A DNA stretch of 64,000 nt from Bacteroidota bacterium (GTDB lineage Bacteria; Bacteroidota; Bacteroidia; NS11-12g; UBA955), in NCBI GenBank assembly GCA_018333525.1, contig JAGXTF010000090.1:1-64000 (forward strand). The letters are read 5' to 3'. Shown one piece after another: positions 1 through 64,000 of the stretch. Position numbers and translations under genes: made by a program. Each line of letters opens with the position of its first letter. Within the stretch, counting starts at the first letter, position 1. The notes beneath the pieces are model-generated. The model had not been told where the DNA came from. It saw nothing but the letters and a program-made list of their open reading frames with translations, and searched no databases.

Positions 1-468
1 CGGCCAGCGGTAAGGATGGGATTTATACAACAGAGACCGGCTGTGGTGCCAAAGTTTTCCGAACGGCGCATTGAAACAGCGCTGTCTGAACTCTTCCAAT
101 ACCACTCCTTTTTGAACGTCGAGCGAATTTTGTGAAAATGCCAACTGCAGCATTCGGTCGCTTTCCAGCCAAAATGCGGTTTCCACGTTTTCCAGGGGTA
201 CTGTGATGTAATAATTGGTATAATCGTTATTGGTAAATGCGTTGTTTGAGCCACCGGCCTGTTCCACGTGTTTGTCGTAGTCCGGTATGTTGATGCTTCC
301 GCCAAACATCAGATGTTCAAACAGATGGGCAAATCCTGTCTTGTCCTCCTGCTCATCTCTGGCGCCAACGTTGTACAAGATATTTAAGACAACCACAGTG
401 CTTTTGGGGTCCGGATGGTGTATTACCCTTAAGCCATTGTCAAGTGTAAAACCTGAAAATTCAATCAC
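1..468 (-). CDS. M16 (insulinase-like) zinc peptidase, N-terminal part, truncated by window edge
   Basis: Hand translation of the minus strand from GTG at 468: (M)IEFSGFTLDNGLRVIHHPDPKSTVVVLNILYNVGARDEQEDKTGFAHLFEHLMFGGS..., with the M16 zinc motif HLFEH. Runs off the window at 1; absent from the ORF track. Confidence 0.85.
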   Translation of the reverse strand, partial: MIEFSGFTLDNGLRVIHHPDPKSTVVVLNILYNVGARDEQEDKTGFAHLFEHLMFGGSINIPDYDKHVEQAGGSNNAFTNNDYTNYYITVPLENVETAFWLESDRMLQLAFSQNSLDVQKGVVLEEFRQRCFNAPFGKLWHHSRSLLYKSHPYRWP

Positions 469-658
469 AGCGCAAATCTACGCGCTTTAAACGGATTCCC
501 GAGGCCCCGGGTAACGGAGTATCCTTCAACCATGTCAATGCCCTGATTATTGGAATTGCCCTGAAAATGGAGGTTTCTAAGCAAGGTTTTGAAATCTTTT
601 AAAATGAAAGTGGAAATAGAAATAAATGCCGTTATTGAATCTGTTAGTTGATGTAATT

Positions 659-1816
659 TTAAGATACTTTTCTGCGAATTAATACCAAAGCTGTTAACAA
701 TGCACCCACTGCTCCGTAAAGCAATGCTACTGTTGCCCCAAATTTCCACCAAAGTAGGCCGGTAACCCAACTGGCAATAAGCAAACAAATACTTTGAAAA
801 GAAAGAAAAGAACCAAGCGCTGTTGCGGTTTTCCCTTTATCGCAAACCTCGGACAACCATGCTTTTACCTGCCCTTCCGTGCAGGCTGCAAACAAGCCAT
901 AAGCCAGCATGCAGGCCGCAATTGCCGGAAAACTGCTGAAAACGCCCAAACCGGCATAAGCCAAAATGAAAAAGAACAACCCGGCCATAATGAGTCTTTT
1001 GGGCGAAATGCGATCCGCCATTTTTCCCAATGGATATGCCGCGAGTGCGTAAATCAAATTGTAGAATATATAAAACCCAATTACCACGTGATCTGCAAAT
1101 CCGGCATCTTTCATTTTCAACAGGAGAAATACATCCGAGGAATTAAAAATGGCGAAAAAAAGCAAGGTTCCCGCCACTCTTTTAAATTCCGGATTTGAAT
1201 TCCGGAAGAAAGAGACAAAAGAAAAAAATGAAGCCCGTTTCACGCTTTTTACACGTGGAACCTCTTTTAGCGTCCACAACAAACCAACCGAAATGATGCC
1301 GGGAATAAATGCGAGCAAAAACAACCAGAGATAATCACCCGGGAAAAACCAAAGCCATATCAATGCAGAAACAGGCCCTAATATGGCGCCGATAGTATCC
1401 ATTGCCCGGTGAAATCCAAAAACCGTGGCTTTTTTTCCTGCAGCTGATGCGTCCGAAAGCATGGCATCACGCGGAGCAGTGCGCATTCCTTTTCCAAGTC
1501 GGTCCAGGGTTCGCACCCCGAGCACCCAGGAAGCCTGCTGAAATAAAACCATGAGTGGCTTGGTAACCGCACTGAGAAAATAACCCAACTTCACAAACGG
1601 CAATCGTTTGCCCCATAAATCGCTCAGGTTGCCAAAATAACCCTTACTTAAGCCTGCAGTTGCTTCGGCAATTCCCTCCAAAATCCCGATAAAAAAAACC
1701 GAAAACCCAATATGCCGAAGGTAAACCGGCATTACCGGATACAACATTTCGCTAGCCATATCGGTTCCCAGGCTTACAAAGGACAAAATCACTATGGTTC
1801 GGTTCAGTACCTTCAA
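659..1816 (-). CDS. MFS transporter
   Basis: 385 aa with about 12 hydrophobic segments; motifs GYFGNLSDLWGKR and LDRLGKGMRTAPRDAMLSD typical of the major facilitator superfamily. Confidence 0.85.
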   Translation of the reverse strand: MKVLNRTIVILSFVSLGTDMASEMLYPVMPVYLRHIGFSVFFIGILEGIAEATAGLSKGYFGNLSDLWGKRLPFVKLGYFLSAVTKPLMVLFQQASWVLGVRTLDRLGKGMRTAPRDAMLSDASAAGKKATVFGFHRAMDTIGAILGPVSALIWLWFFPGDYLWLFLLAFIPGIISVGLLWTLKEVPRVKSVKRASFFSFVSFFRNSNPEFKRVAGTLLFFAIFNSSDVFLLLKMKDAGFADHVVIGFYIFYNLIYALAAYPLGKMADRISPKRLIMAGLFFFILAYAGLGVFSSFPAIAACMLAYGLFAACTEGQVKAWLSEVCDKGKTATALGSFLSFQSICLLIASWVTGLLWWKFGATVALLYGAVGALLTALVLIRRKVS

Positions 1817-1934
1817 TTGCTATTTTTTGCTAAGATATTTTTGAAATGGGCAGTTCCAAGCATTTGGGCAAAAAATGAGGGGAAAACCGTAAATTTGCAG
1901 ATTCTAATCCCGCTGGGAAGCGGTATCCAAACAT

Positions 1935-3428
1935 ATGGCAAATAAAAAAGACAACTCAGGAGGCAAAAAATTTCAAAACCGACTGTCCTCCGAAAAAAGA
2001 GTAAGGGTAACTAAAAATACCAAAAACAAAAGCGAATCGTCAGACAGAAAACGCGACTTCGGCAACAAACCAGGGGGCTTTAAATCAGGCTTTAAAAAAG
2101 ATGGAGATTTTTCCGGGAAACCCGGACCGAAATCATTTTCCGACAGAAAATACGTTAAAAAAGACCGCGGCGATTCAGGGGAAACCGGAGAATTTAAAAA
2201 ACGCACCGGAGGATACAATTCACCGTATAAGAAAGACACGGGATTTGGAAGCAAGCCGGGATCCAGATCATTTTCCGATAATAAATATAAGAAAAAAGAT
2301 TCCGGCGAAAGCGGGGATTTTAAGAAGCGCACCGGAGGATATAATTCCCCGTACAAAAAAGATTCAGGGTATGCAGGCAAACCCGGACCTAAATCTTTTT
2401 CAGATAGAAAATACGGCAAAAAAGACGCAGGTACAGACAATACAGATTTCAGAAAAAAATCCGATCGTTTTTCACGCGAAGATTCGAAGGATAAAAGAAG
2501 CAATTATGCTGGTCCGAAATCTCGTTTTGATGCAAACAAAAAACGCACTTTTGGTCCTCAGGAAAATGACAGCCAAAGAGGGAAATGGGAGAGGAAAGGC
2601 AAACCGAATAACTTCAAGGGGTCAGGTAAAAAATTGCATAAAACTTCCGAATCTCTTTTGGATTCCCAGGAGAACGAAAATGCAGAAATCAGAATCAATC
2701 GTTACATAGCAAACAGTGGTCTTTGCAGCAGGAGAGAAGCGGATGTTATGATTTCTCAGGGCCTTGTTTCGATTAACGGACAAGTGGTAAGCGAACTTGG
2801 AACTAAAGTAAAAAAATCCGATGATGTTCGTGTCGATGGCAAGCGTATTAATCCGGAAAAACCGGTTTATATTTTGCTTAATAAACCTAAAGGTTACATA
2901 ACCACAACAGCAGATCCTTCGGAGCGTGCAACAGTTATGGATTTAATTGATTTGCCGGGCAAGGAAAGGATTTATCCTGTAGGTCGATTGGATAGAAATA
3001 CTACAGGGGTATTGTTGCTAACCAACGATGGAGAACTCGCTCAAAAACTGATGCATCCCAGTTTTGAAATCAAAAAAATTTACAAAGCAGGATTGGATAG
3101 AAAACCTTCAAAAGACCATATGCTTGCATGGGTGAATGGGGTGGAACTGGAAGATGGGTTTATGAATTTTGAACAGGTTGGATTTGTAGATGAGGAACAT
3201 GATACCGTTTTGGGTCTTGAAGTTCACAGTGGAAGAAACCGCATTGTTCGCCGCATGTTTGAGCATTATGGATATGAAGTGAAATCGCTAGACAGGGTGA
3301 TGCTCGGAGATTTCGATCACGTGAAACTCGGTCGTGGGAAATGGCGTTTTTTAAATGACAGAGAAATTCGCTATGTAGAAAAACTCAAAAGAATGCGCGG
3401 AAAAAAACCTTCCAAATTCGAAGATTAA
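1935..3428 (+). CDS. RsuA/RluB-family pseudouridine synthase with long basic low-complexity N-terminal extension
   Basis: S4 domain (INRYIANSGLCSRREADVMISQGLVSING) and catalytic GRLDRNTTGVLLLTNDGELAQKLMHPS; the first ~240 aa are K/G/S/D/F-rich and repetitive. Confidence 0.9.
   Translation: MANKKDNSGGKKFQNRLSSEKRVRVTKNTKNKSESSDRKRDFGNKPGGFKSGFKKDGDFSGKPGPKSFSDRKYVKKDRGDSGETGEFKKRTGGYNSPYKKDTGFGSKPGSRSFSDNKYKKKDSGESGDFKKRTGGYNSPYKKDSGYAGKPGPKSFSDRKYGKKDAGTDNTDFRKKSDRFSREDSKDKRSNYAGPKSRFDANKKRTFGPQENDSQRGKWERKGKPNNFKGSGKKLHKTSESLLDSQENENAEIRINRYIANSGLCSRREADVMISQGLVSINGQVVSELGTKVKKSDDVRVDGKRINPEKPVYILLNKPKGYITTTADPSERATVMDLIDLPGKERIYPVGRLDRNTTGVLLLTNDGELAQKLMHPSFEIKKIYKAGLDRKPSKDHMLAWVNGVELEDGFMNFEQVGFVDEEHDTVLGLEVHSGRNRIVRRMFEHYGYEVKSLDRVMLGDFDHVKLGRGKWRFLNDREIRYVEKLKRMRGKKPSKFED
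2095..2470 (+). repeat. Three tandem 42-45 aa repeats in the N-terminal extension
   Basis: KKDGDFSGKPGPKSFSDRKYVKKDRGDSGETGEFKKRTGGYNSPY / KKDTGFGSKPGSRSFSDNKYKKKDSGESGDFKKRTGGYNSPY / KKDSGYAGKPGPKSFSDRKYGKKDAGTDNTDFRKKSDRF. Units 1 to 2 are separated by 126 nt (anchors 2190 and 2316). Confidence 0.8.
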
Positions 3429-6349
3429 TAACCGAATATATCTTCCAAATTTAACGTAGTTACCTTGCCTAGTTTTTGTAAGGATGCATTGCTTATTTTT
3501 TCTTTATTTCCCAATACTCCGTAACTGAAAACCCGCCCTGCCATCCGGGATTTGTGAAATGCCGCAACCGCCGCCAGATCAATTCCCGGGAGTTCGCGAT
3601 AAATAATTTCATTGATATCCGAATCCAAACCCAGGTTTTTCATTTGAAAATAATAAGCAGTTAACTCTTCATCTAAAACGCGCTTGGTTTCCAATTGGTT
3701 TTTTAAACTTTCAAGCGATAGCACAAATACATTTGAATCCTCCGGTAGCTGTTGCATGAGTTCATTCATTGCCGCAACGGCATCAGAAAATTTATCTGCC
3801 TGTGTACCAATAAATGCGATAATGGAATTTGGCTTATCCGCGTATCTGGCCTGATTGTAATAAGCATATGTGCTGTATGCAAGCGCTTTGGATTCGCGTA
3901 TATTTTGAAAAACCACACTGCTCATATCTCCGCCAAAATATTGATTGAACGCCATAATTTTTGCTGATTCCCGAATATCAAAATTGTTGCTTTTTCCTGT
4001 CCAAAAAATGTTCGCCTGAACCATGTCATAGTTTACAAAATAAACCTCATTTTGATCCGTAGTTCTGGGAATAAATTCAACAGCAACAGGGCTTTTTAAA
4101 GTTCGGCTGAAAAGGTGTTGCTCGTTTATTGATCGCTCCAAAAATGCAAATGCCCTTTGACCATAATAATTCACACTGTGCTTTATTCCGGATAATGAAG
4201 TAATAATTTTAATCAACTCTTCTGCGGAAAGTTTCTTTAATTCCTCAGAATTTAAAATCCATTTTGATGGATTTGCAGTCCCGTACAACGCATACTGAGA
4301 AAGACGCGAAGCAATAATCCGGTTGTTGAGTTTGGCATCATTGCGACTCTTTATCTCATTTTCAATCAGATTTTTAAATGCAACTTCATCTGACTTTGGA
4401 TGGTTGATTAAGGATTCGAATATTTGGAGCGCTTTCTCAAAATTTTCCTCAGGTCCACTTAGGGTGAGATAAGAATTTTTATCACCACAGTATGCATTAA
4501 AGCTGCAACCCAACGCATACATTTTTTTGCTGATGTCAGCCGCTGTCCATTCAGAGGTTCCGATCAAATTGATATATGCCATCGCCAATGGCAGACTTTT
4601 GTTGTGAAAACGGCCATACTCATAGCGGTATTCCAATTGAAACAATCTGTTTTCTTTGTTTTTTACATAATGGATTTGCAACCCATCAAAGTCTTTATTC
4701 TGAATTTTATTTTTAAAATCCGCGAATACAGGTTGAATCGGAGTGGCCTCTTCTTCAAGCCATTCCGTTACAAATTCACTTTGTTTGTCTCTGTTTAATT
4801 CAACCGGATGAATCAAAGGCTTCTCTATTTTTTGAATACCGCTGTCTTTGCCTTCTCTTTTGTAGACTTCCACTCTGTCCTGATTCAAAAACTCCTTTGC
4901 CAACTCCATAATTTCCTCTTTGCGAATTTTTTGCATTTCGAATAATTCGTTGTAATGTTTTTGATATCCGGCACCATTTACATAGGATTCCAGCAAAAAT
5001 CCGCACCTGGTTTCATTGCTTTTGAATTCCCGAATTTTTGAAATCTCTTCGTTTAATAAAATACTCTTAATGAGGTCGTCATCAAATTTACCCTCCATTA
5101 CCAACTTCATTTGATCGGTGAGCAATTCGCGCACCTCTTCCAGGGTTTGCCCTTCTCTGGGCTTTCCGGTAAGCACGAATGCGCTGTAATCGTTTAAAAT
5201 ATCCAGATATACATTTGCCGATAGTACTTTTTGTTCTTGTACCAGATTGATATCTATCAAACCCGCTGAAGAATTATTCAAAATCAGTTGGATGAGTTTG
5301 GCAATAAGCGCCTCCCTGGAATTTGCGCCGGGAAGCCTGTATCCTACGGTTACAAATGCAGCATCAGGTCCGTAAATATCCAATTTCCTCGGATTTGCAT
5401 GTGGCTGTTCCGGTTCAAAAGTATATGAGTCTATTGCCTTAGTACCCATATACTTAAAATGTTCCGCAACTCCGTCTGCTGCGGCATCCGGATCAAAATC
5501 CCCACTGAGGATAATTGCCATATTATTTGGCACATAATATTTGTTATAATATTCCCGGATAGCGAGTAATGATGGATTTTTTAAATGCTCTACGGTGCCA
5601 ATTGTAGTTTGTTTTCCATAGTTGTGGTTCTCAAACAATTTGGCATACAAAGCTTCCCAAACTTTGTTGTTGTCATTGTCCATGCCAATGTTTTTTTCTT
5701 CATAAACTGCCTCCAATTCTGTGTGAAACAACCTTAAAATGGGATTGCGATATCGCTCTGCTTCCAGCTCCAGCCATTTGTGCAGCATGTTGGAAGGCAC
5801 ATCGTTGATATAAACGGTTTGTTCATTGCTGGTGAAAGCATTGGTGCCGCTCGCACCCATTGCCTGGCACATTTTGTCATATTCATTTGCAATAGAAAAT
5901 TTTGCAGCCAGCTGGCTAACAGAATCTATTTGCCTGTAAAGTTCTTTGCGTCTGGTATCATCAGTAGTTTTATTGTAGATTTCATACAGTGCGTCAATTT
6001 TGGATAATTGTTCTTTCTCTTTTTCCCAATCCAATGTGCCGTATTTATCGGTTCCTTTAAAGAGCATATGTTCCAGGTAATGCGCAAGTCCGGTATTGGT
6101 GGAAGGGTCATTTTTTGAACCGGTTTTTACGGCTACCATCGAATAAATTCTGGGTTCCGCTTTATTGACAGAAGTAATTACCTGCATCCCGTTATTCAGG
6201 GTATATTCCCTTACCGCCAGCGGATCATTATCATAAATTCGCACTGTCCATTTCTCAGTTTTTTCAATGTGGTAAGTGGAAATCCTTTGTTGGGCACTTG
6301 CATTAAACGCAAGAGTGCAAATCAGAAAATTAAAGATATACCTTTTCAT
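3425..6349 (-). CDS. M16 family metallopeptidase, 974 aa, two-lobed
   Basis: TGLAHYLEHMLFKGTDKYGTLDW (HxxEH zinc motif) and YEEKNIGMDNDNNK in the first half; the second half resembles a catalytically inactive M16 lobe. Confidence 0.88.
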   Translation of the reverse strand: MKRYIFNFLICTLAFNASAQQRISTYHIEKTEKWTVRIYDNDPLAVREYTLNNGMQVITSVNKAEPRIYSMVAVKTGSKNDPSTNTGLAHYLEHMLFKGTDKYGTLDWEKEKEQLSKIDALYEIYNKTTDDTRRKELYRQIDSVSQLAAKFSIANEYDKMCQAMGASGTNAFTSNEQTVYINDVPSNMLHKWLELEAERYRNPILRLFHTELEAVYEEKNIGMDNDNNKVWEALYAKLFENHNYGKQTTIGTVEHLKNPSLLAIREYYNKYYVPNNMAIILSGDFDPDAAADGVAEHFKYMGTKAIDSYTFEPEQPHANPRKLDIYGPDAAFVTVGYRLPGANSREALIAKLIQLILNNSSAGLIDINLVQEQKVLSANVYLDILNDYSAFVLTGKPREGQTLEEVRELLTDQMKLVMEGKFDDDLIKSILLNEEISKIREFKSNETRCGFLLESYVNGAGYQKHYNELFEMQKIRKEEIMELAKEFLNQDRVEVYKREGKDSGIQKIEKPLIHPVELNRDKQSEFVTEWLEEEATPIQPVFADFKNKIQNKDFDGLQIHYVKNKENRLFQLEYRYEYGRFHNKSLPLAMAYINLIGTSEWTAADISKKMYALGCSFNAYCGDKNSYLTLSGPEENFEKALQIFESLINHPKSDEVAFKNLIENEIKSRNDAKLNNRIIASRLSQYALYGTANPSKWILNSEELKKLSAEELIKIITSLSGIKHSVNYYGQRAFAFLERSINEQHLFSRTLKSPVAVEFIPRTTDQNEVYFVNYDMVQANIFWTGKSNNFDIRESAKIMAFNQYFGGDMSSVVFQNIRESKALAYSTYAYYNQARYADKPNSIIAFIGTQADKFSDAVAAMNELMQQLPEDSNVFVLSLESLKNQLETKRVLDEELTAYYFQMKNLGLDSDINEIIYRELPGIDLAAVAAFHKSRMAGRVFSYGVLGNKEKISNASLQKLGKVTTLNLEDIFGY

Positions 6350-6452
6350 TTTTAGGGTTACAAAAGTAGATTAGGAATGGCAAAATATATACCTGAATGC
6401 TATGGCACCATTTGGTTATGAAACATCTGTTGTTATTTCGCGGGGCTTAAAA

Positions 6453-6935
6453 ATGACAAATCAGGCATTTCTGTGTACCGGCAGTAATATGGAAAATCCG
6501 CAACATCAAATGGAGATTGCGGAGACACAAATCGCTCTCGAACTGGGAAAAATAATCGGTAAATCAAAGATTTATTCGTCGGAACCATGGGGCAACCCAG
6601 ACCAGGAGACCTTTTTAAATCAGGTAATTCAAATTGAAACCAAATTATCTCCCCAAATGCTGCTGAAAAAAATTCTGGATATAGAAATAAAAATGGGAAG
6701 GTCGCGAATTCAAAAATGGGGGCCGAGAATTATTGACATTGATATTCTTTTTTATGGTGACCACATCATACATATGGAAGGCTTGCAGATTCCGCATCCT
6801 CAGATGCAAAACCGACGCTTTGTACTCATGCCTTTATGTGAAATAGCTCCCGATTTTATCCATCCCGAATTGCTGGTAAGCGTAAAACAACTCCTCGAAA
6901 AATGTGAGGATTCGTTAAGTGTTTCTGTATTTTGA
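6453..6935 (+). CDS. folK: 2-amino-4-hydroxy-6-hydroxymethyldihydropteridine diphosphokinase
   Basis: MTNQAFLCTGSNMENP..., YSSEPWGNPDQETFLNQV, EIKMGRSRIQKWGPRIIDIDILFYGD, IPHPQMQNRRFVLMPLCEIAPDF are HPPK signatures. ORF track starts at 6402; ATG 6453 better fits the family. Confidence 0.93.
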   Translation: MTNQAFLCTGSNMENPQHQMEIAETQIALELGKIIGKSKIYSSEPWGNPDQETFLNQVIQIETKLSPQMLLKKILDIEIKMGRSRIQKWGPRIIDIDILFYGDHIIHMEGLQIPHPQMQNRRFVLMPLCEIAPDFIHPELLVSVKQLLEKCEDSLSVSVF

Positions 6936-7495
6936 TTCAGGAAGCATCCATATTTCCAACGGTTGCATGGTTTTTAAGAGCAGCAGGAAAACCGGAAATT
7001 ACTGTGGCAATGGGAAATATGTTTCAAAAACAATCATCGCACAGCAGATATTTTATTGGTGGACCTAACAAAACCCAATGCCTTACTGTGCCCGTAAAGC
7101 ACACCGGAAGTAAAAAGACAATTTTAAATACAGAAGTTTCATACCAGGAAAAATGGCAACGGGAACATATCCATGCAATCAAAAGTGCATATGGAAAAGC
7201 GCCATTCTTTGAATTTTATGATTATAGAATTTTTCCTGTTCTGGAAGATGCTCCGATTCTATTAGAAACGCTTATCAGAAATTCTATTTTGAAACTTGCC
7301 GCAGAACTGTTGCCGGATACCTTAATCGTATTTGAAAACCTGACCTCCGATAAAATAGAATATTCCAAATTGCCAGGATATTCGCAGGTTTTTGAAGATA
7401 AATTTGGTTTCCGGGATGATTTATCTGCGTTGGATTTATTGTTTAACCTGGGCCCGGATGCGGCATATTATTTGGAAGAAAATATCGGGCTTTGA
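6932..7495 (+). CDS. WbqC-like family protein
   Basis: 187 aa: FQKQSSHSRYFIGGPNKTQCLTVPVKH...WQREHIHAIKSAYGKAPFFEFYD; overlaps folK by 4 nt. Confidence 0.7.
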   Translation: MIQEASIFPTVAWFLRAAGKPEITVAMGNMFQKQSSHSRYFIGGPNKTQCLTVPVKHTGSKKTILNTEVSYQEKWQREHIHAIKSAYGKAPFFEFYDYRIFPVLEDAPILLETLIRNSILKLAAELLPDTLIVFENLTSDKIEYSKLPGYSQVFEDKFGFRDDLSALDLLFNLGPDAAYYLEENIGL

Positions 7496-7512
7496 ATAGC
7501 TCCTTGCGACAC

Positions 7513-7992
7513 TTAACAAGCAGCAGGTTCTACAAAAAACTCTTCCAGTAATTCTATGGTTAATGGTTTGCTGATGTACCCCGAAGTGATAGAATAATCC
7601 AATGAACGTATCATATCTCTGGGCTCAATCGATGAAGATAACATGTAAATGTAAATTTTATTCATCATCGCCGGAGATTGATCCATCATGCTGTTGAGCA
7701 CCGCAAAACCATCGGAACCATGCATGTGAATGTCCAAAAACAAAACGATTTGCCTGTCTGAATAATTTTCAGGTGCCATTCCGCCAATGAAATCAAGGCC
7801 CTCAGTGGGATTCTGAAAGGTGAGTATTTCCGCATCCCTGAATACTTTTTTGATAATAATCCTGCAAACCTCATTGTATCCCGGATCATCATCTATCACC
7901 AGAAATACCGGATTTCTGGAGGAGATTCTTTGACTGAGTTTTAACTGCAGCATGGAGGTATTCAATTGGAGGGAGGAATAAGAGGGTTTCAT
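7513..7992 (-). CDS. Response regulator receiver domain protein
   Basis: VFLVIDDDPGYNEVCRIIIKKVF...IVLFLDIHMHGSDGFAVLNSM...YMLSSSIEPRD...YISKPLT: REC fold without an output domain. ORF track extends to 8064; start at MKPSYSS is likely. Confidence 0.8.
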   Translation of the reverse strand: MKPSYSSLQLNTSMLQLKLSQRISSRNPVFLVIDDDPGYNEVCRIIIKKVFRDAEILTFQNPTEGLDFIGGMAPENYSDRQIVLFLDIHMHGSDGFAVLNSMMDQSPAMMNKIYIYMLSSSIEPRDMIRSLDYSITSGYISKPLTIELLEEFFVEPAAC

Positions 7993-8054
7993 GCGAATAT
8001 ATATATGGATGATATATCGCAATGGCAAAAAGTAATTCACCAATTGTGTAGGAA

Positions 8055-8981
8055 CTAATTGCAATAACGCAATTTTAATTGTTCCAACTCCTGGCCGAAT
8101 TGCGCGGTAAATCCGCGTTCCAGACCCAAGTGTATATATTTACAGGCAGTTTCGTTTTGTTGTTCTTCCAGCATCACCAAAGCATAGTTTCTATATGCAA
8201 AAGAATTGGATGGAAACAGGCGAATGGATTCCAAAATATACCTTTTTCCCCTTTCAGAATCCCCTTTTTTAAACAAAACATATCCAAAATTATTCAATAG
8301 GAATGGATCATTTCCCTTCATCACCAGCAATCTTTCAAATAAAACAGCGGATGAATCCCACATGTTTTTTTGCGAAAATAAAAATGCGGTGTTCATCATA
8401 GCCAGAGTGTCTTCCGGAGCTATTTTCAATATGTGCAGGTTATCCCGCAGGGCTGAATCAAATAGTCCCATGTAGTTATATAATTCAGCCCTACGCGACA
8501 ATAAAAATAAATTCTGGCTGTCGTTTTCCAAACAGGTATTATAATCCCGCAAAGCCATTTCAAACAAATGCATTTTAAAATAAACAGATGCGCGATTTTT
8601 ATAAGTGGAATAATTATGTGGATTAATAGAAATAGCATGGTTGTAATCCCGCAATGCAGAATCGAATTTGCCCATTATGGCATACGCGTTTCCACGGTTG
8701 GCCAATGCACCGTAGTGGCCCGGATTCAACTGAAGTATGGCAGTATAATTTGCCGATGCTTTTACAGGATCTTTTCTTAATACATAAACTTGCGCCCTTT
8801 GAAAATATGCAGGTATGTTTTTCCTGTTTTTTTTGATGGATTTATCGTAACATTTCAAGGCACTTTCCATATTACCGGAATAAAAGTAATCATCGCCTTT
8901 CTTTAGCCATTTATTGCTGCTTTTTTGTGCATGCAGCTGGGAGCACAGAAGCATCAGAAAAATAGAAATAAATAGTTTCAT
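8055..8981 (-). CDS. Secreted TPR-repeat protein
   Basis: Signal peptide MKLFISIFLMLLCSQLHAQ, then canonical 34-aa TPRs (YFQRAQVYVLRKDPVKASANYTAILQLNPGHYGALANRGNAYAIMGKFDSALRDYNHAISINPHN). Confidence 0.82.
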   Translation of the reverse strand: MKLFISIFLMLLCSQLHAQKSSNKWLKKGDDYFYSGNMESALKCYDKSIKKNRKNIPAYFQRAQVYVLRKDPVKASANYTAILQLNPGHYGALANRGNAYAIMGKFDSALRDYNHAISINPHNYSTYKNRASVYFKMHLFEMALRDYNTCLENDSQNLFLLSRRAELYNYMGLFDSALRDNLHILKIAPEDTLAMMNTAFLFSQKNMWDSSAVLFERLLVMKGNDPFLLNNFGYVLFKKGDSERGKRYILESIRLFPSNSFAYRNYALVMLEEQQNETACKYIHLGLERGFTAQFGQELEQLKLRYCN

Positions 8982-9110
8982 TCGCAGATTCAAAATTAAG
9001 TAATAAACCAAACCATCAATAAAGGCAGTAAAACCCTTGCCGGATTTTTACATTTTACAGCAATGCATGTGCGTTGTAACTTTGAGGCCTCATTATTCGT
9101 AATTCAAAAA

Positions 9111-9818
9111 GTGTTTTTAACCGCAGACATCGGCAATACCCGCATCAAATATGCCCTTTGGAACGAGGATAGAATTATTGTGGAAACCGGCCAACCGGCA
9201 GATTTCGAAGAGTTGTATCACAGAGTTTTAGATGTGGACGCCTTTGCCTGGTGCAGCACCATTGGAGATTTGCCGGAAAAATTCCACCAACTGGAAATAA
9301 AAAGCCTGGAGCTGACACCCAAAATCCGATTGCCTTTTGTAAATGAGTACAAAACACCTTCTACTTTAGGCAGGGATAGAATGGCCACAGCTGCCGGAGC
9401 AATGCACAGACACCCAGGTAAAACGGTGGCAGTGATGGATGCCGGAACCTGCATTACAACCGATGTGGTTACGGCAGATGGTGTTTATAAAGGTGGATCC
9501 ATATCTCCCGGATTGGAAATGCGATACAAAGCATTGAACACCTTTACGGAAAAATTGCCTCTGATTCGCCATCGTGCGGATGCGCCACTGATCGGTCAAA
9601 ATACAGAAGAATCCATTTTATCCGGGGTTTCACTCGGTATTATTGGAGAATTAAATCATCGAATGGAACTGTTGCACACCGAATATCCGGATATTGCTTT
9701 TATAGGTACGGGTGGTGATGGACCTTTCTTTGCCGATAAGCTCAAATTCAGCATCTTTGCAGAACCATTCATAATTCATTACGGATTACTATCCTGCTTT
9801 ATTTTAAATGAAACTTAG
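9111..9818 (+). CDS. coaX: Type III pantothenate kinase
   Basis: VFLTADIGNTRIKYALWNED...TPSTLGRDRMATAAGAMHRHPGKTVAVMDAGTCITTDVV...GGSISPGLEMRYKAL. ORF track starts at 9063; GTG 9111 places DIGNT at the N-terminus as in the family. Confidence 0.92.
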   Translation: MFLTADIGNTRIKYALWNEDRIIVETGQPADFEELYHRVLDVDAFAWCSTIGDLPEKFHQLEIKSLELTPKIRLPFVNEYKTPSTLGRDRMATAAGAMHRHPGKTVAVMDAGTCITTDVVTADGVYKGGSISPGLEMRYKALNTFTEKLPLIRHRADAPLIGQNTEESILSGVSLGIIGELNHRMELLHTEYPDIAFIGTGGDGPFFADKLKFSIFAEPFIIHYGLLSCFILNET

Positions 9819-11169
9819 AAAAACCATTTCCCTCTTCGGCATGCTCCTGCCGGCATTCGCGGTTTTGTCGCAATCCAGCGGACAGAATTTTACCATTAGC
9901 CCTTACAGCAATTTTGGGCTTGGCGAAGTTACCAATGCTAATATTTCAGAGGCCGGATATAACCATCATACTTACAGCGGTTCGTACAGCCATAGCTTTA
10001 TGAATCCCGCTACCTTGTGCAATTTGCAATACACTACTTTTGATTTTGGACTAAATCTGAAACAGGGATTAATACAATCTCAGGACGCCAAAAGGTCTTT
10101 TTATGGCGGTGGATTGAGTTATTTAAATCTGGCATTCAGAACAGTAAATAAATCCATTCCGGTTTATACCGATTCGGCAGGTGTAAAAAAGAAGAAAAAG
10201 AACATTCCCATTCATTGGAATAGCAGCCTTGGCATTTATCCTGTTACTACCATTGGCTATAATTATACCGCTGAAGATACCACACCATTTCTTACCCGGG
10301 CGTTGCATTCCGGTAAAGGTGGAATCAACTCGTTGCAATTTGGCAATGGTATTGGTATTGGAAAAAATATCGCCATTGGCTATTCTGCCTCTTACCTGTT
10401 TGGACAGATTTCGGATCGTTCCGTATTCACTGCTCCGGATTCGGCTGACCTCATGTTGGTGGATGATGAGAAAAGTGTTTATATACACGGCCTGCAAAAT
10501 CAACTAGGAATTTTGTACCAGTTTCAATTGGATAGTACTTACCACAAATTCGGGGCTTCCTTAAAATGGTTTAGCGCCATGGCTGCATCCAGACAGCGTT
10601 TTACCCAGGTTTTCGGATACTCCGGTGGTTCTGTTTCCAGTGTGGATACGGTTTTGGATAACTCCACTCCTTACGAACATTTTTCAGTTCCATCTGCATA
10701 TGGATTTGGGTATAATTTCCAATGGCGCAAAAAATGGAGCATAGGCCTGGATTATTACCACCAGCGTTGGGGCAATTACAATGCGTTTTTTCAGCAAAAT
10801 CAAAAACTCGCAAACCGCACCGATTATGGTATTACATTTATCTTAAATCCGGTGGATGAAAAGCTCGCTGGAACGAAAAGAATGGCAATCCCATTCCGCA
10901 TGGGGGCCCGTTTTAGCAATACCCAAAATGTTTTTACCAATGCGGGTGTAGAGACAAACATTCAGGAACAATCGGTATTTGTGGGATTTGGTATTCCTTT
11001 TGTTCGTAGATATTACAACAATGAGGTATTGCGAAGCATGATAAATTTCAGAGTGGATTATACCACAAGAGGGACCTTGAATAATGGCCTGGTTAAAGAG
11101 CAATATCTCGTAGGTACAATTACTTTCAATCTGGGAGATATTTGGTTTCAGCGCAGAAAATTTGATTGA
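9808..11169 (+). CDS. Outer-membrane beta-barrel-like protein
   Basis: 453 aa, signal peptide, aromatic/Gly alternation, overlaps coaX end. Confidence 0.55.
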   Translation: MKLRKTISLFGMLLPAFAVLSQSSGQNFTISPYSNFGLGEVTNANISEAGYNHHTYSGSYSHSFMNPATLCNLQYTTFDFGLNLKQGLIQSQDAKRSFYGGGLSYLNLAFRTVNKSIPVYTDSAGVKKKKKNIPIHWNSSLGIYPVTTIGYNYTAEDTTPFLTRALHSGKGGINSLQFGNGIGIGKNIAIGYSASYLFGQISDRSVFTAPDSADLMLVDDEKSVYIHGLQNQLGILYQFQLDSTYHKFGASLKWFSAMAASRQRFTQVFGYSGGSVSSVDTVLDNSTPYEHFSVPSAYGFGYNFQWRKKWSIGLDYYHQRWGNYNAFFQQNQKLANRTDYGITFILNPVDEKLAGTKRMAIPFRMGARFSNTQNVFTNAGVETNIQEQSVFVGFGIPFVRRYYNNEVLRSMINFRVDYTTRGTLNNGLVKEQYLVGTITFNLGDIWFQRRKFD

Positions 11170-11719
11170 TATGCGACTGATTTTAATACTGATTTTACCA
11201 GTTTTAATAATTTCTTGTAGCAACAGGGATACTGAAAAATACAGATCAAAAAAACTCGATGCAGCCGCCTCGCGTGAAGTGGCGGATAATGTTACTATCG
11301 AATATACGGACAGCGGATTTCTAAAGGCAAAAGTGAAATCTCCGCAAATGGTTGCGGTGAAACAGGTGAAAAATCCCTTTGTAGAAATGACAAAAGGGGT
11401 GAGGGTGGATTTTTTTCGCGAAGACGGAATGATTGAAAGTTATCTCACTGCAGAATATGCGATTAGCTATACCGAAAAAAAGAAAATTATTGTTCGTCAA
11501 AATGTGGAAGTACTCAATGTAAAAGGGGATACCATGACCACAGAAGAATTGGTTTGGAATCAGGCAACCCAGCGCATTACTACCGATAAATTTGTTACCA
11601 TTCGCACCAAAACCCAAACCATCTTTGGCTATGGAATGGAAAGCGACCAATCCTTTAATGATTGGGAAATAGGAAATGTAAAAGGCACCATTAATAAATC
11701 AAATTCAGGAAATGATTAA
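11162..11719 (+). CDS. lptC: LPS export periplasmic protein LptC-like lipoprotein
   Basis: MRLILILILPVLIISCSNRDTEKY lipobox, then VRVDFFREDGMIESYLTAEYAISYTEKKKIIVRQNVEVLNVKGDTMTTEELVWNQATQRITTDKFVTI (LptC fold signature). Confidence 0.78.
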   Translation: MIDMRLILILILPVLIISCSNRDTEKYRSKKLDAAASREVADNVTIEYTDSGFLKAKVKSPQMVAVKQVKNPFVEMTKGVRVDFFREDGMIESYLTAEYAISYTEKKKIIVRQNVEVLNVKGDTMTTEELVWNQATQRITTDKFVTIRTKTQTIFGYGMESDQSFNDWEIGNVKGTINKSNSGND

Positions 11720-11930
11720 ATACCATGTTGTAGGATTGCTTTGTTTGGCCATTAGTGCTATCGCCGGAATTGAAGCCGCATTCCAGTTTTATGTGGCCGA
11801 ATTGCGCGGACAGGGATGGTTTACCAGCGTAAAAGGCTGGCTCATGGTGGCTTTGGTAATTGGCGCAGTTCTGGTCTATTTCCGGGCCAGAAAGCTCCGC
11901 AAAGTGGAGGTTTTTAACAGAAAACCATAA
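11712..11930 (+). CDS. Small membrane protein, 72 aa
   Basis: Two hydrophobic segments; overlaps the lptC end by 8 nt. Confidence 0.6.
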   Translation: MIKYHVVGLLCLAISAIAGIEAAFQFYVAELRGQGWFTSVKGWLMVALVIGAVLVYFRARKLRKVEVFNRKP

Positions 11931-11975
11931 AACACCTTCCTGAAAATCCGGTTTTTTTAATTAAGTTTGTTATTC

Positions 11976-13295
11976 ATGCCCGACCCGCTGCCTGCGAGTA
12001 ACCCTATTTTGTCTCAACATGTTCCGGAAGCAATCCTGTCTTCAGATTGGGTAGTTGTTACGTTTTGTCTTTTAGCCTGTGCTTTTTTTTCCGGCCTTGA
12101 AATTGCTTTCCTGAGCGCCAATAAACTCCGCATCGAATTGCAAAGCAAACAAGGAAATTATACTGCAAAAATTCTTGCCCGTTATGTAAAAAACCCTTCA
12201 GACTTTATCAGTACCGTGTTGGTTGCAAACAACCTGGCACTTGTTATTTATGGAATTTATATGGGTAGAATTTTAGATGTGGGAATTGGAGATTTGATTC
12301 ATTCCACGATATTAAAATTCTCTTTGGTTACTGTAATCAGCACATTTATTGTACTAATTACCGCAGAATTTTTGCCGAAAAGTATTTTTAGAATCAACCC
12401 TGACGTGCTTCTCAGCGCACTGATTCTGCCTTTCAGGTTGATACACGTGCTTTTATTTCCTCTCATTTATTTTGTTAAAAAAGTAAGTTCTTTTTTACTG
12501 AAAGTATTTACCAAAACAACTATTACCGATTCTACTCCCGTGTTTAGCAAAGTAGATCTGGACAATTATATCGCAAGCCTGGAGAATACAGGGCAGGCGG
12601 AAAATCAGGAAGTAGATACGGAGGTTTTTAGAAATGCACTGGAATTCAGCGACTTGAAAGTTCGCGACTTTATGATTCCCCGAACGGAATTAATTGCACT
12701 GGATATCAATGAATCGGTGGAGGTTCTCAAGAAATTATTTATTGAAACCCGCTTAAGTAAAATTCTTATTTATAGGGAAAATATAGACCACATTATTGGC
12801 TTTGTACACCAAAGCGAAATTTTAGACGATCCCGATACCATTCTCCGGGCATTAAAACCCGTACTTATTGTAAATGAAAGTATGCAGGCGCACAGTCTTT
12901 TGCGCGATTTTATTCAAAAAAGGCGCAGTATTTCCGTAGTTGTAGATGAGTTTGGAGGCACTGCCGGAATTGCGACATTGGAAGATGTAATTGAGGAAAT
13001 TTTCGGAGAAATAGAAGATGAATTTGACGTGGAGGAGCTTACAGAAAAACAAATTTCCGAATATCATTTTTTATTCAACGCGCGGCTGGAAATTGACTAC
13101 CTCAATGAAAAATATGATTTGGGAATTCCGGAAGGAGATTATTCTACCTTGGGAGGCTTTGTCATTTTTATTTGTGGTAAAATACCCAGAGTTCGCGAAA
13201 CCATTCGCCAGGGGAAATTCGAATTTTTGGTTACACGCAGCAAAGGGGCAAAACTTGAAGAAGTGGAATTGCAGGTGCACCATGAAGAAGATTAA
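11976..13295 (+). CDS. CNNM/CBS-domain transporter-like protein (hemolysin-C/TlyC/CorC family)
   Basis: AFFSGLEIAFLSANKLRIELQSKQG; VRDFMIPRTELIALDINESVEVLKKLF; SISVVVDEFGGTAGIATLEDVIEEIFGEIEDEFD. Start at ATG 11976 rather than TTG 11967. Confidence 0.88.
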   Translation: MPDPLPASNPILSQHVPEAILSSDWVVVTFCLLACAFFSGLEIAFLSANKLRIELQSKQGNYTAKILARYVKNPSDFISTVLVANNLALVIYGIYMGRILDVGIGDLIHSTILKFSLVTVISTFIVLITAEFLPKSIFRINPDVLLSALILPFRLIHVLLFPLIYFVKKVSSFLLKVFTKTTITDSTPVFSKVDLDNYIASLENTGQAENQEVDTEVFRNALEFSDLKVRDFMIPRTELIALDINESVEVLKKLFIETRLSKILIYRENIDHIIGFVHQSEILDDPDTILRALKPVLIVNESMQAHSLLRDFIQKRRSISVVVDEFGGTAGIATLEDVIEEIFGEIEDEFDVEELTEKQISEYHFLFNARLEIDYLNEKYDLGIPEGDYSTLGGFVIFICGKIPRVRETIRQGKFEFLVTRSKGAKLEEVELQVHHEED

Positions 13296-13767
13296 ACTAC
13301 TTTTAATTTCTCTGCTGTTTTCCGGAGGCTTATTTTCACAAACTCCGGCTATCATTCATAAGGCAGAATTGAAAAAGATATTTGAACCGGATTCCTCCAT
13401 TCTGGTAATAAATTTCTGGTCAACCTGGTGCAAACCCTGCCTGCAGGAAATGCCGGTTTTTAAAAAAGCAGATTCTGTATATGGACAAAAAGTGAAATTC
13501 ATTTTTGTCTCTTTTGATATGCTTGAAGACTCACTAAAAGTGCATTCCGCCATTAAAAAGCTGGAAATCCCGGGAACTGTTTTGTTGATTGACGAGACAG
13601 ATATGAACGATCTGATTCAACAAATAGATTCCGGCTGGAGTGGCGCACTGCCGGCTACCTGGTTTATTGGACCGCTTTACAGAAAGCCCTGGTTTCAGAA
13701 TTTTGAACAATCCCATGACTTGTTTCACGAAATTGATTTGTTAATTGCAACCCATGAATCGGAATAG
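13282..13767 (+). CDS. Secreted thioredoxin-like protein (CxxC)
   Basis: MKKIKLLLISLLFSGGLFSQ...LVINFWSTWCKPCLQEMPVFKKA. ATG 13282 is internal to the longer ORF 13018. Confidence 0.85.
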   Translation: MKKIKLLLISLLFSGGLFSQTPAIIHKAELKKIFEPDSSILVINFWSTWCKPCLQEMPVFKKADSVYGQKVKFIFVSFDMLEDSLKVHSAIKKLEIPGTVLLIDETDMNDLIQQIDSGWSGALPATWFIGPLYRKPWFQNFEQSHDLFHEIDLLIATHESE

Positions 13768-14362
13768 ATTTGGCTTCGCTACCCTTGTTGTAGTTTTTCT
13801 TTTATTAGGTTTTAGACCAGTTGCGTATGTTCCGGGTGATGTTGCAACAGACTTTAATCTTCCCGGTGTTGACGGCAAAAATTACAGCCTGTCTTCTTTC
13901 AAAGATGCCAAAGGGTTTATTATCGTTTTTACATGTAACCATTGCCCTTATGCAAAAGCCTATGAACAACGCATCATTGATCTCGACAAAAAATATAAAT
14001 CCAAAGGATATCCGGTAATTGCAATAAACCCAAATGATACTGCGCAATACCGTGAAGACGCTCTGGATTCCATGAAAATTCGAGCTGAATCCAGAGGCTT
14101 TACTTTCCCATATTTATGGGACGAAAGCCAAAGCATTGCAAAGATTTATGGAGCGGAAAAAACGCCACATATTTATATCTTGCAGAAAATGGCAGCAAGC
14201 TGGATGGTAAAATACGTTGGCGCCATTGATAACAATTATAAAGACCCTGCTCTGGTTACAGAAAAATATGCCGAAAATGCACTGGACAATTTAATAGCAG
14301 GAAAAGAAGTAGCTATAAAATCTACCAAAGCAATAGGCTGCTCTATCAAGTGGAAACATTAA
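13754..14362 (+). CDS. AhpC/TSA-type thioredoxin-fold protein
   Basis: DFNLPGVDGKNYSLSSFKDAKGFIIVFTCNHCPYAKAYEQRIIDL...YLWDESQSIAKIYGAEKTPHIYIL. Confidence 0.85.
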   Translation: MNRNRFGFATLVVVFLLLGFRPVAYVPGDVATDFNLPGVDGKNYSLSSFKDAKGFIIVFTCNHCPYAKAYEQRIIDLDKKYKSKGYPVIAINPNDTAQYREDALDSMKIRAESRGFTFPYLWDESQSIAKIYGAEKTPHIYILQKMAASWMVKYVGAIDNNYKDPALVTEKYAENALDNLIAGKEVAIKSTKAIGCSIKWKH

Positions 14363-14365
14363 AAA

Positions 14366-15025
14366 ATGACCCGTTATATTTTATTATTATGCAGTTTATT
14401 CTGTTTTCGTTTCACTTCGTTTTCTCAAATCCAGCCTGCTGAAAGCCAAAAAATACGCCGCTTTGAATTTGCGTTAAATATTACGAACAGCATTAGCAGA
14501 TTTGCAGGGAATGGCGCAAAAAATGTCACAGAAGATCCTTACATTATTGCTGTAAAATGGACCAATAAAAAACAGAATTTAGCGTTACGCCTGGGTTTCA
14601 ATCAATTCTACAATACACAAACCACAGATTTGTTTGGAGGCTCCAGAACGTCGAGAGAATGGTATTTTTCACCCTTAATTGGCATCGAAAAAAGGGTACA
14701 ACTCGATAAACATTTTATGTTTTATTTTGGATTGGACGGCAGAACAGGAACCAAAAAAAATACTACAGTTTCTTTTTTTAACAATTTTGGCAGGCAGGAA
14801 ATAATAGAAGATGAAACATCTTATGGTGCCGGTCCTTTCTGCGGATTCGCATGGAAAATCAATCCAAGAGTGATGCTGTATACCGAGGCCAATTTTTATA
14901 TAAATTATAAATTGGTAAAACGGCAATACGATGACGGAATGACCAAAACCATTCTGGAAAATTCCAAAAAAATCACCCTGAATCCGGTGATTCCTACTTC
15001 CTTATTTTTAGCCGTTAATTTTTAA
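14366..15025 (+). CDS. Outer-membrane beta-barrel-like protein
   Basis: 219 aa, signal peptide, amphipathic beta pattern, C-terminal aromatic LFLAVNF. Confidence 0.55.
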   Translation: MTRYILLLCSLFCFRFTSFSQIQPAESQKIRRFEFALNITNSISRFAGNGAKNVTEDPYIIAVKWTNKKQNLALRLGFNQFYNTQTTDLFGGSRTSREWYFSPLIGIEKRVQLDKHFMFYFGLDGRTGTKKNTTVSFFNNFGRQEIIEDETSYGAGPFCGFAWKINPRVMLYTEANFYINYKLVKRQYDDGMTKTILENSKKITLNPVIPTSLFLAVNF

Positions 15026-15028
15026 CAG

Positions 15029-15583
15029 ATGAAAAAAATCCTTATTTTATTTTCTCTGTTTTTTTGCTTGTTCCCGCATCAGTCAAAGGCACAGGACAGC
15101 ACCTCACAAAAATATCTGGGCTTTGATGCAAATCCGATGTTATCCCAATTTTTGCCATTTAACAGAGTGGTGGTAAGCAGCAATACTTTTGCAGTTACTA
15201 CCAGACGTTATTGGGGAAGGCATGGTTTACGGGCATCCTATGGAGTGGGACTCGGAGATGCCCTGGATGTCAATTTTTTGCAATTTATGTTGGGGTATGA
15301 TTACCGTGTTCCATTAAATAAACACTGGTACTACTTCAATGGAGTGGACTTACTATTGCGCTTCTCTGAAGACCTGAGTTCCAATTTTCCGGTTGCAACG
15401 GGAGATGCTCAGGGTATAGGAATTGGAGGACATTGGGGTGTGGAATATGCGTTTAACAAAGTTATCTCCGTTAGCTCAGAAGCGTCCCTCCGCATGATGG
15501 TGGACCCGGGAAACGATGATGCGTCTTTCATTCTTGTGCCACCTATCAATTTGACTGTTCACTTTAATATTTCAAAAAAATAG
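15029..15583 (+). CDS. Outer-membrane beta-barrel-like protein
   Basis: 184 aa, signal peptide MKKILILFSLFFCLFPHQSKAQ, beta-rich pattern; 3 nt after the previous gene. Confidence 0.55.
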   Translation: MKKILILFSLFFCLFPHQSKAQDSTSQKYLGFDANPMLSQFLPFNRVVVSSNTFAVTTRRYWGRHGLRASYGVGLGDALDVNFLQFMLGYDYRVPLNKHWYYFNGVDLLLRFSEDLSSNFPVATGDAQGIGIGGHWGVEYAFNKVISVSSEASLRMMVDPGNDDASFILVPPINLTVHFNISKK

Positions 15584-15621
15584 CTATATTCGTAATACAT
15601 ACTTATTGAATTTTTAATTTT

Positions 15622-16788
15622 ATGACAAACAAACTCGGCGGCGTTTCCATTTTTTTATTCGCAGCAATTGCAATCGGATATACCTCCTGCAAAAAATTTC
15701 AGCTAACTGAAGTTGCAGATCAGGGAACTCCTGTATTACCTGCAACTCCATTGGAATACATGAAAGTTCAAACCCCTGATGGTGAGGTAGATTTGAGAAC
15801 ACTTTCCAATAATTTTAATGTTTTTTCAGGAACTTTTTTTAACTCAAACCCGGGCTTGGATGGGCTTTCTAACCATTCAATTACCTTGGGAAGGGTTTTG
15901 TTTTACGACAAAAAACTGAGCATCAATAATACCATTGCCTGCGCTTCCTGCCATGAACAAAACAAAGCATTTTCAGATGGAAAAGCAGCTTCAGGTGGAT
16001 TTGGAGATAAGTTTACCGGAAGAAACAGTATGTCAATTATCAATCCCATTACACAAAATAATTTGTTTTGGGATTCACGCGCCAGTTCTGCGTTTGACCT
16101 CTCCTTAAGGCCTGTATTTAACCATATAGAAATGGGTATGGAAAGTGATGAAATGCTGCTAAAGAAGATTAATAATGCATCTTATTATGCATCCTTATTT
16201 CAAAATGCATTTGGTTCCAATAAAATCACCAAAGAGAAAATAAGTCAGGCGATTTCGCATTTTTTAAATTCACTGGTTACATTAAATTCCAAATTTGATA
16301 TTGCTTCTGGTAACAACTTCGAGGATTTTACTCCAATGGAAAAAGCAGGTAAAGATTTATTCTTTTCAGGCAGATTGAATTGTACTGCCTGCCATGCGGG
16401 AAGAAATTTCAGTGCAGGGGAGATACCGGGAAGCGGTTATTCATCACCAATTATTAAAGGCACCGCCAATATTGGTCTGGATTTAAATTATAAAGACAAC
16501 GGTAAGGAAAACGGAAAATTCAGAATACCGGGCTTAAGAAATATTGAACTTACGGCTCCATATATGCACGATGGCCGCTTTGCAACATTGGAAGACGTAA
16601 TTGAACATTATAATTCCGGCGTTAAAAACCATCCAAATCTGGATGATAATTTGCGCAAAGATGGCTTACCCAAAAGGCTCAATCTAACACAATTGGAAAA
16701 AGAAGCAGTGGTTGCTTTTCTCAAAACACTTACGGATAAAAGTTATACCAGTGATACGAAGTATAGCAATCCATTTCCAAAAAATTAA
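15622..16788 (+). CDS. Di-heme cytochrome c peroxidase / MauG family lipoprotein
   Basis: Two CxxCH motifs (CASCHE, CTACHA), LGRVLFYDKKLSINNTIACASCHEQNKAFSDGKA, FRIPGLRNIELTAPYMHDGRFATLEDVIEHYN. Confidence 0.93.
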   Translation: MTNKLGGVSIFLFAAIAIGYTSCKKFQLTEVADQGTPVLPATPLEYMKVQTPDGEVDLRTLSNNFNVFSGTFFNSNPGLDGLSNHSITLGRVLFYDKKLSINNTIACASCHEQNKAFSDGKAASGGFGDKFTGRNSMSIINPITQNNLFWDSRASSAFDLSLRPVFNHIEMGMESDEMLLKKINNASYYASLFQNAFGSNKITKEKISQAISHFLNSLVTLNSKFDIASGNNFEDFTPMEKAGKDLFFSGRLNCTACHAGRNFSAGEIPGSGYSSPIIKGTANIGLDLNYKDNGKENGKFRIPGLRNIELTAPYMHDGRFATLEDVIEHYNSGVKNHPNLDDNLRKDGLPKRLNLTQLEKEAVVAFLKTLTDKSYTSDTKYSNPFPKN

Positions 16789-17582
16789 AATCCGTCTCCG
16801 TCCATCAGATTGCCAAGGCCTCCTAAAATAGAGCCTTCTTCCTTGCGTCCAAATCCGCGTCCATAAGACAAAATTCTGCTTGCAAGTCTGCTCACAGGTA
16901 GGGTTTGCAACCAAACTTTTCCAGGTCCCTGAAGCCTTGCAAAAAACAATCCTTCACCTCCAAATATGGCGTTCTTCACCCCTCGCACAAATTCTATATC
17001 AAAATCTACTTCGCTGGTATATGCAACAATACACCCGGTATCTACTTTTAATACTTCGCCCGGCGCTAAAATGCGCTCCATAATATGTCCGCCTGCATGT
17101 ACAAATGCCAAACCGTCACCTTCCAGTTTTTGCATAATAAAGCCTTCACCTCCAAATAATCCGGTTCCAAGTCTGCGCTGAAATTGAATACCAACACTAA
17201 CTCCTTTTGCCGCACACAAAAAAGCATCTTTTTGACAAATAATTTTACCCTGAAGTTCCATTAAATCGAGAGGTATAATTTTACCGGCATAAGGCGCCGC
17301 AAATGCAACTTGTTTTTTTCCGCTTCCCAAATTTGTAAATGCAGTCATAAACAAACTTTCACCGGTCAGCAATCGCTTTCCGGCGCCAAGTATTTTGTCC
17401 ATAAAACTATTGCCACCGCTGCGACTTCCATCGCCAAATATGGTTTCCATACCGATGTCGCTATCCATATACATAAAACTGCCGCTCTCTGCAATTACCG
17501 TTTCCTGCGGATCCAGTTCTATTTCCACACATTGCATTTCTTCGCCAAAAAGGCGATAATCTATTTCATGATTGGTTCTCAT
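16785..17582 (-). CDS. AIM24 / TIGR00266-family protein
   Basis: VEIELDPQETVIAESGSFMYMDSDIGMET...GEGFIMQKLEGDGLAFVHAGGHIMERILAPGEVLKVDTGCIVAYTSEVDFDIEFVRGVKNAIFGGEGLFFARLQGPGKVWLQTLP. Confidence 0.88.
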   Translation of the reverse strand: MRTNHEIDYRLFGEEMQCVEIELDPQETVIAESGSFMYMDSDIGMETIFGDGSRSGGNSFMDKILGAGKRLLTGESLFMTAFTNLGSGKKQVAFAAPYAGKIIPLDLMELQGKIICQKDAFLCAAKGVSVGIQFQRRLGTGLFGGEGFIMQKLEGDGLAFVHAGGHIMERILAPGEVLKVDTGCIVAYTSEVDFDIEFVRGVKNAIFGGEGLFFARLQGPGKVWLQTLPVSRLASRILSYGRGFGRKEEGSILGGLGNLMDGDGF

Positions 17583-17683
17583 TACATTTCAAATTAAATA
17601 CATATTGGAACATGGATTTCATATTGCGTTAAACGCAATTCTGAAATCGATAAACTCAAAATGAAAGGGTGAATAATAATTTT

Positions 17684-18685
17684 TCAGAACAAAACCCCGT
17701 TACTTGGAGTTTTCGCAGTGGGAATTTCAGTTTCTCCTATAATCTCCAGCAAATCAATCTCAATCGTTCTGGATAGCGCCGTTACAGGGATGTCGTTAAA
17801 GCTTCCTTCAAACGGATTTTCGCTATAATCTCCAATCATTTCCATGGTATAAAAAACCCAGGAAACCAAAACACAAAACGGGATATTTAACCAAACAAAA
17901 TGTTCACCAAGTTTGATAAATTCTCCAATCATTCCAAATGGCAACAGAATAATAAATATCCAAACGTAATAAAAATTGAGAGAGGCATATTGTCGCGGAA
18001 ACGGGAAATTTTTTATCCGTTCTGCTTTGCCCTGATTATCGAATAAACCGCGAATAACATTGCCAATTTCCATCTGCCTGAAAGTGTCTAAAAATCCTTT
18101 TTCACTGGCACTTGCCAGATCCTGCATTTGGAGGTGCAACAATTGGGTTGCACGGTTCTTTTTATCCCAAATGTCCTTTAAATCTGCATCCGTTACATAG
18201 GGTTTTATACACTCCAAAAGTTCTTTGTCAAATTCTTCAATCTTCATTCCTTTTCGATATGCTTCGTCATCGCGTAGGTTGTTGTGCTCCCAGGATCTTC
18301 TTTCGCGCAATTGGAATCTTAAGGCAGTTAACCAGGCGATATGACGCACTACCAATTGTCTTTTGATTTCCTTAATTTCAGCTTCAGGTTTTCCGGTAAT
18401 ATAAGTGGAAACCATTACCGCAAAACTTCTGCTCTCGTTTACAACACCACCCCATATTTTCCGGGCTTCCCACAACCTGTCGTAACTGGCATTGGTTTTA
18501 AATCCCAGATAAAATGCCAAAGCGGTACCTATTAAAGCAATGGGCAACCATGGAATAATAATCCGGTCAACTTCAAAAATAATATGGAGAAACACAGGAA
18601 TGGCGCTGATTAAAGCAAAAACCAAAATGAATTTTGCCGTCCATCCCAGCGTGAGCTTGATCGGGTAACTTCTAAATGTATACAA
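17684..18685 (-). CDS. Bestrophin-family ion channel-like protein
   Basis: IGTALAFYLGFKTNASYDRLWEARKIWGGVVNESRSFA; LLPFGMIGEF; NPFEGSFNDIPVTALSRTIEIDLLEIIGE. Confidence 0.88.
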   Translation of the reverse strand: MYTFRSYPIKLTLGWTAKFILVFALISAIPVFLHIIFEVDRIIIPWLPIALIGTALAFYLGFKTNASYDRLWEARKIWGGVVNESRSFAVMVSTYITGKPEAEIKEIKRQLVVRHIAWLTALRFQLRERRSWEHNNLRDDEAYRKGMKIEEFDKELLECIKPYVTDADLKDIWDKKNRATQLLHLQMQDLASASEKGFLDTFRQMEIGNVIRGLFDNQGKAERIKNFPFPRQYASLNFYYVWIFIILLPFGMIGEFIKLGEHFVWLNIPFCVLVSWVFYTMEMIGDYSENPFEGSFNDIPVTALSRTIEIDLLEIIGETEIPTAKTPSNGVLF

Positions 18686-18779
18686 TGAATTAGGGTATTG
18701 GGAAGAATAGCGAATATATGAAGTTCCGGGAATTCATAAAACCCGTGGAATTTATTTGTTTGAATTCAACCTCAGAAAA

Positions 18780-19799
18780 TCAACCCGCTTGCAGGGCTTT
18801 TTTCTTCAAAGCAAGGATGCTGAAATCGCTTTTTTCTTTGCGAATGGTATTTTTCAATTTACCCAATCCCTCTATTTCCATTTCTACAACATCGCCATCC
18901 TGTAACCATTGTTCCCGGTAATTTGGATCGTTTAATTTGCCTGTTCCGTTTAATTCCAGAAAACAACCGGTTCCAACGGTTCCGCTGCCAATGACATCAC
19001 CGGCATATACATCTACACCGTATGCGCATCTTTCAATTATTTCTGCAAATGTCCAATCCATATCTCCCATATTCCCTTCGCTCACCTGAATTCCATTTAC
19101 CTTACATGTCATTTTAAGGTTGTAGTTGTTACCCACATGGCCGGATTTTGCGGTTATCAGGTTGTTTTTTAATTCATCCGGTGTTACCAAATATGGCCCG
19201 ATTACGGTACTGAAATCTTTGCCCTTAGCAGGCCCCAGATTTAACATCATCTCCTCCATTTGCAGTCTTCTCGCGCTCATGTCGTTCATAATCATATATC
19301 CTGCGATATAAGCATCCGCATGTTCTGCACGAATATTCCTTCCTGTTTTACCCAATACAACGGAGGCTTCCAGTTCAAAATCCAGTTTTTCGAAATGATC
19401 CGGCATACAGAATATTTCACCCGGTCCTTGTATCGCATTGTGGTTGGTGAAATACATGATCGGATACATATCAAACTCTTCAATCATAGAAACCCCCCTG
19501 TTTCTGCGCGCAGCAGCTACATGCTGTCTGAAGGCATAACCATCTCTGCAGCTGGTTGGATGTGGAACTGGCGCCATTAAGACATCTTCCTGAAAAGGAG
19601 TAGCAAATTCACCATATTTACCTGCAGCTATTTCAGATTCAATTTTTCTGGCATGATCGCTGTTTCTATCCCAATTTTTTAAAAAAAGCGCCATGGAATC
19701 CGGTAGCGTATTGTCTATGCGGTTAAGAGAATATATGTGATTATTCAGAACCAGACCAATTTCTGATCCATGATGGTTCTTAAATGTTACAAGTTTCAT
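18780..19799 (-). CDS. Fumarylacetoacetate hydrolase family protein
   Basis: MKLVTFKNHHGSEIGLVLNN...DFELEASVVLGKTGRNIRAEHADAYIAGYMIMNDMSARRLQ...GDVIGSGTVGTGCFLE. Start at the second Met (19799). Confidence 0.85.
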   Translation of the reverse strand: MKLVTFKNHHGSEIGLVLNNHIYSLNRIDNTLPDSMALFLKNWDRNSDHARKIESEIAAGKYGEFATPFQEDVLMAPVPHPTSCRDGYAFRQHVAAARRNRGVSMIEEFDMYPIMYFTNHNAIQGPGEIFCMPDHFEKLDFELEASVVLGKTGRNIRAEHADAYIAGYMIMNDMSARRLQMEEMMLNLGPAKGKDFSTVIGPYLVTPDELKNNLITAKSGHVGNNYNLKMTCKVNGIQVSEGNMGDMDWTFAEIIERCAYGVDVYAGDVIGSGTVGTGCFLELNGTGKLNDPNYREQWLQDGDVVEMEIEGLGKLKNTIRKEKSDFSILALKKKALQAG

Positions 19800-19802
19800 A
19801 CA

Positions 19803-19838
19803 GTGCAAAATTACAATGCTGTAATCATTTTGCACAAA
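19803..19838 (-). promoter_or_regulatory. Predicted promoter of FAH gene (TTTG-N21-TAATTTTG) embedded in an inverted repeat
   Basis: Minus strand: -33 TTTG 19838-19835, -7 TAATTTTG 19813-19806, ATG at 19799. Inverted repeat GTGCAAAAT (19803-19811) / ATTTTGCAC (19827-19835). Confidence 0.5.
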
Positions 19839-20564
19839 CTATCGGGTTAATACAATATAATCATTGACCAATTGTTGGAGAAACCCGCGATTATCCGCAG
19901 GCTGGATATCCAGATTCAGCAATTCTGTCATTTTCCCGGCACATTCCTGAAGTGCCATTTCCTGGGTTTGTCTGTTGTATCCGGCTTGATTATACAGGAG
20001 ATTTTTAATCAGCAACATATCGGATTCCTTCACATATTTAACACCGGGATATTTCACATCTTCAGTATGCGTTTTTTCATGAAATGAAATAATATCTCTA
20101 AGGCTGAAATGCATGCTGTGTCGCTTGTGAACTATTACAGTACCTGCCAGCATATCGCCAAGTCTTTGTCTTTTTTCAGAACCGAGCATCAGAAAAATTC
20201 CCAATGCACCAAAAGACAATGTGATGTCTAATGGCCGGGTTACCCATCGCAAAAACAAATCCGAAAATTCCACATTTCCTCCACCGGGTTTCATTGGTTT
20301 TAATCCGGTTGCACGCATTCCTGCAGTAATTCCCCTGAAAAAAATTGCAACTATCAAATGGTATAACCACACAAAACCAATACTGCTCAGCATATAATAA
20401 CCGGGGTTGGAATAACCGTCTCCAAACTGAGCCACTAAAAAATTGATTACATATACCAGAATCGTATCCAGAAGATTACTTACCATTCGGTTTGCCACCG
20501 TAGCGAGTTCATAGGTGATCACCACGTTTTGCGAAGTGATAATATCAATATTTCTGGATGCCAA
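19839..20564 (-). CDS. RDD-family membrane protein
   Basis: YELATVANRMVSNLLDTILVYVINFLVAQF...GITAGMRATGLKPM...SDLFLRWVTRPLDI...RQRLGDMLAGTVIV. Confidence 0.82.
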   Translation of the reverse strand: MASRNIDIITSQNVVITYELATVANRMVSNLLDTILVYVINFLVAQFGDGYSNPGYYMLSSIGFVWLYHLIVAIFFRGITAGMRATGLKPMKPGGGNVEFSDLFLRWVTRPLDITLSFGALGIFLMLGSEKRQRLGDMLAGTVIVHKRHSMHFSLRDIISFHEKTHTEDVKYPGVKYVKESDMLLIKNLLYNQAGYNRQTQEMALQECAGKMTELLNLDIQPADNRGFLQQLVNDYIVLTR

Positions 20565-20726
20565 GTTCTCAAACCTAATAATTTTTGTGCATTTACAAAT
20601 AGAAACCTTTAAAGATTTATCTATCCTGCTGATTTGTAATAGGATAATTATAGTGGGATTGCGTCGGATACAATTTTGAAAGGAATCAAAAATTTTCTAT
20701 CAAATGATGTATTCTTGCATATAGGG

Positions 20727-22640
20727 ATGCGCGAGAGCAAATTCATAAAAGTTAACGCTGAAAAATGGCGTAGGTATGAGGATGGGATAAAGCAGGGTTC
20801 ATTGCCTCCGGAAGACATGGAAAGCGCATTTGTGGAGCTGAATGATGATCTTGCTTATGCCCGTACTTTTTATAAAAATCGCGCGGTAAGATTGTTTTTG
20901 AATAACCTCCTTACGCCGGTTTATTCTGCAATTTATAAAGGTAAAAAATGGAATTGGAAAAAGGCGGTTAATTTCTTTGCAGTGGAAGCACCGGCAATTA
21001 ATTATTCTGCCCGATACATGTTGTTGGTTTCTTTTGTCGCTGTATTTATTGGAGTGTGTATTGGTTTTTTTTCAACCAGTGTAGACAGGGAATTTGCATC
21101 CTCCATTTTAGGGTCCGAATACGTTCGAATTACCGAAGATAACATCAATCGTGGAGACCCATTGGCAATTTACAAACACGAGGATGCCGGGGATATGTTT
21201 CGATATATCGCACTGAATAATTTATATGTAGCTGCGTTGTTTCTTTTTTTTGGCGCTTTGTTCTGTGTCGGAACATTATATTTATTGATGTATAACGGAA
21301 TCGTTTTGGGCGCCTTTACCTGGCTGTTTACCAGCAGAGGCCTTACTACGGAGTATCTGCTTACGGTTTACCAACACGGCACTTTGGAAATATTGGGAAT
21401 GGTAGTAGAAGGTGCGGCCGGACTCATGATTGGTTCCGGAATTCTGTTTCCCGGCACATTAACCAGAGCCCGCTCCATGCAGGTCGCAGCTAAAAAGGCA
21501 GTTACTATTTTTTTGGTATGCGTGCCGGTAATTATTCTTGCCGCATTCATAGAAAGTTTTCTCACCCGCTTCACAGAAATACATTTCGCTCTACGAATTT
21601 CGATTATCTTATTATCCTTGTTAATTATGCTGTACTATTTCGTAATATTCCCGCTTTGGAAATTTCGAAATGCCAAACAGGTAACAGGAAATTACGACCT
21701 TTTGGAAGCCGAACAGGACAACAAAATGGAACCTGGAGAAATCTACAAAAACAATACAATTTTATTGCTTGTGTTCGATTTTTTAAAACAACATGGCTCG
21801 CGCATTCTTTTGTTTTCCATAAGTTCTGTTTTAGTTCTGTTGTTGATAAACCAGGTGAGTGGAAATGCAATTGTTTCAGATCTGGAGGCACATTTAAACG
21901 AATGGAATCGCGGCGGCGTATACAGGTATATGGATGATACCAGAAATACAGCGATGCAGGGGTTTCAGTGGTTCTCTTTTAATATTTATGCAGCGCGATA
22001 TTTTTTTTCTGCAGAAATATCAAACTGGATATTCATATTTAATTGGATTGCTATTGCTGGAATTGTATACTTTGTTTTAAGGGCTTGTGAAAACTATTTA
22101 AATGAAACAGCCGGAGTTAAAAACAATAGAAATAAAGCCATTCTTGCAGCAATTTTATGTGCAACTTCTCAGGTCTTTATTAATTATCTTTTTGAATCCT
22201 GGTGGCCCCTTGCGATGTTTTTCATTTTCCCCTTTAACCTGCTGATTTGTGTACAATATAATCTGAATCTGTCGTCCAATCCCATTCAATCTGCTGTAAA
22301 GTCAATTGGAATCGGGTTGAATGCCTTGGGCAAAATGCTCGGTGCAATATTCATAATCGCAGTCTTATATTTTGTAATCATGTTTGGCATTAATTATCTT
22401 ACCGTTCAATTGGTTGTAATTACACGAAGCTTTCATGGTGGCCAATGGATAAGTGCGGGTATTATGAAATTTCACGTGGTAATGAATTACTTTTTATTGC
22501 CATTTTTTCTGGTGATGGTAACTTACTTTTTTACATTAGTTGCTACTTCTTTATTTGAAGCCCGGTTTGGAATTGGTTTGTTAAAAAAAGTGCGGTCATT
22601 TTCTTATAAAAAAGATGTGTATGGGGTGGAAACAGAATAG
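20727..22640 (+). CDS. SpoIIM-domain (stage II sporulation protein M-like) membrane protein
   Basis: MRESKFIKVNAEKWRRYEDGIKQG...; ...ALFLFFGALFCVGTLYLLMYNGIVLGAFTWLFTSRGLTTEYLLTVYQHGTLEILGMVVEGAAGLMIGSGI. ORF track begins at TTG 20676. Confidence 0.8.
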   Translation: MRESKFIKVNAEKWRRYEDGIKQGSLPPEDMESAFVELNDDLAYARTFYKNRAVRLFLNNLLTPVYSAIYKGKKWNWKKAVNFFAVEAPAINYSARYMLLVSFVAVFIGVCIGFFSTSVDREFASSILGSEYVRITEDNINRGDPLAIYKHEDAGDMFRYIALNNLYVAALFLFFGALFCVGTLYLLMYNGIVLGAFTWLFTSRGLTTEYLLTVYQHGTLEILGMVVEGAAGLMIGSGILFPGTLTRARSMQVAAKKAVTIFLVCVPVIILAAFIESFLTRFTEIHFALRISIILLSLLIMLYYFVIFPLWKFRNAKQVTGNYDLLEAEQDNKMEPGEIYKNNTILLLVFDFLKQHGSRILLFSISSVLVLLLINQVSGNAIVSDLEAHLNEWNRGGVYRYMDDTRNTAMQGFQWFSFNIYAARYFFSAEISNWIFIFNWIAIAGIVYFVLRACENYLNETAGVKNNRNKAILAAILCATSQVFINYLFESWWPLAMFFIFPFNLLICVQYNLNLSSNPIQSAVKSIGIGLNALGKMLGAIFIIAVLYFVIMFGINYLTVQLVVITRSFHGGQWISAGIMKFHVVMNYFLLPFFLVMVTYFFTLVATSLFEARFGIGLLKKVRSFSYKKDVYGVETE

Positions 22641-23454
22641 CGCATTTCTTGTTTGGATATTTCTGGTATCATCCGTCTTTATTCCATTAAATGGACAGAT
22701 AAGTCCGGGAGAATACCCGGAGCAGGATCTAGAATTACCTTCAGATGAAGGATCTCCTTCCTATGAGCCGGAGCCGTCCGAAACGGAAAACTATTATTCC
22801 ACAGAGCCCGATGGTATAGATCCGGATCAAAAGTACCTGCAGGAAGAAGCCGATCATCTGGATTACAGCGAAACTGTGGTAAAACCTAAAGAAAAGAAAA
22901 AGGAAAAACCGAAGGAAAACAACACCGAAAAACCATTAGAAGAAGTGCAGGAAAAGAAGGAAACAGGAAGTAGTTTCTGGCGCGGAGACATGGGCAAAGC
23001 AGTTTCATTTACCCTGGCGTTTGTCCTATTGGTTGCATTGGTTGTTTTTATTATGTTGAAACTGAATAAATCCGATGTGGAGGTGCAAAAGAACATGAGT
23101 TTCAATGGCGCACTTCCTCCGGAATTGGAAGGGCTGGACTTGCATGTTACAGAAGTGGAGGATTTGCTTGGAAATGCAATAAAAAGAGGGGATTTTCGGA
23201 TGGCCCTCCGTCTTTTATATATTAAAAATTTACAGATTTTAATTCAAAAAGGACATGTAAAACTCGGACTACAAAAGACCAATGGTGAGTATGTGCGCGA
23301 ATTGCGCAATGAGGAAATCAGGCAAAATTGGAGAGGACTTACCCGTGATTTTGAATGGTTTTGGTATGGAGAATTACAGCCGGATAAAACGCACTTCAGC
23401 GAATTAAGAAAGGTAAATGAGGACTTTTATAATAAAGTGAGACTGGAGTCATGA
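22615..23454 (+). CDS. DUF4129-domain protein
   Basis: Acidic Pro/Glu/Lys-rich N-terminus, one TM, then LGNAIKRGDFRMALRLLYIKNLQILIQKGHVKLGLQKTNGEYVRELRN (DUF4129-like). Confidence 0.75.
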   Translation: MCMGWKQNSAFLVWIFLVSSVFIPLNGQISPGEYPEQDLELPSDEGSPSYEPEPSETENYYSTEPDGIDPDQKYLQEEADHLDYSETVVKPKEKKKEKPKENNTEKPLEEVQEKKETGSSFWRGDMGKAVSFTLAFVLLVALVVFIMLKLNKSDVEVQKNMSFNGALPPELEGLDLHVTEVEDLLGNAIKRGDFRMALRLLYIKNLQILIQKGHVKLGLQKTNGEYVRELRNEEIRQNWRGLTRDFEWFWYGELQPDKTHFSELRKVNEDFYNKVRLES

Positions 23455-24734
23455 ACACCAGAGCCTGGTTGATATTGTTGTTGTTGGCCGTTGGTATTGC
23501 CACCGGTTTTTATTTTCTGACTCGTGAGGACAAAAAAACCACACACAACTGGAGCAGAACATTGCACACCAAAAACAAGGAACCTTATGATATTTCGCTT
23601 TTTCTTGCCGCATTGAGAAAAAGCCTGGGATCTGATTTTCACACCATTCAAAACAATTCCGGACTTAAAAATGCATGGCATTCCCTGCAAGACGGAGAAA
23701 CCAAAGGCACCTATTTTTTTATTGGAGATGAATTGTATTTGACCGATGAAGAAATGGACCTTTTGGTGATGCATGTAAAATCCGGGGGTACCGCTTTTAT
23801 TTCTGCTTCTTCCATTCCACAAGAGCTGTTTGAAAAATTCCCGGGTCTGGAAACACGATATTTAACTACGATTTATTCTGATTCAATCGAATTGAAATTT
23901 AGCCATGCCACACTTAAAAAGGATACTTTTTTATTTGAAAATAAAGTGAAGGATAAAACCCAAAACACTTATTGGCAATACATTGGTGATAGAATGGAAT
24001 CAGAAAACCAGGGACAAATATTTAATGGAGATGACAAAACTTTGGTGCATATTTCAACCATTCAAAATGTATTTACGGATTTTGTGTATTTGAAATTTGG
24101 TCAGGGTAGGTTTTATATACATTCAAATCCTGTTTTTTTGGCAAATTATTATTTAAAACGCCAGGAAGGCAGAAAATACGCATCCTACTTTTTGAAGCAT
24201 ATTCCCAGCCAGCCATTGTGGTTGGATATGTCTGCCTCCTTTCCAAAACCGGATGCAAAAAAAGGCTATACGGAAAAATCTGTATTTGATTTTCTGGATC
24301 AGAACAAACCTTTAAAATATGCCTGGTGGATTCTTGTCGCTTCTGTTTTATTGTTTTTGTTTACAGGTGGAAGGCGCAAGCAACGCAGCATTCCAATTAT
24401 TCAGACTCCGTCCAATAATTCCTTAACACTGGTAGAATCACTGGGATATTTTTATTTTACTCAAAATAAGAACGCATTGGTTTTTAAAAGAGAATGGAAC
24501 CAGTTTTTGAATTTCATTCGCTTTCATTTGCGAATTAATACAGATATGGTAAATGAGGATACCATGCAGCGTATCAGCCACAAGTCAGGTGTAGCTTTAA
24601 ACACCATACAGGACATATTTCATATGTACGAAAAATACAAAATATTTTCGGAATTATCCGGGAATGAAATGATTCAAATCAATAAAACAATTTCAAAATT
24701 TTATCTGGAATATTACAACAAAAATGGAAAATAA
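23451..24734 (+). CDS. DUF4350-domain protein
   Basis: NWSRTLHTKNKEPYDISLFLAALRKSLG...LVMHVKSGGTAFISASSIPQELFE...GQGRFYIHSNPVFLANYYLKR; position between DUF4129 and MoxR. Confidence 0.75.
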   Translation: MNTRAWLILLLLAVGIATGFYFLTREDKKTTHNWSRTLHTKNKEPYDISLFLAALRKSLGSDFHTIQNNSGLKNAWHSLQDGETKGTYFFIGDELYLTDEEMDLLVMHVKSGGTAFISASSIPQELFEKFPGLETRYLTTIYSDSIELKFSHATLKKDTFLFENKVKDKTQNTYWQYIGDRMESENQGQIFNGDDKTLVHISTIQNVFTDFVYLKFGQGRFYIHSNPVFLANYYLKRQEGRKYASYFLKHIPSQPLWLDMSASFPKPDAKKGYTEKSVFDFLDQNKPLKYAWWILVASVLLFLFTGGRRKQRSIPIIQTPSNNSLTLVESLGYFYFTQNKNALVFKREWNQFLNFIRFHLRINTDMVNEDTMQRISHKSGVALNTIQDIFHMYEKYKIFSELSGNEMIQINKTISKFYLEYYNKNGK

Positions 24735-25719
24735 CGAATTGGAACCTACCGCAGAACAGGCGCCAACCCTGGATCTTGCACCGCTGAGCATGAAAGTGGC
24801 AGAGCTGAAAGCCATGATGCAGCGCTTTTTGGTTGGACAGGAACAAATGGTAGAACTCATGCTTGCCGCGCTTCTTTGTAACGGACATATTTTAATAGAA
24901 GGTGTACCGGGAATAGGAAAAACAATGGCAGCTAAATTGATGGCAGCTGCGCTGGATTTAAAATTTGGCAGGATACAATTTACACCGGATCTGATGCCTG
25001 CAGATGTTACCGGAACCAGTGTATTTAACCAAAAAAATATGGAGTTCAATTTCAAAAAAGGACCCATTTTTGCCAATTTGGTTTTGATTGACGAAATCAA
25101 CAGATCCCCGGCCAAAACGCAATCTGCACTGTTTGAGGTAATGGAAGAAAAACAAATTACGGTAGATGGTATTACGCATAAAATGGATGAACCTTTTATG
25201 GTAATGGCTACACAAAATCCAATTGAACAAGAAGGCACCTACAAATTACCTGAAGCCCAGCAGGATCGTTTTATGATGAAAATCATTGTTTCGTATCCAA
25301 ATGCGGAAGAGGAATTTGAGATTTTGAAACGTTTTTATTTCAATGATGTAATGGACCAAATGCAACATTTAAAACCAATTTTGGTGGCTTCTGAAATCAA
25401 AAAACTTGCGGCACTTGTTGACAAAGTGCACATACAGGATGCATTGTTGCAATATATTTCCAGGGTAATTTTTGCTACCAGAAACCATAAGGATTTGTAC
25501 CTGGGGGCATCGCCGAGGGCTTCACTGGCGGTGATGAGAGCCTCCAAAGCAGTAGCTGCAATGCAGGGACGACCCTTTGTTACTCCGGATGATATTCGTT
25601 ATGTAACTTACCCCGTTCTAAACCACCGCTTAATACTTACACCTGAAAGTGAAATGGACGGAATACAGATTCAGGATGTGGTAAATGAAATATTAAAAAC
25701 AGTGGAAGTTCCACGCTGA
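24724..25719 (+). CDS. MoxR-family AAA+ ATPase
   Basis: Walker A EGVPGIGKTMAAK; Walker B LVLIDEINRSPAKTQSALFEVMEEKQITVDG; ATQNPIEQEGTYKLPEAQQDRFMMKI. Confidence 0.96.
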   Translation: MENNELEPTAEQAPTLDLAPLSMKVAELKAMMQRFLVGQEQMVELMLAALLCNGHILIEGVPGIGKTMAAKLMAAALDLKFGRIQFTPDLMPADVTGTSVFNQKNMEFNFKKGPIFANLVLIDEINRSPAKTQSALFEVMEEKQITVDGITHKMDEPFMVMATQNPIEQEGTYKLPEAQQDRFMMKIIVSYPNAEEEFEILKRFYFNDVMDQMQHLKPILVASEIKKLAALVDKVHIQDALLQYISRVIFATRNHKDLYLGASPRASLAVMRASKAVAAMQGRPFVTPDDIRYVTYPVLNHRLILTPESEMDGIQIQDVVNEILKTVEVPR

Positions 25720-27059
25720 TGCGCAATTTTTTTGCAAGATTTGATTTGTATATAAACTCCAGAACCTATTGGCTTTTGGTACTGGTGTTTTTATTGTTTG
25801 TGGCTGCATATATCTGGCCGGTTTTATTTTCCTTTTCTAAAATAACAGCCCTGGTTCTGGCTTTTTTGGCATGTGCGGATGTATTGATTTTAATGGCATT
25901 TACCAATCCAATAACCGCATCCAGAACGAGTAATGAAAAATGGTCTCTGGGAGATGAAAATAAGGTTGGAATATCTTTAAAAAACAATACCTATTTTGCC
26001 TGGTTTATTCGTGTTCTGGATGAATTGCCCATTGAATTACAAGTAAGAAATTTTAAGCTGGATCTGATATTAGGATCTGCGGAATATCGCGAATTGGATT
26101 ATCAGGTAAGGCCTTTGCGCAGAGGGGCCTTGCAATTTGGTAAAATTCGGGTTTTTATCAAAACACCTTTGGCATTTTTCTCTCGCCGCTGCAGTTTTGA
26201 CCAACCCACAAAAGTGGCGGTTTATCCAAGCATTTTGCAAATGAAAAAGTATTCTCTTTTTACGGTAAATAAACTAGCGGTTTATTATGGCTTGAAAAAG
26301 ATGCGAAGACTTGGACATAGTTATGAATTTGAACAAATAAAGGATTATGTACAGGGCGATGACCTGAGACACATAAACTGGCGCGCTACAGGAAGAACAC
26401 AAAACCTGAAAACCAATCATTTTATGGAAGAAAGAGCCCAGCCGGTTTATTGCGTTTTGGATAAAAGCCGGAATATGAATCAGGCTTTCTCGGGTATGTC
26501 TGTGCTGGATTTTGCTATCAATACCAGTTTGGTAATCAGCAACAATGTTTTGTTGAAAGGCGACAAAGCTGGATTGATTACTTTTAGCAATAAAGTGGGA
26601 ACAGCCATCAGAGCCGATTCGGGAAGCGGAGTGCTCCAAAAAATAATGGACAATTTGTATTATCAGAAATATCGCCAGTCTGAACCGGATTTTGAATTTC
26701 TGTTTAATGCGATTAATCGCATTATTAATAACCGGAGTCTGTTGTTTTTGTTTACTAATTTTGACAGCCTTAACGCGCTGGACAGGGTTTTACCCATCCT
26801 AAGGAAAATCAATCAAAATCATTTATTGGTTGTAATTTTGTTTCAAAATGACGAAATTGAAAAGTATGCATATGAGGCATCTTCCAATTTGCGTGAAATT
26901 TATAATAGAATGATTGCCAGACAAATGTTGGATGATAAACGGCAGATGGTTGCCAGATTGCAAACACACGGCATACAGTGTATAGCTACTACTCCTGGTG
27001 ACCTGACCATAAACACCCTGAATAAGTATGTGGAATTAAAGGCCAAAGGACTTATTTAA
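25719..27059 (+). CDS. DUF58 (vWA-like) protein
   Basis: SYEFEQIKDYVQGDDLRHINWRATGRTQNLKTNHFMEERAQPVYCVLDKSRNMNQ is the DUF58 core. Confidence 0.93.
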   Translation: MRNFFARFDLYINSRTYWLLVLVFLLFVAAYIWPVLFSFSKITALVLAFLACADVLILMAFTNPITASRTSNEKWSLGDENKVGISLKNNTYFAWFIRVLDELPIELQVRNFKLDLILGSAEYRELDYQVRPLRRGALQFGKIRVFIKTPLAFFSRRCSFDQPTKVAVYPSILQMKKYSLFTVNKLAVYYGLKKMRRLGHSYEFEQIKDYVQGDDLRHINWRATGRTQNLKTNHFMEERAQPVYCVLDKSRNMNQAFSGMSVLDFAINTSLVISNNVLLKGDKAGLITFSNKVGTAIRADSGSGVLQKIMDNLYYQKYRQSEPDFEFLFNAINRIINNRSLLFLFTNFDSLNALDRVLPILRKINQNHLLVVILFQNDEIEKYAYEASSNLREIYNRMIARQMLDDKRQMVARLQTHGIQCIATTPGDLTINTLNKYVELKAKGLI

Positions 27060-27072
27060 ATTTTTTTATTAT

Positions 27073-27978
27073 ATGCAAAAGAAACGAATTTTAATTACAG
27101 GCAGCAATGGGTTGTTGGGCCAAAAGCTCACGGATTTATACAGGTCTTTGGAGAATGCAGATGTTCTGTTAACCGGAATTGGGGAAAACAGATATCCGGA
27201 TAATTCTGTATTTTCTTATACTCAAATGGACATTACCAATCACGATGAAACTGCGAAAATTCTTCGGCAGTTTTCGCCGGATACTATTATAAATACTGCG
27301 GCCATGACCAATGTGGATGCTTGTGAAACGGCAAGAGAATTATGTATGGAAATTAATGTTCATGCGGTGGAGAATCTGGCTAAATTGGCTTCAGAAATGC
27401 ATTCGCATTTCATTCATCTGTCTACGGATTTTATTTTTCCGGGAACTAAGGCCATGTATAAAGAAGAGGATATTGCAGAACCTTTAAGTTATTATGGGAA
27501 AAGCAAATGGGAAGGTGAAAAAAAGGTGATGGAATTTGCAGAAAAATGGTCCATATTAAGAACAGCAATAGTATTTGGCGTGGCAAATAATTTGAGCCGC
27601 GGAAATACAATTCAATGGGCTTATGACACATTAAAAGCGGGTAAAGCGGCAAATGTGGTAGATGACCAGTTTCGTACTCCGACATTGGCCGAGGATCTGG
27701 CAATGGGTTGCAGGTTGGTGGAATCCAAAGAGGTAGCCGGTATATTTAATATTTGCGGAATGGATTTTATGAGTATTCTGGAAATGGTGGAACGTATAGG
27801 AAAATATTTTGATTTTCCGCTCGACAAAATATCCATAGTTTCAAGCGAAAGTCTGAATCAACCCGCAAAACGGCCGCCTATTACAGGATTGGACATTTCA
27901 AAAGCGCGCAAAATTCTCGGATATGAACCCCATAGCTTTGAAGAAAGTCTTGCAATTTTTGCCAGTCAGTTAAATTAA
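27073..27978 (+). CDS. SDR/dTDP-4-dehydrorhamnose reductase-like (RmlD-type) protein
   Basis: MQKKRILITGSNGLLGQKLTDLY...DTIINTAAMTNVDACE...STDFIFPGTKAMYKEEDIAEPLSYYGKSKWEGEK. Confidence 0.85.
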   Translation: MQKKRILITGSNGLLGQKLTDLYRSLENADVLLTGIGENRYPDNSVFSYTQMDITNHDETAKILRQFSPDTIINTAAMTNVDACETARELCMEINVHAVENLAKLASEMHSHFIHLSTDFIFPGTKAMYKEEDIAEPLSYYGKSKWEGEKKVMEFAEKWSILRTAIVFGVANNLSRGNTIQWAYDTLKAGKAANVVDDQFRTPTLAEDLAMGCRLVESKEVAGIFNICGMDFMSILEMVERIGKYFDFPLDKISIVSSESLNQPAKRPPITGLDISKARKILGYEPHSFEESLAIFASQLN

Positions 27979-27980
27979 AA

Positions 27981-28352
27981 TTATTTGATGATTCCAATGG
28001 ATGAATCATAAATTCCATCCATCCATTTCTTAAAGCGGTTCGCATTTTCCTGACTCACAAAAATCTCCCCTTCTGCAGTTGGTTCTAAACTAACTACCAA
28101 CCTTCCCTTGTTAAATGTTCTAAAAGACTTTATAGCCGGAATCCGGCAAATATACTGACGATTGATTCGGAAGAATTGTTGTGCATCCAATTCGTTTTCC
28201 AAATCTGTGAGTGTTTGATCGCAGAGATATTTTACACCTTGCATATCGCGCAGAAAAGTGAGTTTGTTTTCTGAATAAAAATAAGCCACATCTTGCAGAG
28301 GAATTGAAGTATAGGTCACCCCTCGTCTTACTAAAATCCTGTGTCTTTTCAT
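27981..28352 (-). CDS. Stand-alone LytTR DNA-binding domain protein
   Basis: IPLQDVAYFYSENKLTFLRDMQGVKYLCDQTLTDLENELDAQQFFRINRQYICRIPAIKSF; no receiver domain. Confidence 0.85.
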   Translation of the reverse strand: MKRHRILVRRGVTYTSIPLQDVAYFYSENKLTFLRDMQGVKYLCDQTLTDLENELDAQQFFRINRQYICRIPAIKSFRTFNKGRLVVSLEPTAEGEIFVSQENANRFKKWMDGIYDSSIGIIK

Positions 28353-28745
28353 GTGATATTTAATAATTATATTCTTGGTTTTACCCTTTTGATGGGTGTT
28401 TTTAATTTTATCTTATTTCGGTTTCAACAAACAATTATTTCATTTCATATTCAAAATCTCACCGTTGATCAATTCTGTTTTTTTATTCCCATAACGTACA
28501 TGCAAATTTGTGCCTGTAACCATTGGTTGCAGGCTGTACAATGGATAGATACTTCATAGGCGAAAACGAAGATTTTGGAATTGTGCAGCCTTTTTTGATT
28601 TTACGAAGCTAAATTTCCCATTATCATCCTTTTGTCTGAATCGATTAAATGGAACCGGAGTAATTCATTTTTCGAAGAACATTTAATTTTTCCCGACGAA
28701 TATTTTAATTTCTGTCTGCCATGATTATAGTATTATTGAAGCATC

Positions 28746-29450
28746 ATGGATTTAAATGGAAAGGTGGCTATTGTTACAGGTGCCAATAAGGGAATAGGTT
28801 TGGCATGCTCCAGGCTGCTATTGCAAAACGGAGCCATAGTTTATGGAATTTGCCGGTCCGAATTCCATTCAGACCACGCTGATTTCAGAATAAAACACGC
28901 TGATGTTGGGGATATTGGAGCAGTAAATGAAGTGGTAAAAGAAATTCTAAAGAACCATTCCACAGTGGATATTTTGATTAACAATGCGGGTTTGGGATAT
29001 TTCGGTTTTTGTGATGAACTGGAACCGGAAAAATGGCAGGAAATGTTCGCAACCAATATCCATGCAATCTTCTATTTCAGCCGGCTGGTTTTACCCGGGA
29101 TGAAACAAAAAAGCACGGGGCATATAATTAATATTGCCAGTACTGCCGGGCTGGAAGGCTACGTTCAAACTTCGGGCTATTGCGCAACAAAATTTGCCGT
29201 TAGAGGCTTTAGCGATGCGTTGTACAAGGAAGTTAGGGATTATGGAGTAAAAGTTACCTGTGTGTATCCTGGAAGCGTAAAAACAGATTTTTTCCGGCAC
29301 CATTCCGGTATCTCACCTCATGACTATATGCTAAAGGCAGAAGATGTGGCGCAGCATATTTTGTATGCCCTTCAAAGCCCTCCCAATTTTCATACGGTAA
29401 ATCTGGAAATTCGCCCATTACAACCCAAAGGTCCCAGAAATAAAGATTAG
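28746..29450 (+). CDS. SDR-family oxidoreductase
   Basis: GKVAIVTGANKGIGLACSRLLL (TGxxxGIG), NNAG, SGYCATKFAVRGFSDAL (YxxxK). Confidence 0.93.
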   Translation: MDLNGKVAIVTGANKGIGLACSRLLLQNGAIVYGICRSEFHSDHADFRIKHADVGDIGAVNEVVKEILKNHSTVDILINNAGLGYFGFCDELEPEKWQEMFATNIHAIFYFSRLVLPGMKQKSTGHIINIASTAGLEGYVQTSGYCATKFAVRGFSDALYKEVRDYGVKVTCVYPGSVKTDFFRHHSGISPHDYMLKAEDVAQHILYALQSPPNFHTVNLEIRPLQPKGPRNKD

Positions 29451-29956
29451 CTTTTTTTCTGTGGGATGTACTTGAGAATCACCGGAATTAATATCGCCAA
29501 AGCAATGGTAAGCGGAAAAATTTCTACCATGGTAAAAATAAAAAACCAGAATGGATTGTGGTAATGATCGGCCATCCATTGCGCCATTTCAAAATCTTCT
29601 TTAGACATTTTTCCTGCCTGATATTTTTTCTGGTATAAGGCCATAAATTGATCCATAAACTCGGGAACAATAAAATGGTGCGTAAAAGCCCAGCCGATTA
29701 CATAAAGGACGGATGCCAAAAAACCAACCCCAATACAGAGCAATATGGATTTTCCCAGGCCGGCAGGCATTTCCCTTTTATAGGCTTTCACCGCCAACAC
29801 CATAGTAGGTGCAACAGCAAGAATCATCATGGTGAAACCAAAAATCTGGCTTCCTTCCATATTCTCACTGCAATCCATAATAGAAAATGTTATGGCCACA
29901 TAAAGCGCCAAAATCGCACCGGAAATAATTCCGTATCGAAGTATTTGTTTCAGCAT
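29447..29956 (-). CDS. DUF4199 membrane protein
   Basis: MLKQILRYGIISGAILALYVAITFSIMD...GFTMMILAVAPTMVLAVKAYKREMPAG; YQAGKMSKEDFEMAQWMADHY. Confidence 0.75.
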   Translation of the reverse strand: MLKQILRYGIISGAILALYVAITFSIMDCSENMEGSQIFGFTMMILAVAPTMVLAVKAYKREMPAGLGKSILLCIGVGFLASVLYVIGWAFTHHFIVPEFMDQFMALYQKKYQAGKMSKEDFEMAQWMADHYHNPFWFFIFTMVEIFPLTIALAILIPVILKYIPQKKS

Positions 29957-30234
29957 AAGGTGCAAATATGGCAGGCAATCTCAAATTTTCTCTCATCTTT
30001 TGGGATGATTCTTCATGTATTTGCTAATGATTTGGGGGGATTATGTTAGAATGTGCTCTTTCTGACTTTTTTTGGTAAAGCAAATAAACGGACATGCATA
30101 AATTGGGAATTGCGCATGTTTATGCACCCCTTTTGCGATTTTAATTTATGTCGTAAGTATTAAGAAGGTCGAACCCGCACTGCAAAAATTAGCATTCACC
30201 CATTGAGGTTTTAAAAAAGATATGGCACCAAGCC

Positions 30235-30672
30235 TCACCCTGGAGGTTGGTTCTCATGAATTTTATAAAGTGCCTGCAAACGGTTTTTTACTCCTAGCTT
30301 GGAGTAAATATTCGAAATATGTGTTTTTATGGTATTAATGGAAACATGCCGGGTATTTGCAATTTGAGAATTGCTTTGTCCGTTCGCCAGCATTTCCAAT
30401 ACTTCCGTTTCTGATTTACTTAAGCCAAATCTGTCTTTAATCAATTGGCTGTTAAAGCCCGGTCCGAAAATAGCCTGTCTGCGTTTTTGTAACTTATACC
30501 ATTCTCTGGCAACCCATATCCCGGCGCCGATAAAAACGACTCCTGTAAACAGGATGAACCATTCCGGCCTATAACTTTCTACCATCAAGAAATAAAAAAT
30601 AAGCCGACAACCAATAATTCCCGTAACACATACAATTACCAGATACAGTATGTAGTTTCTTACATATCTCAT
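30235..30672 (-). CDS. Membrane-anchored LuxR-type HTH regulator
   Basis: Two hydrophobic helices, then LSKSETEVLEMLANGQSNSQIANTRHVSINTIKTHISNIYSKLGVKNRLQAL. Confidence 0.85.
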   Translation of the reverse strand: MRYVRNYILYLVIVCVTGIIGCRLIFYFLMVESYRPEWFILFTGVVFIGAGIWVAREWYKLQKRRQAIFGPGFNSQLIKDRFGLSKSETEVLEMLANGQSNSQIANTRHVSINTIKTHISNIYSKLGVKNRLQALYKIHENQPPG

Positions 30673-30699
30673 ATAATATTAAATATTTGGGCTACTTAT

Positions 30700-31500
30700 T
30701 TAAAGAAACACTTTCATTTGACCGGCCATTTTTTCCGCTTCCCTGGAAGCTGCTATCGCATAATCTTCACCACCTGAGGCATAGAGTATGGAACGGGAAG
30801 CATTGACAAGCAAACCTACTTCTGAATTGATTCCGGCTTTACACACAGAATCCAGATCCCCACCCTGTGCTCCAACTCCCGGAACCAAAAGAAAATGATC
30901 CGGAATTAATTTCCGGATTACGGAAATATCTTCACTTCTGGTGGCTCCAACTACAAACATCAATTGGTCCGGATTTCCCCATTTACAAACCGTTTCAATC
31001 ACGCGCTCATAAAGCGCTTTTCCCTCTATTTGCAGCTTTTGAAAATCTTTATGCCCCGGATTGCTGGTTAATGCCAGACATATTACCCATTTATTAGGAA
31101 ACTCCAGAAACGGCCTGAGACTATCTTCTCCCATATAGGGAGCAACCGTAATCGCATCAAAATCCAAAGTTTCAAAAAATGCTTTGGCATACATGGAACT
31201 GGTATTGCCAATATCGCCTCTTTTGGCATCAGCTATCCTGAAACAATTGCCGGGAATTTGAGCCAGGGTTTCTTCCATCCAGCTCCAACCTTCTTTTCCA
31301 TATTGCTCATAAAAGGCAGTGTTGATTTTATATGCTGCAGAAAAGTCACTGGTTGCTTCAATAATTCCCTTATTAAACTGTATCAGTCCTTCTCCGTTTT
31401 TTTGAATATGCCTCGGCAGCTTGGCCATTTCCGTGTCCAACCCGGTACATAAAAAGCTCTGTTTATTTCGAATGGTATGAGACAACTGCAATCTGTCCAT
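30700..31500 (-). CDS. pyrF: Orotidine 5'-phosphate decarboxylase
   Basis: FLCTGLDTEMAKLPRH...FRIADAKRGDIGNTSSMYAKAFFETLDFDAITVAPYMGEDSLRPFLEF...LLVPGVGAQGGD. Confidence 0.93.
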   Translation of the reverse strand: MDRLQLSHTIRNKQSFLCTGLDTEMAKLPRHIQKNGEGLIQFNKGIIEATSDFSAAYKINTAFYEQYGKEGWSWMEETLAQIPGNCFRIADAKRGDIGNTSSMYAKAFFETLDFDAITVAPYMGEDSLRPFLEFPNKWVICLALTSNPGHKDFQKLQIEGKALYERVIETVCKWGNPDQLMFVVGATRSEDISVIRKLIPDHFLLVPGVGAQGGDLDSVCKAGINSEVGLLVNASRSILYASGGEDYAIAASREAEKMAGQMKVFL

Positions 31501-31594
31501 AGTGCAAAATTAAACCCTTAGCCCACTTTCCGGCCTTCCAATTTTCACGATACTGCAATTATTGTCAACCATGTATCAAATTCATAGTTGCAGA

Positions 31595-31625
31595 TTGTAA
31601 GCATCAGAGCGATTCGGTATCTTTG
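31595..31625 (+). promoter_or_regulatory. Predicted Bacteroidota promoter TTG-N20-TATCTTTG
   Basis: TTG 31595-31597 and TATCTTTG 31618-31625, immediately before ATG 31630. Confidence 0.5.
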
Positions 31626-31629
31626 TTAG

Positions 31630-34600
31630 ATGCGGAAATGGTGCCTATTTTTTATTCTTTTTTCATTGTGCAGGTTTACTCTCTTTTCTCAATATCTTAA
31701 AATAGGGGAGAGCAATTATCTTGGATCGGGCGGCGGACCTATGGTAAACTCAAACAACCTCGCGAATTATAACAGCAGGTTTGCTTATATTTTTCCTGCT
31801 TCTGTATTGGGAAATATGCAACACGGAGACACCATCAACAGCATTGAATTTACCCGCGAAGCAGGGCTTACCGTAAACAACAATTGCAACTTAAAAATCT
31901 ACCTGCGAAATACTACGCTCACAGATTACGGATCTTCTAATTTGCTATTTTCTTCCAGAACTGGCACAGCAACTTTGGTGTATGATCAAAACCCCGCAGC
32001 CGAAATCACCACATCAGAAGGATTCCAAAAAATTCCTTTTTACAACAATTTATTTTTTTTCGATACAACAAAAGGCAAAAATCTGGAACTTCTGGTGGAG
32101 TACAGCCAAACTGCAGTTCAACCGGCACGTATATATTGGTACTATGAAAATTCCACAACAGTTTCAGGTTATGCAATGTATCAAACCAAATATTATTTGG
32201 GAACTGCTTTAAACGATACATTAAAAACTTCTTCCGATAACCATCCCACAATTATTTTTAATTTTCCCAGATATGACCATGACATTGCACTGCTTAAATT
32301 ATATACGCTTGGGAAATTGCCTATCCCTTTAGGGAACCCGGATAGCGTAAAGGCAATGGTGCGAAATGTGGGTAAAAAACAACAATCGGCTGTAAAGGTA
32401 AAAACCTGGTCCAAAGGTTTTAATTCACAAGTGGATAGCAGTACTTTTTCTATTGGAACAGGGCAACAAATTTTCATCAATCTGCCGTCATTAAATCCAC
32501 AGAAAAAAGGGCTCGACACCGTTTATGCATGTATTTATGCAGACAATAATACCATTAACGATACGAGCATTTCCTACCGGCTTGGGAACGAAAATATTTA
32601 TTCTTATAAAGATGTTACTCAGCCCGCGGCACCCGGTGGCATTGGTTTTAATGGACAAACCGGTGATTTTGTAGGGAGATTTTTTAGCAACAAATCCAAA
32701 TCTATCAATCAGGTAACTGTGGAATTTGCAATTTCCGGCAGATCATTTAAAGTGGGAATTTGGGAGAGTAAAAGCTATGGAGAAGGCCCCGGAAATTTAA
32801 TTTATATAAGCGATTCTCTGGTTACAACTGCAGGCAAATATATTTTAAATCTCAAAAAACCTGTAAGTGTAAATGGTGCATTTTTCGTTGGGGTAAGACA
32901 ACTCAATGGAAACAATGTTGCTTTTGGATATCAGATTGAAGATATCGTTCGACCGAATACGTTTTACTATACTTCCCCGGCCGGAGATACCAATTGGGTG
33001 GATTTTCATCCGGATATTCCTTTTCGCTTTCTTATGGAACCAAGATTACAGGGAGATACAGATTTGACAGCGGTTTCGGCAGATTACCCCAAGGATACGC
33101 TTGACAAATATTCCATTTCATTGTTGGCACCACAGGGAACTATTTCCAATTTGGGAACAAAAGATTTATTGGATTCTTTTCCAGTCACCTGTGAAATTTT
33201 GTTTTCAGGAAAATCGGTTTATAAATTTACTTATCGGGATACCATGTCATCGGGCGTTAAAAGAACCTACACCTTTCCGAAAACTTTTGATCCCAAGAAT
33301 TTTGGAGAACATGAATTGTTAATTTATACGAGCCTTACTTCAGATCAAATTCGCGATAACGATACGGCAAGGAGAAAATTTTATGTAGGTGTTAAAAATG
33401 ATGCGATGGTGGCAACCGTTTACGAACCTGCAAATAATGCCATATTGGAATGTTTTGTGGACACCATACAGCCGGTTGCAACCATTCAGAATCCATCCTA
33501 TAACGATATAAATACTGTAGTTGCCCGTTGTAAAATTGTGAAGGGGAATACCATTTTATACAACAGAACGCAAACCATTAATTTGCCCAAATTCAATAGC
33601 AGAATATTGGTATGGCCCACGTATAAATGCAACGATACCGGTAAATTACGGGTAATATATACCACAGAATATTCTTTGGATGTATTTAAAGCAAATGATA
33701 CACAAATACGGAATGTAACTGTAGTTAAATCCTACGATGCAGGGGTGGATTCCATTGCATTGCCGGATAAAAATAAATTTTATGTTGCCGGAGTCGCATT
33801 TAAACCGTCCATCAGAACGTATAATGACGGGATTTTAGACGCAGCAAATACCCAGGCTATTATTAATATTTTCAGTAATTATACAACCTATACTTACGCG
33901 GATACAGTTTCATTTACCATCGACGCAAAAACGCAGTATTTTGCACAGTTTAAAAAGTTCTTTAAACCGGATAAAAATGGGATTTATACATTGGTTGTAA
34001 AACTGTTTCATCCATCGGATAATGTACATTGGAACGACAGTTTGAGAATTAAATTCAATGTTGGATATCCATACGATTATTTATCCAAACAAATTGTTTA
34101 TCCTGTTTCAAGCGACACACTGAGCGTGGGCGGCGGTCCTTACCAGGTTAAAACAAAAATCAAAAACAATGGATTTATTCGCAATTCTGATCTGGTTCCT
34201 GTAATATGTCAAATTTGGAGAAATAACATTCGCATTTACCAGGATATTAAAACATTAAATCTGGATACAGGTATTCAATTTGATTTGGATTTTTCCAATA
34301 ATTTTAATCCCTTGAATTCGGGCAAACACAAGGTGGTAATGTTTACCAATTATGTGTCGGATGTCAATCGCAAAAACGATACATTGACTTCTGAATTTTG
34401 GGTCAAGGTTGGAAGAGATGCCTATGCTTCCGATATTGATACACCTGTAGCCAATTGGCTTTACGAAGCCCGGACTTCCGTCATTCCTTTCAAAGCGGAA
34501 ATCACCAATGCCGGTAATTTAAAAATGGCCCAGATTAGGGTATATGTCGATGTTTTTTATAAAGGTAAACTGGTTTTTACTGATAAAAAAGACGACTCTT

Positions 34601-35349
34601 TAAATGCATTTCAAGTCAAAAATATTTTGTTTGGAAAGACATTTATTCCTCAGGACACTGGCAAATACCAGTTATTGGTCTATACCTATGCAGCCGATGA
34701 TCAGAATATTTATAACGACACATTTTTTGGCGAATTTCAGGTTGTAAAAAAATACGATGCTGCAGCATTTTTATGGCAAAAACCCACCTCAGGCAGTACA
34801 TTTATAGAGGGAACTGCCTGGTTAAAACCGACAATTGCAGTTTTAAATGCAGGTATGGATACAGCAACTCATGTGAGTGGTACCGTATATTTTACCATAG
34901 AAAAAACAACAGGAGGATTGGTTTTTAGTGATTCTGGTTCGTTTTCGAATATTAAATATGCAGATACTACTTCGGTTTCTACATCGGATAGCTGGCAAAT
35001 GAATATAGTAGGTATATACAAGGCCAGAGTAATTGTAAAAGCGAATGATGCTTTCCCTGAAAATGATACACTTTGGACAGTATTTGAAATACAGACAAAT
35101 AGCGTTACAGACGTGCACTCAAAGTATTTTAAAATTCAGCCAAACCCAGTTTCCGATTTAATGACAATAATTCTCCATGACAATTTGGAAATCAAAGAAT
35201 ATCATTTGTTGGATCAGACCGGCAAGCAAATGACCATGAATTGGAAATCGGAAAATGTTGCCGATTTATCAAATCTGGCTCCCGGGATTTATACCATACA
35301 ACTGGTTACCAATTTGGGAATATTCAGTGAACGAATTGTGCATCCTTAA
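31630..35349 (+). CDS. Large secreted T9SS cargo with tandem CARDB-like domains
   Basis: Signal peptide; repeated beta-sandwich units ending in ..NDT...F.V.. (RDNDTARRKFYVGV, KANDTQIRNVTVV, WNDSLRIKFNVG, RKNDTLTSEFWVKV, YNDTFFGEFQVV); C-terminal sorting domain FKIQPNPVSDLMTI...LSNLAPGIYTIQLVTNLGIFSERIVHP. Confidence 0.85.
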   Translation: MRKWCLFFILFSLCRFTLFSQYLKIGESNYLGSGGGPMVNSNNLANYNSRFAYIFPASVLGNMQHGDTINSIEFTREAGLTVNNNCNLKIYLRNTTLTDYGSSNLLFSSRTGTATLVYDQNPAAEITTSEGFQKIPFYNNLFFFDTTKGKNLELLVEYSQTAVQPARIYWYYENSTTVSGYAMYQTKYYLGTALNDTLKTSSDNHPTIIFNFPRYDHDIALLKLYTLGKLPIPLGNPDSVKAMVRNVGKKQQSAVKVKTWSKGFNSQVDSSTFSIGTGQQIFINLPSLNPQKKGLDTVYACIYADNNTINDTSISYRLGNENIYSYKDVTQPAAPGGIGFNGQTGDFVGRFFSNKSKSINQVTVEFAISGRSFKVGIWESKSYGEGPGNLIYISDSLVTTAGKYILNLKKPVSVNGAFFVGVRQLNGNNVAFGYQIEDIVRPNTFYYTSPAGDTNWVDFHPDIPFRFLMEPRLQGDTDLTAVSADYPKDTLDKYSISLLAPQGTISNLGTKDLLDSFPVTCEILFSGKSVYKFTYRDTMSSGVKRTYTFPKTFDPKNFGEHELLIYTSLTSDQIRDNDTARRKFYVGVKNDAMVATVYEPANNAILECFVDTIQPVATIQNPSYNDINTVVARCKIVKGNTILYNRTQTINLPKFNSRILVWPTYKCNDTGKLRVIYTTEYSLDVFKANDTQIRNVTVVKSYDAGVDSIALPDKNKFYVAGVAFKPSIRTYNDGILDAANTQAIINIFSNYTTYTYADTVSFTIDAKTQYFAQFKKFFKPDKNGIYTLVVKLFHPSDNVHWNDSLRIKFNVGYPYDYLSKQIVYPVSSDTLSVGGGPYQVKTKIKNNGFIRNSDLVPVICQIWRNNIRIYQDIKTLNLDTGIQFDLDFSNNFNPLNSGKHKVVMFTNYVSDVNRKNDTLTSEFWVKVGRDAYASDIDTPVANWLYEARTSVIPFKAEITNAGNLKMAQIRVYVDVFYKGKLVFTDKKDDSLNAFQVKNILFGKTFIPQDTGKYQLLVYTYAADDQNIYNDTFFGEFQVVKKYDAAAFLWQKPTSGSTFIEGTAWLKPTIAVLNAGMDTATHVSGTVYFTIEKTTGGLVFSDSGSFSNIKYADTTSVSTSDSWQMNIVGIYKARVIVKANDAFPENDTLWTVFEIQTNSVTDVHSKYFKIQPNPVSDLMTIILHDNLEIKEYHLLDQTGKQMTMNWKSENVADLSNLAPGIYTIQLVTNLGIFSERIVHP

Positions 35350-35452
35350 GTTATAATTGTATTATCTGGTAATCCGATGAATTGAAAATACAAGTATTTT
35401 CGCGATACTTCTCAATAATTATTTGGAATATTAATTTAGCATTTGATTGAAT

Positions 35453-38400
35453 ATGAACAACTTAATGCCTTATTTAGACCCTTTTTTCTATAGTATTCGA
35501 AACAAGGCACATTTATTTTTAATTCTCTGGCTGATTCATGTGTTACCTCAAAGGCTTGGGGCACAGCAAATCACCGGACTTTCTGCAAATTATGCAGGTG
35601 TTGGAGACACCATTCGAATTAAAGGTCATAATTTTAGCAAATCTGTAAACTATTACGTTTTACTGGGTACTGCCAAACAGAATGTAATAAAAACGGATAC
35701 CAATTACCTTGAAATCCGGATACAATCCGGATTTGCCTATTCACCGGTTTCAGTGGTGGATAGCTCCAATAAAAAGAGCTTGCACTGTGGTTTATTTCTT
35801 GTTCCAAAATCTCGGGTACCGTATGATACTGCATTTACCGGGCGGTCATTTACAAATCCCAGAACGGCATTTTACATGTCGAGTTTCACAAGAGCTGCTG
35901 AGTTGAATAATGATGGATTGATGGACATGATTTCGGGATCAGGTAGCGATTTGAATATTTGGTTTAATACAGGAAATCCGGATAGTGCATTCGATATCAA
36001 TCAATTTAACAGAATTTCCATAAATAAAAAGAAATCAATTCTCGATCTGTTCGTGTACGACTTTGATTTGGATGGACGGAGTGATTTGTTCATAGAAGTG
36101 GATTCATTCATCTATGTTTATAAGGGGATAAAAAATGGAATATTTACAAAGTATCAGGTTCAGGATACCATTAGATATCGTTCAGCGGGTGCAAGCAGGT
36201 TTAATCTGTCAGATCCGAACAATGATGGCAAACCGGATATATTTTTATCCAATATTGCAACAGACGGAATCCAGTATTTTCAAAATATTTCCAACACATC
36301 CAGAATTAATTTTAGCGATCCAACAGAAATAAAACTAAGAGCAAAGCGAAAATACTATGCCGGTCAGATGTTGGATCTCAATTCAGATGGCCTTTTGGAT
36401 GTTGTTGTGCGATATGGCAACGATAGTTTGTATTGGTATAATGGCAAATACAGTTCAGGAAGTTACAGCTTTACTGCAAGGGATTCTGCATATATTCCTG
36501 GAGTTGGATTACAGTTTTTAATGGATATGGACCGGGACGGGAATCCTGATTTTGTGTATTCAAAAGCAGGATCTATGAATCAGGATTCTATAGCTGTGAT
36601 ATTTGATTTAACCGGACCCGCATCGCGATTTTCTTCCCGAAAAACGCAGGTTTCTTATTTGGGAACCATTCTTCCGCATTATGGCATAGGAGATATCTGT
36701 AATAGCGGCAAACCTGCATTTTCTGGCGGTGGCACAAAGGAAATGGTGTATTCGGATACCGGGAAATCGCTGAAATACTTTTCTAAAAATCTGGGTATTT
36801 TGCCTTCGGGATATTATTTGTCTGATCAGTATTTGATAGATTATAATAATGATGGACTGCTGGACATGCTCTATTACCAGGGAGGATATGGAATATTTAG
36901 AAAAGGAATTCGACAGATTCCAAATGTGTATCCAAACAAAATATTATTAATTTCGGATAGTTCTCAAAACCAAATTTACGATACTGTTCGCATAACCAAT
37001 AAAAGTGATCTGAATTTGCAAATTGATTCCATTTATAATCCTTCATCGGTTTTTCTTACCCGTTTCGATGGATCCAAACTCAAAACCCCGTTTTCATTAT
37101 CTAAAGACAGCAATTTGTTGGTGAGAGTGGTTTATAATACCATGAATCCCGATGTTAAGGGAGATATATCTTTCAAAATAAATGGATATGGTCCGTACAA
37201 ACTGCTACAAATTGCCACCAGTCATATCTCCAAAAGAATGATAATAAACTCCGCAAATAAATACTACTGCAACAGAGGAGATACGATCATTATCCGTGGT
37301 GCAAATTTTAGAAATGGGGGAAAGAATTGTGTAGTGAAATGGAATGAGATTGTAACATTTCCATTTAGCGGCAGTGATTCTGTTTTATATGTGAAAGTCC
37401 CCGGTACATTTGGCCAGTGTAATGTAACGATTACAGACACCTTGCGCAATATTATGTGCAGTGCTCCTTTTACTGTTTATTTGGGATTTTCCGGAAAAAA
37501 AACCCAATGGTATAATGGTAATGAATTTAAATTGGCAAAAATGCGCGGAGGGAATACTATTCCGAATAAAACGTATTTTTTAAAATCCCCGGAATTTGGC
37601 ACTCCCGATTTTTTGTTTGTACACCAAATGTCAATGGATACTGTTGCTGCAGTGCATGTTCGCAATGGTCTTTTGGGCGATACAGGTGAATTGTATGTGG
37701 AGTATGTGAAAAATAAATTTGGTGCTAAATACCAAAAGTTTCAGGGAATGGATATGAATTATGACGGCAGAATGGACCTTGTTTATGGCGATTTTATGGC
37801 TTCCCTGAACAGAAGCAAAACATACAATAGATTTTTGACAGGAGCCAACGATACTTTTAAATATGCCAAATACCCGGGCAGTGACTTTGTAGCAGCAGAT
37901 CTGGACGGAGATGGATTTCCTGAATTTGCTTCGCACAGTGAAAACCTTCCTGCATTGGTTATATTTCATACAGGAGATCCCATGAAACCGGGCTTAAATA
38001 ATTTTCATTATGAAGTGGCCAGCGATAGTATAAATTACACCAAACCCGCTTTTGTATTTGTAAACATTTTAGGGGATGCCAAACCTGAATTAATTTGTAT
38101 TGCCAATGATAAATTAAAGGTATTTCCAAATAATAGCCGATTGGGAAAGGTGATGTTTGGCGCACCAACTTCTTTTAAAAAATCCGTCGGCGGCTTTAAG
38201 CTGGGCGATTATAATGCCGATGGCCGTATGGATATATATTTTATTAACCAGGATTCTTTCATCCATATTTGGGTGAATAATTCAACAGGAACACCTTCTT
38301 TTAATCAGAAAAAGATAAAATTAAATACCATTTTTCATTATGCCGAAATGGGCGATTTTAATGGGGATGGGCGAATGGATTTTGATGCCAATTCCAATTA

Positions 38401-41400
38401 TGGCAGTCAGGGCTATATGTTGATTCAGTCTGCATCATCAGCAGATTCATTTTATTACATCAAACACAATTTAAATGGTTGGCCCAGTGGAATTACAGAT
38501 ATCAATGACGACGGTTATCCTGATTTATACCGCGCTGGTACAAACTTTTATACCAACAATTGTTGCAGGGTATATCTGGGTAACAAATGGCCGCAACTCT
38601 TATATGCAGATTCTCTCGGGAAAATAATCTCAGATACTTTTTCAATTGTTAATAAAGGAAATTTTGAAACCGAGATCGATACCATAAGAGTGCCAAATTG
38701 GTTAAGTCTGAAAAGTTTTTCAGGCCAAAATGTAAGTTTCCCTTTCATATTGAAAAAAGACTCTGTGCGGGTATTTCGAATCTCGCATACTTTAAATCAG
38801 ATTTACAGATCCGGAAACGTGGAGATTTCTGTTAAAACCTGCAATTATGTTCGCAAGCTTCTGGTGGAAGCCATGTATAAAAAGAACATCACATTGGATT
38901 CCTTATCTGTAAACCGGGTGAGGCCCGGAGACACAGTTTCGCTTTACGGACGCAACATTGATACAGGGAGAAACCATTTGGTATTGATGAACGGGTTTTA
39001 TTGTAAAGTTGTATTTAGGGCTCAGAATCACCTCAAATTTGTAGTCCCATTTGGAGCCATTACCGATTATGTGGAAGTAATGGATACTTTAACAAAAACA
39101 GTGGCATTTGGGCCGAATTTGTTAAATGTAATCGCGATAAATAACACCGGAACCTTAAAAAGAGAATTTTTTGGTGCTGAGTATAAATTAAAAGACCCTA
39201 GTCCATATAAATTATTTTTAGGAACCATAGATCTGAATAATGATGGAAATCCGGATTTGAGGGGCATAGCCTCAGGAACAACCTATACAAATTCATCTGT
39301 ATTATCTAAAAATATAAAACCCGGAATAAATCCGGTTTTTGAAACCAGAGGGGGTGGAGAATTTTGGGGTAATGCAGGAACTCAGGATATGCCCCACCAA
39401 TTCAGAGATCTCAATGCAGATGGATATATTGATGCTTCGTTTTATGTAAATCCATTTCATGGTTCATATCCAAAACCAATTGCATATATCCGGACAGAAT
39501 TGGGGCCGCCATATTCTCCCTCATCCAGCTTTTTTGGAAGCGGGCATCAGGGAGAGGTAAATAACAATGTACAAAGTATCACTGTACAGGATTTGAATAA
39601 AGATGGTCTGGCGGATATGCTTTGGGGGAAACCCACGGATAGCATGCTTGCATCTACCTATTCACCTTTTTATTTTGGAAACAGAAAAACAAGTAAATAT
39701 GGTGAGGCATTTAAATTCTACGGAAACAAAGTTGGAACTGTGAGCAATATGGCTTACAGGTTTGCTGATTTTAATGGAGACGGAAGAGTGGATATTGTAG
39801 CAGTACGTAAAATGATTGTTCCTAAAGAAAGGCGGTATACCTTCTTTAGAAATAACGCTTCCCCTGCAAAATTTCAATTTGATTCGGCATTTGCAATATC
39901 ATGCAATGACTCTCTGGAAATGTTTCCCATTGTGAATGATTTTAATGATGATGGGAAACAGGATATTATGTTCTTGTCTGGACGTTATAAACAAGGGGTG
40001 GTTTACATTAATAATTCATCTGGAGATACATTCCGATTTCAGAAAAAAACCGTAAAAATCAATCGCAATATTTCCTTGCAATATGGATTTGTTATTGCCG
40101 ATATTAATGGAGACAGAAAATTGGATCTTGCATGTATTAAAACCAATCTGATCAATAAAATTAAAGATACCATTATGATATTCGAAAACACATCGGATAC
40201 CGGGTATTCCTTTAATAATTTAATTGAAATGGAGATGAGCAAAACCCCACGGGCAATAGGTTATGGTGATGTAGATGCAGATGGAACTCCCGACTTGTTT
40301 GTCACTTTCACCAATGGAGATTATTCCATATTCCGTGGCTCCAAAATGCAGTTTTATTCAAACCCGGATTCAATCGTTCTCAATAATATCCGATCTTACG
40401 TTTATTACACCAAAACAGTAAACCTTATATCCAATGGGTTGGATTCCCTGGTGCTGGATTCCATGAAAATTCCTTATGAATTGAAATGTTATAATCTCAC
40501 CGCGTTTAAAAAGGGAGCGCCGGATTCCTTGTTGCATTTTCCAATAAAAATGAAACCAAAGGATACCATACAAATTCGCGTGGCATATCAGACAATCAGA
40601 AATGTAAATGTGGATTCTGCGATTTATGTGCATATCCATAACATGAGCCAGCCATATAGGATTCCTTTTATAACAAACGGGAAACTGATGTACAAACTCA
40701 CCTGGAATCCGGATAAATTTGAATTTAAAAATACCGGTTTAAATTCCGAAGTAACTGCCAAATGGAAAATTTGGAACAAAGGAGTTGCAAATGCAATAGT
40801 CTCTAAAGTGGTGTATACGGGAAATACACAATTTAAAGTGGATACGGTGTTGAACAGAACACTCAAACCGGGGGACAGTATTTCCCTGAATGTAAAATAT
40901 AAAACAACCACTACAGATAGCCATAGCGGGTATTTTGTGGTAACTATTAAAGATACCAGTCTTTTGGTTAAAATACCACTCAAAGGGAATGGAGTTGGAG
41001 GTGCTATCAAATACAGAGATACACTGGACTTTAAAAACAAAACCATTGGATTCACGTATTACGACAGCTTGTATCTTTGGAACAAAGGGAATGATACATT
41101 GAGATTTTCTTCCTGGAGATACACCGGAAGTCCGTATTATGTAGTGCAGGATTCGGCGGTGTTAAAAAATCTGAAACTGCCACCCGGGCAAAAACAAAAA
41201 TTGAGATTTGCATTTAAACCACTTGCATTGGCTGATCAATGGTCCTATGTAATTCTGAAGCATAACGGATACCCTGATTCCACTATCATTTGGCTAAAGG
41301 GAAAAGGAATGGCAAAATATATGGCTTCTGATACTTTCCTTAATTTGGGGAATGTTCTTTATAACACCCTCGGTTCTAAAAAGCTAAGAATCTATAATAA

Positions 41401-43753
41401 AGGGAATGATACATTGAAAATCACATCCCTTGCACTAAAAAATTCCATTGGATTTAATTTACCTGCCTTAAGTTTTCCGGTTCAAATAAAAGGAAATGAT
41501 TCGCTGGTATTGAATGTTACTTATTCGCCAAAAGGTACAGAGAAAGTTTGGGACTCTATAGAAATTAAAAGCAATGCGATGAACCTCACCGGAGGATATC
41601 AAATGGTTAGAGTTACTTGTCAGGGAATGGCTCCCGGAATTTCGGATACATTTAAATTGGATATAAAAAACAAACCAAATGTATTATTATTGGATACCAT
41701 CTGGATCAAAAATACCGGAAATTACAATCTGAATTTCCAATCCATTAAATGGATGCAGAGATCCAAATATATACTTTGGAGAGATTCATTGGCAAACATG
41801 AAGAATCCGCTTACTCCAGGGGATTCCATGCGCGTGGTATTCAGATATTTTACCGATACCATCGGTCTTCATCCTGCATATATCCAAATAAAATCCAACG
41901 CACCTGTAAATTATTCCTATTTGATATTGAATGCGGTTTCAAAAGCGGGATTATACACAGGTCCAATTTTATTTAAATTTCCTACCATTAAAGTTGGGGA
42001 TACAGCCGCTACTTTCCTTAAATGGAATAATATTGGTAACGATACACTGGTACTGGATTCAGTGAGATTAAATACAAGAATTCATTTTGTAAATGTGCTT
42101 CCGGTAAATGGGATAAAAATCCCGCCTTTTTCACAATATTCCCATCAATGTAAGTTTGTTCCGAAAAATGCGGGATTGCTTTTTGATGCGATTAGAATTT
42201 ATGGAAACAGTTACAAACCTGCAAAAAATGTGAGTCTGAGCGGATCAGCGATACAAGGTAAATTGACCGATTCCTTAACCCTTCAATACCAAAGCCAAAA
42301 GCCCGGGAATTCGGTTATTGACAGCATTTTGTTAAGCAATTCCGGCTCTGCAGGAGTAACCATCAACGCGTTTCATTCCCTTTCTGCCAGTGTAAATATT
42401 AAAACAAACCTCCCATTAAATCTGGCATCCGGGAAATCTGCATATATCACATTCGAATATGTGAATGTTCAATACGGAAATCAATCGTCGCTGGGTTATT
42501 TGCTTCACAATGGAAGCGGGGATTCGACCAAAATAAGATTTTTGGTCAAAGGTATTTCAGGTATAATTTCCCCAAAAGATACAGCTGTTAATTTGGTATC
42601 GTTGGTTGGGAAAACTTTGACTGCGGATATTCCGTTCAAAAATATTGGTAATGGAGATTTGGTATTGGATAGTTTGGTGTTGGAAGAAAAGAAAATAGAG
42701 TTCGATATTTCTTTAAATTCAACACCGAAAACCATTATTCCGGGTGGTATATTTTATGTCAATATTCAATTTAAACCTACAATTGCAAAAGATTATACGG
42801 ATACCGTTGCTTTATTTAGTGATGGTTTGATATTAAAAGCCCGGCTCGCTATTTCCGGCAAAGGTATTATGGGTGTTCTGGAATTGGATACCATACTTGA
42901 TTTTGGAAAATTAAAGAGATATGCAACCAGACAAAAAACACTGGTATTAAAAAATACGGGGAATGCCGATGTAATGATAGATTCTGTGCAGTTGAAAACA
43001 CCTTCTAATTATACTGTGGAATCCAAATTCTGGCCACAAATCATTGCAGCAGGGAATAATATAGACTTGGCAATTACATTAATAGCAGGCAACAGTTTAA
43101 CCCATATTCCAAACACTGATCTGTTTGTTTACGAACATGGAAAACCAAGCCCGCACAAGGTAAAACTTACATCGGAATTGATTTATCCAATCGGGCATTT
43201 CACCAGAAATTTGAAGTTTGGTAAAGTATTAACCGGAGACAGCGCAGCTGCCAACGCTACCATTCGAAATTCAGGTTCCGATACTTTGTTGGGCTCCGCT
43301 CCATTTTTTGCTGGAAGTTCCGGAGCTTTTCATTGGAAAACCAAAACAATGAATTATGTAATTTTACCAAATGATTCCTTGAATTTCCAGATAGTATTTC
43401 AACCTGTGGATACTTTAACATATTGGGATTCCGTGCTCACTTACTGGAACGCTGACGACAGCTTTTCCTGGTTGTACGTTGAAGGTTTAGGATATAAGAA
43501 ACTCCTCAGCGTAGCATCCAATAAAAAAGGATCTTCATTGTTGTTGTTTCCAAATTCAACTTCCGGATTGGTTTATCTGAAGAGCGATAAGCCGATATTG
43601 GATTTGTGGATTTTTGACAATTCAGGACGCATGATATTTCATACTTCAGAAGTAGATAATTCCCTCGATTTTACATCTTATCCTCCTGGAATTTATTACG
43701 TAAATGTGAAAACTTCTGAAGGTTCATATCATGTAAAAGTCTTGAGGGAATAA
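35453..43753 (+). CDS. Giant (2,766 aa) secreted T9SS cargo: IPT/TIG, FG-GAP/VCBS and ASH (choice-of-anchor D-like) modules
   Basis: Many D(L/I)(N/D)xDGxxD FG-GAP loops (DLNSDGLLDVVVRYG, DFNGDGRMDFD, DINGDRKLDLACI); ASH-like repeats; C-terminal LLLFPNSTSGLVYLK...YPPGIYYVNVKTSEGSYHVKVLRE. Start at ATG 35453. Confidence 0.88.
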   Translation: MNNLMPYLDPFFYSIRNKAHLFLILWLIHVLPQRLGAQQITGLSANYAGVGDTIRIKGHNFSKSVNYYVLLGTAKQNVIKTDTNYLEIRIQSGFAYSPVSVVDSSNKKSLHCGLFLVPKSRVPYDTAFTGRSFTNPRTAFYMSSFTRAAELNNDGLMDMISGSGSDLNIWFNTGNPDSAFDINQFNRISINKKKSILDLFVYDFDLDGRSDLFIEVDSFIYVYKGIKNGIFTKYQVQDTIRYRSAGASRFNLSDPNNDGKPDIFLSNIATDGIQYFQNISNTSRINFSDPTEIKLRAKRKYYAGQMLDLNSDGLLDVVVRYGNDSLYWYNGKYSSGSYSFTARDSAYIPGVGLQFLMDMDRDGNPDFVYSKAGSMNQDSIAVIFDLTGPASRFSSRKTQVSYLGTILPHYGIGDICNSGKPAFSGGGTKEMVYSDTGKSLKYFSKNLGILPSGYYLSDQYLIDYNNDGLLDMLYYQGGYGIFRKGIRQIPNVYPNKILLISDSSQNQIYDTVRITNKSDLNLQIDSIYNPSSVFLTRFDGSKLKTPFSLSKDSNLLVRVVYNTMNPDVKGDISFKINGYGPYKLLQIATSHISKRMIINSANKYYCNRGDTIIIRGANFRNGGKNCVVKWNEIVTFPFSGSDSVLYVKVPGTFGQCNVTITDTLRNIMCSAPFTVYLGFSGKKTQWYNGNEFKLAKMRGGNTIPNKTYFLKSPEFGTPDFLFVHQMSMDTVAAVHVRNGLLGDTGELYVEYVKNKFGAKYQKFQGMDMNYDGRMDLVYGDFMASLNRSKTYNRFLTGANDTFKYAKYPGSDFVAADLDGDGFPEFASHSENLPALVIFHTGDPMKPGLNNFHYEVASDSINYTKPAFVFVNILGDAKPELICIANDKLKVFPNNSRLGKVMFGAPTSFKKSVGGFKLGDYNADGRMDIYFINQDSFIHIWVNNSTGTPSFNQKKIKLNTIFHYAEMGDFNGDGRMDFDANSNYGSQGYMLIQSASSADSFYYIKHNLNGWPSGITDINDDGYPDLYRAGTNFYTNNCCRVYLGNKWPQLLYADSLGKIISDTFSIVNKGNFETEIDTIRVPNWLSLKSFSGQNVSFPFILKKDSVRVFRISHTLNQIYRSGNVEISVKTCNYVRKLLVEAMYKKNITLDSLSVNRVRPGDTVSLYGRNIDTGRNHLVLMNGFYCKVVFRAQNHLKFVVPFGAITDYVEVMDTLTKTVAFGPNLLNVIAINNTGTLKREFFGAEYKLKDPSPYKLFLGTIDLNNDGNPDLRGIASGTTYTNSSVLSKNIKPGINPVFETRGGGEFWGNAGTQDMPHQFRDLNADGYIDASFYVNPFHGSYPKPIAYIRTELGPPYSPSSSFFGSGHQGEVNNNVQSITVQDLNKDGLADMLWGKPTDSMLASTYSPFYFGNRKTSKYGEAFKFYGNKVGTVSNMAYRFADFNGDGRVDIVAVRKMIVPKERRYTFFRNNASPAKFQFDSAFAISCNDSLEMFPIVNDFNDDGKQDIMFLSGRYKQGVVYINNSSGDTFRFQKKTVKINRNISLQYGFVIADINGDRKLDLACIKTNLINKIKDTIMIFENTSDTGYSFNNLIEMEMSKTPRAIGYGDVDADGTPDLFVTFTNGDYSIFRGSKMQFYSNPDSIVLNNIRSYVYYTKTVNLISNGLDSLVLDSMKIPYELKCYNLTAFKKGAPDSLLHFPIKMKPKDTIQIRVAYQTIRNVNVDSAIYVHIHNMSQPYRIPFITNGKLMYKLTWNPDKFEFKNTGLNSEVTAKWKIWNKGVANAIVSKVVYTGNTQFKVDTVLNRTLKPGDSISLNVKYKTTTTDSHSGYFVVTIKDTSLLVKIPLKGNGVGGAIKYRDTLDFKNKTIGFTYYDSLYLWNKGNDTLRFSSWRYTGSPYYVVQDSAVLKNLKLPPGQKQKLRFAFKPLALADQWSYVILKHNGYPDSTIIWLKGKGMAKYMASDTFLNLGNVLYNTLGSKKLRIYNKGNDTLKITSLALKNSIGFNLPALSFPVQIKGNDSLVLNVTYSPKGTEKVWDSIEIKSNAMNLTGGYQMVRVTCQGMAPGISDTFKLDIKNKPNVLLLDTIWIKNTGNYNLNFQSIKWMQRSKYILWRDSLANMKNPLTPGDSMRVVFRYFTDTIGLHPAYIQIKSNAPVNYSYLILNAVSKAGLYTGPILFKFPTIKVGDTAATFLKWNNIGNDTLVLDSVRLNTRIHFVNVLPVNGIKIPPFSQYSHQCKFVPKNAGLLFDAIRIYGNSYKPAKNVSLSGSAIQGKLTDSLTLQYQSQKPGNSVIDSILLSNSGSAGVTINAFHSLSASVNIKTNLPLNLASGKSAYITFEYVNVQYGNQSSLGYLLHNGSGDSTKIRFLVKGISGIISPKDTAVNLVSLVGKTLTADIPFKNIGNGDLVLDSLVLEEKKIEFDISLNSTPKTIIPGGIFYVNIQFKPTIAKDYTDTVALFSDGLILKARLAISGKGIMGVLELDTILDFGKLKRYATRQKTLVLKNTGNADVMIDSVQLKTPSNYTVESKFWPQIIAAGNNIDLAITLIAGNSLTHIPNTDLFVYEHGKPSPHKVKLTSELIYPIGHFTRNLKFGKVLTGDSAAANATIRNSGSDTLLGSAPFFAGSSGAFHWKTKTMNYVILPNDSLNFQIVFQPVDTLTYWDSVLTYWNADDSFSWLYVEGLGYKKLLSVASNKKGSSLLLFPNSTSGLVYLKSDKPILDLWIFDNSGRMIFHTSEVDNSLDFTSYPPGIYYVNVKTSEGSYHVKVLRE
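40679..43500 (+). repeat. Nine tandem ~104-aa ASH-like domains within the giant protein
   Basis: Recurring pattern F..(T)(x)GD...L.(I/L)(K/R)N.G..(D/N)L.(L/I)DS...P.......L.PG.......F.P........D.(I/V)...SN......(I/V).L.G.G; nine units counted by eye. Confidence 0.7.
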
Positions 43754-43882
43754 ACAGTTTTTGTCTATTTTTCGTCATACAACGATTACTGACATTTACC
43801 TGATTCACGTTTTGGCGTATAAACGTTCTATATAAGAAAGGCAGCTTTGGGCTGCGATGTAAAACGTTTAAAATTAAATACC

Positions 43883-44107
43883 ATGTACGCAATTGTTTTC
43901 TTCATTGTTTATCTCATCACCTGTACTTTAGGTGCCATTGTAACACAGTTTACCGGCGATTCCGGCAGAAGTTTCCGGGAAGCCATTTTAGTTTGGTGGT
44001 TTTTCCCTTTGGTGTTTTTCTATTTTTTCTCCGCACTTATTTTTGAAGGACCGAAAGAATTGGTTCACAGCATGCGCGAATTCAGGAATGAAATGTTGAA
44101 TACCTGA
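43883..44107 (+). CDS. Small membrane protein (about 74 aa)
   Basis: MYAIVFFIVYLITCTLGAIVTQFTGDSGRSFREAILVWWFFPLVFFYFFSALIFEGPKEL; ATG at 43883. Confidence 0.55.
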   Translation: MYAIVFFIVYLITCTLGAIVTQFTGDSGRSFREAILVWWFFPLVFFYFFSALIFEGPKELVHSMREFRNEMLNT

Positions 44108-44136
44108 TATGGAAAACAGGTTTGTAAAATTGAACC

Positions 44137-47100
44137 TTATTCAGTTATTGGGTTCGTAGACCATATAATTTTTCTTTGATTGAGGTTGTACACCGCCATC
44201 TCCGGGCCATTATATAAAAATACGAGTTCATCGGATAACTCATAGTTTTTCCAATCTCCGGGAATAGGACTTCCATCTCCAAAGTAAAATTTCAGATTTT
44301 CGGATTGCTCAATGCTGAATAAATCAAAGGGCAGCTTCTGAACCGAGGAATAAACCGGTGGGAGCATCCACATGCCTTTTTTGGAGATAATCCCGGATTT
44401 GCCCTTTAAATTGCGAACAAGGATATATTCACTATCCGCATAAGTTATAGTTTGCAATATTGGTAATGCAGATTTGCTGCCATCCATAAAATTCAGGCTG
44501 AATGCATCCCCGGATTTTACAGGTACAAAACCCATCTGGTGCAAGCTTAAATGTTCTTTTCTGCTCACTTCACCACCCTTCCATAATACTGGTTGTATAT
44601 CAGTTTCTGAATGGGATATTTCTTTCTGTATGGCAGAGAATGCCAAACGGTTAGAATGCAGTTCCCGGGCCATATATTTGTGTTCCTTTATGTCGCGGAT
44701 ATCCGTTGTAGATTCCAATTTTGTCAGCCGCCCATTTCTCAAATCCATCATCACAGATTCGCCCTTCATTTTTAAAACTGCATATGGAAATATTTTTTCA
44801 GGTTGTTCCTGCAAATAAGAAATTACGGTTTTCCCACTTCTGTCGGCAATGAAATAATCTTTCATTTTTTGATATAAAAAATACCCGGGTGACAATTCTT
44901 CAATTGCAAAAAACTTGTCTCCCGGTAACGGAATTTTTACTCCGTCCAATCCAATAAATACTGCATGTTCATTCTGCTGCTGAATAAAGGAAGAGTAGAA
45001 AACAGGCCCGCAATTTCCACCTAAAGTTGGGGCTTTTATCCAGGAAATGGAGGTGTCAATTATTCCCCATTTTCCATTTGCTTTGGCGATAGTTCTGGTA
45101 GAATTAAATGGGAAGACCGATTCGAATTTTTTATCTGCAACAGGTAATAAATTGCCGTCCGTTGGAATCCAGAATTTCTTTTCTTTAATAAAAGTTCTGT
45201 TGAAATGTATAGGTAAAACCCTTCCATGTATGATTACTGCATCGTCAGGTCTGGGGGATTGCAACAAATACATTTTATTATTCGCCTGAATTTGAATGTG
45301 ATCTCCAAATTTTCGCGCTGTTTCGCACCTGGCTGTTTTATTTAAACTTGCATCGGGATGGAAAAGAAAAGTTCCGGTGGTTTTGTTCAAACATAAATAT
45401 AATGGGGTATTGCCCGTTGTGGTAATTTGTTGAATACTTTGGAAATTTCCGGGGAATACCATTTTACCCAAAGTATCTGTAACAAAGGCCCAAACCCCGG
45501 ATCCTACGCTTTGTCCCAAATAGAATTCCGAAAGATAGGATGCACCTTTTCCGTCCAGTCCTTCTATGGGCATTACATTGCCTGACGCATTCAAAATATA
45601 CCACGCACCACTGATGCTCCCACGGTATTTGTTAGAAATACCTTCAAATAGATTATAATCTTCGCGGTTGTTGGACCAGTTTCCCAAAACAGCCCGCCTG
45701 GCACCGGATTTAAATGCTGTGATATAGTCGAATTCCTCCGTTAGTCTGAAGCTGTCTCTCTGAACCAGACAGTATTTTCCATTGGATTTAATCACCCGGA
45801 TAGTAGCGAAATTATTGCGTAAATCATTCCCCGAAATATAATCCAATGCACTGTCCAAAACAGAATAATCGCTATGCCTGAGCAGGTAAAATTGTTGTAT
45901 TTCCCTGTATGAAATCTTTCCCGATTTATTTGGTTTCAGCGGAATTAAGGTTTTTTTCATCACCGCAGAAAAACTGGATGTGGTAATAGCGACGCTGTCA
46001 AAATAGGCAGGAACCATGGTGTCTTGAACAAATCCCAGACTATCCAGAGAAAGCAACATCACTTTTTTTCCTTGTTTATTTTCAGTATACCTCCATTGTA
46101 AAGATCCGGCTCTGATGTTTCTCCTGTTCGTTGTATTTCTTACAGAAGTTGCATCCCAGGGGTTGTTACGCTGGCTTACTGCTTTAGAAACCACACCGGA
46201 AAAAGACATTTTATTCACCAAAGAATTATTTTCAATATCATAAACATCCAGGGTATTTCCGTTGTAAGCTTTTAAATAATCTGCACCCATAATAAAATGG
46301 GTATATTGAAAAGGAGTTTCTATTTGGTTGTAAGTCAGGTTGTACACTCCGAAAAGGGCAGCTGGCTTTTTCAGTTGTAAAAAACGCTCTTCCAGTAAAG
46401 AAATCGACTCATATTCCATGGGTATTTTCAACTGCATACTACTGTCGAGATATCCGTATCGCCCTTCCATATTTTGAACCACCATTCCATTTCCGATACC
46501 ATTTACAGATTTGTATTTAGGCATATTTACGGAATCCATATTTCTGGAATATAAAATGGAATATTTTTCATAATCAAAAATTAAATATTCCGGATTCGGG
46601 GATTCCCGCACAAAATTGGGTGTCATGGCGAGGAAGTTATTCTGTTGTAAATCGTAAATGCGATCTTTTCCTTTTCCAAAAACGTACAAAAAATTTTCTC
46701 CCAACATCCGGAATTGATACCCTTTTGGAAATTTAAAGTAGGTGTTACCGGTTGAATCCATCATGCGCCCGACACCACTTTTGTAATACCCGATGAAGTT
46801 GGAAGATCCAAAACCAGCGGGACTTACAGATACAAATGAATCAGATGCAATTGGGTTGCCGAATCGGTTATAAATTTGAATACCGGATTTGTTTCTGGTA
46901 TAGAAATATTGAGAATTACAATAGAAAACAGGTACCAATTTTAGACGAATGATACTGTTTCCATCTCTGTTCATCAAACCATTTTCACCATTAACATTGA
47001 ATTCAAAAATATTGGGGATTTGTGATTTTCTGATATAATCAAAGGCCCTATTGGTAATGGTTTTTCCTGCCGGGTCAGAAAGAAAAAATTTGCCATTCTT

Positions 47101-47412
47101 AATCATGGCATAGCGGTCATCATTGAGTTTTTTAAATTCTGTAACCCCATCAGGCCAGATGGCTTTTTTTTCATTTTCCCGATAAAAAGTAATGCGATTT
47201 CCATCCCATAATTTAATACAAGTGGCATAATTCTCATCATAACCCTTGGAGAATTGCAGATACTTGCATGGCTCTATTTGTTTGCCATTTTCATCAATCA
47301 AACCCCATAAACTTTCCTTGCGAACCGGATATAAATTTTTGGCATTGGTCTGGCCGCTTAGCATTTCGCATAAAAGAAAAACAAATAAAAAAGCAAAACT
47401 CCTGACCATCAT
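44137..47412 (-). CDS. Secreted WG-repeat protein, 1,091 aa
   Basis: Signal peptide; WG-repeat units: LYPVRKESLWGLIDENGKQIEPCKY, VNGENGLMNRDGNSII, ANGKWGIIDTS, LKGKSGIISKKGMWMLPPVYSSV. Confidence 0.8.
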   Translation of the reverse strand: MMVRSFAFLFVFLLCEMLSGQTNAKNLYPVRKESLWGLIDENGKQIEPCKYLQFSKGYDENYATCIKLWDGNRITFYRENEKKAIWPDGVTEFKKLNDDRYAMIKNGKFFLSDPAGKTITNRAFDYIRKSQIPNIFEFNVNGENGLMNRDGNSIIRLKLVPVFYCNSQYFYTRNKSGIQIYNRFGNPIASDSFVSVSPAGFGSSNFIGYYKSGVGRMMDSTGNTYFKFPKGYQFRMLGENFLYVFGKGKDRIYDLQQNNFLAMTPNFVRESPNPEYLIFDYEKYSILYSRNMDSVNMPKYKSVNGIGNGMVVQNMEGRYGYLDSSMQLKIPMEYESISLLEERFLQLKKPAALFGVYNLTYNQIETPFQYTHFIMGADYLKAYNGNTLDVYDIENNSLVNKMSFSGVVSKAVSQRNNPWDATSVRNTTNRRNIRAGSLQWRYTENKQGKKVMLLSLDSLGFVQDTMVPAYFDSVAITTSSFSAVMKKTLIPLKPNKSGKISYREIQQFYLLRHSDYSVLDSALDYISGNDLRNNFATIRVIKSNGKYCLVQRDSFRLTEEFDYITAFKSGARRAVLGNWSNNREDYNLFEGISNKYRGSISGAWYILNASGNVMPIEGLDGKGASYLSEFYLGQSVGSGVWAFVTDTLGKMVFPGNFQSIQQITTTGNTPLYLCLNKTTGTFLFHPDASLNKTARCETARKFGDHIQIQANNKMYLLQSPRPDDAVIIHGRVLPIHFNRTFIKEKKFWIPTDGNLLPVADKKFESVFPFNSTRTIAKANGKWGIIDTSISWIKAPTLGGNCGPVFYSSFIQQQNEHAVFIGLDGVKIPLPGDKFFAIEELSPGYFLYQKMKDYFIADRSGKTVISYLQEQPEKIFPYAVLKMKGESVMMDLRNGRLTKLESTTDIRDIKEHKYMARELHSNRLAFSAIQKEISHSETDIQPVLWKGGEVSRKEHLSLHQMGFVPVKSGDAFSLNFMDGSKSALPILQTITYADSEYILVRNLKGKSGIISKKGMWMLPPVYSSVQKLPFDLFSIEQSENLKFYFGDGSPIPGDWKNYELSDELVFLYNGPEMAVYNLNQRKIIWSTNPITE

Positions 47413-47436
47413 TTGAAATAAAAGGCTGACAGCTGG

Positions 47437-48771
47437 TTATAATTTTCCCAATTCGGAATCGAGATTGCCACTTATTTTTTGGAAAATCAATTTTATTTTT
47501 CCGCCTTTACTTTGCCTCATCTCTTTTATGGATTCAGCGCTGGCCTTTGCCAGGACTCCACTTGCAGTTACAGTAATAATTCCATCAATAATGGCAGGTT
47601 TAATTTTCATATTCTGCAAATTGGTGTATTGCATCACATTTTTTTTCTTTTCTGTTACCACATACAAGCTTTGGTTTTGACCCAACGGTTTGTGTTCCAG
47701 CATGGCTTGTGGAATAAAATCTTTGGCAGATGGATCTCCGTAAAACCTGTCGCAATTGTAAATTCCCATTTTGGTAACCGAAAATTTATTGTAGAGTTTT
47801 TCGCTCTCCTTTTCTGCAGCTGCTACTTCTTCCTTGTTTTTTCTACGGGCTTCCACCTTGGAAATCATCTTTTGAAATTTTGCACGTGCATTTTTTAAAT
47901 CATTACCGGATAATGCAGGTGTAACAACGGTGGTAAATGTTCCTCCTGCAGTTTGAATCTCCAGATCGTAATTAAAATTGGTACCACTTGATTTTTTCAA
48001 TTTCGTATTGGTCCATTCCTGATCGAACACCCATTTGTTTTTTTCCGGATCCTGAGAGGGATTGCTGCCAGCAAATTGCCACATAATGCTGTTATAATCT
48101 GTAAGCTCCGGATATTCAATGGCGTCAAATTCCAGATCTAAAACCATTTTTTGAGGATTATACGCAACCGGCACAGCAATTTTATTGGAATTCGAGTTGG
48201 AATTACCATCCCGGAGGTTCATCGATTCGGCTTTTTCCCCGATATTCTCTGCTGTTGCCAATGTATCCCGTTGCGCTATAGATTCCCATTGACCTTTTGT
48301 TTCATTAAAGAACCAGAGTTGAAAAGATTTATCGGCATCACTGCTCGGTTGATACACTTCAATACTTTTTCCACTCACAGGTTGTAATACATTGGCGCCA
48401 TCGCTTGCCTGTATCTGAAACATACCATCACTTATAAATTGTCCCGTTTCTCCCTGATTATTCGCCTGCATGGGAATTCCACTTGCAATAATTTCCCTGG
48501 ATCCGCGATAGGTTGTAAAATGCAATTTTGCATTTACGCTTTCTCCTTTGTTGTTTACAAATGCACCTTCGGGCACCAAAATTTTACTTCCATCTTTACT
48601 GGTAAAAATGCCTCCCTTGCTGCTTACTTCAAATTCTTCAGATTTTGGCGCCTGTGCCGCCAGACGTTTATCGATTTGATATTTGGCAATTCCTTTGTTT
48701 TCTGCTTTTTCGGCAGAGTTACAGGCGATAAAACAACAAGTTGTTAAAAATAATATGTATGTGTATTTCAT
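47437..48771 (-). CDS. Conserved hypothetical lipoprotein, 444 aa
   Basis: Lipobox MKYTYILFLTTCCFIACNS; ORF track begins upstream at 48819 but the lipoprotein start is at 48771. Confidence 0.7.
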   Translation of the reverse strand: MKYTYILFLTTCCFIACNSAEKAENKGIAKYQIDKRLAAQAPKSEEFEVSSKGGIFTSKDGSKILVPEGAFVNNKGESVNAKLHFTTYRGSREIIASGIPMQANNQGETGQFISDGMFQIQASDGANVLQPVSGKSIEVYQPSSDADKSFQLWFFNETKGQWESIAQRDTLATAENIGEKAESMNLRDGNSNSNSNKIAVPVAYNPQKMVLDLEFDAIEYPELTDYNSIMWQFAGSNPSQDPEKNKWVFDQEWTNTKLKKSSGTNFNYDLEIQTAGGTFTTVVTPALSGNDLKNARAKFQKMISKVEARRKNKEEVAAAEKESEKLYNKFSVTKMGIYNCDRFYGDPSAKDFIPQAMLEHKPLGQNQSLYVVTEKKKNVMQYTNLQNMKIKPAIIDGIITVTASGVLAKASAESIKEMRQSKGGKIKLIFQKISGNLDSELGKL

Positions 48772-48817
48772 GGCTTTGGATATCAAACGTATGAGTTCCC
48801 AAAAAATTACAGGGAAC

Positions 48818-48851
48818 AAAAAAAAGCCCGGAAATTTCCGGGCTTTTTTTT
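48818..48851 (-). terminator. Rho-independent terminator downstream of gap (perfect palindrome flanked by A and T runs)
   Basis: aaaaaaa AGCCCGGAAATTTCCGGGCT ttttttt: 20-bp perfect palindrome at 48825-48844 with U-tracts on both strands. Confidence 0.88.
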
Positions 48852-48862
48852 GTTAATTTCAA

Positions 48863-49864
48863 TTATTTGATCAAACCTGCGAAGTGTTTGACAGTTCTCA
48901 CCAGTTGGCTCACGTAACTCATTTCATTGTCGTACCAGCTCACAACCTTTACCAGTTGAGTATCTCCCGCAGTTACTACTTTGGTTTGTGTGGCATCAAA
49001 CAAAGATCCGAAATGCATACCGATAATGTCTGAGCTCACAATTTCATCTTCTGTATAGCCAAAACTTTCATTGGTTGCTGCCTTCATGGCTGCGTTGATT
49101 TCTTCAGTAGTGGTTTTCTTTCCCAGAACTACGGTGAGTTCAGTTAAAGAACCGGTGATAGTTGGAACACGTTGTGCGCCTCCATCCAATTTGCCTTTCA
49201 ATTCAGGCAATACCAAACCAATTGCTTTGGCAGCACCGGTGCTGTTTGGAATAATATTTTGCGCCGCAGCTCTTGCTCTTCTCAAATCACCCTTTGGGTG
49301 TGGAGCATCAAGCGTGTTCTGATCATTGGTATACGCGTGAATGGTGGTCATGCTTCCCGCCAGAATTCCATATGTATCCTGCAGCACTTTTGCCATAGGA
49401 GCGAGGCAGTTTGTAGTGCAGCTTGCGCAACTGATAATGGTTTCACTGCCATCCAAAATTTGATGGTTCACATTGAAAACCACTGTTTTTAAATCTCCGG
49501 TAGCTGGGGCGGATATTACCACACGTTTTGCTCCGGCGGTAATGTGGGCCGCTGCCTTGTCCTTATCAGTGAAAAATCCGGTGCTCTCTATTACCACATC
49601 TACGTCGTGGCTTCCCCAGGGAATTTGGGCAGGGTCTTTCTGCGCATAAATTTTAACTTCTCGTCCGTTTACTATTATAGAATTCTCGGTCGCTGTAACT
49701 TCAGCATGAAACCTGCCCTGAGCGCTGTCGTATTTTAATAAATGGGCAAGAACTGCCGGGCTCGTTAAGTCGTTTATCGCGACAACATCGATACCTTCCA
49801 TGTGGTGGATCTGGCGGAAAACCAGACGGCCAATTCGGCCAAATCCGTTAATTGCTACTTTCAT
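48863..49864 (-). CDS. gapA: Glyceraldehyde-3-phosphate dehydrogenase
   Basis: [18 protein letters not shown]...[17 protein letters not shown]...[39 protein letters not shown]...[16 protein letters not shown]. Confidence 0.98.
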
Positions 49865-49896
49865 TGTTGATGTTTAAGAGGTTCTTAAATTGGCCG

Positions 49897-49927
49897 CAAA
49901 AGTACAAAATTTGTTGGGGGTGTACAA
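49897..49927 (-). promoter_or_regulatory. Predicted gapA promoter TTG-N20-TACTTTTG
   Basis: Minus strand: TTG 49927-49925, TACTTTTG 49904-49897; ATG at 49864. Confidence 0.6.
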
Positions 49928-49938
49928 CCCAACCTCCC

Positions 49939-52230
49939 TTAAATAAACCAGACGCCCTGAAGTTGAAAACTCCTTGGAGGGCGCAGGTCTGCCGGCCGAT
50001 TCATATAAAGTGAATTGAACAGATTCAGGATCTGGAAATTCATCTTCCAGTTTTTATTGAAATTCCAACCCATGCGTATATCTGTTACCAATACGTGATC
50101 CAGCGTTTTAAATGCCCGCTCAATATCCGGAATAACAGTATTCAGCGGAAATGCAATAAACGCCTTGTCATAATTTAACAATGCAGAATTATACCGCACA
50201 CTCCATCCAAATTCCAAATGCTTGTAATTGCATTGCAAATCCCAGCGGAACAAATGCTTATAGCGGTATTTGAGATAGTTGTTATTCTGTGCCCGTGTAT
50301 TTTCAAAACTCAACTTATTCCCGGTGCTATCTGTAGCAAAAACAACAGCTACTGCTGTATTTATCGGGGAAGTATAGGTATACCCGGTTAATAGCACCAA
50401 CCTGGTAATCCCGATTTTTCCCTCGGCCGTAATTTCGGCTTCAATTCCACGTATTCTGGCCTTGGGCGTATTTACACTTTTAAATCCTGCTCCAAACAAT
50501 GGAGGAGCAATTGGCCCCCATTGGGCAAATGTAAATTCCATCAGATTTTTATAATCCATCTGGAAGGCGGCTAAATCTGCAAAACCTTTAAACCTGCCTA
50601 TCCGAATGCCTTGTTTGATGCCAATTTCCGCATTGCTGCCTGTTTCAGGCAATAAATTTGGATTGGGGTAAATACTTACACTTCCTGCGGTAGTGCTTAT
50701 AAATGCTTCTGCCATGCTCGGAAATCGGTATCCTTGTCCCCAGCTTGCTCTTAACATGGTGTATTTCGCCAGTGTATATCCCGCACCGGCTCTGAAAACC
50801 GGTCTGGTTTGCTCAAATTGATTCAGTTTATAATTCTCCAATCTGGCGCCTGCCTGAGCATGTAATCGATTTCTTTTGAAATCCAATTGCAGGTAAGCCG
50901 CCAGATTGCGACTTTTTTGTTTTCCATTGAACAATGGACTGTGCGTTTCTCCTTGCATCCAAATGCCACCGGTATAGAATTTTACCTGATGCCGGAATAA
51001 ATCTGTGCTTGCTTTATATTCCGTATAATACAAACTGCTGCCGTTGCTTTGGTTATTGCTGGTGTCCCCGTTGTCAATCCGGTTGTCTAAATATAATGCG
51101 CGATGCAACAATTGTTGCTTCCATTTTACGCCTTTGTATTCCAGAAATGGGTCTATGGCCAATTTACCCGATTTGGAATAATTATGTCCGCTGTCCAAAG
51201 GTTTATAACCCCGGCTAAAACTCTCCCAAAGCAAAAAAGAACCGCTTTCTCCTTTTTGACCACTTGCGGATAACCCGTAACACAGTCCCTTTAAATGTTT
51301 GTCAAAATGCTTCCATTTCAAGGTCATCCGCGCCCGGTTGTCAAATTCATTCATCCTGTAACCTTCATTCTTTAAACAGTTTGCGGAAGCAGTAAATGCA
51401 TTATTCCCAATTTTCTGAGACCAATATCCATTCAAACCATATGCTTTTTGTTGGCTGGTATTCCAATGCAGGCTGTCGTTGGCCGGATGATCAAAAAAAC
51501 CCGCAAAAGCCGAAACTTTGGCGCTGACCTTTTCTGTTGGTTCCGCACTACGGATATTTACGATGCCATTAAGGGCAGATGATCCATACAATACCGAACC
51601 GGCAGATTTTACAATTTCCACACTCCCCACATTTTCTACGGGCATAAAACTGAATTGTGCAGTTTGGGCATCCGCACTTAACATGGGTAAATCATCCACC
51701 AATACCATTACCCGACTGCCCGCACCATAACTCCATCCATTGCCATTTCGAATGTTGATCTGGTTATCTGCAATGCTCACACCCGGCACTTGTTCCAATG
51801 CATGGCTGATATCAGTTGTAATCTTATTCTCAATTAAGTAAGGTTTTAATATACTGATACTTACAAGGCTCTCTTTAAGTTTTGCTGCATATTTGGAGGT
51901 GCTAATTACAATCTGCTCCAATATTTTGTCATTCACTTTTACAATGAATACCAACCCAGAACCTACCGGAATTTCCGGTTTTAAAATACTATCCAGAGTA
52001 AAATAATTTTCACCTTCTACACGTATGCGATTTACGGGTTTATCCAATAAAAAAACATGAGTGCTGCTGTCTCTGGTTACCAGTACTTCCAGCCCAAATG
52101 GAGTCCAGGCCCTGAGTTTGATATCTTTTACCACAAAGTGGTCTTCTGTTTCTATGCGGATTTTGGTTTGGCCGTACACCTCACCTGAGAGTATAAAAAA
52201 AATCGCAGCAAAACCTTTAACCAATTGCAT
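49939..52230 (-). CDS. TonB-dependent outer-membrane receptor
   Basis: MQLVKGFAAIFFILSGEVYGQTK...plug domain DISHALEQVPGVSIADNQINIRNGNGWSYGAGSRVMVLVDDLPMLSADAQTAQFSFMPVENVGSVEIVKSAGSVLYGSSALNGIVNI; C-terminal barrel. Start at 52230. Confidence 0.93.
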   Translation of the reverse strand: MQLVKGFAAIFFILSGEVYGQTKIRIETEDHFVVKDIKLRAWTPFGLEVLVTRDSSTHVFLLDKPVNRIRVEGENYFTLDSILKPEIPVGSGLVFIVKVNDKILEQIVISTSKYAAKLKESLVSISILKPYLIENKITTDISHALEQVPGVSIADNQINIRNGNGWSYGAGSRVMVLVDDLPMLSADAQTAQFSFMPVENVGSVEIVKSAGSVLYGSSALNGIVNIRSAEPTEKVSAKVSAFAGFFDHPANDSLHWNTSQQKAYGLNGYWSQKIGNNAFTASANCLKNEGYRMNEFDNRARMTLKWKHFDKHLKGLCYGLSASGQKGESGSFLLWESFSRGYKPLDSGHNYSKSGKLAIDPFLEYKGVKWKQQLLHRALYLDNRIDNGDTSNNQSNGSSLYYTEYKASTDLFRHQVKFYTGGIWMQGETHSPLFNGKQKSRNLAAYLQLDFKRNRLHAQAGARLENYKLNQFEQTRPVFRAGAGYTLAKYTMLRASWGQGYRFPSMAEAFISTTAGSVSIYPNPNLLPETGSNAEIGIKQGIRIGRFKGFADLAAFQMDYKNLMEFTFAQWGPIAPPLFGAGFKSVNTPKARIRGIEAEITAEGKIGITRLVLLTGYTYTSPINTAVAVVFATDSTGNKLSFENTRAQNNNYLKYRYKHLFRWDLQCNYKHLEFGWSVRYNSALLNYDKAFIAFPLNTVIPDIERAFKTLDHVLVTDIRMGWNFNKNWKMNFQILNLFNSLYMNRPADLRPPRSFQLQGVWFI

Positions 52231-52255
52231 TTGCTTGTAATTTTGTTGGTTTAAA

Positions 52256-52978
52256 ATGAATCGCAAGATAATTACATTGTTTGTTTTAACTGCGGCAATA
52301 TCTGCAGTAAAACTAAATGCCCAATGCACTCCGGATACGAACCTGACCAAACCGGGATATTCGCCGGATACATTGCAGCATGTTACCGCAAATGTGGCTT
52401 ATAGCCAATCTATCAGTGTATTAACCCCACATGATACAACGGTAAATTTTAACGGCAATTTGGTGTCTGCAAGAGTGGATTCCATTAAAGCCACAGATGT
52501 GAAAGGATTGCCTTCAGGTATCATTTATACCTGCCAACATCCGCGCTGTGTTTTTTTATGGGATACAGTACGATGCGTGGAACTTCATGGCACAACTTCG
52601 CAGGGTGGTGTATTTCCACTGAGAATTATGGTAACCTATTACGCCTTACTTGCCGGTACCTTTAAAGTTGCTCAAAAAGATTCTATCACGCGTTTTACGC
52701 TTATTGTAGACGGAGGCGTTAATTCATTGTTGGACCACACAAAACCCGGAGTCCATTTATATCCAAACCCCGCATCCGGAAAGGTTTATATTGCCAGCGG
52801 GTCACAATTAAATCCTGCTCTTATTAAAGTGTTTTCAATAAATGGGGTGGAACAATTTGTAAGCATAAAACAAGAAGGAAATTTGATGGTTTTGGATTTA
52901 AAAAACCTGGCTGAAGGAATTTATTTGGTGCAGACAGAACTTGGGGTGCAGCGTTTGGTTTTAGGAAAAAATGACTGA
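52256..52978 (+). CDS. Secreted protein with T9SS sorting domain
   Basis: Signal peptide; C-terminal PGVHLYPNPASGKVYIASGSQLNPALIKVFSINGVEQF...LKNLAEGIYLVQTELGVQRLVLGKND. Confidence 0.82.
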   Translation: MNRKIITLFVLTAAISAVKLNAQCTPDTNLTKPGYSPDTLQHVTANVAYSQSISVLTPHDTTVNFNGNLVSARVDSIKATDVKGLPSGIIYTCQHPRCVFLWDTVRCVELHGTTSQGGVFPLRIMVTYYALLAGTFKVAQKDSITRFTLIVDGGVNSLLDHTKPGVHLYPNPASGKVYIASGSQLNPALIKVFSINGVEQFVSIKQEGNLMVLDLKNLAEGIYLVQTELGVQRLVLGKND

Positions 52979-53396
52979 AGTCTATATTAAAATTCCAAAA
53001 AGGAAAGCGGAATTACCTGCCATCATTGTAACATTCATTTTATGTTTTGTTGGTTGGGCATTTCATTTTGGATTCTTTTCCTGGAAAGGTGGATTTATAT
53101 GGATGCTTGCTACAATTCCCGCATTGGTTTTTGTTTATTTTAAACGAAGAGGAAATTATTTTGTTCAGGTTAACAAAGAGGGAATTTCATGGAGGCAAAG
53201 TATATTATCCAGATATATTTTTATACCTTGGAATTATATTCAGCGAGTAGATTATCTCGTGTTCGAAATCAATTTTATGATTCGGGAAACGGGTCAGGTA
53301 GTTTCTTTTCCAACCAGTGGAATTGATGAAGCGGAGGCCGAAAAAATCAAACAGGCAATTTCAGATGTTCTCGGGGAACAGGCTCGCAGTGTGTAA
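52971..53396 (+). CDS. Hypothetical two-TM protein, PH-domain-like
   Basis: 141 aa: two hydrophobic segments then YFVQVNKEGISWRQSILSRYIFIPWNYIQRVDY; overlaps previous gene by 8 nt. Confidence 0.55.
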   Translation: MTEVYIKIPKRKAELPAIIVTFILCFVGWAFHFGFFSWKGGFIWMLATIPALVFVYFKRRGNYFVQVNKEGISWRQSILSRYIFIPWNYIQRVDYLVFEINFMIRETGQVVSFPTSGIDEAEAEKIKQAISDVLGEQARSV

Positions 53397-53408
53397 ATGC
53401 ACGAACAT

Positions 53409-53440
53409 TTTGCCGGGCGCCTTGCTTTGAACTAATTTTG
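53409..53440 (+). promoter_or_regulatory. Predicted tyrS promoter TTTG-N20-TAATTTTG
   Basis: TTTG 53409-53412, TAATTTTG 53433-53440, ATG 53448. Confidence 0.55.
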
Positions 53441-53447
53441 CCGTTTT

Positions 53448-54746
53448 ATGGCTTTTCAACCTGAATTTAATTATATCGAAGAACTCAAGTGGCGTGGGTT
53501 GTTGCATGACATGATGCCCGGTACCGAAGAACTGTTGCAATCGCAAATGGTAACCGGTTATGCGGGTTTTGATCCAACCGCAGATTCTCTTCATATTGGC
53601 AATATGGTGCCCATAATGTTGCTATTGCATTTGCAGCGTGCCGGACACAGACCCATTGCTTTGGTTGGTGGAGCTACAGGCATGGTTGGTGATCCCAGTG
53701 GAAAATCCGATGAAAGAAAATTTCTGGACCTGGATATTTTAAATCACAATTTGGAATGCCAGAAACAACAGTTGATGCGTTTTCTGAATTTTGAATCCGG
53801 AGAAAACAAAGCAATTATGGTCAATAATTACGATTGGTTTTCGAAATTCGGTTTTCTAGAATTTATCCGTGACGTTGGTAAGCATATCACCGTGAGCTAT
53901 ATGATGAGCAAAGATTCTGTGAAAAACAGGCTGGAATCAGGCGGTTTGTCATTTACCGAATTCACTTATCAGCTGGTTCAGGGCTATGATTTTCTGCATC
54001 TCTTTGAAAATTTTGGATGTAAAGTTCAGGTTGGTGGGAGCGATCAGTGGGGAAACATTACCACCGGAACAGAATTAATTCGACGTAAAGTGGGGGGAGA
54101 AGCCTTTGCCATTACTGCCCCGCTTATTACTAAATCTGATGGTACCAAATTCGGAAAGAGCGAAGGTGGAAATATCTGGCTGGATGGAAATAAGACAAAT
54201 CCTTATAAATTTTATCAGTTTTGGTTAAATATTAATGATGCAGATATTGTAAAATTTATCAAAATTTTCAGTCTGAAAAATCGCGAAGAATTGGACACAT
54301 TAATCGCACAACATACAGGCAATGAACACATGCGTTTGTTGCAAAAAAGCCTGGCAGAAGAGTTCACCACCAGGTTGCATGGAGAAAATGCCTTACAGCA
54401 GGCAATTAAAGCAACAAATGTGTTTTTCGGAAATGGAAATAGCGATGATTTAAAATCATTACAAGGGTCAACGCTCATGGATGCCATGGAGGGAATGGAC
54501 AAATTTGAAATGGATTCCAATAAATTGAATGAGGGGATTTCATTGTTAGACCTTTTGGCAGGTGAAACCTCAGTGTTTTCAAGCAAAGGTGAAGCCAGAA
54601 AAATGATACAGGCCAATGGTTTTAGCCTCAACAAACAAAAAATAAACGACCCGGCTACAGTAATTAATCCGGATTATTTATTGCAGGAAAAATATCTGAT
54701 TGCGCAAAAAGGGAAAACCAATTTTATGGTGATTGAAATTGTGTAA
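53448..54746 (+). CDS. tyrS: Tyrosyl-tRNA synthetase
   Basis: GYAGFDPTADSLHIGNMVPIMLLLHLQRAGHRPIALVGGATGMVGDPSGKSDER; QVGGSDQWGNITTG; KFGKSEGGNIWLD. Confidence 0.97.
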   Translation: MAFQPEFNYIEELKWRGLLHDMMPGTEELLQSQMVTGYAGFDPTADSLHIGNMVPIMLLLHLQRAGHRPIALVGGATGMVGDPSGKSDERKFLDLDILNHNLECQKQQLMRFLNFESGENKAIMVNNYDWFSKFGFLEFIRDVGKHITVSYMMSKDSVKNRLESGGLSFTEFTYQLVQGYDFLHLFENFGCKVQVGGSDQWGNITTGTELIRRKVGGEAFAITAPLITKSDGTKFGKSEGGNIWLDGNKTNPYKFYQFWLNINDADIVKFIKIFSLKNREELDTLIAQHTGNEHMRLLQKSLAEEFTTRLHGENALQQAIKATNVFFGNGNSDDLKSLQGSTLMDAMEGMDKFEMDSNKLNEGISLLDLLAGETSVFSSKGEARKMIQANGFSLNKQKINDPATVINPDYLLQEKYLIAQKGKTNFMVIEIV

Positions 54747-54799
54747 TTAAAACAGGAATATTGGTTGGTTTTTGATTTAATAACCCAAACAAATACAGG

Positions 54800-57358
54800 T
54801 TATTTTATTACAACTTCTGAATATAATTTTTCATATTCTCCATCACCTTCTTCGCCATTATTCATAGTGAGATTGATGTCGTAATTGTTGTATAATTCCA
54901 AACTGTTACGTTCGGTAAAAATGGCTTCCTGGTATTTTTTAAAAGTGTCATGGTAGAGTTTTTCAGGTTCTTCTTCAAAAACTGCACGTGACAGATTTAC
55001 CAGTTTTTCTTCCCACTCCCTGTGCAATTTGTGTTTTTCCGGTTTGGTTTTCATTGCCTTTTCAAATTGCTTCAGAGCCTGAATAAACAGTTCTTCTGTT
55101 CTTGCATTTTGCAAAGTCTCCGCTTCATTCCTCAACGTAATTCCCCAATGATAATATGCTTCAAACAAACCGGGTTTAATAGCAAGTGCATTTTTAAAAC
55201 ATTCCCCTGCCTGAAAATACAGATCTTTGGTTTTAGACATTTCTGCCATATACGCCACCTTGCCCATGCAAATCCCTTTATTGGTATAAACCTCGGCACT
55301 GTTAGGATCCAGGCTTAATGCATGATCAAATTTTTCGAAAGACTGCTTATAAATTTGCTGGGATTCTTTTCCTGATTTCAGATTTCCCAGATTCCAAAGC
55401 GCAATACCCCAGTTGTTATAAATTTCGTAGTTCTGCGGGTAGGTGTATGCAATGGTTTCGTATTTCTCACAGGCGCTTTTCAACAATCTCTGTGCTTCCT
55501 CAATACCCTTTAACATGGCAAGATTGCATAAATCCTGCGTCCAGTTCATTGCAGCATCAAAAGAAGTGGGATTTAATTCCTGTGCCAATGCATATTTGCT
55601 GCAAGCTTCTTCATAAAGCGCAAGCGCTTCTGCGGATCTTTTGATTCTTGCCAATTGTCTTAAACCAATCCCCCATCGAATATATGCTTCCTGATTTTCT
55701 GAATCTCTTTTAACAGCTGCGGCAAACTTGGCGAATGCTTCATCCAGATAAAGTTCCGCTTCTTCATCCCGCTTCATTGCAGCGAGATTACACAATCCCG
55801 TTCCCCAATGGATATATATGTCTGTAAGCTCCGGATTGATTTTTAAAATAGCTTTATATTTATCAAAGGCCTGGAAATAAAGCCTTTGGGCTTCAACCTC
55901 ATTTTTTGTTTCGGCGAGCCGTATTAAACCTTGCGCCCAGGCATGCAGGGTTTCAAAATCTTTTGGATCTCCGGCCATGGCATCTTCAAATCTCTGAAAT
56001 GCCTCTTCATATAGGTTTTCAGCATCATCTGAGTCCAACAACGCCGCCAATTGAAGCAGACAGGTGCCAAGTTTAAAATTGACCTCACTTACCTCTTCAC
56101 TTGCTTCTAATGCCTGGCGATATCGATTTGCGGCATCATTGAGTAAATTTTTGGCTTCGCCGGAAGCAGCACCTTCAGCACTTTTCTGTATGGCTTCTCC
56201 CCAGTGAAACAGAAAATATGCAAAATATTTTTTGGCTTCAGGTTCTTCTGAATTTTCTAAAGCTGCTTTTAGAGCTTCATAATGAGACCAGTTTTTTGAA
56301 GTCCAGGATTCTCGGGCAGATTCTATAAAGGAACTTTTTGCCCCCAGCGGAGATTCAGATTTTACTTTGGTTTTTTTTTCTGGTATCTCTAACTCCGGTT
56401 TCTTTACTGGCACCGGTTTCCCCGATTCTTCCGGAACAGCTGGTTTTATTTCAGGTATTTGAACCTTTGGAATGACAGGTGCACTGATCTGAATCTCTCT
56501 TGGTGTGGATGAAATATCTCCAAGTACTTCTGCAACCAAATCCAATGGATTGTTCAGTATTCTCGGAACAGGCAATTGCAATTCATCACTTAGCGCCATG
56601 AAAAACTGATCAGCATCATAACCTTTTATGAAACAGCTATGTTTGCTCGGCTTATTCAACACTCCATGCAATACATGCTCTTCGGGCTCATCATCGCCGT
56701 TACCAATCCAATACAACCGGTTTTCAAAACTTCGTATATCCGCAAGGAAGCCTAAAACAGGATCTTCTGCGCCACTATAGCCAACAACGATTACAGTGTG
56801 TTTTTCAAACATTTCCTGAAAACAGGTTTTTAGTTTCTCCTGCTGTGCAAAATATCCGTTTTCACCGTTATACCTTAAAATCCCATCGGTTCTGCCATGC
56901 AGGTGCACTACAGACGGGCTTTCCAATTCACGCACCATTTCTACATTCATGGTTTGGAAATCGTAAATAGTGGGAAAAACATTTTCCAGGGCCAGAGCTC
57001 TTGGAATTAAAGTGTCGAAATTGGTGGTGAAAATGGTTCTGGTATATTCGGCTTTTACTAATGTTGCCAAATACAAATGTGCTGAATTCACCCGCGATTC
57101 CTGCACATAAGTCTTGATCAATTCCTGCCTTTGGCTGGGAGTTAAAACTTCCAAATGATCCTCATAAGTAACCGGATGCATCCTGGCGCAAAGGCTGGAA
57201 AAATCTTGACGAATTCTGGAAATAATGCCTTCCGAATCAGGGATACCACCACTTACAGATACGCCTGATCCCAAAAGAAAAATGGTGGAATGGCTGTGTT
57301 GCCTGTTCCAGAGCAGTTGTTCTTTTACTTCCCTTATGTCTGTTTCACTATATTTCAA
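54800..57358 (-). CDS. SIR2-like (NADase-type) domain protein with ten 44-aa TPR-like repeats
   Basis: N-terminus IFLLGSGVSVSGGIPDSEGI, TIFTTNFDTLIPRAL, VVHLHGRTDG, VIVVGYSGAEDPVLGFL match SIR2/SIR2_2 motifs; C-terminal half is TPR-like. TTG start at 57358-57356 is the only candidate before the SIR2 motif (in-frame TGA at 57391-57389). Confidence 0.88.
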   Translation of the reverse strand: MKYSETDIREVKEQLLWNRQHSHSTIFLLGSGVSVSGGIPDSEGIISRIRQDFSSLCARMHPVTYEDHLEVLTPSQRQELIKTYVQESRVNSAHLYLATLVKAEYTRTIFTTNFDTLIPRALALENVFPTIYDFQTMNVEMVRELESPSVVHLHGRTDGILRYNGENGYFAQQEKLKTCFQEMFEKHTVIVVGYSGAEDPVLGFLADIRSFENRLYWIGNGDDEPEEHVLHGVLNKPSKHSCFIKGYDADQFFMALSDELQLPVPRILNNPLDLVAEVLGDISSTPREIQISAPVIPKVQIPEIKPAVPEESGKPVPVKKPELEIPEKKTKVKSESPLGAKSSFIESARESWTSKNWSHYEALKAALENSEEPEAKKYFAYFLFHWGEAIQKSAEGAASGEAKNLLNDAANRYRQALEASEEVSEVNFKLGTCLLQLAALLDSDDAENLYEEAFQRFEDAMAGDPKDFETLHAWAQGLIRLAETKNEVEAQRLYFQAFDKYKAILKINPELTDIYIHWGTGLCNLAAMKRDEEAELYLDEAFAKFAAAVKRDSENQEAYIRWGIGLRQLARIKRSAEALALYEEACSKYALAQELNPTSFDAAMNWTQDLCNLAMLKGIEEAQRLLKSACEKYETIAYTYPQNYEIYNNWGIALWNLGNLKSGKESQQIYKQSFEKFDHALSLDPNSAEVYTNKGICMGKVAYMAEMSKTKDLYFQAGECFKNALAIKPGLFEAYYHWGITLRNEAETLQNARTEELFIQALKQFEKAMKTKPEKHKLHREWEEKLVNLSRAVFEEEPEKLYHDTFKKYQEAIFTERNSLELYNNYDINLTMNNGEEGDGEYEKLYSEVVIK
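54899..56218 (-). repeat. Ten tandem 44-aa (132-nt) TPR-like repeats, residues 381-820
   Basis: Each unit fits x(A/I)YxxWGxxLxxLAxxKxxxEAxxLYxxAxxKYxxAxxxxPxx, e.g. DIYIHWGTGLCNLAAMKRDEEAELYLDEAFAKFAAAVKRDSENQ; counted exactly, units abut without gaps. Confidence 0.85.
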
Positions 57359-57432
57359 ATCAAAATCCTCCCTTTTTCCAAAAAGAAATCACACACACAG
57401 ATTTGGTGTTTAAGCGGCATATTTGAAATTAG

Positions 57433-57463
57433 AAATTTCACGATGGAGGAATCGTGTGAATTT
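57433..57463 (-). promoter_or_regulatory. Inverted repeat/hairpin upstream of SIR2-TPR gene
   Basis: + strand aaattt CACGAT GGAGGA ATCGTG tgaattt: 6-bp perfect stem (57439-57444 / 57451-57456), arms extended by AAATT/AATTT with a bulge. Confidence 0.45.
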
Positions 57464-57644
57464 GTTTCAATTTTAAAACCAACCTCAGGAATAACCTAAA
57501 AAATTGAATTCCTTGTGGACAATTTCCTTTCCTGAACCAAATTAAAAATACCTGTTTTAAACGCTTATGTAGCATTGAAATTCCTGAAAATAATCTTGCC
57601 TTGTAACAGAATATGCCGTGCAATAAAATCTCCAAGTAATTGAA

Positions 57645-58604
57645 TTATAGCCAATTATAAATTCTTTTTGCCTTTGTAATCCAATTGCCATACCCCTTTT
57701 TAATAATATTTAACCGCACGGCAAATGCAGGTTTTTGCTGGAATTTTGAACAATAAAGAAATATCTGAGTGTATAGTATTTTGTTCAATTTTTTAAGGTC
57801 CTTAGAATTTAATCCCTGACCAATTATGGCAATATGTTCTATTAATTCTGAAAGGGTAGGTCCTTTTGACAATTCACTAAATGCGTGATGTAAGGCAATT
57901 GCTTCGTCACCCGCTTCGGGAATGAACTCATTCAATATCTGTTCCCTGATTTTTCTTGCAAGGTTCTTTTGTTTCTCAATCGCCTTTTCATCTTTTAGTG
58001 CTATGTGGTAATGCACCAGCTTTGGTTTACAGTTTCGGAATTTCCAGTGATATCGCATACGCGCATACAAATCATAATCTTCTGCAGTGTCCATTTCAGA
58101 GCGATATAAATTGCTGTTGCGTATTGCAGATTTCCGAATCATAACAGCACTGTGAACCATTGGATTATTCAGCAAAAGCTGGTATCTGATGGATGCGTCA
58201 TCTTTAAATAATTCCCAGGTTTTGAAACCTGGATCTACTGTAAAATGGGAACCTAAAATATCGAGGTCTGCAGTATTTTGAAATATTTTTACCTGGGTTG
58301 AAATCCTTTTCGGATAAGCAAAGTCATCGGCATCCGCAATCGCGATATAAACACCGCTGGAATGAGAAATTCCGAAATTTCTTGCCGCAGATTGGCCTTG
58401 ACAATCCTCAAAATGATAAATCTGTATTTTTTCGTTGTCAATAAATCCCTCAAGTATGTCATGGGTTTCTTTGCCCGACCCATCATTTACTACAATAATT
58501 TCAATGTTGGAATAATCCTGAACCAAATAACTGTTCAGGCATCTTTGAAGAAGGGTTGTTTCATCCTTAACAGCAATGATTACAGATACCAGTGGCATAG
58601 CCAT
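57645..58604 (-). CDS. Glycosyltransferase family 2
   Basis: PLVSVIIAVKDETTLLQRCLNSYLVQDYSNIEIIVVNDGSGKET...GVYIAIADADDFAYPKRI; ETAEDYDLY-like motif (MDTAEDYDLYARM). Confidence 0.93.
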   Translation of the reverse strand: MAMPLVSVIIAVKDETTLLQRCLNSYLVQDYSNIEIIVVNDGSGKETHDILEGFIDNEKIQIYHFEDCQGQSAARNFGISHSSGVYIAIADADDFAYPKRISTQVKIFQNTADLDILGSHFTVDPGFKTWELFKDDASIRYQLLLNNPMVHSAVMIRKSAIRNSNLYRSEMDTAEDYDLYARMRYHWKFRNCKPKLVHYHIALKDEKAIEKQKNLARKIREQILNEFIPEAGDEAIALHHAFSELSKGPTLSELIEHIAIIGQGLNSKDLKKLNKILYTQIFLYCSKFQQKPAFAVRLNIIKKGYGNWITKAKRIYNWL

Positions 58605-59680
58605 CAGTTCTGATGCAATTTTTCAAATTCCTTTTTCTGTGTTTTCAGGATGTCCAATCCTAAAATTACGCCAGCAACAGCGGCAAATCCCAAAACCAAT
58701 GAAACAATAGAAAACGTTATAGACTTGTTTAATGGATTCGGCCAAACCGCATCCAATGGCAATCTGATGTCATCTACAATAGAAATAAAAGGCTTTTTCC
58801 TTTCCATATCCAGCGTTGCAGCATTTAATGCAGCAACACTTTCCGCATATTGCTGATTTACGATGTTCAGGTCTCGGGTGAGTTGCATTTCCGGCACATG
58901 GGATCTGCGCATCACAGACCCAAAACTGTTATCCTGCAAATTGGCCAGCCCGTATGCTTTGCCGGTAAGTATGGAAAGCAGGGAATCTCTTTTTCTTTTA
59001 GCGAGCGTAACCAGGGTTATGCTTCGTTCTACTTTTTTGTTGATGTAAAATTCACTGATAGTGGTCAGGTGATTTTCAACGAAAGATTTGGTGAAATTTT
59101 CATCGCTGCTGGAAAATGTCATCACAATTAGCCCTGATTCCATAACGGAAGGTTTCAAATTTGCTTTGATCTGGGTGCTAAAATTTCGCAACCAAAAATC
59201 CTTTTCTTTATTCGTTCCGATTTTATAGGTATCCGAGTAGGACAATTCAGACAAAGCTTGGTTACCACTGTTCTTCCAGCTTTTGGTATATCCCATTTTG
59301 TCCATATAATAATTTACAAGAATTACAGATTTACCATCAATTTTGGTTTGGCGCAAAAGAGTTTCTTCCACCAGTTTATTGGAAACTCCCAGATCTACCA
59401 TGATGGCTTTGTTGCTTTGGGGAGCCTGCCCGCTTAAAGCCATCAGCAATTGATTGCTTGCACCTAGTTTTTGGGGCTCATTCAAAATATCGTCTTCCAG
59501 CATAAATGTAATTTTTGCTGAAAAAACCGGTTGTTTTTTCGATTCTTTAAAATAGGAATATCCAAACAAAAGAAGCGCAATTAAAATAGGAATATAAAAG
59601 AATTTGCGAACTCTTTTGAGAATAGGAATCACTTTTGATTCCCAAATTTCAAAAATATTTACAGACTTTTTTTGTTCCAT
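58604..59680 (-). CDS. Chain-length determinant (Wzz-like) protein
   Basis: Two terminal TM segments (FFYIPILIALLLFGYSYF; SITFSIVSLVLGFAAVAGVILGL) flanking a periplasmic coiled region; operon position. Confidence 0.8.
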   Translation of the reverse strand: MEQKKSVNIFEIWESKVIPILKRVRKFFYIPILIALLLFGYSYFKESKKQPVFSAKITFMLEDDILNEPQKLGASNQLLMALSGQAPQSNKAIMVDLGVSNKLVEETLLRQTKIDGKSVILVNYYMDKMGYTKSWKNSGNQALSELSYSDTYKIGTNKEKDFWLRNFSTQIKANLKPSVMESGLIVMTFSSSDENFTKSFVENHLTTISEFYINKKVERSITLVTLAKRKRDSLLSILTGKAYGLANLQDNSFGSVMRRSHVPEMQLTRDLNIVNQQYAESVAALNAATLDMERKKPFISIVDDIRLPLDAVWPNPLNKSITFSIVSLVLGFAAVAGVILGLDILKTQKKEFEKLHQN

Positions 59681-62667
59681 TATTTGCTGATTGCAACCTT
59701 GTACAAACCAATGATGGAGAGCATGGCAGTTGCCCTGGTTAAAAATTTAGTGAGAAATATGTCAAAATCGAATCGGTTTCCGTCTCTGTTTTTTGAAGGT
59801 TTGGTAACAACTTCAATTCTCGATCCGGCTTTGACTTTCGGATACACCCTGAACAGAATATAATGATGGGTTGCCACTCTTGCACCATTTGCATGAACTA
59901 CGACTACATGTCGTCTGTCGCTGGTTCTGGTGAAGCCACCACCGAAATTTCGAATATAATATTTGGCGCGTTTTCCATGAATAAAATATGCTCCAATTTC
60001 TTTCCCGCTGTTGTTCATATCCCCGGCAATGGTTACTACATTTTCTGCATAAGGAACCACAATTCTGTCGCCTCCCTTTACAATCATGTTGTAATGCGAA
60101 CGCCTGCGGTGAATGGCCTTTCTCGAATTCACCACCAGTGTAATACTGTCGCCTGTGGAACGTTTTCTGCTGATGCGGATTCCGTTTATCATGGCATCCG
60201 TTCTAAATCCACCTGCACGTGAAAAAATGGAATTTAATTTTTCATTCTCGCCTTTGAGGGCATAATATCCGGGATACATTACAGCACCATCAATATACAC
60301 CATTTTGGATGCAATAAAATTGGGATTTCTGCGAATAAATACCTTGTCGAATGGCTGTAAAATAAAATCTGAAAGTCCTGAATCCAGTGTTAAATTATCT
60401 GATATTCTGCTAACAATAATCTGTGGTTTCAGAAATACATAATTTCCATTTTCTACAAAGAGATTCCTAACAATTTCCACCTCTGTTCCGGCAGCAACAA
60501 ACGCAACGCCACCAGCCACATCAACCAGATTTTGCAAAGTCATATTGTCACTGTAAGGGAACTCTCCGCCATTTCTCACTTCACCAAAAATAGCCACAGA
60601 AAAATCACTTTTTAACTGGGAAAGATCAAACACCATCACTATATCATTTTTATCCAAAACTAAATTGGCATCAGATTCCGGATTTGCCATTGCAATCTCC
60701 AAATCTACTGTTCTGGAGGATCGCAAACCAGTTTTAATATCGGTATGGGTAACAAGCGCGCGTCTTTTAAAAGCGCTTTCTTCCAATCCACCTGCCATGG
60801 AAATCAAATCACTCACACGGGTGTTTTCACTAAATGCAAGCGATTGCGGTTTTTTAACCGCGCCATGAATAGACAATTGATATTTGCGCAGGAATTCTGT
60901 TTTGGAATAAATAATTACTTCATCTTTTGGCAATAATTCCAAATCCAATCCATCTGTTTTATTCATCACTTTTACAGGTGAAAATGGAATTAATCGCTTT
61001 TCAAAATCCGCATTGGTGCGTATTACAAACCCTCTGTCCTCATCGGCTTCTTCAGTCAGTCCACCCGACATAAAAAGGAGTTCACTCAATTGCAATCCGG
61101 CAATATAATTTGTAGTGAATGGTTTATATACAGCACCTGAAATCTGCACCGTGTAAAATTTCTGTATATCATGTCTTTTGAAGATGTAGATACTATCCCT
61201 GTCTTCAACCAACAAATCTACCTCTGTCCCCTTTTTTGCGAGGGCTTCTTTAGGGCTGAATGTGATGTATTTTTTAGAATAATCTTTATTGGTTCTCACC
61301 AGATACCCCTTATCCAAATAGGCATCGCTGGTAAGTCCGTTTGCATTTTTAATCAGGCTGCTGATCCGTAAGCCCTGTTTCACCCGGTAAGTACCCGGCA
61401 CACTAACAGCACCATGGATCAACACAGCAAACTGATTGTCTGAAGAAATGGATTTAAAATTAACACTTTGCACTCCCGCCATTTTAAAATCCTTTTTATT
61501 CCTGCGCAAACTGTCCAGGTTAACACTGATTACTTCATATTGGCTGTTGTAAATTCTGGTAATGATTACATCTTTTAGATAGGTATTGCTAAATGCGCCT
61601 CCGGCAAATTCAAGCACTTCAGAGAGGGTTTCGCTATTTTTTACTTCATATGTTCCCGGTCTGCGAACATGGCCGCTAACCTGCACCACATTTCCGGCTG
61701 GCATCACGATTACATAATCGTTGTTCTGCAAATAAATATCCCTTTGGTGCGCAATATCCTTGAAATATTCATATACGTCAAAACTATCCCGGATTACCCC
61801 ATCGCGTTTGATATAAATATTTCTCACCGAGCCAATATTGCTGGGACCTCCCATGGACACCAGCGCATTAAATGCGGAATTGGTAGCGGGTAGGGTGTAA
61901 GTTCCGGGTCTGAATACTTCGCCCAGAATATTAATACTTACCATTCTTGGACGTGTAACCGTAACAGAAAAGGAACTCTCATTACCCGTTAATCCCAATC
62001 GGGAAGCAATGATATTTCTCGCCTGACGCAAGGATAATCCTTTTAAAAATATTTTTTGATAACCTGCAATATCAATGGAACCCGATTCTGAAATTACATA
62101 GGATTTACTCCAGTACCTGTAGCCCCAAACTTCCAGCTGGATGGCATCTCCGCTGCCTAGAACATATCCTTCTGTTGCCACAATTTCATCGGTTTTATCA
62201 TAAAATTTAAAAGTCCCATCTCTAAAGAATTGCTGACCATAAATTACCGCCTCAGGATATTTTTTAGATCCTGCCTCTTTTTTTGTTTGGGCAAATTCTT
62301 CTTCCAGTAAAATTCTCTCTTTTAATGCTACAATGCGCAAATTGTCTGTTTTAATCCGGAGCAATTCTTTTTCTTCCGGACTGAGTTCGGTTTTTTGCTT
62401 TAAATCATTGATTTCTTTTTCCAGTTTTAATCGCTGTGCCTGCACTTCCAGCTTTTTTATCTCAGCTTCATTTACAATCACTTCGCTGTCTTTTGAAACC
62501 TGTTTTTGTTGTGGAATTTCCTGAATTTGTTTTTTTATCTGAGGGGTATCCAGGGCAAATGGATTCATGCTTTGCGAGGAAGAATCCGTCAATCCTGGAA
62601 ATATGAATTGTGATTTTAATCCTTGAAAAACCAGGCAGATGGCGAATACTGCGATTAATTTTTTCAT
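59680..62667 (-). CDS. Polysaccharide export protein with multiple SLBB domains (Wza-like)
   Basis: [48 protein letters not shown], then about eight SLBB-like units ([61 protein letters not shown]...). Start at 62667. Confidence 0.9.
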
Positions 62668-63527
62668 TTTTGGAGTAGTTTTTTTAGGTAAATGCCATAT
62701 CCGCTTTTTTCTAATGGAGCGGCTAATCTTATCAATTGTTCTGAAGAAATAAATCCATTTCTCCATGCAATTTCTTCCAGGCATCCAATTTTCAGACCCT
62801 GTCTTTCTTCAATTACCTGAACAAATTGCCCTGCCTGCATCAGAGAAGAAAATGTTCCAGTATCCAGCCAGGCTGTTCCGCGGCTCATGATGCGAACCTG
62901 TAATTTATTTTTTTGAAGATAAATTTTGTTTACATCTGTAATTTCCAACTCTCCACGCTCGGACGGTTTGAGATCTTTGGATATTTGTACAACATCATTA
63001 TCATAAAAATATAAACCTGGAATTGCGTAATTCGATTTCGGATTCGTTGGCTTTTCTTCGATACTTAGTACCTGTAAATTGCTATCGAATTCTACAACAC
63101 CATATCGCTCCGGATCGCTTACGTGGTAGGCAAAAACAATACCTCCTTCAGGGTCTGCACTTTGGTAGAGAATCTCCTGTAAATTGGCTCCAAAAAAGAT
63201 ATTATCTCCAAGAATTAATGCAACTTTATCAGTACCTATAAAATCGGCACCCAAAACAAATGCCTGTGCAAGTCCTTCGGGTTTTGGTTGTTCACAATAT
63301 TCAAATCGGCAACCAAACTGGCTTCCGTCACCTAAAAGTTTTTTGAAATGTGGCAGATCATGAGGGGTGCTAATGATTAAAATTTCTCTGATTTGTGCCA
63401 TCATTAAAACCGACAATGGATAATAAACCATTGGCTTATCATACACCGGCATCAACTGTTTGCTCATCGCAAGAGTAAGCGGATGTAACCTGGTACCTGA
63501 CCCTCCGGCCAATACAATTCCTTTCAT
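62664..63527 (-). CDS. rfbA: Glucose-1-phosphate thymidylyltransferase
   Basis: [72 protein letters not shown]. Confidence 0.97.
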
Positions 63528-63674
63528 GAAAATCGTGCAAAGATATGCCGCGCCCTTGCCTCAGTTCTACGCGCATCCACGAATTGTTGTAATTATTGGA
63601 CGTATGCGGGTTTTGGTGTTCTATTGTCGACTACATCGCGCTGTTCGTCCAATTTGCACATTCGAGCAGAAGAT

Positions 63675-64000
63675 TTATTTTTTTTGATACACGCGAATCC
63701 AGTCCACTTCAAAATCACAAGGCAGCATTTCTGGTTTCAAACACTGCAAATAGCGGTGATCGACAGCATTATTGAGTAGAATATACATGGGCTCTTTAAA
63801 AAATTGTTCCATCCATGCATTCAATCGAATTTCTTTTAATAAAACCCCATCAGTAAAAAAAATGATTCGCCCCGGCTCCCACAAACAACTGTAAATATGA
63901 AAGCTTGTATCTGTATTTGATGGAAGTTGTACGCTTTTAGAGAGCAATGATTTTGTTCTGTTTTCTATCTTTCCGTAATGCAGGGTCATGGTTTGTTCGT
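63675..64000 (-). CDS. Glycoside hydrolase family 16-like protein, C-terminal part, truncated by window edge
   Basis: FHIYSCLWEPGRIIFFTDGVLLKEIR...EPMYILLNNAVDHRY...CDFEVDWIRVYQKK resembles the GH16 C-terminal half; the frame stays open to the window end. Confidence 0.75.
   Translation of the reverse strand, partial: EQTMTLHYGKIENRTKSLLSKSVQLPSNTDTSFHIYSCLWEPGRIIFFTDGVLLKEIRLNAWMEQFFKEPMYILLNNAVDHRYLQCLKPEMLPCDFEVDWIRVYQKK

Follow-up and report, generated by a model that had tools for sequence, protein, structure and literature searches.

The question raised by this locus is what function could be served by a solitary gene coding for a SIR2 domain joined to a long array of repeats. The gene lies in the window, i.e. 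the whole stretch of 64,000 nucleotides that was analysed from a contig of a Bacteroidota bacterium. A sequence-only reading had interpreted its product as an NADase effector tethered to a TPR sensor, and our analysis supported this interpretation as a prediction from sequence. Beyond the view of that reading were three observations: the protein belongs to a wide, horizontally scattered family; in this family a conserved effector is joined to a hypervariable TPR part; and the site of the gene is empty in close relatives.

Gene structure and SIR2 domain

The SIR2-TPR gene (54800..57358, minus strand) is a single uninterrupted frame of 852 codons, as shown by the list of open reading frames and the translation, and it runs from a TTG start to a stop codon at 54800-54802. 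A Shine-Dalgarno-like AAGGGAGG (57367..57374, minus strand) is found 8 nt before the TTG. The start point is common to the relatives, two of which (L031 and L033) also use TTG. The length of the protein and the positions of its SIR2 motifs are exactly those given by the sequence-only reading, with the GSGVS dinucleotide-binding loop at residues 30-34 (57257..57271, minus strand), GIPD at 38-41, TTNFD at 111-115 and HLHG at 152-155.

An AlphaFold2 model, calculated with 57 family sequences, has a mean pLDDT of 84.8, and both folded parts are well modelled. The SIR2 domain (SIR2_2) covers residues 1-283 (56510..57358, minus strand; pLDDT mostly above 85), and the corresponding Pfam family matches residues 108-227 with an E value of 5.5e-14, above the curated cut-off. 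The Pro/Lys/Glu-rich hinge noticed in the sequence corresponds to residues 285-341 (56336..56506, minus strand), a flexible linker with predicted disorder and the sole long low-confidence stretch inside the model. The repeats that follow, already taken for TPRs in the sequence-only reading, are TPRs of the TOM20 type (Pfam E 1.6e-18, above the curated cut-off). The array comprises about ten TOM20-like units at residues 342-793 (54980..56335, minus strand; pLDDT mostly above 90), and its period is exactly 44 residues. An HMM built only from the repeat units of relatives (consensus ALNNWGNALGDLAKTKEGKEAERLYQQAFEKYAKAIEIKPDKHE) found ten units between residues 386 and 813. The C-terminal tail (residues 794-852; 54803..54979, minus strand) is again of low confidence, and the NCBIfam scan gave no match to the TPR_END_plus cap (NF047558) in the window protein. 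A foreign origin judged by composition and codon use was considered and dropped, since neither looked foreign; in fact, the codon usage of the gene resembles that of its neighbours.

Comparison of the SIR2 profile with the PDB gave short-pAgo SIR2 as the closest domain (E 2.6e-15), followed by ThsA (5.5e-7) and by deacetylases (about 1e-3). In the profile alignment, N113 of TTNFD (57020..57022, minus strand) and H154 of HLHG (56897..56899, minus strand) lie opposite the TTN and HG positions of the short-pAgo SIR2 and ThsA structures, so that N113 is aligned with the catalytic Asn of ThsA (TTNYD) and short-pAgo SIR2 (TTNFD), and H154 with the catalytic His of the HG motif; the catalytic roles of these SIR2 residues have been described (PMC11263360). 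PADLOC gave matches to pAgo-SIR2 (5e-23), PDC-S65 (5.5e-18) and, weakly, ThsA. No model of PADLOC 2.0 spans the whole protein, the pAgo models matching the SIR2 part only.

Wherever the 77 relatives all carry the same residue, the window protein carries it too, despite its long branch. For TxNFD, part of the 100% conservation is built in, as this motif was a search seed; the position of H154, which was not a seed, is occupied by His in 72 of the 77 relatives, by Asn in four and by Tyr in one. In L030, L082, L088 and L106, the HG motif with the catalytic His is replaced by NG, so that Asn is the main natural substitution at this position. The Asn variant (NG) is used by Avs5, where it is functional and required (PMC12931631).

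Distribution of the family and position of the gene

A single-query search with the window protein gave no match in genome contigs, but a four-member SIR2 alignment was successful: when it was used to scan the GTDB species-representative genomes, 245 loci encoding relatives of the SIR2 domain were found. Among the best 80 of these 245 loci, about 20 phyla are represented, with Helarchaeota, Pacearchaeota and Methanosarcinaceae on the archaeal side, and nearly all intact members of this set show the same order of SIR2 domain, linker and TPR array, with a period that is mostly 44 residues. Over the SIR2 domain, the window protein is 38-42% identical to proteins of several other phyla, a family resemblance that for this reason is far beyond chance, and a search of Bacteroidota with this domain gave three close relatives of the same plan. 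The window protein shares with the family a SIR2_2 domain with the TxNFD, LHG and GYSG..DP motifs, the array of 44-residue TOM20-like TPR units and the condition of a solitary gene without a recurrent partner. It lacks the TPR_END_plus cap, which is common in the family, though not universal, and was present in all five relatives scanned by NCBIfam. That the cap might mark conflict proteins was considered and given up, because 122 of 148 Bacteroidota genomes contain TPR_END_plus.

Close to home the distribution is patchy. The full-length protein found no relative in 57 neighbouring genomes except one weak TPR match, and a SIR2 match of any kind was present in two of the 108 genomes of the order, the window genome included. 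Plasmid and phage collections contained no close relatives, only distant SIR2 or TPR matches; viral contigs gave distant SIR2 domains only, and most Foldseek matches among viral proteins were generic TPR/Sel1 repeats. A SIR2 and TPR protein annotated as a TPR protein only is encoded by the Haloferax pleolipovirus Halfgib1 (L183:2062-3729), near int and dcm; its TPRs are canonical and not of the 44-residue unit. In a quick tree covering about 20 phyla, the clades are mixed across phyla, and the window protein, at the end of a long branch (1.69), groups with sequences of Aminicenantes, Bacteroidota, Helarchaeota and Pacearchaeota (SH-aLRT 97). A restriction of the homologues to one housekeeping locus, inherited vertically, was the outcome named beforehand as contrary to a defence role; it was looked for and not found. 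Two observations concern individual members. In Candidatus Haliotispira prima (L099 region; G514:C1:297283 and 301391), two SIR2-TPR-like copies lie about 4 kb apart. In L034, L092 and L103, a stop interrupts the SIR2 part and the rest is in another frame, which may represent decay, a sequencing error or a programmed change.

The flanking genes are those described in the sequence-only reading, that is tyrS and an exopolysaccharide operon. The tyrosyl-tRNA synthetase gene on one side is convergent to the SIR2-TPR gene; on the other side are a GT2 glycosyltransferase gene, an unmatched 358-aa open reading frame and a gene for an SLBB polysaccharide-export protein. A genome of the same family (G008) has this syntenic block without the stretch that separates tyrS from the GT2 gene in the window (54747..57644): there, the SLBB gene, a 357-aa frame and the GT2 gene are followed directly by tyrS, without SIR2-TPR. 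In another genome (G018), the block is contiguous and consists of the SLBB gene, a 346-aa frame and tyrS, without either SIR2-TPR or GT2. Conservation on both sides makes an assembly error in the contig unlikely; judged from these arrangements, the gene most naturally looks as if it had been inserted into the tyrS/exopolysaccharide block, or else repeatedly lost from it. The gene is bracketed by an imperfect 16-nt inverted repeat with a TTAAAACAGG core, whose arms lie at 54747..54762 (plus strand) and 57545..57560 (minus strand). A repeat of this quality was equalled in 6 of 300 shuffles, and its arms are possibly the ends of an insertion, a weak lead that we do not claim. No convincing flanking direct repeat, as expected of mobile-element ends, was seen around the gene.

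For about 65 relatives, the four nearest genes, two per flank, were surveyed with Pfam and PADLOC. No family of either library occurred in more than three members of this immediate-neighbour set, which bears out the earlier view of a solitary gene. The neighbourhoods consist mostly of housekeeping genes. Strong PADLOC neighbours were Avs2, PDC-S02, PDC-M28B/C, PDC-S05, PDC-S23 and PDC-S60, each found once, whereas among 132 genes drawn at random from these genomes as a control, matches were fewer and weaker, a CARF protein and mad3 excepted; PADLOC has no curated cut-offs, and mad3/AriA matches occurred in both neighbour and control sets. The anticipated enrichment of homologues in defence islands was therefore present, but only modest with respect to the random control. 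In a Pacearchaeota contig (L031:236-6893), a SIR2-TPR gene is directly upstream of a gene for a 1388-aa Avs2 protein (E 2.8e-214). The window genome itself contains, on contig C61 (L001:23-2217), a second SIR2_2 gene of 386 aa, which adjoins an open reading frame resembling an Mrr-type restriction endonuclease; going by these similarities, the two may form a separate two-gene conflict system.

Divergence of the repeat part among close relatives

How the two halves of the protein evolve was seen at the level of the family, in a Flavobacterium trio and an Azospirillum pair, which are not alleles of the window gene. Three Flavobacterium species (L091, L094 and L097) carry a SIR2-TPR gene at one shared locus. 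Their SIR2 domains are 94-96% identical, as compared to 58-66% for the remainder, with no more than four gap columns. In the closest pair, L091 and L097, identity falls abruptly near residue 352 and rises again at the cap; the SIR2 part has a dN of 0.020 vs. 0.294 in the remainder, and a dS of 0.52 vs. 1.47. The adjacent proteins at the locus are 98-99% identical, and six other orthologous TPR proteins of the same two genomes are 88-99% identical, therefore the divergence of the repeats is not a general property of TPRs. The alignment shows that the TPR scaffold residues are kept while most others change. In Azospirillum (L095 and L100), identity is 94% in the SIR2 part vs. 66%, and eight and four repeat units, respectively, were detected. 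Close relatives of one another thus combine a conserved effector with a hypervariable TPR part. Part of this variability may stem from recombination or relaxed constraint, given that dS is likewise elevated and that dN/dS, taken over the whole repeat part, is about 0.2.

Proposed mechanism and relation to known systems

The architecture, the intact catalytic residues, the solitary gene, the empty site in relatives, the scattered distribution and the divergence pattern are all observed. What they point to, in our judgement with good probability, is a stand-alone NADase immune receptor with a TPR sensor and a phage protein as the most likely trigger. In the scheme that we infer, the N-terminal SIR2 domain would be an NAD+ hydrolase, inactive at rest, and the C-terminal superhelix of about ten 44-residue TPR units would be the sensor. 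A foreign protein, most likely from a phage, would bind to the superhelix, and the flexible hinge would let the SIR2 domains rearrange or assemble upon binding. The activated domain would convert NAD+ into ADP-ribose and nicotinamide, and phage growth would stop in the NAD+-starved cell.

The same mechanism with a non-viral trigger would serve other conflicts, for example the exclusion of plasmids, kin recognition or the sensing of interbacterial toxins. A fast-changing repeat part fits any antagonist, defence neighbours are few, and SPARSA, the system with the closest SIR2 relative, acts against mobile elements, reportedly through NAD+ depletion (Zaremba et al. 2022). Nothing specific speaks against such a role, and sequence does not separate it from phage defence, although the SIR2 and TPR gene of a haloarchaeal virus, near int and dcm, fits competition between viruses; we consider a non-phage role unlikely, yet worth keeping in mind. 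We give still less credit to a regulatory sirtuin, i.e. a deacylase of proteins or an ADP-ribosyltransferase, to which the TPR arm would bring cellular substrates. Recruitment of partner proteins is common for TPRs and weak, sub-threshold matches to CobB-type deacylases do exist, but the SIR2 domain is closer to NADases than to deacylases and is without zinc-binding Cys pairs. In fact, the zinc-type CxxC is absent from it, and no row with two Cys pairs, which CobB-type enzymes carry in their small subdomain, was found among the 78 aligned. The patchy distribution within the order also argues against this role, as does the hypervariability of the repeats relative to other TPR orthologues, which is unexpected if the partner were a conserved cellular protein.

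The possibility that the gene is a degenerating or inactive copy, on a long branch, without its former cap and under relaxed selection, appears very improbable. The length of the end branch, the absent cap and the frameshifts of some relatives would agree with decay. Against it, all 852 codons are open, every column invariant among the relatives is retained, the ten repeats are in register and confidently modelled, and codon usage is as in the neighbouring genes.

Returning to the stand-alone receptor, we lean slightly towards the broader view that the relatives form a pan-prokaryotic one-gene receptor family: a SIR2 NADase that hardly varies would be connected straight to a TPR array, without STAND ATPase or partner, and specificity would shift rapidly through substitutions and through the acquisition or loss of 44-residue units. 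If this is true, the family would be among the simplest designs of immune receptor, consisting of a single gene for one enzyme domain plus a modular binding arm, and would range from Paenibacillus and Flavobacterium to archaea. Its design would bear on whether direct sensing needs no ATPase switch, and the constant effector with a variable sensor makes recognition residues approachable via the near-identical Flavobacterium or Azospirillum alleles. The family is not fully modelled in a standard defence-gene library (PADLOC 2.0), and no named or described SIR2-TPR system was found in the open-access literature, subscription papers and preprints lying outside the search. The tree of FAM118 sirtuins labels some SIR2_2 proteins with an extra TPR domain (PMC12700824), as a label only, without function, distribution or evolutionary pattern.

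Among known systems, ThsA of Thoeris is a SIR2 NADase with the same catalytic pair; the window protein has neither its C-terminal SLOG domain nor a neighbouring gene for the ThsB TIR partner. Although its SIR2 domain is the closest by profile, the short-pAgo system SPARSA (SIR2-APAZ) has an APAZ domain and an adjacent short Argonaute, both absent here, where the neighbours are tyrS and exopolysaccharide genes. In SIR2-HerA, a HerA ATPase gene is adjacent; no ATPase occurs among the adjacent genes of this locus. In the fold search, generic TPR superhelices came first, and DSR2 and the SPARSA complex were among the best non-generic PDB matches. DSR2 is also a single protein, with an N-terminal SIR2 NADase (an activity predicted here), corresponding catalytic Asn and His, and a long C-terminal helical-repeat sensor, into the cavity of which the phage tail-tube protein binds to activate it (PMC11263360). 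The match is loose (rmsd around 30 Å over the full length), and DSR2, of about 1000 aa, continues after its SIR2 domain with an HTH, a helix bundle, six HEAT repeats and a C-terminal domain (PMC11263360), whereas the window protein has a disordered hinge and, from residue 342, a regular 44-residue TPR array; PADLOC gave no DSR match. The suspected mismatch with DSR1/DSR2 and ThsA was in this way borne out. Avs5, a SIR2-STAND-repeat protein, shares the N-terminal SIR2_2 effector, the C-terminal TPR-type sensor and, with the family as a whole, the HG/NG variation at the catalytic His. It differs in its central STAND NTPase, in place of which the window protein, without any NTPase match, has the disordered linker (285-341) and then the TPRs. 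The best reading of these likenesses and differences is that the window protein probably works on a principle like that of DSR2 and Avs5 while belonging to neither, the design being reduced to an effector and a sensor.
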